Shown piece after piece: positions 1-47,973 of a stretch of DNA of 47,973 bases. A program made the position numbers and the translations under genes. Location: NCBI GenBank assembly GCA_021300015.1, contig JAJTFB010000035.1, forward strand, positions 1-47,973, given 5' to 3'. A model generated the notes under the pieces. It saw nothing but the letters and a program-made list of their open reading frames with translations. It ran no database searches and had not been told where the DNA came from. Source of the DNA: Pirellula sp. (lineage in GTDB: Bacteria > Planctomycetota > Planctomycetia > Pirellulales > Pirellulaceae). Each line of letters starts with the position of its first letter. The first letter of the stretch is position 1.

Positions 1-39
1 TTTCGTGCTGTCGTTAGAGATTCCACGAGGGGATTTGAA

Positions 40-46
40 GAGGGGA
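40..46 (+). promoter_or_regulatory. Shine-Dalgarno site that decides the GTG start at 53
   Basis: AGAGGGG lies 6 nt before the GTG at 53. The alternative in-frame GTG at 5 has no visible upstream sequence in the window. This purine-rich box is the reason for choosing the shorter protein. Confidence 0.5.
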
Positions 47-52
47 TTTACT

Positions 53-1615
53 GTGAAACGTTGGCGTCAGCTCGGTTTGCTCTTGGTCGTTTGTACCTTG
101 GTGATGGCCTCGGGTTGGGGGATCCGTGGCTCGTTTGGCCATTCGCGAGGTGCGATGATGCCCGGGGCCATGCTCGGCTTGAGCTTAGCCATCTGCTCGC
201 GCCGCTCGGACTGGTGGCAAAGGGCCGCGATCCTCGGGTTGCTCTGCGCGATCGGTTGGGGGTTTGGCGGCACAAGCAGTTACGGGCGATTGATCCACTA
301 CTCGATGCAAGCCGACTGGACGACGAGTCTCTACGGCTACGGGAGTTTGTTTATCGTCGGTGCCCTTTACGGCGGCATCGGCGCGGCATGCTTAGCCCTT
401 GGATTGACTGCCCGTCGCTCGTTCTTAGAAGCATCGCTTGGACCCCTGTTTTTGACCTACAGCCTCTGGCTGCTGCTCGAGTGGCTAGGTGGGAAACGAT
501 GGAGCCTTGAACTCTTCGCCAAAGACCCGTCGCGGCCCGACGTGACGGCATGGTTATACGACACGCTGTGGCTCTGTGCGGCATCGAATCTGGCGCTTTG
601 CCTTGCGCTCTGGCCATGGGTCCTCAGATGGCGAAAACCTCTGCAATTGATGATGCTCTTGTCGGCAGGATGGCTTGCGGCCATGGCAATCTTGATTGGC
701 TTACTGGGACTGAGAATCAACCCCTCACGATCCGATGCTTGGGCCGGATGCGTTGGGATCATGATCGCATTCTTGGGTTACTTTTTAGCCCAACGCAATC
801 GTGCCGCTGTGCTGCTTTGCAGCTACGGCCTAATCTCAGGCGGGCTCGGATTTGCTCTGGGGCAATTTGTCCAAGCTCTCGGTCGGATGCGATGGGGACC
901 CATCGGAGAGTATCCCGTGCTCCAAGAATTCGGTTACTGGACGATCATGGAGCAGATTTTCGGTGGCGCGATGGGACTCGGGATAGGCTTGGCCCTATGG
1001 CGATTGATCCAAGGCCGACTCGAGCCAGCGGAGGAAGACGTCCCGCCGGGCGATTTGAATTCCTTCGCTGTGTTCTCTCTATTCGGACTCCTACCGATTT
1101 TCAATCTGATGACCAACGTCGATGCGTGGCGCAAGTCCGGGACGATACCCGAACAGACTCTTGGAGTCCCCGTCGGTTGGATCCTCCTCGGGGTAGGGCT
1201 AGTCTGGCTCCTGATCGTTCTTGAGTCTTTGAGACTCTACCGTCGAGGGCAACTCGACATGGCGCCCGCGAGCGCTTGCGGAAAAGCCCGAGCATTGGCA
1301 CTGGGCATCTGTGCGATGGTCTGGATTCTCTACGCGCTGCTCCCGTCCAAAGGACTACCCACCTCGCTGTTGTTCATCGCCAGCTTATCGGTCGGTGCCT
1401 GGCTAATTCTGCGAGTCCCATCCCAAGCCTCGGACCGTAGCGAAACGAGTTGGCAATCGCCCCAGTCAATCGCGTGGCGGTTGACTTGGGGCCATCGATG
1501 CCTTTGGCTCCTTGCGCCGTTTGTTCTTGGTCTACTCGCGTATGCGACGAGCCATCTACAAGCCAGAAGCGTTGGTACGAATTCGGCACAGGTTGCTATC
1601 GGCGGTGACAAATAG
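53..1615 (+). CDS. Polytopic membrane protein of unknown function
   Basis: A protein of about 520 residues made almost entirely of hydrophobic segments; I estimate 11 to 14 transmembrane helices, separated by short Arg-rich loops. I do not recognise the family and assign no function. The reading frame is open from base 5, but a GTG at 53 has a good Shine-Dalgarno (AGAGGGG at 40-46) and starts directly before a signal-anchor-like segment (MKRWRQLGLLLVV), so I prefer it. Its last 60 bases overlap, tail to tail, the 3' end of the SMP-30-like gene on the other strand. The 5' flank is cut by the window, so operon membership upstream cannot be judged. Confidence 0.75.
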   Translation: MKRWRQLGLLLVVCTLVMASGWGIRGSFGHSRGAMMPGAMLGLSLAICSRRSDWWQRAAILGLLCAIGWGFGGTSSYGRLIHYSMQADWTTSLYGYGSLFIVGALYGGIGAACLALGLTARRSFLEASLGPLFLTYSLWLLLEWLGGKRWSLELFAKDPSRPDVTAWLYDTLWLCAASNLALCLALWPWVLRWRKPLQLMMLLSAGWLAAMAILIGLLGLRINPSRSDAWAGCVGIMIAFLGYFLAQRNRAAVLLCSYGLISGGLGFALGQFVQALGRMRWGPIGEYPVLQEFGYWTIMEQIFGGAMGLGIGLALWRLIQGRLEPAEEDVPPGDLNSFAVFSLFGLLPIFNLMTNVDAWRKSGTIPEQTLGVPVGWILLGVGLVWLLIVLESLRLYRRGQLDMAPASACGKARALALGICAMVWILYALLPSKGLPTSLLFIASLSVGAWLILRVPSQASDRSETSWQSPQSIAWRLTWGHRCLWLLAPFVLGLLAYATSHLQARSVGTNSAQVAIGGDK

Positions 1616-2541
1616 AGTCGAGCCGTCTTCGCCGAAACAGCAGTTGCTGGTTCGCTCGCCTGTATTGATTCGACCGAGCAAAACCCCTGCGCTGCTAAAG
1701 ACATAGATGCCTCCAGGACCGCTGGCCCATACGTTCCCCTGCTTGTCGACCGACAACCCATCAGGCAACCCAGGACGCTTGCCGACTTCCTCGGTCGCAT
1801 CGTAAAACAGTTTGCCCGCGCCGAGCGTGCCGTCGTCTTTGACCTCAAAGGTCATCCAAATCGCTTTCTTCGGATCGCTCTGTGCGACGTAGAGTGTTTT
1901 CTCGTCCGGCGAAAAACCGATCCCGTTGGGCCGTGCGATATCCGATACACTCCGAAATGATCCAGCTCTCGTCGTGGATCGTTTTCGCGTTGTGGGAGCC
2001 CGTACGGCGGATCGGTGAAATAGATGTCCCCATTGGACTTGAGCACCCCATCGTTGGGGCTGTTGAGCCGCTTGCCCTTGTAGTTATCGGCCAGCGTCCG
2101 CTTGCCTCCATTGGGAGTCAGTACACTCACGCGACGGTCTCCATGCTCGCACATCACAAGGTTCCCCTCGGAGTCCTTGAGCAATCCATTGGCGCCCGGC
2201 TCCAATCCGTAATACGTCACCCCGGTGTATCCAGAGGGCTCCATAAACAAGCTGATCCCGTGGAACTTCGACCAACTGAATATCGAGTTGCGAGGAATGT
2301 CGGTAAAGAGCAAGTACCCGTTCTTGTCGTCTCCCATCCACAGTGGACCTTCGGTCCAAGTAAAACCGTCGGCCAAGACCTCGAGCTTCGAGTCGGCCGG
2401 CAGAAGCTTGTCGAACTCAGGCTTGAAGCGTTCGATGGTCCCGAGCGTCCGCAAGGGGGTTTGCGTCGAAGGAGTTTGAGCATGGAGAGGATGTGCTGCC
2501 ATAGCCAAAACCATTGCCAAAAGAGAGTAAAAAAATCGCAT
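1556..2541 (-). pseudogene. SMP-30/gluconolactonase family exported protein, disrupted by deletion and frameshift
   Basis: The first reading frame runs from ATG at 2541 with a signal peptide (MRFFYSLLAMVLAMAAHPLHAQ) and SMP-30 beta-propeller motifs: TWTEGPLW, NSPNDGV and YFTDPPYG. It goes out of frame near 1937. The remainder (RPNGIGFSPDEKTLYVAQSDP, then LPDGLSVDKQGNVW and LFVTADSNLCRI) continues in another frame down to the TAG at 1556. At the junction VYRI is followed after only 2 nt by ARPNG, whereas family members normally have roughly a dozen residues between these motifs. So this looks like a deletion of a few tens of bases rather than a one-base error. An intact enzyme would be a calcium-dependent periplasmic lactonase of about 330-340 residues. 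Either a real pseudogene or an assembly fault. Confidence 0.75.
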
Positions 2542-2814
2542 GGATCCAAAGTCCCTAACATCGAGAGGCACTAAACGACCTTCGAACCAACGCCATGAGT
2601 CCGAAAAGGTCCCCCGAGTATAGTTTCCTAGCCGAATCGTTTGGTAGCAGACAAGCTCCCGAGTTGGAAAAAAATTCCCTTGCACCACGCCGAACTTATC
2701 TTCATCGCAATTCCTCATCTAAGGCACCATGACGGCACATCCAATGGCTTATACTAAAAGACCCGCGACCCTTGCCTTACTCCCTCGCCTGACTCCTTCG
2801 CCTGAAGACTTACC

Positions 2815-5800
2815 ATGCCAATCCCACCTGCCATGAAAATGTCACTGCGCAGTTCCAAATCCCTGCTCTTGTGCTCTGGGCTCATGGCTTGGCTGTGCGT
2901 GCTAGTTTCTGTTCCGCTCTGCGCCGAGCCTCAAGCCCCCGAACAGGGCTCTGACCAATCCAATCCGACGATCGAATACGAAAAGCAAGTCAAAGCACTC
3001 CTGCGCGAGCGGTGTTTTGCCTGCCATGGTCCGCTCCGACAAGAAGCCTCGTTGAGGCTCGATACCCTCGAAAGTATCCTTGCAGGGGGCGATTCGGGCC
3101 CGGCGATCGTCCCCAATGAGCCTCTGCAAAGCAGGATCCTCCAGCGAGTCTCGAGCAGCGAGCTGGGCGTTCGCATGCCTCCGGAGCACGAAGGAGAACA
3201 ATTCAAACCCGAGCAGATCGAAATCATCGAGCGATGGATCGGCCAGGGAGCCCGTGGCATCCCCAACGAACTGCCCGATCCAGATCCCCGCAAGCACTGG
3301 GCCTTCCAACCCCTGGTCGCACCAGCAGTCCCCTTCGCACAAAACGGGCCCTCGCATCCCATCGACGCTTTCCTGCACGAGCTCCACACCCAGCGTGGGA
3401 TCGTTGCCCAGCCCCAAGCTCCCAACGACGTGCTGCTGCGCAGGCTCTATGTCGATCTGATCGGCTTACCACCTGATGCCCAAGCTTGGAAAAACCTGCC
3501 GAGCCAGTGGGATGCAACTTGGTATGAATCGACCATCGACCGATTGCTCGATGATCCTAAGCACGGCGAACGGTGGGCCCGGCACTGGATGGATGTCTGG
3601 CGATTTAGCGATTGGTGGGGACTCGGGGACCAACTCCGCAACAGCCAACTGCATATGTGGCACTGGCGCGATTGGATCATCGAATCCCTCAACAGCGATC
3701 GTCCTTACGATGAAATGATCCGACAGATGCTCGCGGCCGACGAACTCGATCCCGAGGACTTTAGCGATCTTCGAGCCACCGGATTCCTGGCCCGCAACTA
3801 CTTCCTGTTCAATCGAAACCAATGGATGGACGAGACGATCGAGCATGTGAGCAAGGCGTTCTTAGGCCTGACGATCAACTGTGCCAAGTGCCATGATCAC
3901 AAGTTCGATCCGATCAAGCAGACCGATTACTACAAGATGCGGGCGATCTTTGAACCCTATCATGTTCGGCTCGATTCGGTCCAGAGCGAAAGCGACTTTG
4001 CCAAAAACGGACTACCACGTGTGTTCGACGCTTTCCTGGATTTGCCGACCTATCGCTTTGAGCGAGGCCAAGAGTCCTCGCCCGACAAATCGGCGATCAT
4101 GACCCCGGCAATCCCAGAGTTTCTCTCCCAGATTCCCTTGGAAATCCAACCCGTCCATCTCCCAGGGGTGGCTTGGCAACCCGAACGCCGAGAATGGGTC
4201 ATCCCCAGCCAAATCGAAAAGGCTCGTGGGTCGCTCGCAGGGCTCTCCCAAGCGGTCCAGACGGCTAAGGAAAAACTCGCCAAGGCTCAAGCCGATCACC
4301 AAGCCCAGGAGGATCGAAAAACCAATTCCGACACGGACTCCAAGCCGGCGACCGATACTGCGAAAGTTCTTGTCGAAGACAAGTTCGAGGCGCTCTTGCC
4401 TGAGCGTTGGAAAACCTATGGCGGCAAGTGGGAGTTGGAGCCTGGAAAGCTACAGCAGCTTCAAGACGGCCAGACCCGCAGCGTTTTGCGGTGGCTGGAA
4501 AATCCTCCGAACGATTTCGATTTGACCTTGCGATTCACCATCCTCGGCGGAAGCACTTATCGCAGCGTCGGAGTCTCGTTCGACTCGACCCAAGCCGATG
4601 GGACAATCATGCCAGGTCCCCAGGACAGCGAGGTCATGGTCTATGTCAGCGCCCACGGCCCGGATCCCAAAGTCCAAGCCTCCTATGCCCAGAATGGGAC
4701 TTATCATTATCCCCCCGAAGGCCGCGCGTCGCATCCGGTGGAACTCAACAAAGAGCACACGTTGCATTTGCAGGTTCGCGGCCAGCTCATCAACGCTGCG
4801 CTCGACGGCCAACCCAAGGTGGCTTGGAAAAGCCCGATAGCTCGACAAGCCGGTGCGTTGCAATTGACAGCCTTCGACGTCCAAGTCGCCTTTCATGAGA
4901 TCCGTATCCAAACGCTCGCGGATTCGGTTCAACTCCGAGCGCCCGGCAGCGGCATGAGCCTTGGGCCTCAGGATGCACTGCAAGTCGCCAAGCTCGAGTT
5001 GCTCCAGGCCGAGCAAAAGCAAGCGGCAGGGCTTGAAGAGATCGAGGCTCTGCAACTGCGGCACGAGGCTTGGAAGAAGCGTTGGGCAATCGAAGACCGA
5101 CAAAGCGACGACGCACGTTCGGGATCCAATTCGGATCTGACGGAGCTAAAGAACGCCGAGACGCTCGCTCTGCGGGCATGGGTTCTTCAGGATCGCAAGT
5201 GGCAGTTGGCCAAAGCAACCTTGCAGCACACGACAGCCCAGATCAGCTTGCTGAAAGCCGTACCGGAGAAAAAGGACGCTGCGCAAAAGGAGCTCGATCA
5301 AGCCGCAGGGGGACTTGCAAAGGCCCAGGAGCAGCTCCACAACCCCGACGGAGATTTGGTCCGATTCGTTGGTGCTCAGTGGAGCGCGACACGGTTCCTA
5401 AACTCCGGGGCGGACGATCCGAAACCCGAGTTTCCCAAGACGAGTTCTGGACGAAGAACGGCGTTGGCCAAGTGGATCACGGACGAGAGAAATCCGCTTA
5501 CGGCCCGAGTGGCCGTCAACCACCTTTGGAATCGGCATTTTGGTGAGCCGCTGGTATCGAGCGTCTTTGATTTTGGAAACAAAGGGACCACGACCGAGCA
5601 TCAGAAGCTCTTGGACTGGTTGGCTGCGGAATTGATGGCCCATGGATGGAGCATGAAGTACATGCATCGGCTGATGCTCACCTCGGAGGCGTATCGCAGG
5701 CATTCAAGCTTAGCGGGGGCTCCGTCGGCAATCGCGATCGATCCGGACAATCGGCTCTTGTGGAGGCGAAGCCCGATTCGGCTGGAGTCTCAGGTAGTGC

Positions 5801-6312
5801 GGGACTCGATTCTATCGCTTGCAGGGAGCTTGGACACGACGATTGGAGGCCCCTCGGTACCGATGAATCAGCAGGCCGATTCGCTCCGACGCAGTTTGTA
5901 TTTCTTTCATTCGAACAACGAGCGGAATCTGTTTTTGACGACGTTTGACGAAGCGTTGGTCAAGGAGTGTTATCGGCGAGATCAGAGCATCGTTCCCCAA
6001 CAGGCATTGGCGCTGAGCAACAGTCGATTGGTTTTGGACTCTGCGGTGCGCATTGCCGAGCGGATCGGCAGCACGGGGCAGGGGGGGCAGTTCGACGAGC
6101 AGGATTTTATCGAACAAGCGTTCCAGCAGATCTTGGGGATTCGGGCCGACGAATCGATGGTTGGGTCCAGCAAGCGGGCGATGGAGCGATGGCGGAGTTT
6201 GCCTGAGGGTGAGATAGGCCAAGGCTCATCGATGCCCGATCGGATCATGCCCGATCGGATCATGTTGGTATGGTCGCTGCTGAACCACAACGACTTTGTC
6301 ACTCTGCGTTGA
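2815..6312 (+). CDS. PSCyt1/DUF1549/DUF1553 giant exported protein with LamG-like insert
   Basis: An 1165-residue planctomycete-type protein. Order of parts: signal peptide (to about residue 41), a PSCyt1 cytochrome-like domain with a CFACH haem-type motif at about 66-70, DUF1549 (about 165-390) with a second CAKCH motif near 357, a Lys/Glu/Ala-rich stretch, a concanavalin/LamG-like jelly-roll domain (about 525-700), a long Ala/Gln-rich helical linker, and DUF1553 (about 860-1150) ending in LLNHNDFVTLR. The family is exported and usually paired with a DUF1501 gene; none lies next to this copy. CxxCH motifs suggest covalent haem, but this is inference. ATG at 2815 is used; ATG at 2833 is a reasonable alternative that shortens the signal peptide. 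Near the 3' end a 15-bp duplication adds the residues MPDRI twice. Confidence 0.9.
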   Translation: MPIPPAMKMSLRSSKSLLLCSGLMAWLCVLVSVPLCAEPQAPEQGSDQSNPTIEYEKQVKALLRERCFACHGPLRQEASLRLDTLESILAGGDSGPAIVPNEPLQSRILQRVSSSELGVRMPPEHEGEQFKPEQIEIIERWIGQGARGIPNELPDPDPRKHWAFQPLVAPAVPFAQNGPSHPIDAFLHELHTQRGIVAQPQAPNDVLLRRLYVDLIGLPPDAQAWKNLPSQWDATWYESTIDRLLDDPKHGERWARHWMDVWRFSDWWGLGDQLRNSQLHMWHWRDWIIESLNSDRPYDEMIRQMLAADELDPEDFSDLRATGFLARNYFLFNRNQWMDETIEHVSKAFLGLTINCAKCHDHKFDPIKQTDYYKMRAIFEPYHVRLDSVQSESDFAKNGLPRVFDAFLDLPTYRFERGQESSPDKSAIMTPAIPEFLSQIPLEIQPVHLPGVAWQPERREWVIPSQIEKARGSLAGLSQAVQTAKEKLAKAQADHQAQEDRKTNSDTDSKPATDTAKVLVEDKFEALLPERWKTYGGKWELEPGKLQQLQDGQTRSVLRWLENPPNDFDLTLRFTILGGSTYRSVGVSFDSTQADGTIMPGPQDSEVMVYVSAHGPDPKVQASYAQNGTYHYPPEGRASHPVELNKEHTLHLQVRGQLINAALDGQPKVAWKSPIARQAGALQLTAFDVQVAFHEIRIQTLADSVQLRAPGSGMSLGPQDALQVAKLELLQAEQKQAAGLEEIEALQLRHEAWKKRWAIEDRQSDDARSGSNSDLTELKNAETLALRAWVLQDRKWQLAKATLQHTTAQISLLKAVPEKKDAAQKELDQAAGGLAKAQEQLHNPDGDLVRFVGAQWSATRFLNSGADDPKPEFPKTSSGRRTALAKWITDERNPLTARVAVNHLWNRHFGEPLVSSVFDFGNKGTTTEHQKLLDWLAAELMAHGWSMKYMHRLMLTSEAYRRHSSLAGAPSAIAIDPDNRLLWRRSPIRLESQVVRDSILSLAGSLDTTIGGPSVPMNQQADSLRRSLYFFHSNNERNLFLTTFDEALVKECYRRDQSIVPQQALALSNSRLVLDSAVRIAERIGSTGQGGQFDEQDFIEQAFQQILGIRADESMVGSSKRAMERWRSLPEGEIGQGSSMPDRIMPDRIMLVWSLLNHNDFVTLR
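6232..6261 (+). repeat. 15-bp tandem duplication inside the PSCyt1 gene
   Basis: ATGCCCGATCGGATC occurs twice in immediate succession (6232-6246 and 6247-6261). It keeps the frame and encodes MPDRI-MPDRI just before the conserved C-terminal motif. It looks like a recent slippage or duplication event. Confidence 0.9.
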
Positions 6313-6362
6313 TTGGCTAGGTGGGATGACTAGGTGGGATGCCGACCGCGTGTAGGGCTTCT

Positions 6363-6414
6363 TGGTTTTAGCCCGGAGGGCGGCACTTCTCTGCCGGTGT
6401 GCGTAAGCCACCGG
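6363..6414 (+). repeat. REP-like element, copy 1 of an inverted pair
   Basis: This copy is two 24-nt blocks around a TTCT core. The reverse complement of the copy at 6592-6644 has the same two 24-nt blocks without a mismatch; only the 4-5 nt core differs. Each copy contains small palindromes of its own (GCCC-GGA-GGGC and CCGGTG-N9-CACCGG), which is typical of REP/BIME-type intergenic palindromes. No transposase lies beside it. Confidence 0.8.
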
Positions 6415-6591
6415 ATTTGGGTAACAACACAACCATTCTATATTCTTCCGATGCGCAAGCATCTATTCCTGATACTTCGCAATTCGATACCTATCTCATT
6501 TAGCAAACCGATGCTAGGTCTCTAAAACTACCACTCACCCCAGTGTGTCGCCCTCAAGGCTTCTTGGGGTGTTGGGGTGATCTCCCCGTAA

Positions 6592-6644
6592 CCGGTGGCT
6601 TACGCACACCGGCAGTTCTTGTGCCGCCCTCCGGGCTAAAACCA
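6592..6644 (-). repeat. REP-like element, copy 2 of an inverted pair
   Basis: Inverted partner of the copy at 6363-6414, separated from it by 177 nt. The outer 24-nt blocks match perfectly and the core is TTCTT. Together the two copies could fold as one large cruciform or as two separate hairpins. Confidence 0.8.
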
Positions 6645-6769
6645 AACAGCCAATTACCCGATTATCGATCAAAAATCTGCTTGGCTGTTCCATCAGCGTT
6701 CCATCAGCGTCTATTAGTGGTCCTGGTCGGGCCGGGGATGCTTGCTACATGGGATGCCGACTGCTGGGG

Positions 6770-7459
6770 CTACGTGGGAAAGACCTCGGTTTGCATGAGT
6801 CGCTTGGCATCTTGCTCCTGGCCGTACAAAACGACAACATCGCCTGCCGCAATGGTATCCCCAGGTCCGGGGATCCCCGGCAACAACGCATCGTTGCGGC
6901 GGATCGCCAGCACGATCACTCCCAGGTCCCATGGCCGGGATTCCCTGAGCTTCTTTCCGACTAGCGGATTTGCCGGTTCGATCAAATACTCTGAAACGAC
7001 GTAGCCGTGTTCAACCCTCAGCAGCAGTTCGTAATCCAGCGCCCGCACCAAACCCGCCTGAGTCAGCGAGTAGGAGATGATGTGATCGAGCGTTTTTCGG
7101 ACAAAGTCCAAGCGGCTCATGGCGGTGATCGCCAAAGCGATGACGACGGCTGCGAGGATAACCATCAGTGAACCGATGGTATTGCTCCCTTGGACGAACG
7201 TGGCAACCATGGTGGCAAGGGCTGAGGTCAGGCCGATGTTACCGACAAGAATCAAATCTCGGATAATGCGGCGTCGGACAGGATGGTTCACAACCAACTC
7301 GGCTTCTTTGGTCGTAAACCCTACTCCGAAAAAAGCCGAATAACTTTGGAAGCTGGCCGTATCAAAACTCAGTCCGGTCATCATCAAAGCCGTCGTGGCT
7401 ACTTTGATCGCCAGCAAGGAGAAAAGAGCGATAACGATCAAGGTAACAATCGCAGTCAT
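6770..7459 (-). CDS. Membrane protein with C-terminal TrkA_C (RCK_C) domain
   Basis: A 229-residue protein. The N-terminal 120 residues carry three hydrophobic segments (about 1-27, 67-90 and 95-115). The last 75 residues match the TrkA_C/RCK_C fold, with the elements PLVGKKLRES, VIVLAIRRND, LPGPGDTI-like and AAGDVVVLYGQEQD. TrkA_C domains sense small ligands and gate K+ or other ion transport. Here there is no recognisable pore or NAD-binding TrkA_N domain, so a regulatory membrane role is inferred only. Start ATG at 7459. The downstream gene end faces the REP-like region, and no terminator was seen. Confidence 0.75.
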   Translation of the reverse strand: MTAIVTLIVIALFSLLAIKVATTALMMTGLSFDTASFQSYSAFFGVGFTTKEAELVVNHPVRRRIIRDLILVGNIGLTSALATMVATFVQGSNTIGSLMVILAAVVIALAITAMSRLDFVRKTLDHIISYSLTQAGLVRALDYELLLRVEHGYVVSEYLIEPANPLVGKKLRESRPWDLGVIVLAIRRNDALLPGIPGPGDTIAAGDVVVLYGQEQDAKRLMQTEVFPT

Positions 7460-7562
7460 CCGTCCGTTGGACCTTATTGAAATGGCTCTTGTGGAGAATT
7501 TGTGGGCAAAAGATCATTGTAACGGATGGTTTTTTTAGGCTGTTTGGATCTCGCACCTTTAT

Positions 7563-7650
7563 TTAACCACGGAATACGCAGAATACACGGAAGGGTAGCA
7601 AAGATTCTGGTGGGTCTTATTTCCGTGTGTTCTGTGTGTTCCGTGGTTAA
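7563..7650 (+). repeat. Long hairpin: 30-nt inverted repeat with 28-nt loop
   Basis: Arms at 7563-7592 and 7621-7650 begin and end with TTAACCACGGAA / TTCCGTGGTTAA. They differ at three positions, and in plus-strand RNA all three are G-U wobbles, so a continuous 30-bp stem is preserved. On the minus strand, the direction of both flanking genes, the same positions are A/C mismatches. The element lies between two minus-strand genes and resembles the dispersed CCACGGAA-type repeats seen in some bacterial genomes. Confidence 0.75.
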
Positions 7651-7721
7651 CTGGTCTTCGGCGGTAAGAGCCATTACCGCAAGATCTCGATCCAAAAAGA
7701 ATCGCTCAACGCGAACCACGA

Positions 7722-8948
7722 TCACTTATCTTTGCCTACCATCGTGCCTTCGAATTGGATCCTCGGGTCGGTCACTTTGACCAACTCACCGAGTTCATAG
7801 ACGTTCTGGTAGCCGTACCCATAGAGATTGATGTAAGTCGGGACATTGAGCGCCAGTTGGACCGGTTTTTCTTGCGATGCAACTTGGGATCCCAAGGATC
7901 GATTGCTACTTGGACGACTCGGCGCGGACTTCGATGCGAAATCGATCTGGTTGCCGTCGAAGTTGTTGTTGCAATAGATCAAGACCGTGGTCTCAGGAGT
8001 GGGGATCACACCCGCAAGGTTGGCTTGGGTAAAGTCGGTAAAACTCAAGTGCTTTGCACCTTGGATGTGGATCCGCTCATAGCGAAACGCAGATCGTGTA
8101 TCGAGAACCATCACGTTGGGCTGTTTGCTCATCTGAAGGAACTGATCCAAGCTCAAGATCCGGGCGCTGCGATGCGGTTCGACCTCGGCAACAAGCTCCT
8201 TGAAGTCTTCGTAGCTGACTCGGGCCCTGGGGTATTCACCCGCGGTTTGACTGGGTAACTCGAAGGGGTTTGGCAGACCGGCCGTCTGAGCTCCGAAGAG
8301 GACTTGGGCACCCGAGGTTGGACCACTGCCGCCCTGGCCGAATGGAACCGGGCCAAGCGGAGTGAGACTCACTGGAGGCGAAGCCGGTGGTATTGCAGGA
8401 AGTGCATAGCCCGATGGGAACGGTTGGCCGTCGGACTCCCAGCCGGTTCCTTCGGCCTTCTGAACCAAAGCTGCGACGCGATCGGTGACGATCTTGTCCT
8501 TGATAGCCTCGCGTTTTTCGATCCGTTTCTTTTTCTGAGCCAGCAGCGCTTCGAGTGTCTTGATTTCCTGCTGCTGCATGCTGTGGGTTTGATCAAACTG
8601 TTTTTGGACCAGTTGGGTGATCGTCTCGACGATCTGTTTCTTGCGATCCTCGTCTTGGGAGGCTTGGTATTCCGAAAGCAAACCACTCATGAGCATCGAG
8701 ACGGGTGGCTCGGACGCCGGATAGTAAGCCGGCATAGGATAAGCCGGATTATCGTAAGCCGGATTAGGGTAAGCCTGCGGCCGTGGGGGGCTCAGCGCCG
8801 GCAGTGGGCTAGCAGGCAGCGAGTTAGCAGGCAGCGAGCTAGCAGGCAAGCTGCCTTGGGCTAGCAACGCGGAACTCGTTGCCAAACCCGGGATCGAGAA
8901 ACCCAAAAATGCCAATGCGATCCGAATTCCAAAGCGAGGACATTTCAT
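7722..8948 (-). CDS. Exported rhodanese-like protein with Pro/Ala/Tyr-rich N-terminal linker
   Basis: A 408-residue protein with an N-terminal signal peptide (about 1-31). A low-complexity segment follows, built of LPASS-type and NPAY-type short repeats (about 32-75; the DNA shows 15-bp and similar tandem units near 8720-8850). Next come a coiled-coil stretch rich in Gln/Lys/Glu (about 95-160), a Pro/Gly linker, and a rhodanese-like domain (about 250-400). The putative active-site cysteine is Cys326 in IYCNNNFDGN. Roughly 30 Ser-rich residues are inserted after this loop, before the conserved NVPTYINLYGYGYQNVYELG end. Sulfurtransferase or phosphatase-like catalysis is possible but unproven. 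Start ATG at 8948. Confidence 0.75.
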   Translation of the reverse strand: MKCPRFGIRIALAFLGFSIPGLATSSALLAQGSLPASSLPANSLPASPLPALSPPRPQAYPNPAYDNPAYPMPAYYPASEPPVSMLMSGLLSEYQASQDEDRKKQIVETITQLVQKQFDQTHSMQQQEIKTLEALLAQKKKRIEKREAIKDKIVTDRVAALVQKAEGTGWESDGQPFPSGYALPAIPPASPPVSLTPLGPVPFGQGGSGPTSGAQVLFGAQTAGLPNPFELPSQTAGEYPRARVSYEDFKELVAEVEPHRSARILSLDQFLQMSKQPNVMVLDTRSAFRYERIHIQGAKHLSFTDFTQANLAGVIPTPETTVLIYCNNNFDGNQIDFASKSAPSRPSSNRSLGSQVASQEKPVQLALNVPTYINLYGYGYQNVYELGELVKVTDPRIQFEGTMVGKDK

Positions 8949-9038
8949 CTGCGTGCGACCTTAAGACGAGGACATTTTCGATCGATACGGAAATCGATGG
9001 TAGCAGATTGGATCGACCGATCCAAGTCTGCAACGTGG

Positions 9039-9070
9039 CCTTTTACGCTCGGGGCCTTTTACGCTCGGGA
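9039..9070 (+). repeat. 16-bp tandem duplication downstream of acyP
   Basis: CCTTTTACGCTCGGGG (9039-9054) is followed at once by the same unit with one change in the last base (9055-9070). It ends 3 nt before the stop codon of the acylphosphatase gene on the opposite strand. No function is apparent. Confidence 0.8.
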
Positions 9071-9073
9071 CCT

Positions 9074-9343
9074 CTAGCGTCTGATGACGAATTGCCGAAA
9101 TTCGCCGGTAGCTTCGCTTTGAAATCGATCGAGTTTCTGGATATGGCCCGGGGCGATCTCGATGAGTCGCTCCAAAAAAGCATCGAGCGTTTCCAAGGGA
9201 CCTTCGACCACGATCCGAACGCGGCCATCGTCAAGATTTTCGACAAGCCCACCGACAGGGTATTGTCTAGCAAGGTCGCCGACGGAGTAGCGCATGCCGA
9301 CTCCCTGAACACGCCCGCTGAGGAAACAGGTCAATCGTTGCAT
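9074..9343 (-). CDS. acyP: Acylphosphatase
   Basis: An 89-residue protein of normal acylphosphatase size. It has the phosphate-binding motif GRVQGVGMRY (residues 10-19), whose arginine is catalytic in the family. The second motif, VGGLVENLDDGRVRIVVEGP, carries the catalytic asparagine. The enzyme hydrolyses the carboxyl-phosphate bond of acyl phosphates in the cytosol. ATG at 9343. It lies downstream of the small basic protein gene on the same strand with an 86-nt gap, so it may be cotranscribed. Confidence 0.9.
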   Translation of the reverse strand: MQRLTCFLSGRVQGVGMRYSVGDLARQYPVGGLVENLDDGRVRIVVEGPLETLDAFLERLIEIAPGHIQKLDRFQSEATGEFRQFVIRR

Positions 9344-9429
9344 GAGTTACCGCCGGAAAACGAAACGAGCCGACAAACCATCGCTTGCCGGCTTCGTTGA
9401 AAATCTTGAAATCAAAGCGTAGCAGAAGG

Positions 9430-9654
9430 CTACTTCTTCTTTTTCTTCTTGTCGTCGGCTTCGTCTTCCTTCTTGACCTTCTTCTTTTTCTTCAAAGAGA
9501 TCTTGGGAACACGGACTTTGGCCATTCCCATGACGACCGAATTTTCGGACCACTTGTCGAGGTCTTGGAGACGCTTGATGCGCTCGGCTCGGGTCATCAC
9601 GTTGCGGCTTTTGATACCGCCGGCTCGAACTTTCAAGCTTTTATCTAAGGTCAT
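9430..9654 (-). CDS. Planctomycete/Verrucomicrobia/Chlamydia small basic protein
   Basis: A 74-residue, very basic protein. The conserved front (LDKSLKVRAGGIKSRNVMTR, then AERIKRL) matches the small basic protein family shared by Chlamydiae, Verrucomicrobia and Planctomycetes (I recall TIGR04137). The C-terminal third is almost only Lys with Asp/Glu interruptions (KKKKKVKKEDEADDKKKKKK). A role near ribosomes or nucleic acid is suggested by its charge and phylogenetic spread, not shown here. ATG at 9654. The Lys-rich tail may vary in length because it is encoded by AAG-type runs on the coding strand. Confidence 0.88.
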   Translation of the reverse strand: MTLDKSLKVRAGGIKSRNVMTRAERIKRLQDLDKWSENSVVMGMAKVRVPKISLKKKKKVKKEDEADDKKKKKK

Positions 9655-9869
9655 TTTGGTTCACAACGGTGGAAAAATTGCCGATCTGGCAGAAACCATA
9701 GGGCGAAAAGCTTATCTTTGGATCGGTTTCCTTTCAAGCCAACTTTGGGCTATATTTTCGGTTTTGGACGTTGCTTTATCGCTTTAAGTGGGCAAACCTG
9801 GTCGTTTTGCAGGCATATCCCAGGGGTTCCAAGCTCTTTTTCAGCCTTTAGATTCAGGATTTAAGCACC

Positions 9870-11213
9870 ATGAGCAGCCATTCTAAGCGGTCCGGAGCGA
9901 TCCGCACGGGCCTCGTCGCCTTGCTGCTCGTGCCGATTCTCCTGACGATTTGGATGGTAACTTACCTTTGGGTCGAGCGTTCCTCGCGCGAGTTGATCTA
10001 CAGGAAAAACGCTTCGGCCCAAGGAATCTCGCGACTTGAAGCTTGGGCACCCCTGATGTTCTATCCCTCCCGATGGACTTGGCTCAAAGCCGAAGCCTAT
10101 CGAAAACTAGGGGATCGGCCCAGGGTCGGCAGGCTCGTCGACGAGATGGCCGCCAAAGGTCTACCGATCGCAAAAGCCTCGAGCCCACTTTGGCTCTTGG
10201 AATCGGCCGCGGGCATGCCCAGCAAAGTCAAGGACAACCTCGGACCGCTGCTGCTGGTCTACAAATCCGACGGCGGAGAGGTCTTGGCCTCCTTGGTCCA
10301 AGGATTCCTCAACCAGGGGGACCGCTCGAGCGCCGACCAGGCCCTAAGGCTCTGGAATGAGCTCTACGAGCAGGATCCCAAAGCAGCATTCTGGCAAGGG
10401 GTCTTCAGCACCGCCAACTATGACCTAGACACCGCTTTGGAGTCGTTCCAAAGAGCGATCGAACTCGACCCGCAAGAACCTCGGGCACGCCAGGAGCTCG
10501 CCGAAGTCTACCTCGAAAAAGCGAATTTCGAAGAAGCCCGAGCGATGTTCGAATGGCTCATGAAAAACGACTACGAAACCCCCGAAGTGATCACCGGCTA
10601 TGCCCGTTCGCTCTTGAACCTGGGGCTCACCGACGAGGCCTCTTTGGAATTGAAAAAACTGCCCGATGTTTCCAAGCTGCCAAGTCCCGAGTTGGCTTTG
10701 GTGTGCGAAACGAACCTCGAAGCAGACCAAGCCGAGCTTGCCAGCCAACAGGCGACGATGCTTCTGAAACGTTGGCCCAATGCATTGCCTTATTTGCAAC
10801 TCAAAGCCCGAAGTTTGGCCAAACTGGGGGAAACCTCCGAAAGCGAAAAGTATTTCGCACAGGCAGCAGAGAGCCAAAACAAACGTCCGCAGATCGACCA
10901 GATGATCGAGCGGTTGGCAACCGACTCGGCCAACCAGGAACTCCGTCGCGATATGGGCCAGATGATGATGGATTACCTCGACCCGGCCGGCGGTGTGGGC
11001 TACATCCAAATCGCTTCGCGCTCCAATCCATTCGATATCCAATCCCAGGAACTCCTGGTTAGCTATTACGAGAAAGAAGGGGATTTGCAAGTCGCCCAGA
11101 ACCATCGCCGAATAATCCGACAGATCGAGCAACAGGTACTCAAACCGATGGAAATGTCCGAGCAACCGCCAGTCGCCTCACCCCAACCACCGGCGGCTCT
11201 ACCCCAACCCTAG
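9870..11213 (+). CDS. TPR-repeat protein with N-terminal membrane anchor
   Basis: A 447-residue protein. One transmembrane segment at about 12-32 (TGLVALLLVPILLTIWMVTY) is followed by a long helical region. TPR-type repeats are clear around residues 175-260 (AALE-type pattern: TALESFQRAIELDPQEPRARQ, then LAEVYLEKANFEEARAMFEW) and weaker ones run to about 420. The tail is Pro/Gln-rich. It probably acts as a membrane-tethered scaffold on the periplasmic side. The next gene starts 12 nt downstream, so it is probably cotranscribed with the UnbV/FG-GAP lipoprotein, a pairing that fits an envelope complex. Confidence 0.8.
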   Translation: MSSHSKRSGAIRTGLVALLLVPILLTIWMVTYLWVERSSRELIYRKNASAQGISRLEAWAPLMFYPSRWTWLKAEAYRKLGDRPRVGRLVDEMAAKGLPIAKASSPLWLLESAAGMPSKVKDNLGPLLLVYKSDGGEVLASLVQGFLNQGDRSSADQALRLWNELYEQDPKAAFWQGVFSTANYDLDTALESFQRAIELDPQEPRARQELAEVYLEKANFEEARAMFEWLMKNDYETPEVITGYARSLLNLGLTDEASLELKKLPDVSKLPSPELALVCETNLEADQAELASQQATMLLKRWPNALPYLQLKARSLAKLGETSESEKYFAQAAESQNKRPQIDQMIERLATDSANQELRRDMGQMMMDYLDPAGGVGYIQIASRSNPFDIQSQELLVSYYEKEGDLQVAQNHRRIIRQIEQQVLKPMEMSEQPPVASPQPPAALPQP

Positions 11214-11225
11214 GACGCTCGGACT

Positions 11226-13082
11226 ATGCACTCGCCAAAAGGCTCTTGGGTTTGGCTGCCGACAACTGCGGTCCTTTCGGCAATAGTGATACTTACAAGC
11301 TGCTCGGGACCCACGCCCGAGTCGAGCAACATGGGCGAACTGCCCGAGGCGACCGCATCGACTCAAAAACGGGGTTTACCCGCCGGTCCCAATTCGCCCG
11401 CTAGCTCCAATTCACGCGGCGGAACAGGCACAGGAGCCCAAGACCATCGGATGCAGTTCTCCAGCGTCGGAGCAGAAGCTGGCATCGATTTCCGCTACCA
11501 AAACGGGGAGGCACTTTGGCTCGTTGCCATGATCGAATCCAATGGCGGCGGGGTAGGCTGGATCGACTTGGACCGCGATGGCCGTTGGGATCTATTCATG
11601 CCAGGGGGCGGACAGCTTACATCGCAACGCGAGCCCATCATGGTCGCAAACGGATTTTTTAGGCAAACGACCCAGCAACGCTTTGAGTCCGTAGCCACGC
11701 AAACTGGAGTCCAAGACGGAGTCTGTTACTCTTTTGGAGTGGCTGTCGGGGATTACGATGCAGATGGTTTTTCGGACTTGTTCGTCACCGGCTATGGGGG
11801 CCAACAATTGCTCCGAAATCTCGGGGACGGAACCTTTGAAGACGCTACGGCCTTATCGGGTTTCTCGCACCGGGGTTGGAGCTCCTCGGCCGCTTGGTTC
11901 GATGCCGAAAACGATGGCGACCTCGATTTATATATCGCCCACTACGGGATTTGGAGTCCCGAGACGGACAAACGATGCACGAATGGCTCAGGAGAACTCG
12001 ACCGCTGCGCCCCGGCCGACTATGTCGGCGAGTCCGATGAACTGTGGATCAATCAAGGAGACGGTCGGTTCGAAGACCGTTCGGAAGACTTCAAAACTTT
12101 TTCCTATCGAGGAATCGGCGTGATCGCTTGCGATTTCGACCACGATGGCGATACCGATTTGTATGTCTCGAACGATGAGGACCCGAATGTCCTTTTCGAT
12201 AATCAACACGAAAAAAAACTCGATGGGCAAGTCACCTGGCAGTTCAAAGAGGTAGGGGCCACCTCAGGCACGGCCCTTGGCTCTCGGTCGATCGTCGATG
12301 GGAGCATGGGATTGGCGTTGGGCGATTTCGACGGCAATCTCAAACCGGATCTGCTGGTGACCAACTATCAAAACGAATATTGCGAACTTTATCTCAATCA
12401 AGGCAAGCAATACTTCACGCTCGGCACACGGTCCTCAGGGCTCATGGCATTGGGCCAAGCGGTCGTCGGATGGGGGACGGCCTTCGGGGACCTAGACCTC
12501 GATGGAGACGAGGACCTCTTGGTGATCGCAGGACACACCAGTCGCAAGCCCATCAAGAGCAGCAATCTTCAAAAGCCTTATTTGCTCGAGAACAAAGACC
12601 GCAAGCGCTTGGTCTCCTGTGGTGAATCGTCGGGTGAATTCTTCCGTCAGGTCCATGCAGGCCGGGGTATGGCGATTGCCGATTACGACAACGATGGGGA
12701 CATAGACTTTGCCGTCAGCATGATCGAACAGCAGATGGAGCTATTGAGAAACGACACGCCTAAGGGAAATTACCTAATAGTCGACTTGGTAGGACTCCGC
12801 TCCAACCGTGATGCGATTGGAGCATGGATCGAACTGGAGTTAAATGAAGGCTCGCTTGGGGGTGCCAACGGGCCAGAGCCAAGCGACTCGGGACGAAGGT
12901 TGTTAAGGCATCGTTTTGGGGGGGGATCCTATGCGTCCTCTCATGCGAGCAGTTTGCATCTGGGACTTGGGAATGCCGGGGGGATCAAACAACTCACAGT
13001 GCATTGGCCCGGAGGTAAAATCGAAACTCTCAGGGATCTACTCCCCAACCAACGCATCACCGTGATAGAATCGTCTCAGTGA
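11226..13082 (+). CDS. FG-GAP/VCBS repeat lipoprotein with ASPIC/UnbV domain (CRTAC1-like)
   Basis: A 618-residue protein with a lipoprotein signal (lipobox LTSC, Cys26). At least seven calcium-binding-like beta-propeller motifs are visible: DLDRDGRWD, DYDADGFSD, DAENDGDLD, DFDHDGDTD, DFDGNLKPD, DLDLDGDED and DYDNDGDID. The C-terminal 90 residues are an ASPIC/UnbV domain (RSNRDAIGAWIELEL, then LHLGLGNAGGIKQLTVHWPG). Such proteins are exported and are thought to bind ligands or partners through the propeller. It follows the TPR gene by 12 nt and precedes the AAA ATPase gene by 52 nt, all on the same strand. Confidence 0.88.
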   Translation: MHSPKGSWVWLPTTAVLSAIVILTSCSGPTPESSNMGELPEATASTQKRGLPAGPNSPASSNSRGGTGTGAQDHRMQFSSVGAEAGIDFRYQNGEALWLVAMIESNGGGVGWIDLDRDGRWDLFMPGGGQLTSQREPIMVANGFFRQTTQQRFESVATQTGVQDGVCYSFGVAVGDYDADGFSDLFVTGYGGQQLLRNLGDGTFEDATALSGFSHRGWSSSAAWFDAENDGDLDLYIAHYGIWSPETDKRCTNGSGELDRCAPADYVGESDELWINQGDGRFEDRSEDFKTFSYRGIGVIACDFDHDGDTDLYVSNDEDPNVLFDNQHEKKLDGQVTWQFKEVGATSGTALGSRSIVDGSMGLALGDFDGNLKPDLLVTNYQNEYCELYLNQGKQYFTLGTRSSGLMALGQAVVGWGTAFGDLDLDGDEDLLVIAGHTSRKPIKSSNLQKPYLLENKDRKRLVSCGESSGEFFRQVHAGRGMAIADYDNDGDIDFAVSMIEQQMELLRNDTPKGNYLIVDLVGLRSNRDAIGAWIELELNEGSLGGANGPEPSDSGRRLLRHRFGGGSYASSHASSLHLGLGNAGGIKQLTVHWPGGKIETLRDLLPNQRITVIESSQ

Positions 13083-13134
13083 GCACTCTTGCTCCGATTG
13101 CCGATTCACCCCCAGTTGTTTTTCGTCCAGATCC

Positions 13135-14934
13135 ATGACCGATAAAGTATCCAATCAATTGCCGACCCAAGATGTACCGGCCGCATCGTATCCTTTTTTT
13201 ACTCAACTTGCCCGGACGATCAATTCCGGCCAGTCCCGATCGACCATCCTCTCTGGGAGCATCTACGATCTTTACTACGACGGCCGAGAGTATGTGCCTC
13301 TGATCCCGTTTTTGCTCAACAAGACCAAGGTTCCGGGGCTCATCCAGGTCGTCTACGAGCTCAATGGACCGATCCGGATCGCCGAAGAAGATCGCTCCAA
13401 ACTTCGGGAAGCTTGGGCGGCTTGGAAAAACGGCGTGGGAATCGACACGGTAGCCACACGCGAGGTTCTTCAGGACGGGAGCAAGTTCGACCTGCGTCGC
13501 AAGGAGTTCGATCAGTACCTTCGCGATGCGATTGGAAACTCGACGCAGGCTTTGGAATTCCTCCGGCAATTGACCATCTGTTCGAGGGCCTGCCTCAAAG
13601 AAAATCTGCTGATCGTCATCGAAGGGACGGACATCCTGCTACCCGCGGGCGACGGGGATGTATCCAAGATGAACGACGCGCAATTGCGCCGCATCACGAT
13701 CGTGACCGATTGGTTTGGTGACCCCGCATTTTTCAACGGCAAGGACAACGTCTTGCTGTTGGCGGAATCTCGAAGTTTGATTCACCAACGCGTCTCGAGG
13801 CTTCCTCAAGTCCTCTCCGTCGAGGTGCCTTCGCCCGATCTTGCATCCCGAAGGCACTATGCGCAGTGGCATGCTGCAAGCAGTGGAAATCGGCACGTGA
13901 TCGATACGCTCGACTCGGTGGCCGAGGCGACCGCAGGTCTTTCGTTGCATGCGATGCGCCAGTTGCTTCTGGCTTCGGATTACTCCAAGCAACCGATTCA
14001 GCGGCAGGATACGACCTTGCAGGTCGAGCAGTTCATCCAATCGCAATTGGGCGACGATGTCGTGGAGTTTAAGAAACCGATCCAAACGCTCAAAGACGTG
14101 ATCGGATTTTCCAAGCTCAAAGATTTCCTCCGAGATTATCTGATACCACGCATGAAGCTCCCCGACGACCGAGCCTTGCCAGGGGCGGCGATCGCTGGTC
14201 CCATCGGCGGTGGCAAGACGTTTATCTTCGAGGCCGTGGCCGCAGAGCTCGATATGCCTGTGCTGGTCCTTAAGAACATTCGCAGCCAGTGGTTTGGCCA
14301 AACCGATGTGATCTTCGAACGGCTCCGCCGGGTGCTCGAGGCCCTCGAGAAAGTCGTCATCTTCGTCGACGAGGCCGATACGCAGTTTGGAAGTGTTGGC
14401 GAAGGGGCCCATGAGACCGAGCGCCGACTGACCGGAAAAATCCAGGGCATGATGAGCGACCCGAAACTCCGAGGGAAAGTCATCTGGCTGCTGATGACCG
14501 CCCGCATCCACTTGCTCTCCCCAGACATCCGACGTCCAGGACGTGTCGGGGACTTGATCATCCCGATCTTGGATCCCATCGGCGAAGATCGCCTCGAGTT
14601 CATCCGCTGGATGCTCGGTCCGACAAAGCTAGCTACCGAGGAATTGGTCCAATGGCTCGACCAAGAGGGGCTTGAGGAGGACTACTCCTCGGCAGCCTAC
14701 GCGGCCTTGCGCAGTCAGTTCAAGGCGATTCCACCCAAAAACGCCGAGGAGTTAAAGACAATCGTCCGCGATTTTTTGCAGCCAGCCATCAAGCAAACGC
14801 GGCGTTACCAGACCTTGCAAGCCCTCATCAACTGTACGCGTCGCTCGCTTTTGCCCGATCCAGACATTTCCGATTCGCAGCGCGCCCAGATGGAAGAGGA
14901 AATCCGCCTATTAGAATCGATGGGGATTCGATAA
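13135..14934 (+). CDS. AAA ATPase with degenerate N-terminal ATPase-like half
   Basis: A 599-residue cytosolic protein. The C-terminal half is a complete AAA module: Walker A GPIGGGKT (355-362), Walker B VVIFVDEAD (407-415), a sensor-1 region (VIWLLMTAR) and an arginine-finger-like RRPGR. The N-terminal half (about 15-250) also resembles an AAA fold (LLIVIEGTDILL, then NVLLLAESRSLIHQRVSRLP) but lacks a P-loop, a layout like that of Ycf46-type ATPases. No transmembrane segment is seen. It is followed after 60 nt by the SBP-OmpA gene and then the VWA gene, suggesting a shared process. The substrate is unknown. Confidence 0.8.
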   Translation: MTDKVSNQLPTQDVPAASYPFFTQLARTINSGQSRSTILSGSIYDLYYDGREYVPLIPFLLNKTKVPGLIQVVYELNGPIRIAEEDRSKLREAWAAWKNGVGIDTVATREVLQDGSKFDLRRKEFDQYLRDAIGNSTQALEFLRQLTICSRACLKENLLIVIEGTDILLPAGDGDVSKMNDAQLRRITIVTDWFGDPAFFNGKDNVLLLAESRSLIHQRVSRLPQVLSVEVPSPDLASRRHYAQWHAASSGNRHVIDTLDSVAEATAGLSLHAMRQLLLASDYSKQPIQRQDTTLQVEQFIQSQLGDDVVEFKKPIQTLKDVIGFSKLKDFLRDYLIPRMKLPDDRALPGAAIAGPIGGGKTFIFEAVAAELDMPVLVLKNIRSQWFGQTDVIFERLRRVLEALEKVVIFVDEADTQFGSVGEGAHETERRLTGKIQGMMSDPKLRGKVIWLLMTARIHLLSPDIRRPGRVGDLIIPILDPIGEDRLEFIRWMLGPTKLATEELVQWLDQEGLEEDYSSAAYAALRSQFKAIPPKNAEELKTIVRDFLQPAIKQTRRYQTLQALINCTRRSLLPDPDISDSQRAQMEEEIRLLESMGIR

Positions 14935-14994
14935 GCGAAAATGGCAATCAAGTAGCCAACACCGTTTTGCAATTCCATGTACCAGGAGCATGCT

Positions 14995-16854
14995 ATGCCA
15001 CACGCCTTACGATTCCAACCACTGGCTCTTGTTCTTTGCCTCGCCACGGCATTGGGGCTCGGGCAATCGGTTTTTGCCCAAGAGCTTTTTTCCAAATTGG
15101 TCGGGCCGGTCCAAGTCGGCTCCGTAGCCAACGGACCTAAGGCGAACAACAAAACCGTCGAAGTCCCCTACATCTTTTGGGGTGGTGACATCGCCACGTT
15201 CCTTGCTAATGGAGATCTCAAGACGGGCCAAGGCTCGACCTATCAGCAGATGGGCTTGGACATGCAGTTGGTCCCTGGGGACGATTTTGTTGGCCAAGTG
15301 CGAAACTACCTGTCGGGCAAATCCCCGATGCTCCGGGGCACGATGCACATGATCGGACTGGCGGGTGAAGTTCTCGGAGCAGACCCCAGAACCAAACCGG
15401 TCATCATCTTGCAACTCTCCTGGAGTGCAGGGGATCACATCGTTGCAAAGAAAGGGGTCAAGAATCTTAATGACCTCAAGGGCAAAAAAATCGCCTGCCA
15501 GCAAGGTGGTCCCCACGTCGGCCTCCTCTACGATTCCTTGGCGGCTGCCGGACTGAATCGCGAAGATGTCGAAATCGTCTGGACCAAGGACATCACTGGA
15601 CCAGACGGACCGGCAACCGCCTTCAAGAACGACCCAAGCCTCGACGCTTGCTGCGTGGTTACTCCGGACATGATCGGACTGACGAGCGGACTCGATGGTG
15701 TCGGCACCGGCGCCGAGGGAACCGTCGAAGGAGCCCACGTGGTCAACAGCACCGTTCAAATGAGCCGCTCGATCGCCGACGTTTACGCCGTTCGAAGCGA
15801 CTGGTACGAGGCCAACCGGGACTGGGTCGAAAAATTCGTCGCTGGAAACCTCAAAGCCACCGAGCAGATCGTCGCCATGCGCAAAGCGTACGGCGAAAGC
15901 GGCAAAATGACCAAGGAATACGAAAAGATCCTCACGACCTCACAGAGAATTTTTGGCAAAGAAGTTCTACCGACGCTCGAAGGCGATGTGCACGGTCTGC
16001 TGCTCGACTGCGGATTCGTCGGGTTGCCCGGACAGATCGCGTTCTTCAAACAAAAATCCAACGCCAGCGGATTCGAAGAAGTCATGACTCGATCCATCAA
16101 CTTGGCAACTCAGTGGAAGTATGCGAAAGCCCGAGCAGGATTTGAACCCAACGACTTCGACTACAAAAAACTCTCGCAACTCGGCCAGATCGAGTACGTC
16201 GAACCGAGCAGCGTCGAACGCTTCAACCCCAGCGCCGAATCGACCGAGATGTTCCTAGGCGAAAACCTCGATGCCAACACCATCGTCAGCTTCTCGATCA
16301 ACTTCGAACCCAACGAGCAATCCTTTTCCAGCGACCGCTACGGTGCTGAATTCCTCCGCGCTCTGAAACAGGCCAGCCAATTCGGTAACGCTGCGGTCGT
16401 CATTCGAGGGCACGCCGACCCCTCGAAGACCCTCATGGATCTGATCAAAGCCGGAACTTCCAAAGGAATCATCCAGCAGAATGGAACCCAAGGCAACTAC
16501 AGGTACTTCATGAACGGAAAACCCTTGGAGTTAAACCGCACCAAAGAAGTCGTCGATTTGATCAAAAACGGGGCCTTCGGCGGTGGCAATCCCGATCCGA
16601 CCGTCACCATGCAGGCCGCTCTGACTTTGTCCCAAGCTCGAGCCGAAGCGGTCAAGAAATCACTTGAGAAATTCGCCAAGGAATCCGGGATTACCGTCGA
16701 TCTGTCCCAGATTGTCCCCGTCGGCGCAGGCATCATGGAACCGGTGATTCCCAAGCCCCGGAATATCGACGAAGCCAAAGAGAACATGCGAGTCGAGTTT
16801 CGAATCGTGAAAGTCAATCCCGAAGCCTTAACGCCGACCGATTTCAACTTCTAA
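14995..16854 (+). CDS. Periplasmic solute-binding protein (NMT1/TauA-like) fused to an OmpA peptidoglycan-binding domain
   Basis: A 619-residue protein with a signal peptide ending near VFAQE. Residues about 50-350 match the nitrate/taurine/NMT1 type of ABC solute-binding protein (LNDLKGKKIACQQGGPHVGL, AVRSDWYEANRDWVEKFVAG). Residues about 425-610 form an OmpA-like domain: VSFSINFEPNEQSFSSD, IRGHADPS, LSQARAEAVKKSLEKFA and MRVEFRIVKV, with Met where NRRVE-type motifs have Arg. The domain has a long insert after the GHADPS motif. ATG at 14995 is chosen because AGGAG (14983-14987) sits 7 nt upstream; ATG at 14977 has no such site. No permease or transport ATPase is adjacent, so it may be a sensor or scavenger tethered to the cell wall rather than a transporter part. 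Confidence 0.85.
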   Translation: MPHALRFQPLALVLCLATALGLGQSVFAQELFSKLVGPVQVGSVANGPKANNKTVEVPYIFWGGDIATFLANGDLKTGQGSTYQQMGLDMQLVPGDDFVGQVRNYLSGKSPMLRGTMHMIGLAGEVLGADPRTKPVIILQLSWSAGDHIVAKKGVKNLNDLKGKKIACQQGGPHVGLLYDSLAAAGLNREDVEIVWTKDITGPDGPATAFKNDPSLDACCVVTPDMIGLTSGLDGVGTGAEGTVEGAHVVNSTVQMSRSIADVYAVRSDWYEANRDWVEKFVAGNLKATEQIVAMRKAYGESGKMTKEYEKILTTSQRIFGKEVLPTLEGDVHGLLLDCGFVGLPGQIAFFKQKSNASGFEEVMTRSINLATQWKYAKARAGFEPNDFDYKKLSQLGQIEYVEPSSVERFNPSAESTEMFLGENLDANTIVSFSINFEPNEQSFSSDRYGAEFLRALKQASQFGNAAVVIRGHADPSKTLMDLIKAGTSKGIIQQNGTQGNYRYFMNGKPLELNRTKEVVDLIKNGAFGGGNPDPTVTMQAALTLSQARAEAVKKSLEKFAKESGITVDLSQIVPVGAGIMEPVIPKPRNIDEAKENMRVEFRIVKVNPEALTPTDFNF

Positions 16855-16861
16855 TGGACTA

Positions 16862-17893
16862 ATGGACCCTCGTCCTATGACAACCATCGCACGCTCCCTA
16901 TGGACCCTCTCAACGCTTTGCATTGGGCTAGTCTCCCTCCTAACTCTCAGCACTTCCAAGCCGAGTTACGCAGGAGCCAACGACTACGTTGTGATCGTGC
17001 TGGATGATTCCGGTTCCATGCGCGAGGTCATGCGCCGCGATCGACGAAGCCGAATCGATGCAGCAAAAAGCTCACTCACGCAGGTGATCCAGCAGATCGC
17101 TCCAGGGACCAACGTGGGGGTGTTGCTTCTGAATGGAGCCCGTCAAAATGGAAATTGGTTCATCCCTATCGGGCCAGTCAATCCCCAGGAAGCCATCGAT
17201 CGGATCAGCAAGTTGAGGGCCAACGGTGGAACGCCCCTGGGCGATGCCCTTCGCATCGCATCGGATGAGCTTCTAGCCCTTCGCTCCAAAAAAATCTACG
17301 GGACCTATCGACTGATCGTTGTGACCGATGGCGAAGCGTCCGACCAAGCACTTCTAGACCAGTACCTGCCCGATATCCTCTCCCGAGGCATCATCATCGA
17401 TGCGATCGGGGTCGACATGCGAGGCGATCACTCTTTGGCCACGCGAGTCCACAGCTACCGACGGGCCGACGATCAAGCCTCCTTGTCCAATGCCATTCAG
17501 GAAATCCTGGCCGAAGGAAGTGGGACAGACCAAGGAAACAGCAGCGAAGATTTCGCCCTGCTCGAGGGCCTAGGCGATCTCGATGTGTCCGAGGTTCTCA
17601 AGGCGTTGGCCACTCCCAACAACGAGAAAGTCACCGGCATCCGATCTCGTCAAGCATCGGGATCTGCGGCAGCCGACGGCGGGTTCGGCAATCCGAACAA
17701 CGGCCCGAACAACGGCCCAAACGGACCGGTATCAGGATTCCCAACTTCCAACATTGCACCGAACCCTTCGGTCCAAAAATCGGGTTTTTTCGCGCAAGTC
17801 TTCGGGACCATCTGCACCTGTTGCATCCCTTTGCTCTTGGTGATGTTCTTCATTTCCGCGTTCTTGACCAAGTCGAAGGTCAAGCGAAAGTAA
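16862..17893 (+). CDS. VWA-domain protein with signal peptide and C-terminal membrane anchor
   Basis: A 343-residue protein. A signal peptide (about 1-38) precedes a von Willebrand A domain with an intact metal site: DDSGS (48-52), the threonine of GGTPLGDAL, and VVTDGE. After about residue 225 comes a linker with NNGPNNGPNGP repeats, then one C-terminal transmembrane helix (about 313-335) containing the cysteine cluster CTCC, ended by positive charges (KSKVKRK). It begins 7 nt after the SBP-OmpA gene, so the two are translationally close and probably work together at the periplasmic face. ATG at 16862 is used; ATG at 16877 is possible. Confidence 0.85.
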   Translation: MDPRPMTTIARSLWTLSTLCIGLVSLLTLSTSKPSYAGANDYVVIVLDDSGSMREVMRRDRRSRIDAAKSSLTQVIQQIAPGTNVGVLLLNGARQNGNWFIPIGPVNPQEAIDRISKLRANGGTPLGDALRIASDELLALRSKKIYGTYRLIVVTDGEASDQALLDQYLPDILSRGIIIDAIGVDMRGDHSLATRVHSYRRADDQASLSNAIQEILAEGSGTDQGNSSEDFALLEGLGDLDVSEVLKALATPNNEKVTGIRSRQASGSAAADGGFGNPNNGPNNGPNGPVSGFPTSNIAPNPSVQKSGFFAQVFGTICTCCIPLLLVMFFISAFLTKSKVKRK

Positions 17894-17918
17894 TCTGTAG
17901 GGAATCTCTAGGGAGCAA

Positions 17919-17936
17919 CAATCGCCCCGGCGATTG
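17919..17936 (+). terminator. GC-rich hairpin after the VWA gene
   Basis: CAATCGCC-CC-GGCGATTG forms a perfect 8-bp stem with a 2-nt apex, 25 nt after the stop codon. There is no T-run behind it, so it is at best a rho-assisted stop or an mRNA-stabilising end, separating the VWA gene from the hydrolase gene 135 nt further on. Confidence 0.35.
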
Positions 17937-18070
17937 CTAGCAATCGAAACTCGGTTTTTCGGGGACTCAGGTTGCATTGCCGTCTGATTTTTTGCTATGG
18001 AATCAGTTGGCGAGCAGTCCGACTCAGGGCTGTGAATTTCGTAGAGGCAAACAACGCGCAGCTTTGAACC

Positions 18071-20164
18071 ATGGCATCCTTGACGCACCGACCGCAATGG
18101 AAAAGCGCGCTGATGCTCCTGGCGTTCTTGCTCCTAGCGCCGTCGATGGTCGGTTGCACTTCGCAGCGGTATCTCCAACCGCGTCGCACGCCGGTGAATC
18201 CTTTGACCGACGCGTTGAGTCTGATGAATCGGTCGGGACCTCAGCCCACGGGTCGAACGATATCGCTGTTGAGGCATTACGATGTTCTGGATCTATTCCA
18301 CCACAATCCGGAGTTGGCGTTGGAAAACCTCCAACGAGTTGCCACCGATGAGAAAGGGGCTGAAAAGACCTACGCGATCTCGGAGTTGGCTTACATTCTG
18401 GGGATTCGCTATCAGCGAAGCGGCAATCCGGGCAAAGCGCTCGACATGTACTCGGTGGCCGTGAGCAACGCTTATTTGTATCTCTTTAGCCCCGAGCTCG
18501 ATGGATTTCGCAACCCTTATGATCCCCAGTTCCGGGGTGCATGCGATTTGTACAACACCTCGCTCGAGGCCGTTTTGCGGATCGTCAGCAGCGAAGGGAA
18601 TCTTAGGCCAGGATTGAGCTATCGCATCAGCACCGACAGTGCGTCTCACGATGTTCGAGTCGCCAATCGGGGGCCTTGGTCGGACGACGATTTCGGGGAA
18701 TTGAAATTCTGCAGCGATTTTCAGGTCAAGACGATTGATGCGGGGAATGTGACCTATGGGATCGGGGTTCCGATGTTGGCCGTCCGCAAGCGGCCTGAGA
18801 ATGAGACGGCGGCCGAGCAGTATTACCCTGAGGGTCTGTCGTTTCCTGTGACTGCGATTTTGCGGGTCACGACCCCGCCGCAACAGGGTCCATCGAGCGG
18901 TGCATCGGACGATCCCGCGACGTGTCGTCATCCGTGTGTGCTTGAGCTCCACGACCCACTCTCGGCCGCCGAGTTGGGTTTGAATGAGCGGTTGGTTCCC
19001 ATCCAATCCGACTTGAGCACACCGCTTGCCCATTTCCTTGAGAATCCAAAGTTCAAAGAGCAGACCAACAGCACGACCGGATTGCTGTTCCCGGATCAAT
19101 CACAAAAGCTCCGAGGGGTGTACATGCTCGAGCCTTTTGATCCGAACCGCATACCGGTTCTGATGGTCCATGGTCTGTGGTCGAGTCCGATGACATGGAT
19201 GCCGATGTTCAATGACCTGCGGTCGTTTCGCGAGTTGCGCAAGAACTACCAATTTTGGTTTTATCAGTATCCGACGGGTCAGCCCTTTTGGATCAGTGCA
19301 TCGCAGATGCGAGCCGACTTGGCAGAACTTCGCCGGAACATCGATCCGAATGCACAGTCCCCGGTGCTCGATCAGATGGTATTGGTCGGTCACAGCATGG
19401 GTGGGTTGGTTTCGCGGATGCAGACGATCGAGAGCGGGGAGGAGTTTTGGCGGATCCTCAGCGATGCATCGTTTGATCAGCTCCGGGCCAGCGAAGAAGA
19501 AAAAAAACGTCTGGCCAGCGTATTGTTCTTTCATCCCAACCCCTCGATCCAACGCGTCGTGACGATAGCAACTCCGCATCGCGGTAGTGACTATGCCAAC
19601 GACTACACGCAGTGGCTTGGAAAAAAACTCATCCAGCTTCCTTCCGGGGTCATCGAGGTGACCAACTCGCTGATCCGTCAGAATCCGGACATTTTCCGGG
19701 ACACCGAGCTTTTGATCACCAAGACCAGCATCGATTCGTTGAATCCTGACTCACCGATTTTCCCGGTCCTGTTGCGATCGCGCAGGGCGTCTTGGGTCCA
19801 TTACCACAACATTATCGGAATGATTGAAAACTCGAGTTGGTTTTCGAAAGACACGATGGAGTCCGATGGAATCGTGTCGTTTGCCAGCGCGCAGATGGAG
19901 GATGCCCAGACGCAGATCGTCGTTCAGGCCAATCACGGCTCGGTCCATACCACGCCTCGAGCGATCCTCGAGGTGCGTCGGATCCTGATCGAGCATTTAA
20001 AAGAGGCCTGCCAGAAGCCTCAATTGGCCGAATGCCTAGACCTGCCGGAACCTTGGAAAAAGATTCATCGGCAAACACCTATAGGATCGACAGGGTATCT
20101 CGACTGGCCCGTTCGATCCGCCGCCGTGGAATTGCCTCTCGAAGGTCGCTCAGGCTTCAGGTAG
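18071..20164 (+). CDS. Alpha/beta-hydrolase lipoprotein (lipase/PGAP1-like)
   Basis: A 697-residue protein with a lipoprotein signal (lipobox VGC, Cys29). The first 330 residues include a helical, TPR-like region (EKTYAISELAYILGIRYQRS) followed by a beta-rich part. The hydrolase domain covers about 355-650: oxyanion-hole region MVHGLWSSPMTW, nucleophile elbow GHSMG (Ser442), TIATPHRGSDYAND, and a histidine-containing segment NHGSVH near the end. Substrates may be lipids or esters in the envelope; none can be named. The 177-nt gap from the VWA gene leaves its operon membership open. Confidence 0.85.
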   Translation: MASLTHRPQWKSALMLLAFLLLAPSMVGCTSQRYLQPRRTPVNPLTDALSLMNRSGPQPTGRTISLLRHYDVLDLFHHNPELALENLQRVATDEKGAEKTYAISELAYILGIRYQRSGNPGKALDMYSVAVSNAYLYLFSPELDGFRNPYDPQFRGACDLYNTSLEAVLRIVSSEGNLRPGLSYRISTDSASHDVRVANRGPWSDDDFGELKFCSDFQVKTIDAGNVTYGIGVPMLAVRKRPENETAAEQYYPEGLSFPVTAILRVTTPPQQGPSSGASDDPATCRHPCVLELHDPLSAAELGLNERLVPIQSDLSTPLAHFLENPKFKEQTNSTTGLLFPDQSQKLRGVYMLEPFDPNRIPVLMVHGLWSSPMTWMPMFNDLRSFRELRKNYQFWFYQYPTGQPFWISASQMRADLAELRRNIDPNAQSPVLDQMVLVGHSMGGLVSRMQTIESGEEFWRILSDASFDQLRASEEEKKRLASVLFFHPNPSIQRVVTIATPHRGSDYANDYTQWLGKKLIQLPSGVIEVTNSLIRQNPDIFRDTELLITKTSIDSLNPDSPIFPVLLRSRRASWVHYHNIIGMIENSSWFSKDTMESDGIVSFASAQMEDAQTQIVVQANHGSVHTTPRAILEVRRILIEHLKEACQKPQLAECLDLPEPWKKIHRQTPIGSTGYLDWPVRSAAVELPLEGRSGFR

Positions 20165-20314
20165 GAAAACGATGCCCTCGGGGAATTCTCCGAGAAAAAG
20201 TTGCGAATCTACAGATTGAGTGCCAGATCGTGACCCTGTTGGATTTCATCCCGTTGAGCTAAACTAAGAGCAGCGTCCTGCCCTAGATCGCACACTCGAT
20301 GAGTCGCTTCGCTC

Positions 20315-20518
20315 ATGATCGAATTTGAATTCAACGGTGCTTCGCATCAAGCCCAGCCCGAGACAACCGTCCGGGGGTTGCTCGATTCGGCCAAGATCGA
20401 AAGCCGCTTTTGTGCCGTCGAAGTCAACGAGGAGATCTTGCCCAAGTCACAGTATGACACCTACCGCGTTCAACCCGGCGATCGCATCGAAGTCGTTACC
20501 TTGGTAGGTGGTGGCTGA
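20315..20518 (+). CDS. thiS: ThiS sulfur-carrier protein
   Basis: A 67-residue ubiquitin-like sulfur carrier. It has the ThiS C-terminus VVTLVGGG, whose terminal glycine is adenylated and thiocarboxylated to deliver sulfur for thiazole formation in thiamine synthesis. The stop codon overlaps the thiG start as TGATG, giving strict coupling. I looked for the TPP riboswitch core upstream (20165-20314) and did not find it. Confidence 0.95.
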
Positions 20519-21390
20519 TGAACCCAAAGTCCCCTCCTAGCCCAGCGAATGGCCCACAGAACACCCCAGAGACGACCCATCGGCTCGATGTGGCCGGAAA
20601 GCTACTTGCTTCCCGAGTGATCGTTGGCACAGGCAAATACGATACGCTCGAGCAGATGCGAGAATCGCTCGATGCGAGCGGCTCGAGTTGCGTGACGGTT
20701 GCGATCCGGCGGGAGAAACTCTACGATCGCGACGGGAAAAACCTCTTGGACTTTATCGACACAGATCGATTTACCCTACTGCCCAATACCGCTGGGTGTT
20801 TCAACGCCAAGGATGCAGTAAGGGTCGCAAGGATGGGCCGGGAGATTTTGCGAGAACTGGGAAACCCCGGAGCCGATTGGGTCAAACTCGAAGTCCTCGG
20901 AGACACCAAAACCCTCTTGCCCGACCCCCTGGCAACCCTGGATGCTTGCCACCGGCTCGTCGAGGATGGCTTCAAGGTCCTCTGCTATACCAGCGACTGT
21001 CCCATCATGGCCGTGCGATTGAAATCTGCCGGTGCGGCAAGCGTCATGCCTGCGGCGAGTCCTATCGGCAGCGGACAAGGCATCCTCAATGAGAACAACC
21101 TGAAGATCATCCTCGAGTACCTCAAAAGCGACGATCCGAATTACCCGGTGATTATCGATGCAGGGGTAGGGACAGCCAGCGATGTCGCCGAGGTGTTCGA
21201 ACTCGGCGCCGACGGCGTGCTGCTCAATACGGCGATTGCTCATGCTCGCGATCCGGTGATGATGGCCAGCGCCGTGCGGCATGCAGCCATCGCAGGGCGC
21301 GAAGCCTACCTTGCCGGCCGCATTCCTAAACGGCTCTATGCCATGGCCAGCAGTCCCGAAGAAGGCCTGATCTCCTCTCGACCTTGGTAA
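20518..21390 (+). CDS. thiG: Thiazole synthase ThiG
   Basis: A 290-residue TIM-barrel protein of the ThiG family. It shows [20 protein letters not shown], the Schiff-base lysine region [23 protein letters not shown] and the phosphate-binding end [20 protein letters not shown]. It condenses deoxyxylulose 5-phosphate with dehydroglycine and the ThiS thiocarboxylate to make the thiazole phosphate. The first 20 residues are a Pro/Asn-rich extension not typical of the family. Its start overlaps the thiS stop. Other thi genes are not in the window. Confidence 0.95.
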
Positions 21391-21419
21391 GACCCTTTGA
21401 CGGATTCCCGACCGAATAG

Positions 21420-21470
21420 CCCCTAATTGACTAACGCCCCTATTTGACTAACGCCCCTATTTGACTAACG
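21420..21470 (+). repeat. Three 17-bp tandem repeats directly upstream of the sthA ribosome-binding site
   Basis: The unit CCCCTATTTGACTAACG is present three times head to tail (21420-21436, 21437-21453, 21454-21470); only the first copy differs, by one base (A for T). The array abuts the AAGGAGAG ribosome-binding site (21471-21478). Each unit carries TTGACT or TTGACT-like bases resembling a -35 box. Confidence 0.92.
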
Positions 21471-21483
21471 AAGGAGAGTTTCG

Positions 21484-22866
21484 GTGCAACCCAACCATTT
21501 CGACGTGGTCGTCATAGGCACAGGCCCAGGCGGCGAGGGGGCCGCGATGCAAGCGGCCAAGGCCGACAAGAAAACCGCTGTCATCGAAGCTTATAAAGAG
21601 ATCGGCGGAGGTTGCACCCATTGGGGTACGATCCCAAGCAAAGCCCTTCGGTTTTCCATCTACTCGATGATGGAAGCCATGAACAATACCATCGTCCGAG
21701 ATATGGGTATCCACATCAATCCGACGATCGCCCAACTGCGGGCCAGTTCCCGTTCGATCATCAACAAGCAGGTCGAGATGCGCCAGCGTTTCTATGAACG
21801 CAACAACGTCCCTGTCTTCCATGGGTACGCCAAATTCATCGACGAGCACACTCTGGAAATCGATCCGGAAACCCACATCCGCGGCGAGAACATCATCATC
21901 GCGACCGGTTCGCGTCCGTTCCGACCCGCTGGCGTCGACTTTAGCCATCCCCGCGTTTTCGATAGCGATACAATCCTGGATTTGAAGACCAAGCCCCAAT
22001 CGATCACCATCTACGGTGCCGGAGTGATCGGCTGCGAATATGCCTCGATGTTCCGAAATCTCGGAATCAAAGTCAACTTGATCAACACGCGTGCTAAGTT
22101 GCTTGAGTTCCTCGACGATGAAATCATCGATGCCCTGAGCTACCAGATGAGGGACTCGGGAGTCATCATCCGACACAACGAGAGCTTCTCCAAGATCGAG
22201 CCCAAAGAAGATGGGGTCGTTTTGTACTTGGAAAGTGGCAAACAAGTCAAAACCGACATCCTCCTTTGGGCCAATGGGCGATCCGGCAACACCGACAAAC
22301 TTCAACTCGAACGAGTCGGCATCACCCCCGACTCCAGAGGGTTACTCAAAGTCAACCAAAGCTTCCAAACCTCTTGCCCCCATATCTACGCCGTCGGTGA
22401 TGTCATCGGATTCCCCTCGCTTGCAAGCGCCGCGTACATGCAAGGCCGAGCCGCAACGCGACATATCCTCGGAGCCCAAGAGGACCTCCATTTGACCGAT
22501 ATTCCAAACGGGATCTACACAAGCCCTGAGATCAGCTCGATCGGTAAAACCGAACGAGAACTCACGGCCGACAAAGTCCCCTACGAGGTTGGACACTCCC
22601 AGTTCAAAAGCCTCGCACGAGCGCAGATCACCGGCCGGGCCATCGGGATGCTCAAGATCCTATTCCATCGTGAAACCCTCGAAATACTCGGAGTCCATTG
22701 CTTCGGTCCCAACGCTTCGGAAATCATCCACATCGGACAAGCCATCATGAAGCAACCCGCGCCGAACAACACCCTCGAGTACTTCATCGACACGACATTC
22801 AACTACCCGACGATGGCCGAAGCCTACCGCGTTGCGGCCCTCAATGGCTATAACCGTTTGTTCTAA
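21484..22866 (+). CDS. sthA: Soluble pyridine nucleotide transhydrogenase-like flavoprotein (SthA family)
   Basis: A 460-residue class I disulfide-oxidoreductase fold. It has the FAD-binding GTGPGGEG (12-19), [16 protein letters not shown] near 41-56, an NAD(P) Rossmann motif [15 protein letters not shown], the FAD motif [15 protein letters not shown] and a C-terminal interface domain. Only one cysteine of the usual CxxxxC redox pair remains (Cys44, with Thr49 at the second position), as in SthA, which transfers hydride between NADPH and NAD without a disulfide. The start is GTG at 21484 with AAGGAGAG at 21471-21478. hemQ follows after 23 nt. Confidence 0.9.
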
Positions 22867-22889
22867 CCCACCGATCCACCCGCGAACCA

Positions 22890-23765
22890 ATGACTCAAAC
22901 ACCAGCGACGCAACATCAGCCCGGACATCCCCATGCACCGGTGAATCTTCCCGAACCCTCCAGGGTTCCGGTCCAAGGCTGGCACTGCGGCCATTACTTC
23001 TACCGTTGGGATCGACGCGAACTTGCAAAGCTCAATAATCCTGTGGAGATCGCTGCAGCCAAACAGCAGTTCTCCGATTGCCTCAACGAACTCAACGACC
23101 GGCCAGAACGCCTGCAGTGGTTTATCATCAGCGGTCACAAGGCCGATATCGGCTTGATCGCCATGGACCCCGATCCCTTGCGCATCGATCGACTCCACCA
23201 ACGCTTGCTATCGACTAGACTCGGACATGCCCTCGTTGCGACCTACTCCTTTGTGTCGATGTCCGAGATCAGCGAGTACCTTCCTAATAAAGAGCAATAC
23301 GCCGAGAAACTCATCCGAGGCGGCGAGGATCCCAACTCACCGACGTTCCAGGCAAAGTTATCTTCGTACGAACGAAGGATCCCGGTGATGCATGCCCAAC
23401 GCCTCGCCCCGGAATTCCCAACTTGGCCCTCGATGTGCTTCTACCCGATGAATAAATCGCGAGATGTCGGCGCCAACTGGTTCCTCGAGCCCTTCAGTGC
23501 TAGGACCGAGATGATGGCCGAGCACGCCCAGAGCGGGATGGCTTTTGCCGGGCGAGTCACCCAACTGGTAACCGCCTCGGTGGGCTTGGACGACTGGGAA
23601 TGGGGAGTGACGCTTTGGGCTCGAAACCCTCAATTCCTCAAAGACATCGTCTATACGATGCGGTTCGACAAAGCCAGCGCGACATACGGTCAGTTCGGCG
23701 ATTTTTACGTTGGATACCTAGCAAGCGCCGACGAAATTCTCAAGCACTGCTGTATCGGAAACTGA
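22890..23765 (+). CDS. hemQ: Coproheme decarboxylase/chlorite dismutase family protein HemQ
   Basis: A 291-residue member of the chlorite dismutase superfamily, HemQ/ChdC branch. Typical marks are WHCGHYFYRWDR, the CFYPMNKSRD segment (YPMxK motif) and the proximal-histidine helix MAEHAQSGMAFAGRVTQLVT. HemQ decarboxylates Fe-coproporphyrin III to haem b in the coproporphyrin-dependent pathway. It starts 23 nt after sthA and is followed 23 nt later by an ABC ATPase gene, so the three likely form one transcript. Haem supply fits a genome with many CxxCH proteins. Confidence 0.9.
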   Translation: MTQTPATQHQPGHPHAPVNLPEPSRVPVQGWHCGHYFYRWDRRELAKLNNPVEIAAAKQQFSDCLNELNDRPERLQWFIISGHKADIGLIAMDPDPLRIDRLHQRLLSTRLGHALVATYSFVSMSEISEYLPNKEQYAEKLIRGGEDPNSPTFQAKLSSYERRIPVMHAQRLAPEFPTWPSMCFYPMNKSRDVGANWFLEPFSARTEMMAEHAQSGMAFAGRVTQLVTASVGLDDWEWGVTLWARNPQFLKDIVYTMRFDKASATYGQFGDFYVGYLASADEILKHCCIGN

Positions 23766-23788
23766 CCTCAAGCCAACGGCCAACCTCC

Positions 23789-24466
23789 ATGAGCGACCTG
23801 TGTGTCAAAGACCTGTGCAAGACCTACAGCAACGGCCAGGAGCAAATTTCCGTGCTCGACGGCCTTTGCTTGGAAATCAACCGTGGCGACAACTTGGCCG
23901 TGATCGGTCCTAGCGGGTCGGGCAAATCGACACTCCTGCAGATTCTTGGTGTTTTGGATGCTCCAAGCTCAGGGACGGTCGAACTCCAAGGAAGCAATCC
24001 TTATTTGTTAGGCGAAAACCAACAGGCGAAATTTCGCAACCAGCACATCGGATTTATCTTCCAGGATCACCATTTACTCCCGCAATGGAACGTGCTGGAG
24101 AATACCCTTTTGCCGTCGTTGGCATTCGGCAAAGCCACCGCCGAACATCAAAAACGAGCCAGAGACCTGCTCGATCGCGTTGGGCTCTCGCATCGATTAG
24201 GGCATGTACCGAGTCAACTTTCCGGAGGCGAACGAGAACGGGTCGCGGTAGCCCGGGCGTTGCTGCTCAAACCAACATTGCTTTTGGCCGATGAGCCGAC
24301 GGGAAACCTGGATTCGGAGAATGCGAAGAAGATCGGCCAACTGCTCCTCGAGGTCCCTAAGGAGCAAAACGCGATCCTGATTGTTGTGACCCATTCGCTC
24401 GAATTGGCCGGTTCGATGGCGGCTTGTCGGGAACTTCGGCATGGGAAACTCGTAGAGATCACCTAG
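23789..24466 (+). CDS. ABC transporter ATP-binding protein, LolD/MacB type
   Basis: A 225-residue ATPase subunit with all core motifs: Walker A GPSGSGKST, Q-loop FIFQDHHLLPQW, signature LSGGERERVAVARALL, Walker B LLLADEPTGNLD and H-loop VVTHS. Sequence style (DEPTGNLD, SLELA) places it in the LolD/FtsE/MacB group that works with LolC/E or MacB-type permeases on lipoproteins or small molecules. No permease is next to it; the following gene is ybeY on the other strand. ATG at 23789 is preferred because the conserved start MSDLCVKDLCKTYSNG begins there. Confidence 0.88.
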   Translation: MSDLCVKDLCKTYSNGQEQISVLDGLCLEINRGDNLAVIGPSGSGKSTLLQILGVLDAPSSGTVELQGSNPYLLGENQQAKFRNQHIGFIFQDHHLLPQWNVLENTLLPSLAFGKATAEHQKRARDLLDRVGLSHRLGHVPSQLSGGERERVAVARALLLKPTLLLADEPTGNLDSENAKKIGQLLLEVPKEQNAILIVVTHSLELAGSMAACRELRHGKLVEIT

Positions 24467-24474
24467 AGAGGCGC

Positions 24475-24927
24475 TCAGCGAGCCTCCTTGCAGACCGTCG
24501 AGTCCCCGAGAATAGCCTCCAAATAGTACTTCTCTTGCGCACGCATCTTTTTGGCTTGCGACTCGGTCGTATCTTCTAGTCCGATCACGTGCAGCATGCC
24601 GTGGATGATGTAGAGCAATAACTCGTGCGGGGCAGGCCACTGGTTTTCGGTCGCGATCCGATGGGCCGTCTGGGCGCTTGCGATCACATCGCCCTCGAGA
24701 AAGCTCTCCGATTCGGTGGTGTCAAAACTGATCACATCGGTTGGATAATCGTGGTTCAGATACTCAAGATTGACTTGGTGGATCTGAGCATCGTCGACGA
24801 TGGCAATCGAGATTTCACCATCCTCCCAGCCATAATCGCTAGCAATTTGCGAAACGGCTTGTTCGATCGTGCGTTTCGGGAGTTTGACGCATCGGGAGGA
24901 AAATCGAATTTCGGTGACTATGGGCAT
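24475..24927 (-). CDS. ybeY: Endoribonuclease YbeY
   Basis: A 150-residue protein with the YbeY metal-binding motif HGMLHVIGLED (family HGxLHxxGxDH; the last His position is occupied differently here) and the upstream block YPTDVISFD. YbeY acts in 16S rRNA 3' maturation and 70S ribosome quality control in the cytosol. The start is ATG at 24927. It is convergent with the ABC ATPase gene, 8 nt apart. Confidence 0.92.
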   Translation of the reverse strand: MPIVTEIRFSSRCVKLPKRTIEQAVSQIASDYGWEDGEISIAIVDDAQIHQVNLEYLNHDYPTDVISFDTTESESFLEGDVIASAQTAHRIATENQWPAPHELLLYIIHGMLHVIGLEDTTESQAKKMRAQEKYYLEAILGDSTVCKEAR

Positions 24928-25340
24928 AAAACGATAAAGGATTCGAGGGATTCGAGAGCAAGCCCGGGACAGGGGTGTTCAAGTTTACCGATTAGGGGAC
25001 TTTTGTGCATAGCGCAAAGTTGGATGGGGACCGGAACGATCGGAGTTGTAGGAATCGTCCCGAAGCGCGTCAAAATTGGTAAAAACGTTTCGATTCCCGA
25101 CCAGGATTGCCGAAACATAGGTTGTATTCGCAATCCAGCTAGGCTGGTCGAGTGTGGGGGGCCGCGTTCAACGGATAAGAGCCGATTGGGGACAGGGAAT
25201 GGAATCCCGCCTGAATCGGAGGTTGAATGCGATCAGTCCCCCTGCAGTCTTCTAGTCAACCGGCTTGCAGGTGCCGAGGTTCTGAATGAATGGCTCCAAA
25301 GCGCCGTTGTTCCCGCATAACATATCGTAGGAGGATATCC
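24928..25340. other. 413-bp intergenic region between divergent ybeY and BON genes
   Basis: I see no gene with family features here; the open frames are short or are shadows. It must hold the two divergent promoters. The only sharp element is AGGAGG at 25329-25334, six bases before the BON start. Confidence 0.5.
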
Positions 25341-26486
25341 ATGCGACGATTCTTTTTGAGCATGGCGATCGCTTCGCTGACCGCCAGTGCTCCCTGGACG
25401 GCGTTTGGCGGGGATCGCGAGATCGCCGATGCCATTATCGCTACTGTGAAAAAGGCTCAGATCGATCTCAAGGGATTTGATGTCGATCTTACCGTCGAGA
25501 ACGGTAACGTTACCGTCTCGGGGGCTGCAGCAAGTCAACAGCAACTTGACCGTGTCATGGTGGCCGCTCGCCAGACCGAGGGTGTCAAGTCGGTGGATTG
25601 CAAGGTCAGCGTGGCCGCCAGTGTCCAGGACGCCAAGTCCGACGACACATCGGGTGTGGTCCCTGCTTCGGCAAACCAAATCCCCGCCCTTTTGACCGAT
25701 GTCGCCGACGAAGCCTCGGCAACATCCAAACCGATGCCTGTGGCTGAGTCGTCCGTCGATTCGGCGATCACCACGGAAATCCTCAGCAAGCTCGGGTCGG
25801 CAAAGACTTCCGGACAGCTCAAGGGTTTTGATCTGGATGTATCGACCGTCGACGGAGAAGTCTGGGTCAGAGGCTACGTCTCGACTCCGGAACAAAAAGC
25901 GATGGTCCTCAAGACTGCTCAGTACGTCTCAGGCGTGCAACGTGTGGTCGACGAGGTGACGGTCAACCGAGTTCAACCAGCTAGCGGTCAGATTCCTGGA
26001 GTTCCCGGCGTGGGTATTCCCGGTGTGGGTATTCCCGGTGTGGGTATTCCTGGCGTAGGAGTTCCTGGCGTAGGAGTTCCTGGTGTTCCAGCGATGGCAG
26101 CCCCGGTTGCCCCTGGGATCAGCGGAGCGGCTCCTCGGCCCTTCGCCGCAAGTTCGGTCAACAGCGGTTCTGTCGTCGGCGGCGGGGTCGGTGGACCTTA
26201 CACCGGCAACGTGGTTGCACCCCAGGCTCCCATGCCAATGCAAGGTGGACCTAGTTACGGTGGTGGCGTTGCACGCTACGACCAGCCCTACATGCCCAAC
26301 TACGCTTGGCCGAGCTATGCAGCGTATCCCAACGCCGCCGCAGTGAGCTACCCCAAGCAGTACAGTGCTTCGGCTTGGCCATACATCGGACCTTTCTATC
26401 CGTACCCCCAAGTCCCACTCGGGTGGAGACGGGTCTCCTTGGAATGGGATGACGGATTGTGGTACCTCGACTTTACTCACAAGTAA
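25341..26486 (+). CDS. Exported BON-domain protein with elastin-like pentapeptide repeats
   Basis: A 381-residue protein. Signal peptide (MRRFFLSMAIASLTASAPWTAFG), then two BON domains (about 25-95 and 135-210; GNVTVSGAAASQQQLDRVM and GEVWVRGYVSTPEQKAMV), which bind membranes or phospholipids in known members. After residue 215 come six (V/I)PGVG pentapeptides, then a Gly/Pro/Ala/Tyr-rich tail ending in LEWDDGLWYLDFTHK. ATG at 25341 is set by AGGAGG at 25329-25334. A strong intrinsic terminator follows at 26514-26555. The protein is probably envelope-located; the tail suggests an elastic or disordered surface segment. Confidence 0.85.
   Translation: MRRFFLSMAIASLTASAPWTAFGGDREIADAIIATVKKAQIDLKGFDVDLTVENGNVTVSGAAASQQQLDRVMVAARQTEGVKSVDCKVSVAASVQDAKSDDTSGVVPASANQIPALLTDVADEASATSKPMPVAESSVDSAITTEILSKLGSAKTSGQLKGFDLDVSTVDGEVWVRGYVSTPEQKAMVLKTAQYVSGVQRVVDEVTVNRVQPASGQIPGVPGVGIPGVGIPGVGIPGVGVPGVGVPGVPAMAAPVAPGISGAAPRPFAASSVNSGSVVGGGVGGPYTGNVVAPQAPMPMQGGPSYGGGVARYDQPYMPNYAWPSYAAYPNAAAVSYPKQYSASAWPYIGPFYPYPQVPLGWRRVSLEWDDGLWYLDFTHK
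25992..26090 (+). repeat. 15-bp tandem repeats encoding (V/I)PGVG pentapeptides
   Basis: Units of the type ATTCCCGGTGTGGGT follow each other and encode V/I-P-G-V-G six times in frame. Some units are identical at DNA level and others differ at third positions (GGCGTAGGAGTTCCT), which shows both recent and older expansion. VPGVG is the defining repeat of elastin. Confidence 0.9.
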
Positions 26487-26513
26487 GTCGATCGGATAAC
26501 ACCGAATTGAACC

Positions 26514-26555
26514 CAGAGGGCCTTGGTCGAAAGATCAGGGCTCTCTGCGTTTTTT
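26514..26555 (+). terminator. Intrinsic terminator of the BON gene, overlapping the kinase 3' end
   Basis: A 15-bp stem (26514-26528 with 26533-26547; three G-U pairs in plus-strand RNA) is closed by a GAAA tetraloop (26529-26532) and followed by CG and six T (26550-26555). The wobble pairs and the tetraloop mark the plus strand as the functional one. The stop codon of the kinase gene on the minus strand (26535-26537) lies inside the hairpin. Confidence 0.88.
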
Positions 26556-28271
26556 CACCGTCAACGCAGGATCGCAAAATGGCCGTGCCGTCATCGCTTC
26601 TAGGGATCGACGCTGTCGATAGTACTTCAAGCCTGGGATAAAAAAGCAAAGGCCCGCGACTAGGGCAAAGATCAGATGAGCGATTGGGGGCCAGGCAAGC
26701 ATCGCTGCGGCCGATAAAAACAAACTGGCTGCTTGCAGATAGAACGCACCGCTGAGAATCCCGGCCTTGATGAAAAACATCATTCCGGTGATCACCGCCA
26801 GAAGTGGCGTGAGCGTCAGGGGATCGAGTTTGAGCCCCCACTCGACAGGGAAGAGTGCTCCAATGCCGATCATTGCCGCCCCCCAGACGTGGGCGATTTG
26901 ACGCTCGACAAACGTGACCGGTCCCATCCGTCGTCTCAAGGCCCAGAAGACCGCAGCCCAGCTCCCGAGCCCAACGGTCCAGAGTAGGGCATAGGAGAGT
27001 CGGCCGGCGTGATTCCATTGGAGAAGCTCGGTCAGCACACTTGCGATGACCAAGACCAGAGAATGCCACATCCAGAGCAACCCCCAGTTTTCTAGAACTG
27101 GAGCGTGATGGGTCTCGCGAAACCATCTTGCTACTACCTGTGCAAACTGACCAGACCTTGCAGAGATCGGCTCGTCGTTGAGATAGGCGCTCAGGTCCGA
27201 CGCAAGCTTCGCTGCGCTCGGGTACCGCAAATCCGGTGGTTTTTGAAGACACCGAACGAGAATCATCTCCAAGTCCCGATCGAGCTTGGGATTGAGCAAT
27301 CGAGGACTCGGTGGGTCTTGCTCCATGACCTGCAAGAGCATGTCCATGGTCGTCTTTGCGACAAAAGGAGGTCGACCGGTAAGAGCATGGTAGAGAACGG
27401 AGCCCAAACTGTAGACATCCGAGGCGGGGCTGATCTGTCCCATCCGTCCGCTGGCTTGTTCGGGACTCATGTAGCTGGGGGTTCCTAAGACCACTCCGGT
27501 GCGGGTGAGCGATTCTCCAGCGTCGGTGTGTTTGGCAAGTCCAAAGTCGGTCAATCGAGCTAGTCCTTCCGAATCGACCAGGATGTTCGATGGCTTGATA
27601 TCTCGATGTAACACGCCGTTTTGATGGGCAAAGTCGACGGCCTGAGCGATCATCTCGACAATTCGGACCGATTGACGATCGTCGATGGCCGACGCATTGA
27701 TCAGTTCCTGAAGGGTCCGTCCCTGGACATATTGCATGGCAAAGTAGGGACGACCTTCGATTTCGCCGACGTCGTAAACTGGCACGATACTCGGATGCTG
27801 AAGCTTGGCCGTCGCGCGTGCCTCTGCAAAAAAACGTTGACGCTCGGTATCCGACGCCAACTGGTCTTTGAGAATCATCTTGACGGCTACTTGGCGTCCT
27901 AGACTGATCTGTTCGGCGCGATAGACCACCCCCATACCACCGCGTCCGACTTCCTCGACCAAGCGGTAGTCGCCAAAGACGCAAGGAAGCGCCAACCGCC
28001 AAACATTGGAATCCCCCCCGGAAACCGATTCGGCCTTGTCCATGGAACGCACTTCATGACTGCCGATCGCATCGGTAACGATGATAGTACCCCAGAGGGC
28101 CTTGAGCTCCTGGGCCAATGCTGGATGCTGACGGCAAAGTGGATGCTCGCAACAGACTTGGTTCAAGTCGACGGCCTGGCCTTTTTGCAGTCGGTCGGTC
28201 AGCTCTGCGACCAACAAAGCCAAATTCTCGTCGACTTGTAAATCGTCAAGTTCCATCTCCTCGGCGTTCAT
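26535..28271 (-). CDS. Membrane Ser/Thr protein kinase (PknB-like)
   Basis: A 578-residue protein. An N-terminal helical region (1-98) precedes a Hanks-type kinase domain (about 101-365) with GRGGMG (109-114), catalytic Lys131, HRDIKPSN (222-229), DFG (242-244) and SPEQ activation-loop end (269-272). After residue 385 there are about six hydrophobic segments, so the C-terminus is a multi-pass membrane domain of unknown ligand. The start codon overlaps the stop of the ECF sigma gene (ATGA, 28268-28271), so both are translated from one mRNA. It probably phosphorylates or relays a membrane signal to the sigma factor; this is inferred from context. Confidence 0.9.
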   Translation of the reverse strand: MNAEEMELDDLQVDENLALLVAELTDRLQKGQAVDLNQVCCEHPLCRQHPALAQELKALWGTIIVTDAIGSHEVRSMDKAESVSGGDSNVWRLALPCVFGDYRLVEEVGRGGMGVVYRAEQISLGRQVAVKMILKDQLASDTERQRFFAEARATAKLQHPSIVPVYDVGEIEGRPYFAMQYVQGRTLQELINASAIDDRQSVRIVEMIAQAVDFAHQNGVLHRDIKPSNILVDSEGLARLTDFGLAKHTDAGESLTRTGVVLGTPSYMSPEQASGRMGQISPASDVYSLGSVLYHALTGRPPFVAKTTMDMLLQVMEQDPPSPRLLNPKLDRDLEMILVRCLQKPPDLRYPSAAKLASDLSAYLNDEPISARSGQFAQVVARWFRETHHAPVLENWGLLWMWHSLVLVIASVLTELLQWNHAGRLSYALLWTVGLGSWAAVFWALRRRMGPVTFVERQIAHVWGAAMIGIGALFPVEWGLKLDPLTLTPLLAVITGMMFFIKAGILSGAFYLQAASLFLSAAAMLAWPPIAHLIFALVAGLCFFIPGLKYYRQRRSLEAMTARPFCDPALTVKKRREP

Positions 28272-28924
28272 TCACGAATTTCCTTGTGGAGATTCGGGAG
28301 GCTTTCGATCACTTCTCTGAGTCGTTTGATTGCCCGGAGATACCGCATGCTCGCTGCGGGTTCGGAAAGACCCAAGGATTGGGCGATTTCCTGATTGTTG
28401 AGTTGTTCATAATGCCGCATGAGGATGATCTCTCGGTCCCCTTCTTTGAGTTGACCTATAGCCAACTCCATGTGGTAGGCAAGTTCTTTCTGCGTCGCAG
28501 CGGCCGCTGGGGTTAATCCTTGGTCTTTGAATTGGTTTGCCAACTCGATTGTGGAATTCTCATTCGAAGCAAATCCGATCGGGCCTTGTTCGCGATCGAT
28601 ACTCCTTTTGGCCGAGAGTCGATGGCGCCTGTGCGCATCGATAATTCGGTCCTTGGCGATTTGACGGATCCACAGATGGAAAGGAATGGTCGGTGTATTG
28701 ACGTAATCGACGAGCCTGCGGTTGGCCTCGATGAGGACGTCCTGGATGATATCGCTCACGTCGACTCGCTGGGCCAGCCGCTGGTCGAGTCGCATGGCGA
28801 TCATGCGTCGCAATGGATCTCGATGGCGATCTAAAAGCTCTTCGACCGCTTGGGGTTTGCCCTCGCGGACCTCGACAAGAAGTTCCGTGGTTGCTTGGCC
28901 TTCTGGCCAAATCGACTCTGACAT
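28268..28924 (-). CDS. ECF-type RNA polymerase sigma factor
   Basis: A protein of about 218 residues with sigma-70 region 2 (VDVSDIIQDVLIEANRRLVDY, then IPFHLWIRQIAKDRIIDAHR) and region 4 (LKEGDREIILMRHYEQLNNQ, then EIAQSLGLSEPAASMRYLRA). It has the planctomycete ECF style and no anti-sigma gene beside it; its partner is the overlapping kinase. ATG at 28924 is preferred over a GTG at 28948, but neither has a clear Shine-Dalgarno site. Confidence 0.9.
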   Translation of the reverse strand: MSESIWPEGQATTELLVEVREGKPQAVEELLDRHRDPLRRMIAMRLDQRLAQRVDVSDIIQDVLIEANRRLVDYVNTPTIPFHLWIRQIAKDRIIDAHRRHRLSAKRSIDREQGPIGFASNENSTIELANQFKDQGLTPAAAATQKELAYHMELAIGQLKEGDREIILMRHYEQLNNQEIAQSLGLSEPAASMRYLRAIKRLREVIESLPNLHKEIRE

Positions 28925-29123
28925 GTAGCTTCGGTAAGTTGCGCCCACCGTCCGCTTTTCTATAATCCTGCTAAAGTATTGCCTACGCAGTCTATTCTAG
29001 CGTCTCGTCGAGGGAACTCTGTGCATCCGGAGCGTCCCGAGTCGGGCAATAGGCCGCTTTACCCAGGATTTTTTAGAATTTCCAACAAAAGGCCCCGTTT
29101 CTCATTGGGCTCTGGGCCCCTGC

Positions 29124-29135
29124 GAAACTAGTTTC
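29124..29135. promoter_or_regulatory. Perfect 12-nt palindrome upstream of the HD gene
   Basis: GAAACTAGTTTC is self-complementary and lies 17 nt before the ATG at 29153, flanked by GGGC and GCCC a few bases out. It could be an operator or part of a short hairpin in the leader. No T-run follows it. Confidence 0.25.
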
Positions 29136-29152
29136 TAGCCCCCCGAACTCCT

Positions 29153-30462
<1,310 letters not shown>

Positions 30463-30466
<4 letters not shown>

Positions 30467-30491
30467 CAACACTCAGGTTGGAGAAAAGAAT
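30463..30491 (+). promoter_or_regulatory. Candidate sigma-70-type promoter for the cimA leader
   Basis: TTGACA (30463-30468) is separated by exactly 17 bp from AAGAAT (30486-30491). Transcription would begin near 30498, almost at the ATG of the leader ORF at 30500, making that ORF leaderless or nearly so. This fits the absence of a well-placed Shine-Dalgarno site. The -10 box is a 4/6 match. Confidence 0.5.
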
Positions 30492-30499
30492 TAGACCCC

Positions 30500-30556
30500 A
30501 TGCGAGTCCACTTTGTTTCAAATCGACCGATGATTATTATCCCCGAGCGCCGGTAG
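30500..30556 (+). CDS. Leader peptide with three consecutive Ile codons, upstream of cimA
   Basis: An 18-codon ORF, MRVHFVSNRPMIIIPERR, ending in TAG at 30554-30556. The Ile codons ATT-ATT-ATC are at 30533-30541. It sits between a promoter-like sequence and a terminator placed just before cimA, whose pathway makes isoleucine. Runs of codons for the end product are the hallmark of attenuator leader peptides (for example in enterobacterial ilv operons). An internal ATG at 30530 would give a shorter peptide, MIIIPERR, with the same Ile run. Confidence 0.6.
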   Translation: MRVHFVSNRPMIIIPERR

Positions 30557-30565
30557 GCCTTGGGG
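30555..30565 (+). promoter_or_regulatory. Putative antiterminator segment of the cimA leader
   Basis: AGGCCTTGGGG can pair with CCCCTGAAGCCT (30613-30624), the 5' arm of the terminator. I count four pairs, one mismatch, T-A and a T-G wobble, a one-base bulge and four G-C pairs. The segment overlaps the leader stop codon, so a terminating ribosome would cover it, while a ribosome stalled at the Ile codons would leave it free. Confidence 0.5.
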
Positions 30566-30610
30566 AGCGTTTCTTTTTAGAAACCAAGTCGCAACCAAAG
30601 TTTGCAACCC

Positions 30611-30649
30611 AACCCCTGAAGCCTGCCGCTTCAGGGGTTTTTTGTTTTT
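30611..30649 (+). terminator. Intrinsic terminator/attenuator directly before cimA
   Basis: AACCCCTGAAGC-CTGCC-GCTTCAGGGGTT is a perfect 12-bp stem with a 5-nt loop, followed by TTTTTTGTTTTT (30638-30649, the first two T being part of the stem). The T-run ends 16 nt before the cimA ATG (30666), which leaves no room for a promoter after it. cimA transcription must therefore pass through this terminator. Confidence 0.9.
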
Positions 30650-30665
30650 ACGACCAGCAAAAATC

Positions 30666-32258
30666 ATGCAAGAACGATCCATCCTCATCTACGACACAAC
30701 GCTCCGTGACGGTACCCAAGGCGAAGGAGTGAGCTTGTCCCTGCAAGACAAACTCAATATCGCTCAGAGGCTCGCAGAGATAGGTGTCGATATGATCGAA
30801 GGTGGATACCCTCTTTCGAACGAAAAAGACGCAATGTTCTTCCAAAAGGCCCGCCAGTTGAAGCTTGGTTCAAGCCAGCTCAGCGCTTTTGGAATGACCA
30901 GAAGACGCGGGATGAAATCCGCTGACGACCCAGGCATCGCCGCGCTGGTTGCTGCCCAAACCCCAGTGATCACCATCGTCGGAAAATCATGGGATTTCCA
31001 TGCGACGGAAGTCCTCGGTGTGAGCCTCCAGGAAAACCTCGATATGATCGGCGAAACCGTCGAGTACCTCTCGCGTTATGCGCAAATAGTCTACGACGCC
31101 GAACACTATTTCGATGGTTACCGGGCCAACCCTCAATACGCGCTTTCGGCAGTAGAGACTGCAGCCAGAGCCGGGGCCAAATGGATCGTCTTTTGCGATA
31201 CCAACGGAGGATCGCTTCCAGAACAAATTTCACAAGTCGTCAAAGACTCCAAAATCCGACTCGACCCGTTAGGGCCCCGGCTTGGTATCCATTGCCACAA
31301 CGATGGCGACCTTGCTACCGCCAACTCCCTCTCAGCAATCGATGCGGGTTGTGATCAAATCCAAGGCACCTTCAATGGGATCGGAGAACGTTGCGGAAAC
31401 GCCGATCTGGTCTGCGTGATCTCGAATCTTCAGTTCAAGAAGCAAGGCTACCGAATGCTGCGAGACGGTTCGCTCGAGCATTTGACCGAACTGTCACGCT
31501 ACATCTACGAAACGGCCAACTTGGTTCCACGCAACAGTCAGCCTTTTGTCGGCCGAAGCGCGTTTGCCCATAAAGGAGGTATGCATGTCCACGCCGTCAA
31601 TAAGTTCGCTCACACCTACGAACACATGAACCCAGAACATGTAGGAAACGAACGACGGATTCTGGTAAGCGAACTATCTGGACGATCGAATATCGCTGCG
31701 CTGACTCAAAAACATGGTGCCGACCAAGATCGATTGCTCTTGGATCGAATCCTTGAAAGTGTCGTGAAAAAGGAGAACCAAGGATACCAATACGAAGCAG
31801 CCGAAGCCTCCTTCGATCTTTTGGTCAAGCAATGCTCGGGGACCTACACACCGCACTTTGAAACCATCAAATACCAGATCCTCGCAGGTGATTTGGACAC
31901 ATCAAGAAACCAGCAATATGCAGAGGCGATCCTGAAGTTGAAAGTCGGACAGAATGTCTGCTTCGAAGCGGCCGAAGGCCATGGTCCTGTCAACGCCCTG
32001 GACGCCGCTTTACGCAAATCCCTAATCCGCTTCTTCCCAAGCATCGAGTCGATGCAGTTAGTCGACTACAAAGTCAGGGTCGTCAACGGAGAAGCAGGAA
32101 CAGCGGCAAGAATCCGAGTGAACATCGAAAGCTCCGATGAGAACCACTCCTGGCACACCATCGGTGTGAGCGAAAACATCATCGAGGCCTCCTGGGCCGC
32201 CTTGGTCGATGCTGTTGAGTACAAACTCCATCGAGACACCCAACGCACCGAAGGCTAA
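30666..32258 (+). CDS. cimA: Citramalate synthase CimA
   Basis: A 530-residue protein of the CimA/alpha-isopropylmalate synthase family. The catalytic motif DTTLRDGTQGEG starts at residue 10. Metal-binding GIHCHNDGDLATANS, the GTFNGIGERCGNADL motif and a C-terminal LeuA-type regulatory domain (about 400-525) follow. It condenses acetyl-CoA and pyruvate to (R)-citramalate, the first step of a threonine-independent route to isoleucine. ATG at 30666 is chosen because conserved sequence starts there (MQERSILIYDTTLRDG). Control by an isoleucine attenuator in the 5' leader is proposed from the sequence. Confidence 0.93.
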   Translation: MQERSILIYDTTLRDGTQGEGVSLSLQDKLNIAQRLAEIGVDMIEGGYPLSNEKDAMFFQKARQLKLGSSQLSAFGMTRRRGMKSADDPGIAALVAAQTPVITIVGKSWDFHATEVLGVSLQENLDMIGETVEYLSRYAQIVYDAEHYFDGYRANPQYALSAVETAARAGAKWIVFCDTNGGSLPEQISQVVKDSKIRLDPLGPRLGIHCHNDGDLATANSLSAIDAGCDQIQGTFNGIGERCGNADLVCVISNLQFKKQGYRMLRDGSLEHLTELSRYIYETANLVPRNSQPFVGRSAFAHKGGMHVHAVNKFAHTYEHMNPEHVGNERRILVSELSGRSNIAALTQKHGADQDRLLLDRILESVVKKENQGYQYEAAEASFDLLVKQCSGTYTPHFETIKYQILAGDLDTSRNQQYAEAILKLKVGQNVCFEAAEGHGPVNALDAALRKSLIRFFPSIESMQLVDYKVRVVNGEAGTAARIRVNIESSDENHSWHTIGVSENIIEASWAALVDAVEYKLHRDTQRTEG

Positions 32259-32260
32259 GC

Positions 32261-32662
32261 CTAGACATTTCGGTCGCGAAGTTTCGATTGCAGAGTCTTC
32301 CTCAATCCCACAATCTCCTCCGACGGCATCGCCGCAAGTTCCTCGCGGTTCTGCAATGGCAATTCGAGTAACTCCTGGAGCAACTGAATCCGGCCGATTT
32401 CCATGCCGATCAATTCGCCCTCCTGACGGCCCTCCTGACGGCCTTCCTGACGGCCTTCCTGACGGGCATCTATGAGATTGGATTCGTAGTCTAATAAGGC
32501 TTTTTCGCGTGAATCGTACATCTCTTTCTCCTCGGTAATCGCCTGAATTCCACTCAACTCGCTCGTCGCCTGCAAAAACTCAAGACCAGGCAATAGCTCT
32601 CTTAACTCTTCCTCGGTGTGCCGATCAGCATTTTTGATCCAATAGCACCATTTCCTCGACAT
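32261..32662 (-). pseudogene. C-terminal remnant of an Rpn/PD-(D/E)XK transposase-like protein
   Basis: About 132 residues from ATG 32662. They match the C-terminal part of Rpn-family (recombination-promoting nuclease/putative transposase) proteins: MYDSREKALLDYESNLIDAR, four QEGR repeats and a leucine-rich end (GRIQLLQELLELPLQNREEL). The N-terminal PD-(D/E)XK nuclease half, normally about 150-180 residues, is missing: upstream sequence in this frame shows no family features. It is most likely a decayed copy. It ends 3 nt after the cimA stop on the opposite strand. Confidence 0.7.
32418..32466 (-). repeat. 12-bp tandem repeats encoding QEGR
   Basis: On the plus strand the unit reads CTTCCTGACGGC (with C/T changes) four times; on the coding strand it gives (R)QEGR repeats. 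QEGR-type repeats of variable number are common in the C-termini of the Rpn family. Confidence 0.85.
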
Positions 32663-32773
32663 GCGTGTTACTCCTAGTTGCCACAAGCATTCAAAATTCT
32701 CATCCAGGCCCTAAGCGGCACTATCCGACCCCCGGAAGAGTATACTGGTAGTGCCCTAACCTAAGCCCATCCT

Positions 32774-35629
32774 ATGCGCAAAAAAACAACCACAATCTAC
32801 TTCCGACCTCGCTTGAAAATACCTCTACTTGGGAACGCAGTCTTGCTGGCCGCGGTCTTGGCCCTTATGGCCAATTCGCTCGTCGCTCAAAGCCCAGCGG
32901 AACTTGCACCTTCCAAAGTCAAGTCCATCGATTTCCTAACCGATGTCCTCCCAATCCTCGATCAACACTGCTCGAACTGCCACGGTGCTAGCAAACAGAC
33001 TGCCGACCTTCGTCTCGATCTCCGGTCTGCTATCCTCAAAGGAAGCAACAGCGGACCAATTGTCGAAAAAGGGCACAGCGAACAGAGCCGTCTGATCCAA
33101 GTCGTAGCAGGCCTAGATCCAGACTACCAAATGCCGCCCGAGGGGGACCGCTTGTCACCCGAGCAAATCGGTATCCTAAAAGCCTGGATCGACTCTGGAG
33201 CCATGGGACCCGAGGACTCATCGCTTCTGGAAAAACCGCTCCCGTGGAGTTTTCGACCCCTTCGAGTACCCAAACCGCCCGAGAACGCACCCCTAGCCGA
33301 TTCAAAAAGTCTCGGGATCATCGACGCATGGCTCGCCGGCCCCCTTGCTGAAAAACAACTCGAATTTTCCCAACGCGCTGACCCTCAGACTCTCATCCGT
33401 CGATTATTCCTCGTAGCACTAGGTGTTCCTCCAACCCCTGAAGAAGTGGAGAGGTTCGCCAGCGACTCGTGTGTCGACGCCTACGAGCAACTCGTCGATC
33501 GAGTCCTTGCCGATCCTCGCTACGGCGAACGGCAGGCGCGTCACTGGTTTGATGTCATCCGCTTTGCCGAATCCAACGGATTCGAAACCAACCGAGTTCG
33601 ATACAACGCTTGGCCCTACCGAGATTATGTAATCGCTGCGTTCAATGACGATAAACCTTACAACCAATTCGTCAAAGAACAAATCGCCGGCGATGCCCTC
33701 GGTGCTGACGTCGCAACGGGCTTCCTGGTCGCCGGTTCCTATGACATAGTCAAAAGCCCTGATGTCAACCTAACCTTAATGCAACGACAGGATGAACTGG
33801 CTGATTTGATCAATACCACCGGTACAGCTTTCCTAGGCTTGACCATCGGATGCGCCCGTTGCCACGATCACAAGTTCGATCCGGTGACCCAGAAGGATTT
33901 CTACTCGCTCCAAGCCATCTACGCGGGAGTCCAATTCGGCGAACGACCGATTCCCACCGAACAAACCCCAGAAAAACTTCAACGTCTCGTACACATCGAT
34001 TCGGCACTTGCGTCGATCAAACCCAACCTGCAAACCCTCAAAGACAAGGCCCAAAAGGTCGCGCTCACCCGCAAGACCCTTCCACCGATCAACTCTAAAC
34101 TGAACCTAGAGTCCTTCGAACCGACCCTCACCAAATCCGTTCGTTTCACCATCGAAGCCTCCGGAGGCTCACAACCTTGCATCGATGAATGGGAAATCCT
34201 CGACGCCAACGGAAACAACGTCGCACTTGCGACTCGAGGAGCAAAAGCAAAAGCCTCAAGCACTCTTGCGGGTTTCCCAATCCATCAACTCGAACACATC
34301 AACGATGGGAAAACCGGAAACTCCCATAGCTGGATCTCCAACCAAACCGACGGAGGTTGGATTCAAATCGACTTCGAGCAACCCCAGACCATCTCCCAAA
34401 TGCGATGGGGACGTGATCGCTCCGAGCAATTCCAAGATCGGACTCCTTCGAAATACCAAATCGAAGCACTTGTCGAAAACGATCGATGGAAAACGATCGC
34501 CTCAGACCTGGGACATACGAGTTTTTCGGCCGACAGCATCGATGGAGTAACCCAGTTCTTAGATACCGATGAAAAAGCAACTTACATCGAACTCTTCGAA
34601 CAAGAAAGAAAATGGAAATCCGAGAAAAAATCGCTCACCCAAGGCCCCAACGCTTGGATCGGGACATTCTCTAGCCCAGGGACCATCCATCGACTCTATC
34701 GAGGCGATCCACTCTTGAAACGAGAAACTGTCCCCCCGGCAATGGTCGCTTCCCTCAACGGCCCCGAACTTCAAGAGGATTCCCCCGAGCAATCACGCCG
34801 ACTGGCCCTGGCTTCCTGGATCGTCGATCCACAAAACCCACTGACTCCAAGAGTCGTCGCCAACCGAATGTGGCACTACACGTTTGGTACCGGAATCATC
34901 GATACACCAAGCGACTTCGGTGCCAATGGCACACCACCGATGCACCCCGAATTGATCGATTCACTCGCCACAAGCCTGATCGAACAGGATTGGTCACTCA
35001 AGCAACTCCATCGTTCGATGCTGATCTCCCAAGCCTTCGTCCAGTCCTCAAAACCTCATCCCCAAGCCCTTGCTCTAGACGCGGATGCTCGACTCCTCTG
35101 GAGATATCCGCCCCGAAGACTCGAAGCCGAATCGATTCGCGACAGCATGCTCGTTGCCTCGGATGTCATCGACTATCGCATGGGTGGACCCGGGTTCTTC
35201 TTGCAACGTGTCGAACCAGACAACGTCTACCGCTACTTTCCCAAAGAACAAGTCGGTCCTCCCGAGTTTCGACGCATGGTCTACCTGACCCGCATTCGGC
35301 AAGAACAGGACCCGGTCTTCGGCGCGTTCGATTGCCCAAGCGGCAACCAAGTGGTACCCAAACGCCCCCGATCCAATACCCCACTGCAATCCCTGAACCT
35401 GTTCAACAGCCCCTTCGTTATCCAGCAAGCCGAACGATTCGCCGAACGCTTGCTTCGCGACGCAGGACAAAACTCCGATGATCAAATCAACTTGGCATTC
35501 CGAATCCTTTTCGCCCGACAGCCAGATGCACACGAAGTCGAACTTTCCAAGGACATGATCCAAAGCCAAGGCACTGTGCCATTTTGCAGAGCCCTCCTAA
35601 ATGCCAGCGAATTTCTGTTTGTATTTTAA
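32774..35629 (+). CDS. PSCyt1/DUF1549/DUF1553 giant exported protein with F5/8C-like domain
   Basis: A 951-residue protein. Signal peptide (about 1-38), PSCyt1 domain with CSNCH at about 65-69, DUF1549 (about 175-390) with CARCH near 360, an F5/8 type C (discoidin)-like domain (about 447-575; SVRFTIEASGGSQPCIDEWE, HINDGKTG, WIQIDFEQPQTISQMRWGRD), and DUF1553 (about 670-950) ending LLNASEFLFVF. The discoidin-like domain probably binds carbohydrate. It is followed after 18 nt by a DUF1501 gene, the usual partner. Compare the first giant (2815-6312), which has a LamG-like insert instead and no DUF1501 neighbour. Confidence 0.92.
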   Translation: MRKKTTTIYFRPRLKIPLLGNAVLLAAVLALMANSLVAQSPAELAPSKVKSIDFLTDVLPILDQHCSNCHGASKQTADLRLDLRSAILKGSNSGPIVEKGHSEQSRLIQVVAGLDPDYQMPPEGDRLSPEQIGILKAWIDSGAMGPEDSSLLEKPLPWSFRPLRVPKPPENAPLADSKSLGIIDAWLAGPLAEKQLEFSQRADPQTLIRRLFLVALGVPPTPEEVERFASDSCVDAYEQLVDRVLADPRYGERQARHWFDVIRFAESNGFETNRVRYNAWPYRDYVIAAFNDDKPYNQFVKEQIAGDALGADVATGFLVAGSYDIVKSPDVNLTLMQRQDELADLINTTGTAFLGLTIGCARCHDHKFDPVTQKDFYSLQAIYAGVQFGERPIPTEQTPEKLQRLVHIDSALASIKPNLQTLKDKAQKVALTRKTLPPINSKLNLESFEPTLTKSVRFTIEASGGSQPCIDEWEILDANGNNVALATRGAKAKASSTLAGFPIHQLEHINDGKTGNSHSWISNQTDGGWIQIDFEQPQTISQMRWGRDRSEQFQDRTPSKYQIEALVENDRWKTIASDLGHTSFSADSIDGVTQFLDTDEKATYIELFEQERKWKSEKKSLTQGPNAWIGTFSSPGTIHRLYRGDPLLKRETVPPAMVASLNGPELQEDSPEQSRRLALASWIVDPQNPLTPRVVANRMWHYTFGTGIIDTPSDFGANGTPPMHPELIDSLATSLIEQDWSLKQLHRSMLISQAFVQSSKPHPQALALDADARLLWRYPPRRLEAESIRDSMLVASDVIDYRMGGPGFFLQRVEPDNVYRYFPKEQVGPPEFRRMVYLTRIRQEQDPVFGAFDCPSGNQVVPKRPRSNTPLQSLNLFNSPFVIQQAERFAERLLRDAGQNSDDQINLAFRILFARQPDAHEVELSKDMIQSQGTVPFCRALLNASEFLFVF

Positions 35630-35647
35630 ACTTACTTGAGCAAACGC

Positions 35648-37147
35648 ATGTCCAACCAATCTCCATCAAGCCGTCGCTCTTTTCTGACAGACCACCTGAT
35701 GCGACTCAGCGGCATGTCGTTGGGAACTCTTGCTGCCCTCGATATGCTCCATCGCGACGGAGTGCTCGCCGACCAAAACGACAAAACTCCCATCCGTCCC
35801 TCGATCGATCCGGCAACTCCCAACCGAGCTAGAAAAGCGCACTTCGAACCCCAGGCAAAACAGGTCCTGATGATTTTCTGCGCCGGTGCCTGCAGCCACC
35901 TCGATACCTTCGATTACAAACCTGCCCTGATCGAAAATCACGATCGCCCGATGCCCGGCTCGGACAAACTGATCACCTTCCAAGGTGGACAAGGGACCTT
36001 GCAAAAAAGCCCCTGGGAATTTCGACCACGCGGGCAATGCGGCAAAATGATCTCCGATTTGGTTCCGAATCTAGGGAACCTAGCCGACCAAATGTGCTTC
36101 ATTCACTCACTGACCGGAAAAACCAATACACACGGTCCGGGTGAGAATTTCATGAACACAGGCTTTACCCTCGATGGTTTCCCAAGCATCGGTGCATGGA
36201 CTAGTTATGCCTTAGGAAGCCAAAACGATAACCTCCCAGCCTACGTGGCGATCCCCGATCCCCGAGGCGTACCACAATCAAGCGGGAATTGCTGGAACCC
36301 AGGATTCCTACCCGCAGCCTTCCAAGGTACCGACTTCAATGCCGCTGCCCCAATCCGAAACCTCGCCCGTCCAGAGAGCATCTCTAGCCAAAGCGATAAA
36401 GCCACTCGCGAGTTTCTAGAAAAAATCAATGCACATCATCTAAAGCAATTCCCAGGCGATAGCGAACTCGCTGCTCGCATCTCCAGCTATCAACTCGCCG
36501 CTCGAATGCAACTCTCGGTACCAACAGTCAGCGATCTGTCTTCGGAAACCGCCGAAACCCTTGCAGCCTACGGCGCGGATCAAAAAGGATCTCCTGTCCT
36601 AGAGACCAAAGCAGCCTACGCCAAAAACTGCATCCTGGCACGCAAACTCATCGAACAAGGGGTCCGATTCGTGCAGTTGTTCAACGGAGCCTACCAAGTC
36701 GGAGGAGAAGGAACAAGCAATTGGGACGGCCACAAAATACTCAAAGACCAATACACAAACCACGGAGAAATCTTCGATCAACCCACCGCAGCTCTCGTGC
36801 GTGACCTCCAACAGCGAGGACTCCTCGAGCAAACCTTGGTCGTCTGGTGCACCGAATTCGGCCGCATGCCGACATTCCAAGCTGGAGCCAACGGCCGCGA
36901 TCACAACCCTGCGGGATTTACCGCTTGGCTCGCCGGTGCGGGAGTCCAAGCCCCCTTGAGCTACGGTGCTACCGACGAATTTGGATACAAAGCCGTCGAA
37001 AAGATCTCTACGGTCTATGACTTCCATGCCACGATCCTGCACCTACTTGGACTCGATCATGAACGACTGAGCTTCTATCACAACGGTATCGAACGCCGAT
37101 TGACGGACGTTCATGGTCATGTCATCCACGATATCGTTAAGTCCTAA
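35648..37147 (+). CDS. DUF1501 Tat-exported protein, partner of the PSCyt1 protein
   Basis: A 499-residue DUF1501 (sulfatase/alkaline-phosphatase-like fold) protein. It has a twin-arginine signal ([20 protein letters not shown]), the N-terminal block [61 protein letters not shown] and the final [19 protein letters not shown]. The family is thought to act on sulfated or otherwise modified polysaccharides together with PSCyt1 proteins, but the activity is not proven. ATG at 35648 is preferred to a TTG at 35636. Confidence 0.9.
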
Positions 37148-37280
37148 TCCGCCCTCTGGCGATCCAACCGAGAACCTCGGATCTCGTCACGTCGATCAGA
37201 AGCATTTGGATTTTCAGTTTGCGTCACTTGAAAGTGGCCTTGTTAAAAGCATGGAGTACTCCTGCGGTCAAAAACGATTG

Positions 37281-38627
37281 CTACGCGTAAACCATTTCCA
37301 AAGGAATCGCTCGCTCTGCACGGAGAATCGCATCCCACAAGTCCTCCTGAGTCACTACCGATGTAGGCCCCAAGGGGACCCAAGTCAACAAAGAACGACT
37401 CCCGACTCGGAGGGTCCCGACCGAAGACTCCAATCCAAAAAATTCTGAGGGCCGCCACGTGCATGCAGCCATCCAATACTCGGGCCCCAATTCAGGAAAC
37501 CGGCAGCAAGCAACTTTCCATTCTTCAAAGACCGACAGGTCCGGATTCGATGCCCTCGAATCCGTCCCCAAAAACAAAGGAATTTTGCTCGCAGCAAGTC
37601 GATTGGCCGGATGCCGAGCATGACGGAAATGCTCATGGGTCCGCGGGCAGTACACCACTGCCATCCGATCGCGATAGCTCTCGAGCCACTTGATCTGATC
37701 GTCACTCAAGTAATTCCCATGGGCAATCAAGGCTCGATGCGAACCGCTAAGCAACCGCAGATGCTCATCGACCGTGCCGATCTCCATCGCATGCTCGGTG
37801 TCAATCCAAGGCTCGATCCAGTCCTTCATTGGACCCTCTCGATGCTCGATCCACTGCAACTCTTCGAAACTCTCTGCCAAATGCATACTGAGCAATCCAC
37901 CCGGCTGCCGTGTCGTCTCAAGTGCACCCCTGACCAACCGCTTCGAAGCCGTGTAAGGCGCATGAGGAGCAAGCCCCAAGGGAGCTTGGCATACCCCTTG
38001 CGATATCCCGTCGGCATTTCGCGACATGAGTTCCAAAGCGTAGTTCCAAGTCTGCTTGCCCCTGGCCTCGTTGACATCGACCAATTCCACACAAGGCCGA
38101 ATCAGAATCGGTGGGCCACAGACCAACGCATCGATGAACTCAGTACGCCGATCGGCGAATAATCCACTCGATGCTTGCTCGAGCCAATCCTCAGACCACG
38201 GTGCTGTCACATTATCGACCACCAATCGCGTGGCGCTCGACCAAGCTTCGCGAACCCCTCTAAGCGTCGCATCCTTTTTGACCTGCGCAATATCTTGGCC
38301 GGAATCGACCAAAGCTTTCCGCCTTGCCATCACCTTGCCAAGCCATCGGACCATCGATGCGCCCGCAGTCGTCGACCCGTCGTCACTAGACTCCACGGCA
38401 AGCAGAGGGGATTCGATATCGCTGAATTCCAAATGGCAATGGGAATTGATCAATCCCGGCAGGATCACGCCACCTTCGAGTCGGACCCTGGGCCAGGATC
38501 GGTAGCAGGCGGGTAACTCCCTACCGAAATACTCGATTCGCCCAGATTGGACCACCAAAAACCCTCCACATATAGCAGGGGATTCCACCGGTAGGATCCA
38601 ATCCGACTCGACGACCAAAGATGCCAC
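37281..38627 (-). CDS. Amidohydrolase (cytosine deaminase/SAH deaminase-like)
   Basis: About 448 residues of the metal-dependent amidohydrolase superfamily. Metal ligands appear in INSHCHLEF (HxH), SMHLAESFEELQWIE, LIAHGNYLSDDQ and FLGTDSRASNPDLSVFEEW. The region CPRTHEHFRH replaces the usual CPxSN type motif. The substrate is unknown; members of this branch deaminate nucleosides or related ring compounds. The start is uncertain: GTG at 38627 lies 16 nt after the end of the Gfo/Idh gene, while longer frames run into that gene. Confidence 0.82.
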   Translation of the reverse strand: MASLVVESDWILPVESPAICGGFLVVQSGRIEYFGRELPACYRSWPRVRLEGGVILPGLINSHCHLEFSDIESPLLAVESSDDGSTTAGASMVRWLGKVMARRKALVDSGQDIAQVKKDATLRGVREAWSSATRLVVDNVTAPWSEDWLEQASSGLFADRRTEFIDALVCGPPILIRPCVELVDVNEARGKQTWNYALELMSRNADGISQGVCQAPLGLAPHAPYTASKRLVRGALETTRQPGGLLSMHLAESFEELQWIEHREGPMKDWIEPWIDTEHAMEIGTVDEHLRLLSGSHRALIAHGNYLSDDQIKWLESYRDRMAVVYCPRTHEHFRHARHPANRLAASKIPLFLGTDSRASNPDLSVFEEWKVACCRFPELGPEYWMAACTWRPSEFFGLESSVGTLRVGSRSLLTWVPLGPTSVVTQEDLWDAILRAERAIPLEMVYA

Positions 38628-38643
38628 GGGAATCGGTTCGGAT

Positions 38644-39981
38644 CTAGGATAGATTGTCGACTTCAAAACCCTTGCGGTAGGTCCGACGAAGCAACGCGTT
38701 TGCCAACGCATGGTTGGGAACCGAGATCGCATCGGCGTTCCATTGCAACTCGCTGCCAGGAAATCGATTGGCAAGAGTTCCTAGCAAAACAGCTTCGGTC
38801 AACGGACCCGCATAGCCAAAATGGGCCGTTGTTGGCGCCCCACCTAAGCACGCATCGACAAAGAGGTGATAGTGATTCCCGTCGGGTGCAGCTTCGATTT
38901 TGTAATCCGCGAACTGCTTTGCCGGCAGCAGTACAGGCATCGCCACATGGGGAAGCAACACGGCTCCCTTCTCACCCAGGAAAATCGAGCCCTGATCGGG
39001 CAAACCCATTCGTTTCCCATCCGCGCCCTCAAGCGGCCAAGCAGTGGTGTCGGGCATTTTCCCACCATCGCTCCATGTCAAAAGGAAATCGCTTGTCGTA
39101 AAGGCAGAGGCTCCAAATGTGTAGCGTGTGTGGTTCTGCATCCCAAAGGATTTCTGCGGCGCTGCAGAACTGCTAGAAATCACCTTGGTGGGATTCCCTA
39201 ACTTCAAAGCCGAAAAGACGGGGTCGAGAATGTGGATGGCCATATCACCCATCGTTCCGCAACCATAGTCGTACCAGCGACGCCAGTTGCCGGGATGGAA
39301 ATGACCCTGGGCATACTCCCGGTCCGGAGCAGTTCCAAGCCATAGATCCCACTGCAAGAAATCCGGTACGGGATTGGGTGCCGGGTCCGGACCCTCGTAG
39401 CCCCAGGTCTTGGAACTCCAGGAATGGGTCTCTCGGATTTTGCCAATGACGCCGCTTTGGATCAGCTTGACCGCGGTTCGATAAGCGCTAGCCGAGTGGA
39501 TTTGGGTCCCCATCTGCGTCACGAGCTTTTTGCTCTCTGAGACAATTCGCAACTGTCGAGATTCATAGACATCGTGAGTCAGCGGTTTTTGGCAATAAAC
39601 ATGCTTGCCATAGTTCATCGCAGTCATCGCTGCCGGAGCATGAGTGTGATCGGGCGTCGAAACCGATACGGCATCGATCTGGCCTGCCATCTCGGCAAAC
39701 ATCTTGCGGAAATCACTAAAGCCCTTCGCATTGGGATGCCTTTTGACCGCAGCAGCAAGATTGTTCGCATCGACATCGCACAACGCAACCACATCCACCT
39801 TGGCGTGGGAACTGAGCGACCCAAGATCCGCACCGCCCATCCCTCCAACTCCGATGCTCGCCAACCGAAGTCGATCTGCGGTGATCGGGGCAGCAACTAA
39901 GCCGCCTGCAAGATGGGCAGCGGCGATGGCACTGGCCGTTTGAGAAAAAAAGTCTCTGCGCGTCGTCGAATGGTTCTTCAT
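38644..39981 (-). CDS. Gfo/Idh/MocA oxidoreductase with Tat signal
   Basis: A 445-residue protein with a twin-arginine signal (STTRRDFFSQTASAIAAAHL). A Rossmann NAD(P)-binding domain follows (RLASIGVGGMGGADLGSL, VVALCDVDANNL), then DAVSVSTPDHTHAP, the EKP-like motif CQKPLTHDVYESRQL, and a Gfo/Idh C-terminal domain (GTMGDMAIHILDPVFSALKL). These planctomycete proteins are exported and act on sugars or sugar alcohols. ATG at 39981 directly precedes the Tat motif. The amidohydrolase gene follows 16 nt downstream on the same strand. Confidence 0.9.
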   Translation of the reverse strand: MKNHSTTRRDFFSQTASAIAAAHLAGGLVAAPITADRLRLASIGVGGMGGADLGSLSSHAKVDVVALCDVDANNLAAAVKRHPNAKGFSDFRKMFAEMAGQIDAVSVSTPDHTHAPAAMTAMNYGKHVYCQKPLTHDVYESRQLRIVSESKKLVTQMGTQIHSASAYRTAVKLIQSGVIGKIRETHSWSSKTWGYEGPDPAPNPVPDFLQWDLWLGTAPDREYAQGHFHPGNWRRWYDYGCGTMGDMAIHILDPVFSALKLGNPTKVISSSSAAPQKSFGMQNHTRYTFGASAFTTSDFLLTWSDGGKMPDTTAWPLEGADGKRMGLPDQGSIFLGEKGAVLLPHVAMPVLLPAKQFADYKIEAAPDGNHYHLFVDACLGGAPTTAHFGYAGPLTEAVLLGTLANRFPGSELQWNADAISVPNHALANALLRRTYRKGFEVDNLS

Positions 39982-40214
39982 GGCATACTCCAAAAGCATC
40001 GCAAGGATCGAAATGGGGAAGGTTAGTCCGGGACAGGTCAGGCAGGGCAGTCTGGGGCAGACTAGGGCGGATGTCCTTAACAGTGTAACCAAGCCCATTG
40101 GACCCGTGGCATGCTCATTGCCCATGCTTGGTAAATTTGTCCCTTCAAAGTTTTCTCAACCCCCCCCAAAACCGATCCCCTCAAGACAGTAGCTCTTTAC
40201 AGTGGCTCTTTGCG

Positions 40215-40241
40215 TTGCACTCCCCGAGCTTTGTCTATAAT
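40215..40241 (+). promoter_or_regulatory. Candidate promoter for the SDR gene
   Basis: A perfect -10 box TATAAT (40236-40241) is preceded by TTGCAC (40215-40220) with a short 15-bp spacer. It points towards the SDR gene, whose ATG is about 100 nt downstream. The short spacer makes this tentative. Confidence 0.35.
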
Positions 40242-40343
40242 GCACGTCAATCTCTGTTCCCTAGCAAGCGTTCCTATCTCGCACTGTTGGGGGAATGCAA
40301 GCTCGAGGCGTAAGCCGCATACCAGACCCCATCGGACCGACTC

Positions 40344-41150
40344 ATGACCTCCCACCCACAACAAAGACCCCAAGGCTCCGTGCGATACGATCATTCCGGA
40401 CGCGTTGTTCTGGTCACCGGAGGCTCCAACGGCATCGGGCTTGCAATCTGCCGTGGCTTCAGCCAAGCCGGTGCATCGGTTCTCTGCGCAGATATCGCCG
40501 AGTATCCCGATCTGAACGACCCCAATGTCCATTTTTTACGCTCCGATGTGGCTAACCCCTCGGATTGCCAACATGCCGTTGAGCTCGCGCTGGAACAATG
40601 GGGAGCACTCGATGTTCTGGTCAATAACGCCGCCATCCAACCCGCTTCCTCGTACGTTCGCCTCGAGGACCTCAAGACCCAGGACTTTGAACGCATGCTC
40701 GCAATCAATTTCTCAGGTTACACCTTCATGGCACAGCATGCCCTCAGAGCCATGCGAAAGCAGCAATCCGGCGTGGTCATCAACATCGCAAGTGGCCAAG
40801 CCCATCGCACCACCCGCGGGGTCCCTGTCTACGGGCCGATCAAGGCGGCGAATGTTCTTCAAGCGATGCAGTGGGGCGTCGAGTATGCTCGCGATGGTAT
40901 ACGAGTCCTGAGCGTATCTCCAGGCGCAATCGATACCCCGTTGGTTCGAGCCACCCTAGAAGCTCAAGGTGGCGAACGGGAACTGGCTAACCGACACCCC
41001 CTTGGCCGCATCGGAACACCCGAAGAAGTCGCCAATGCAGTCCTTTGGCTTTCAAGCCGCGATGCCTCGTTCATCACCGGAACCGACCTAGCTGTCGACG
41101 GTGGACTCGGAGCCTTGGGCGCTTTCGCAGATCCTTATCCGATGCGTTAG
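40344..41150 (+). CDS. Short-chain dehydrogenase/reductase
   Basis: A 268-residue classical SDR. It has the cofactor motif VTGGSNGIGLA, VNNAA, the catalytic serine in INIASG, YGPIK (Tyr and Lys of YxxxK) and the C-terminal GTPEEVANAVLWLSS and TDLAVDGG. An NAD(P)-dependent oxidation or reduction is certain in kind; the substrate is not. The gene stop overlaps the stop codon of mcsB on the opposite strand by 4 nt (TTAG at 41147-41150). Confidence 0.9.
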   Translation: MTSHPQQRPQGSVRYDHSGRVVLVTGGSNGIGLAICRGFSQAGASVLCADIAEYPDLNDPNVHFLRSDVANPSDCQHAVELALEQWGALDVLVNNAAIQPASSYVRLEDLKTQDFERMLAINFSGYTFMAQHALRAMRKQQSGVVINIASGQAHRTTRGVPVYGPIKAANVLQAMQWGVEYARDGIRVLSVSPGAIDTPLVRATLEAQGGERELANRHPLGRIGTPEEVANAVLWLSSRDASFITGTDLAVDGGLGALGAFADPYPMR

Positions 41151-42208
41151 TTCAAATGCTGCTGGAGATAGTTCGCTCGCTCGGTATTCCGATCGCTACC
41201 GCTGAGCTTGCGCCCCCGGAGTTTCTGCAGATGGGCAGGTTGCGTATGGATAAACATCTTGTTGAGCGTCGGTATCGTCAGCCCCTGGATCAATCCGAGA
41301 TTGATCCCTAAACGGACCTTGCTCAAATAATGCATGGTCTCTTCGCTGCTGATCTTTTTGGCCGTCTTGAGGATCCCATGCGCCCGACTGACCAAATCGC
41401 TCAGATCCGCTCGGTCCTCGTTGAGCAAGAACACTCGGGCTTTTCGCTCGTAATCGATCAATTGAGGAACGACCTCTTGGACCCGCCGAATCAACTCCGC
41501 TTCGCTTTTTCCAAGCGTCGTTTGGTTGCTGACCTGATAAAAATCACCCATGAACTGCGATCCTTCGCCGAATAACCCACGCACCGCGACGTTGATCTTT
41601 CCCAATGCCCTGAAGACCTTCTCGATCTGCTTGGTGGCCACCAAAGCCGGCAAATGAAGCATCACACTGACCCGCAAACCGGTCCCGACATTCGTTGGAC
41701 ATGCCGTCAGGTAACCAAATTTGCTTGTGAATGCAAACTGCAAGTGAGCCTCCAACGCATCGTCGAGCTTATCGATCCGCGACCAGCCATGCTCGAGATC
41801 CAATCCACTTTGCATGACCTGCAAACGCAAGTGATCCTCCTCGTTGACCATGATGCTGAATCGCTCGTTGGGATCAAGGATGACCGCACGCGTTCCCTCG
41901 GCATCACTCAACTCATGGCTGATCAACTGCCGCTCCATGAGGAACTGGCGATCCAAATCCCCAAGCTTGCTCACATCGATGTATTCGGCCTCAGTACCGA
42001 TCTGGCAACGATCGAACGCCAACTGAACGGCAGAAGCAATCTGCGTCCGCTGCTTGGTCGTACACTTACGGATAAAGGGAAAATCCGAAAGATTTCGTGC
42101 CAAACGGATGCGACTGCTAATGACGATGTCCGACTCAGGACCATCGCCTCGCATCCACTCTCCTGTCTGCTGGGTTAAATCATCGATTTTCAATTTGCAC
42201 CAACCCAT
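41147..42208 (-). CDS. mcsB: Protein arginine kinase McsB
   Basis: A 353-residue protein of the phosphagen-kinase-like McsB family. It begins with the typical QTGEWMRGDGPESDIVISSR and RIRLARNL, and contains NEEDHLRLQVMQSGLDLEHG, TACPTNVGTGLRVSVMLHLP and EGSQFMGDFYQVSNQTTLGK. McsB phosphorylates arginines and marks proteins for ClpCP in Firmicutes. It lies 22 nt downstream of mcsA on the same strand, so the pair is an operon. ctsR and clpC, which accompany it in Firmicutes, are absent here. Confidence 0.93.
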   Translation of the reverse strand: MGWCKLKIDDLTQQTGEWMRGDGPESDIVISSRIRLARNLSDFPFIRKCTTKQRTQIASAVQLAFDRCQIGTEAEYIDVSKLGDLDRQFLMERQLISHELSDAEGTRAVILDPNERFSIMVNEEDHLRLQVMQSGLDLEHGWSRIDKLDDALEAHLQFAFTSKFGYLTACPTNVGTGLRVSVMLHLPALVATKQIEKVFRALGKINVAVRGLFGEGSQFMGDFYQVSNQTTLGKSEAELIRRVQEVVPQLIDYERKARVFLLNEDRADLSDLVSRAHGILKTAKKISSEETMHYLSKVRLGINLGLIQGLTIPTLNKMFIHTQPAHLQKLRGRKLSGSDRNTERANYLQQHLN

Positions 42209-42230
42209 AAGTTATCAGCAGGTCGTTCGA

Positions 42231-43058
42231 TCACTTGACGTCGGGATCTTTCTTGTCGTCCAAATCCCCGTCATCCAAATCCCCGTCATCCAGATCGTCT
42301 TCGTCCAGATCGTCTTCGTCCAAGCCGTCTTCGTCCAGGTCGTCATCGTCCAAGTCGTCTTCATCTAGGTCGTCTTCGTCCAAGTCGTCTTCGTCCAAGC
42401 CGTCTTCGTCCAGGTCGATGCCGTCGGGATCTTCTTCCTCGTCGTGCTCCTCGTCGCCAAGCTCGTCTTCGTCCTCGATTTCAGGTAAGCCATCGGGCAG
42501 AGACTGAAACTCCTCCTCGAGCTCCAAAAGCTCCATCTCATGCTCATCGAGTTCCAGTGTTCCGCTCTGAACGGCACTGATCTTGTCGCGAATCGCACCG
42601 GCCTCTTCGTAATTCTCCGCTTCGATCGCCCGCTGAAGGGCCGAACGCAAACGCTTGAGTTGGAAGTGGCGTTTGGGAGTCCCCCCAAGATTCTTTGGAA
42701 CCTTACCTACATGCTTTTGAGCACCATGGATGTTCATAAGCAGCGGTTCGAGGTCCTCCTCGAAGACCACGTAGTCATAGGGACAACCGAGACGCCCCCC
42801 TTTTCGAAACTCGGAAAACGTAATGCCGCACATCGGGCAAGTCTTCTTGTCGGTCTGAGCCAATTCGCTGGCCGCTTTTTCCAACTGCAATTGCTTGGAA
42901 AGCAAATTCGAGAGCGCCGTGGCCGTCTCGAGCGACTCGCCGGTCTGGAAAAAAACTCTAGCGTGATCCTCACACAAATGGATAAGCGTCGGGCCTGACG
43001 GGTCCGTCAGTTCCGTGATGTGAAAAATCGCGTTTTTCTCGCAGTGCTGGCACTTCAT
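42231..43058 (-). CDS. mcsA: McsA-like zinc/UvrB-motif activator of McsB, with long acidic tail
   Basis: A 275-residue protein. Zinc-type motifs CQHC (3-6), LCEDH, CPMCGITFSEF and GCPYDY correspond to the McsA pattern, with His or Asp where Firmicute proteins have a second Cys. A UvrB/UvrC motif follows (LRSALQRAIEAENYEEAGAI, about 125-165). From about residue 190 the protein is a run of Asp/Glu/Leu/Gly pentapeptides of the type LDEDD. McsA activates the McsB arginine kinase. ATG at 43058. The divergent trpE gene starts 124 nt away. Confidence 0.88.
   Translation of the reverse strand: MKCQHCEKNAIFHITELTDPSGPTLIHLCEDHARVFFQTGESLETATALSNLLSKQLQLEKAASELAQTDKKTCPMCGITFSEFRKGGRLGCPYDYVVFEEDLEPLLMNIHGAQKHVGKVPKNLGGTPKRHFQLKRLRSALQRAIEAENYEEAGAIRDKISAVQSGTLELDEHEMELLELEEEFQSLPDGLPEIEDEDELGDEEHDEEEDPDGIDLDEDGLDEDDLDEDDLDEDDLDDDDLDEDGLDEDDLDEDDLDDGDLDDGDLDDKKDPDVK
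42246..42423 (-). repeat. 15-bp tandem repeats encoding the LDEDD acidic tail of McsA
   Basis: On the plus strand the unit is close to TCGTCTTCGTCCAAG, repeated about ten times with few changes. On the coding strand it gives D-L-D-E-D/G. Copy number probably varies between strains. Confidence 0.88.
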
Positions 43059-43182
43059 CGCAAATTTGGCTTTTTCGATTCGCGGATTCAATAGAGCCTG
43101 ATAGTATAAGCGGTTCGAGCCGTTCGGGCGATGCACTACGGCGTGTGAATCGAGCAACTCCGAGACGAATTTTTTCCCGAAA

Positions 43183-44715
43183 ATGACTACTTTTCCAAGT
43201 TTCGAAAGCTACCGGGCTCTGTCCCAAAGGTTCGATATCGTTCCGGTTTACCGCAGACTCCTGAGCGATCACCTGACCCCCGTCAGCGCCTTTCGCCTCC
43301 TGGACGATGGCACCTCATCGGCCGGTCTTTTCGAGAGCGTGATCGGTGGCGAGAAAATTGGTCGCTACTCTTTCATCGCCGTCGGACCCCGCGCCCGAGT
43401 GGTCGCCTATGGCACCGAAGTCTCCTTCCACCACGACCAAACGGTGGAAAAATTCCAGTGCGACGACCCCCTGGAATTCCTCTCCGAACAACTTGGCAAC
43501 CAATCGATCGCACCGGTCCCAGAACTTCCACCCTTCGTCGGCGGGGCGATCGGATATGCCAGCTACGATGTTGTCCGCTACGTGGAAAACCTACCCAACC
43601 CCCCCGAGGATGACCGAAAACTCCCCGACCTGGATTTCGGCTTCTACGACCAACTGGTCATCTTTGATCATGTCAACAAGACCATCATGGTCGTCGTCCT
43701 GTCCCATTCGGCCAACGGAAATTCGGCCAACGGAAAATCCACCGATCCAACCTCCCCAGAGATAGCCTACCAAGAGGCCTCTAGCTGGATCGATCGGATC
43801 GTCGAGCGACTCGATCAACCTTTGCCCCAACACTCCCTAGCGGATATCCCGCTTACCTACACCCCAACGCTCAACCCAAAATCGAATTTCTCCAAAGAAG
43901 GCTTCCAAGAGGCCGTCTTGAAATGCCGGCAGTACATCGAGGCCGGAGATATCTTCCAAGTCGTCCTGAGCCAACGCTTCGAAATCGAGAGCCAAAGCGA
44001 ACCGATCGAAATCTTCCGAACCTTAAGGGTCATCAACCCGAGCCCCTTTATGTTCCTGCTGCGAACCCCCGAATGCACCCTTGTCGGCAGCAGCCCAGAA
44101 GTCATGGCTCGAGTCGTCGATCGGGTCGTGACGGTCCGCCCACTGGCCGGCACCCGACCTCGGGGCAAATCCTCCGAAGAGGACCGTCGACTCTCCGAGG
44201 AACTCCTAGCCGATCCCAAAGAACGGGCCGAACATGTGATGCTCGTTGACCTCGGACGAAATGACGTCGGACGCGTCGCCCAATTCGGCTCGGTTCGTCT
44301 GAACGATTTGATGGTCGTCGAACTCTATTCGCACGTCATGCACATTTCTTCGAATGTCCAAGGCACCCTGCGCGAGGATCTCTCCGCCATGGACGCATTT
44401 CGAGCCTGCCTTCCCGCAGGCACCGTCAGCGGAGCCCCCAAGGTCCGCGCCATGGAAATCATCGACGAACTTGAACCAACCAAACGCGGTCCCTATGCAG
44501 GAGCAGTCGGCTACTTTGACTACCGAGGCAACATGGACACCTGCATCACCCTGCGGACCATGGTCATCCAAAACCAACGTGTCTACATCCAAGCCGGCGC
44601 AGGACTCGTCGCCGACAGCGATCCGACCAGTGAATATCAAGAGACCGTCAACAAAGCCAAGGCGCTCTTAGCTGCCGTCGAAGTGACCGACCTAAGAACG
44701 AACCAAACCCCTTAG
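43183..44715 (+). CDS. trpE: Anthranilate synthase component I
   Basis: A 510-residue chorismate-utilising enzyme. The N-terminal domain carries ESVIGGEKIGRYSFI with the tryptophan-feedback region (LLES-type motif seen here as LFES). The catalytic part has YIEAGDIFQVVLSQRFE, PSPFMFLLR, GSSPEVMARV, RPLAGTRPRG, LVDLGRNDVGRV, LPAGTVSGAPKVRAMEIIDE and RGPYAGAVGYFDY. It converts chorismate and glutamine-derived ammonia to anthranilate. A 15-bp duplication codes for SANGN/SANGK around 43710-43740. I found no Trp-codon leader or terminator upstream. trpG is not adjacent. Confidence 0.95.
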   Translation: MTTFPSFESYRALSQRFDIVPVYRRLLSDHLTPVSAFRLLDDGTSSAGLFESVIGGEKIGRYSFIAVGPRARVVAYGTEVSFHHDQTVEKFQCDDPLEFLSEQLGNQSIAPVPELPPFVGGAIGYASYDVVRYVENLPNPPEDDRKLPDLDFGFYDQLVIFDHVNKTIMVVVLSHSANGNSANGKSTDPTSPEIAYQEASSWIDRIVERLDQPLPQHSLADIPLTYTPTLNPKSNFSKEGFQEAVLKCRQYIEAGDIFQVVLSQRFEIESQSEPIEIFRTLRVINPSPFMFLLRTPECTLVGSSPEVMARVVDRVVTVRPLAGTRPRGKSSEEDRRLSEELLADPKERAEHVMLVDLGRNDVGRVAQFGSVRLNDLMVVELYSHVMHISSNVQGTLREDLSAMDAFRACLPAGTVSGAPKVRAMEIIDELEPTKRGPYAGAVGYFDYRGNMDTCITLRTMVIQNQRVYIQAGAGLVADSDPTSEYQETVNKAKALLAAVEVTDLRTNQTP

Positions 44716-44716
44716 A

Positions 44717-45511
44717 TCAAGGTGGCGAAATAATCTCGCTGTCGAAATAGTTCGTCGACATCCCAGCATCCACAATCAAGGTTTGGGCATTGATCCCCGA
44801 GGACCTTGGACTCAACAGAAACAACGCCGTATCGGCGACCTCCTGGGTCGTTAAACCAACCTTGCGCGGTATCGCCTTCTCTGCAAACAAATAAGCATCG
44901 ACATAGCCTGGAATCCCAGCCGATGCACTGGTCTTGAGCAGACCTGCACCCACCGCATTGAATCGGACTCGGGAAAAACGACTGAACGACTTGGCCAAAA
45001 AAGCCAACGAAGAATCCAATGCGGCTTTCACCGGTGCCATAAACCCATAACTCTCCGAAGCCATCTTGGTCGTCGATATGCTGATCGTCACGACCGACGC
45101 ATCGGGGCGAAGAATCGGCCCGAGCGCATCGCTGATGGCGATCAACGAAAAGCACGAGATGTCGATCGCCTGAAGAAACTGCTTGCGCGTCGTCTGATGA
45201 AACGGCTTGATCCCATCGCTGTAGTCGGCAAAGGCGATCGAGTGACACACCCCGGCGATCGGTACCTTCTGCTCGATCAACTCCTTGGCCATCTGATCGA
45301 TCTGCTCTTGATACTCGACGTCACAAACCAAAATCTTCGACTCCGGGAATAGCTTCGAGACTTCCGCCTGACGCTTCGGGCTGCGAACCACCAAGACGAC
45401 TTCCGCACCGACCTCCAAGAGTGTCTTGGCGATGTGCGCCGCGACACTTTTTTTATTCGCGACTCCAAAGACAACCACACGCTGCCCCGTGAGGCTCAAA
45501 AAATCACTCAT
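44717..45511 (-). CDS. fabI: Enoyl-[acyl-carrier-protein] reductase FabI
   Basis: A 264-residue FabI-type SDR. The cofactor region is [20 protein letters not shown], the family motif HSIAFAD is at 90-96, the catalytic pair is Tyr155-x6-Lys162 ([12 protein letters not shown]), and the C-terminal [18 protein letters not shown] corresponds to the FabI substrate-loop region. It carries out the last reduction of fatty-acid elongation. The additional tyrosine found ten residues before the catalytic one in E. coli FabI is not present here (Ile). It begins 6 nt after the end of the prepilin-like gene. Confidence 0.88.
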
Positions 45512-45517
45512 CCTGCC

Positions 45518-47411
45518 CTAATTTCCTTGGAGGCTATGAACCATCGAAAGCTCCTGCAGGGTCCCAGCCGTCGCGTCCTGAACCCGCAACTTGATCTGAA
45601 TTGCCGGAATCGCATAACGGTACGGAGGACTCGTATCGCGCTCGGATTCCTCGTCGATCACACCATTGCTGTTGTTGTCGCCCCCATCGATCCCGTGATC
45701 TGCCGTCGTACTCACCACAGCCGTTCCACCATAAGGAACCATGCCGTTTTCGGAGATGCCGCTGGCCTGCGCATTCCCATCCGATTCGTAGTAATCACTG
45801 AAAGTATCGAAGGTCGGCTGATGGACCGAAAACGCCGTGGAAAACTTGCCAGATCGTACCATCGAATCGATAACTCCCCCCGAAATAGGCTCGAATCCGG
45901 AGAGGGCACTACCCCAAATCGAACCGCTGGGGGACAAACCATAGGTGCTTCCCGATGCGTTCCTCAGTTGATTGCGTACCCGAAAGCCCCACGAAAGATC
46001 GACAAAAGCGCCAGTGCTGGCGGGAATAATGACTCCATTCTGCTCATCCTCAAAAATCTTGAGCATCACTGCATAGCCCGGGTCGCTCGGTCCGACGATC
46101 AAATCGTCATATCCCCGTTCGCCGGCCGCCGCTAATTTTTGAGCTATCGGAGCATCTTTATCCGTCAAGCTCCCATAAAGACCATCGACCCCGGGGGTAT
46201 AGAGTTGAACCCACCACGTTCGATGCGACGATCTCTTCTTGGGTGTGCTGAACTGCATAAGTGCTGTTTCCAGTCGAAACCAAATTGGTACGGCAAAAGG
46301 CCGATGGAAAAAAACCGCGATCGTTGTTGGGATTCACTCCCGACATGGCCAAGTTGGTCATGGTCAAATAGTTGCCGTTGGAGTTCGCTTCGTTGGTCAA
46401 CGCCAAGATCGGTAGCGATGCTTGATTCGCATTGACCGGCAAGCTGTAGTGGGCAAATCGGTTCTCCGGTTGCTGCAGATCCGCAAGCGAATTGGTCTTG
46501 AGCACAAAACGACTGTTCGCAGCATCCCAGTGCTTACGCACCGAAAGATCCGTACGCTGGTAAGCAAACCGCATCTGATAACGGAACGAATCCGCATCGT
46601 TCAGATCGACCGGCAAAGGGGCCGCGATCAGTTGCTCGTCGTCAGGTACCGCAGGTAGCTTCGAGATGCTCACGTCCAAATCGGGACGAATCAACATCAC
46701 ACGCCGACAAAGCGCCACCCGGTCGGGCATCCCATCCGGATCGGGAATGCCGTCCCCATTCAAATCCACTACGGGAATCACATCGTTGACCGGCGTCGAT
46801 GAAGGAGAGTACGAGTAGTTCCCATTGGAATTCTGTGGGTCCGGATTGTTGAGCATCCCCACTTCGTTCAATGGACGCATAAACCAAGCGATCTCTGCAT
46901 ACTCCGATGCGATCGTCACATCGGTCACCCAGTCCTGAAACGTAATCGTTGCGATATCCCCTGAGTGAATTTTCATCAGTGCCAATGGGACTCGTCCGTA
47001 AAACCACTGTCCATCGCGTGCCTTGGTCGTGAACATCATCGCATCGTCGATATCCGACCAACGGCTTGCACTGAGCTTGTCCTCGATCTCGACCCCCGTG
47101 GGGACATAGTTAAACAGCATCGCTGTCGAATCCGACAAGGGTCCATCGTAGTAGACAAAGTAACCGTTAGGCGATTTCGAACTCTGTGGATGCACCGTCG
47201 TCGAGACGGTCAAACCCTGCAAGTCCGACCTCAAAAGGGTCGAGATCGATCGAAGCTGATCGCTCGAGGTCAACCGAGCCCTACCCGATGAAATGCTCTG
47301 ACTCGTGGTCTTGAAGCCCTGGGCCAGGGCCAGCATGATCATGAGCGTCAACGCGGTCGCAATAAGGACTTCGATCAAAGTCATTCCGCGGGGTACAAAT
47401 CGCCTAGCCAT
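45518..47411 (-). pseudogene. Prepilin-like protein (type II/IV secretion pseudopilin) with one frameshift
   Basis: The first frame starts at ATG 47411 (GAGAGG 7 nt upstream) with a prepilin cleavage site and hydrophobic helix: RGMTLIEVLIATALTLMIML. It remains in frame until about 46210; the rest (VQLYTPGVDGLYGSLTDKDA to a stop at 45518) is in the +1 frame. Skipping one G in the GTGGTGGG run (about 46208-46215) joins the parts as ASNVVVQLYTPGV without a gap, for a product of about 630 residues. The C-terminal end (YAIPAIQIKLRVQDATAGTL) is typical of planctomycete prepilin-type proteins. The shift may be a sequencing insertion, a real mutation or, less likely, programmed. fabI follows 6 nt downstream. 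Confidence 0.78.
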
Positions 47412-47780
47412 GTGACTGCCTCTCGGATTCGCCGATGTTGAAAATTGTTTTTGATAAGCTTCGGATTCGATGCACCTTGGGTTCGCCGTGAATCCCAGCA
47501 GAGCGTCGGGCCTAGTGTGTAGGTGGTGCGAAGGAGGCTATTCGTCGCATCACATCATTTAATCCTCGAAACAGCTCGAAGTCAATATTTTATCGCAACT
47601 TAGAGGGGACTTGCACCCCACAAAAACCTTGAATAAACCGGTTTTTCAGCCAGCCGACGCCCATGCGATCTCGGCTCAATCGAACCTGAACTCCATCGCT
47701 CCTCGGAGGATCGAACTATACTTAGCCTCTGAATCCCCCCAAAGAGCCATTCCCCAGCGTCGATTCGACCCCTTGTATTG
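47412..47780. other. 369-bp divergent intergenic region
   Basis: No gene with recognisable features lies here. It contains the upstream region of the prepilin gene (minus) and of the partial gene at 47781 (plus). A TATACT box at about 47717-47722 points towards the plus-strand gene; its -35 region is unclear. A palindrome AAACCGGTTT is near 47635. Confidence 0.4.
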
Positions 47781-47973
47781 ATGTCCGACCCACGAATCAT
47801 CAAACTCTCCAACGCGATTCTCGAATCGGCCATCGATCAATGGAACCGGACGCTCTCACAGGTCAACCCAGGCGATCCGAAAGCACTTCAGGATTTGATC
47901 CACCAAGCTCGCTCGCGGATCCCGGAATTGTTCGATTCGGCAGAACCGGTCGATCCAACAACCCTCGGAGAAG
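47781..47973 (+). CDS. Hypothetical protein, 5' part only (cut by window end)
   Basis: An open frame of 64 codons from ATG 47781 to the window edge, beginning MSDPRIIKLSNAILESAIDQ and continuing with charged, helix-forming sequence (WNRTLSQVNPGDPKALQDLI). I do not recognise it. It starts after a TATACT-like box and is not overlapped by any other credible gene. Being truncated, its length and function are unknown. Confidence 0.5.
   Translation, partial: MSDPRIIKLSNAILESAIDQWNRTLSQVNPGDPKALQDLIHQARSRIPELFDSAEPVDPTTLGE

Follow-up and report, generated by a model that had tools for sequence, protein, structure and literature searches.

A putative isoleucine attenuator upstream of cimA in Pirellula and the recurrence of its pattern among planctomycetes

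The ilv, leu, thr, trp and his leaders of Escherichia coli are ribosome-mediated attenuators. This type of attenuation constitutes the classical mechanism of amino acid operons according to the accessible part of PMC1183508, in which theory also holds that the choice of the regulatory codon sets the sensitivity of the response. Candidate leader peptides with Ile, Val and Leu codons have been described before ilvB in Actinobacteria, although codon substitution in the ilvB leader of Streptomyces coelicolor was without effect (PMC1262725, accessible part). As of 2010, the only groups from which leader-peptide systems had been reported were said to be Proteobacteria and Actinobacteria, to which bacilli were then added with the histidine leader peptides that precede hisS and hisZ paralogues (PMC2965389); the accessible text of the same paper does not mention planctomycetes, Rhodopirellula, Pirellula or citramalate. 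Planctomycete leader genes have been treated, in the part of PMC4833913 that is accessible, with regard to reinitiation at short distance. A literature search at the level of titles and abstracts, covering few subscription journals, found no report of such attenuation for cimA or for planctomycetes, in line with the first-pass annotation of the DNA considered here, which knew of no described leader of this kind for a planctomycete cimA.

The DNA in question comes from Pirellula sp. (assembly GCA_021300015.1, contig JAJTFB010000035.1) and is called the window in its whole length of 47,973 nucleotides. The features of the region around the start of cimA are as follows.

29153-30466, + strand: HD-domain-like gene upstream of the leader, with weak dGTPase similarity below cut-offs
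30463-30491, + strand: sigma-70-like promoter TTGACA-17-AAGAAT, with 10/12 matches in a consensus scan
30500-30556, + strand: leader ORF of 18 codons plus TAG, MRVHFVSNRPMIIIPERR, recognized from the sequence and the family comparison
30533-30541, + strand: putative regulatory codons ATT ATT ATC, 7, 6 and 5 codons ahead of the leader stop
30541-30565, + strand: predicted 1:2 hairpin (CCCCGAG.GCC ggta GGCCTTGGGG), -17.6 kcal/mol
30551-30565, + strand: predicted antiterminator strand 2, CGGTAGGCCTTGGGG, which includes the leader stop codon and forms a duplex with 30613-30628
30569-30584, + strand: small hairpin GTTTC-TTTTTA-GAAAC in the linker that separates the antiterminator strands, present also in the closest relatives
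30611-30649, + strand: intrinsic terminator with a 12-bp stem (30611-30622/30628-30639), a loop of 5 and a T-rich tail, -20.9 kcal/mol
30613-30628, + strand: predicted antiterminator strand 3, CCCCTGAAGCCTGCCG, in the terminator 5' arm and loop
30666-32258, + strand: cimA, (R)-citramalate synthase, TIGR00977 at 655.7 bits (cut-off 450)

This arrangement resembles classical attenuators in combining a short ORF rich in end-product codons, alternative antiterminator and terminator structures and a biosynthetic gene downstream (PMC1183508, accessible part), whereas it differs from them in that it would control cimA, in Planctomycetota, and in that its regulatory Ile codons are mostly AUU though cimA prefers AUC. 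With the actinobacterial ilvB leaders it shares branched-chain codons in the leader ORF and a candidate terminator, but there the codons overlap the terminator hairpins, while here a separate antiterminator is predicted at the stop codon (compare the accessible part of PMC1262725). That system also concerns a different gene and phylum, and the ilvB upstream regions of relatives of the window have one terminator and no leader in 26. As with the histidine leaders of bacilli, we deal with probable attenuation outside Proteobacteria and Actinobacteria, those leaders differing in amino acid, gene and phylum (PMC2965389, accessible part). The mechanism is known, and what is new within the literature searched is the phylum and the target gene.

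The elements that the first-pass annotation had read in this region are present in the sequence: the TTGACA-17 bp-AAGAAT promoter at the stop of the HD gene, the 18-codon ORF with ATT ATT ATC, and a perfect 12-bp terminator stem followed by a T-run ending 16 nt before cimA. The promoter, with TTGACA at 30463 and AAGAAT at 30486-30491, overlaps the stop of the HD-domain-like gene and is the sole promoter-like site that the consensus scan finds on the + strand within 28000-34000. The leader ATG at 30500 follows its -10 hexamer by eight bases, the stop codon TAG occupies 30554-30556, and the T-rich tail of the terminator reaches 30649, the ATG of cimA being at 30666. The pairing that had been claimed between AGGCCTTGGGG (30555-30565) and 30613-30624 is also found, but its extent was underestimated: the predicted duplex joins 30551-30565 with 30613-30628, beginning three bases 5' of the leader stop codon. 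This duplex amounts to -22.7 kcal/mol, and none of 300 partner shuffles is equally stable. Together, the cluster of end-product codons, the terminator, the predicted antiterminator at the stop codon and the position of cimA in the isoleucine pathway provide features of an attenuator.

The best explanation is that a ribosome-mediated transcription attenuator controls cimA in response to charged isoleucyl-tRNA and, in many relatives, perhaps to valyl-tRNA as well; we assign this reading, which is drawn from sequence comparison, a probability of roughly 0.88. Transcription would start near 30498, and a ribosome would follow on the leader ORF. When isoleucyl-tRNA is scarce, the ribosome would stall on ATT ATT ATC with its front edge, taken from the usual footprint as about 13 nt past the A site, short of antiterminator strand 2, which would be free to pair with strand 3; the terminator would then be blocked and cimA transcribed. 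When isoleucyl-tRNA is ample, the ribosome would instead reach and cover the stop codon inside the antiterminator strand, and the terminator would form. In the window, the 1:2 hairpin would hide the antiterminator strand when the ribosome is absent, and would make termination the default without translation.

Folding predictions for the window follow this scheme while adding a qualification. Before the 3' arm of the terminator is made, its 5' arm is predicted to be 58% paired when the ribosome stands at the first Ile codon, 6% when it stands at the stop codon and 24% when it is absent. At equilibrium, by comparison, the terminator prevails in the full-length RNA whatever the state (0.91 to 0.96), the stalled one included (0.91), so that the switch must be kinetic. 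Among the 84 leaders of the family comparison given below, a switch between the stalled and the stop-codon state is predicted in 53 and the reverse in one, whereas 30 have no clear predicted switch, 15 of them being high and 15 low in both states; the rate of 63% compares with 30% after shuffling the stretch between the stall site and the terminator. Across the same 84 leaders, the predicted mean sequestration of the terminator arm is 0.65 in the stalled state and 0.56 without ribosome. Because sequestration of the arm still averages 56% when the ribosome is absent, the 1:2 hairpin seems not to be general in the family, even if 81.4% of its cells are paired in the genus alignment.

This evidence must be set against what a single stretch of DNA can yield by accident. 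The window has 3 promoter-like sites versus 3.4 expected in shuffles and 6 terminator-like sites versus 6.3, hence no excess of either, and since such sites are no commoner than in shuffled sequence, the case rests on comparison. Sites at chance frequency, and an HD-domain-like gene that ends just upstream on the same strand, are what one would expect if an ordinary terminator of the upstream gene stood beside a chance ORF, with cimA transcribed independently; yet conservation lies far above shuffles, and flank windows have 6 terminators but no leader in 197. Moreover, the gap between terminator and cimA has no promoter-like site in the consensus scan of the window, as the first-pass annotation had maintained, and its conclusion, that the terminator has a role beyond the upstream gene, agrees with the crude finding that the upstream ORF (at least 150 codons) lies on the opposite strand in 17 of 38 resolved loci, out of 74 examined. 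We consequently regard the chance explanation as very improbable.

The comparison in favour of the attenuator encompasses the family Pirellulaceae, in which cimA was found at E <= 1e-150 in 114 of 149 genomes. The usable upstream regions from named loci and family genomes numbered 185, of which 167 were distinct, and 130 of these formed the Pirellulaceae set: the named loci L003-L041, whose family membership is assumed, plus L083-L191. Dropped before the counts were a duplicate of the window (L001), two loci with only 17 and 88 nt upstream (L007 and L065) and three partial gene matches (L038, L056, L067), while near-identical upstream regions were merged. Also left out of the family counts were G001 and G025, with genes at contig ends, and the later loci L285, which has a terminator without a qualifying ORF, and L286, which is leader-like. 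Of the 130 distinct regions, 110 have a terminator within 330 nt that is at least as stable as -10 kcal/mol and 20 have none, the latter condition extending to a whole genus of the family, g45, with five loci (L108, L115, L121, L149, L150). An Ile-rich short ORF, defined by 2 neighbouring Ile or 3 within 6 residues and by an end at most 170 nt before the terminator, precedes it in 84/110 regions versus 6.7 expected in dinucleotide shuffles; the other 26 hold no ORF so defined, though two of them visibly have leaders (L018 with IMI, L024 with ITI). In 68 of the 109 testable regions (1.55 expected), the stop of the Ile-rich ORF coincides with the site that best complements the terminator 5' arm. 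When the strands of these 68 loci are swapped among loci, the own pairs average -19.9 kcal/mol and the swapped ones -16.3, and 0/20000 permutations reach the own value; swap test and shuffles alike take no account of relatedness among loci. These three comparisons lend support to the original reading, in which low isoleucine stalls the ribosome and frees the antiterminator for the expression of cimA, a function that we infer.

The 84 leaders have a median length of 25 codons, and their stop lies at a median of 35.5 nt before the terminator. In 80 of them the cluster's last Ile precedes the stop by 5 codons or more, and therefore a stalled ribosome would leave the antiterminator strand free. 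Promoter-like sites with at least 9/12 matches precede 61 of the 84, and in 11 of these 61 the ATG stands 6-9 nt past the -10 hexamer: the window, L003, L004, L005, L026, L029-L031, L100, L104 and L119. The leader RNA may be nearly leaderless in this subset, as judged from consensus sites, whereas in L006, which is close to the window, the distance is 36 nt. In four loci (L133, L136, L138, L191) the leader is long and its Ile codons form several clusters, as in MSQIGNIVIENIITAGIIIPVRVVSNVIIAT, which might serve multi-step sensing.

At the level of the genus, we aligned 21 rows picked because their leader was visible; the stop-codon strand and the terminator are present in them by choice. Three consecutive Ile codons occur in 16 of these rows, the others reading IIS (L008), VII (L020), IMI (L018) and ITI (L024, L086), while in five named near relatives (L012, L019, L021, L033, L037) no leader was seen. 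The terminator helix is 95.6% paired in the 21 rows, and neither this helix nor the 1:2 hairpin has covariation above shuffles; swapping the antiterminator strands of 12 distinct pairs gave a modest result (384/20000). Because covariation within the genus is weak, we relied on the family-wide swap test. The conservation anticipated by the first-pass annotation is accordingly borne out for the most part: the antiterminator pairing is sustained by the family swap, while covariation in the genus is weak, and the Ile run persists in the genus rows and as Ile-richness in the 84 family regions, but not as a fixed peptide.

A covariance model was run on 27 genus genomes, in each of which 138 of some 600-1400 candidates were scored; it detects the element in 24 and misses it in G153, G160 and G334. 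The best match adjoins cimA in 23 of the 24 positive genomes and lies at a contig end in one; one of the 24 (G136, locus L310) has the terminator without Ile run. No convincing second gene with the element emerged among the candidates scored. Two weak matches away from cimA (L313, L316) were read and look like chance, a third is G149:C20 with E 0.0075, and six further ones are antisense overlaps of the cimA site. In L017, as in L310, the terminator upstream of cimA is kept without the Ile run, perhaps as a decayed attenuator.

What, then, does the leader sense? When ORFs are chosen only by the position of their stop relative to the duplex, without any Ile criterion, the stop lies at the duplex in 80/109 regions (20.7 expected), and the last 18 residues contain 18.1% Ile versus 4.9% in the null, a 3.7-fold enrichment, and 11.0% Val versus 5.4%, a 2.1-fold enrichment, whereas Leu is depleted (3.5% versus 8.0%). 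Since Ile and Val are enriched and Leu is depleted, the signal of the leader is Ile with Val, not Leu. Isoleucine as the sensed signal is thus retained from the first-pass annotation, but taken alone it may be too narrow, since Val codons may contribute as well. Peptide sequences vary across the family and yet remain rich in Ile and Val, with the stop on the antiterminator. This bears on a different possibility, that a metabolite-dependent arrest of the ribosome by its nascent peptide, for example IIIP, operates the hairpins described above; the frequent IIIPxxx-stop of the genus rows could be adduced for it. We consider it highly improbable, given that the peptides of other genera are quite different and share mainly Ile and Val codons, and that the Pro codon belongs to the 1:2 hairpin (CCCC with GGGG). 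Less probable still is that the ORF plays no part and the leader is a T-box, a riboswitch or a protein-binding element; a conserved terminator with an alternative helix is indeed what such elements have, but Rfam, the T-box model included, gave zero matches at the gathering score in the window and 17 relatives, and the conserved features are coding content, stop position and Ile spacing. Four sub-gathering Rfam matches in the window, the best at 14.9 bits against a cut-off of 39, look like chance.

Codon choice for Ile also differs between leaders and cimA. The 84 leaders have 258 ATT, 103 ATC and 13 ATA among their Ile codons, and in the 34 loci with cimA sequence the ratio ATT:ATC is 90:39 in the leaders versus 258:702 in cimA (odds ratio 6.3, p about 5e-21, the related loci not being independent), with the bias agreeing in 31/34 loci. 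Val codons have no such bias, GTT accounting for 46/229 in the 84 leaders versus 273/1380 in cimA of the 34 loci. The preference for AUU could be explained by tuning of sensitivity or by avoidance of pairing, and the opposite biases of leader and cimA offer a test case for the theory of regulatory-codon sensitivity (PMC1183508, accessible part).

To look beyond the family we used a sample of the phylum, in which 58 of 159 genomes have cimA at E <= 1e-120. It gave 53 usable regions outside the family; L230, L285 and L286, which belong to the family itself, were not counted, nor were L275, which is short, and G242 and G278. A terminator occurs in 13 of the 53, and an Ile-rich ORF whose stop falls at the duplex in 10 (0.4 expected), L233 and L234 among these ten having the same peptide. 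Among 38 named distant loci, which may overlap in species with this sample, a terminator occurs in 7 and the complete pattern in 4 (0.25 expected); one of the four, L069, is a Phycisphaerales record. The predicted cimA leader pattern is recurrent in other planctomycete families. In a locus of Omnitrophota (L070), the Ile-rich ORF MTHTIEIIGIIIGQGGPGPMP precedes a strong terminator upstream of cimA, which suggests similar control outside Planctomycetota, though the best duplex there lies away from the stop. In the window's genome, the upstream region of leuA was looked over by eye only.

The importance of cimA in these organisms was approached through IlvA, the threonine deaminase. No match above the TIGR01127 or TIGR01124 cut-offs occurs in 17 of 19 genus genomes, whereas G105 and G158 pass that of TIGR01124; these cut-offs are strict, being passed in 5/14 and 2/14 control genomes. 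Given this strictness, and a sub-threshold match of 166.9 bits to TIGR01127 in the window's own genome, which is about 81% complete, the evidence for CimA as a main entry to isoleucine in this genus is only suggestive. A link between the presence of IlvA and the loss of Ile codons, prompted by G105 (ITI, IlvA present), was abandoned, because IlvA is present in G158 too and the leader there reads IIII.

In functional terms, a conserved attenuator would, if true, extend leader-peptide attenuation to a phylum and a target gene that are new within the literature searched. It also bears on the coupling of transcription and translation, because this kind of attenuation works only if a ribosome follows RNA polymerase closely. 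For Gemmata obscuriglobus it has been suggested that the two processes are spatially separated (PMC5394234, PMC6212462, accessible parts, citing Gottshall 2014); the attenuator, if true, would provide genomic evidence for coupled transcription and translation in these planctomycetes, where separation had been proposed, and makes coupling testable in Pirellulaceae. The broader proposition that cimA attenuation is widespread, possibly ancestral in Planctomycetota, AUU-tuned and indicative of coupling, with a nearly leaderless leader perhaps in the clade of the window, is one on which we are evenly divided.

Two other observations concern the neighbourhood of cimA in the window. On the - strand, 26535-28948 has a serine/threonine kinase gene adjoining an ECF sigma factor of the Planctomycetaceae-specific family TIGR02984, whose cut-off it exceeds, and downstream of cimA, convergent with it, lies an ORF (32261-32686, - strand) with a short tandem repeat reading RQEGRQEGRQEG.
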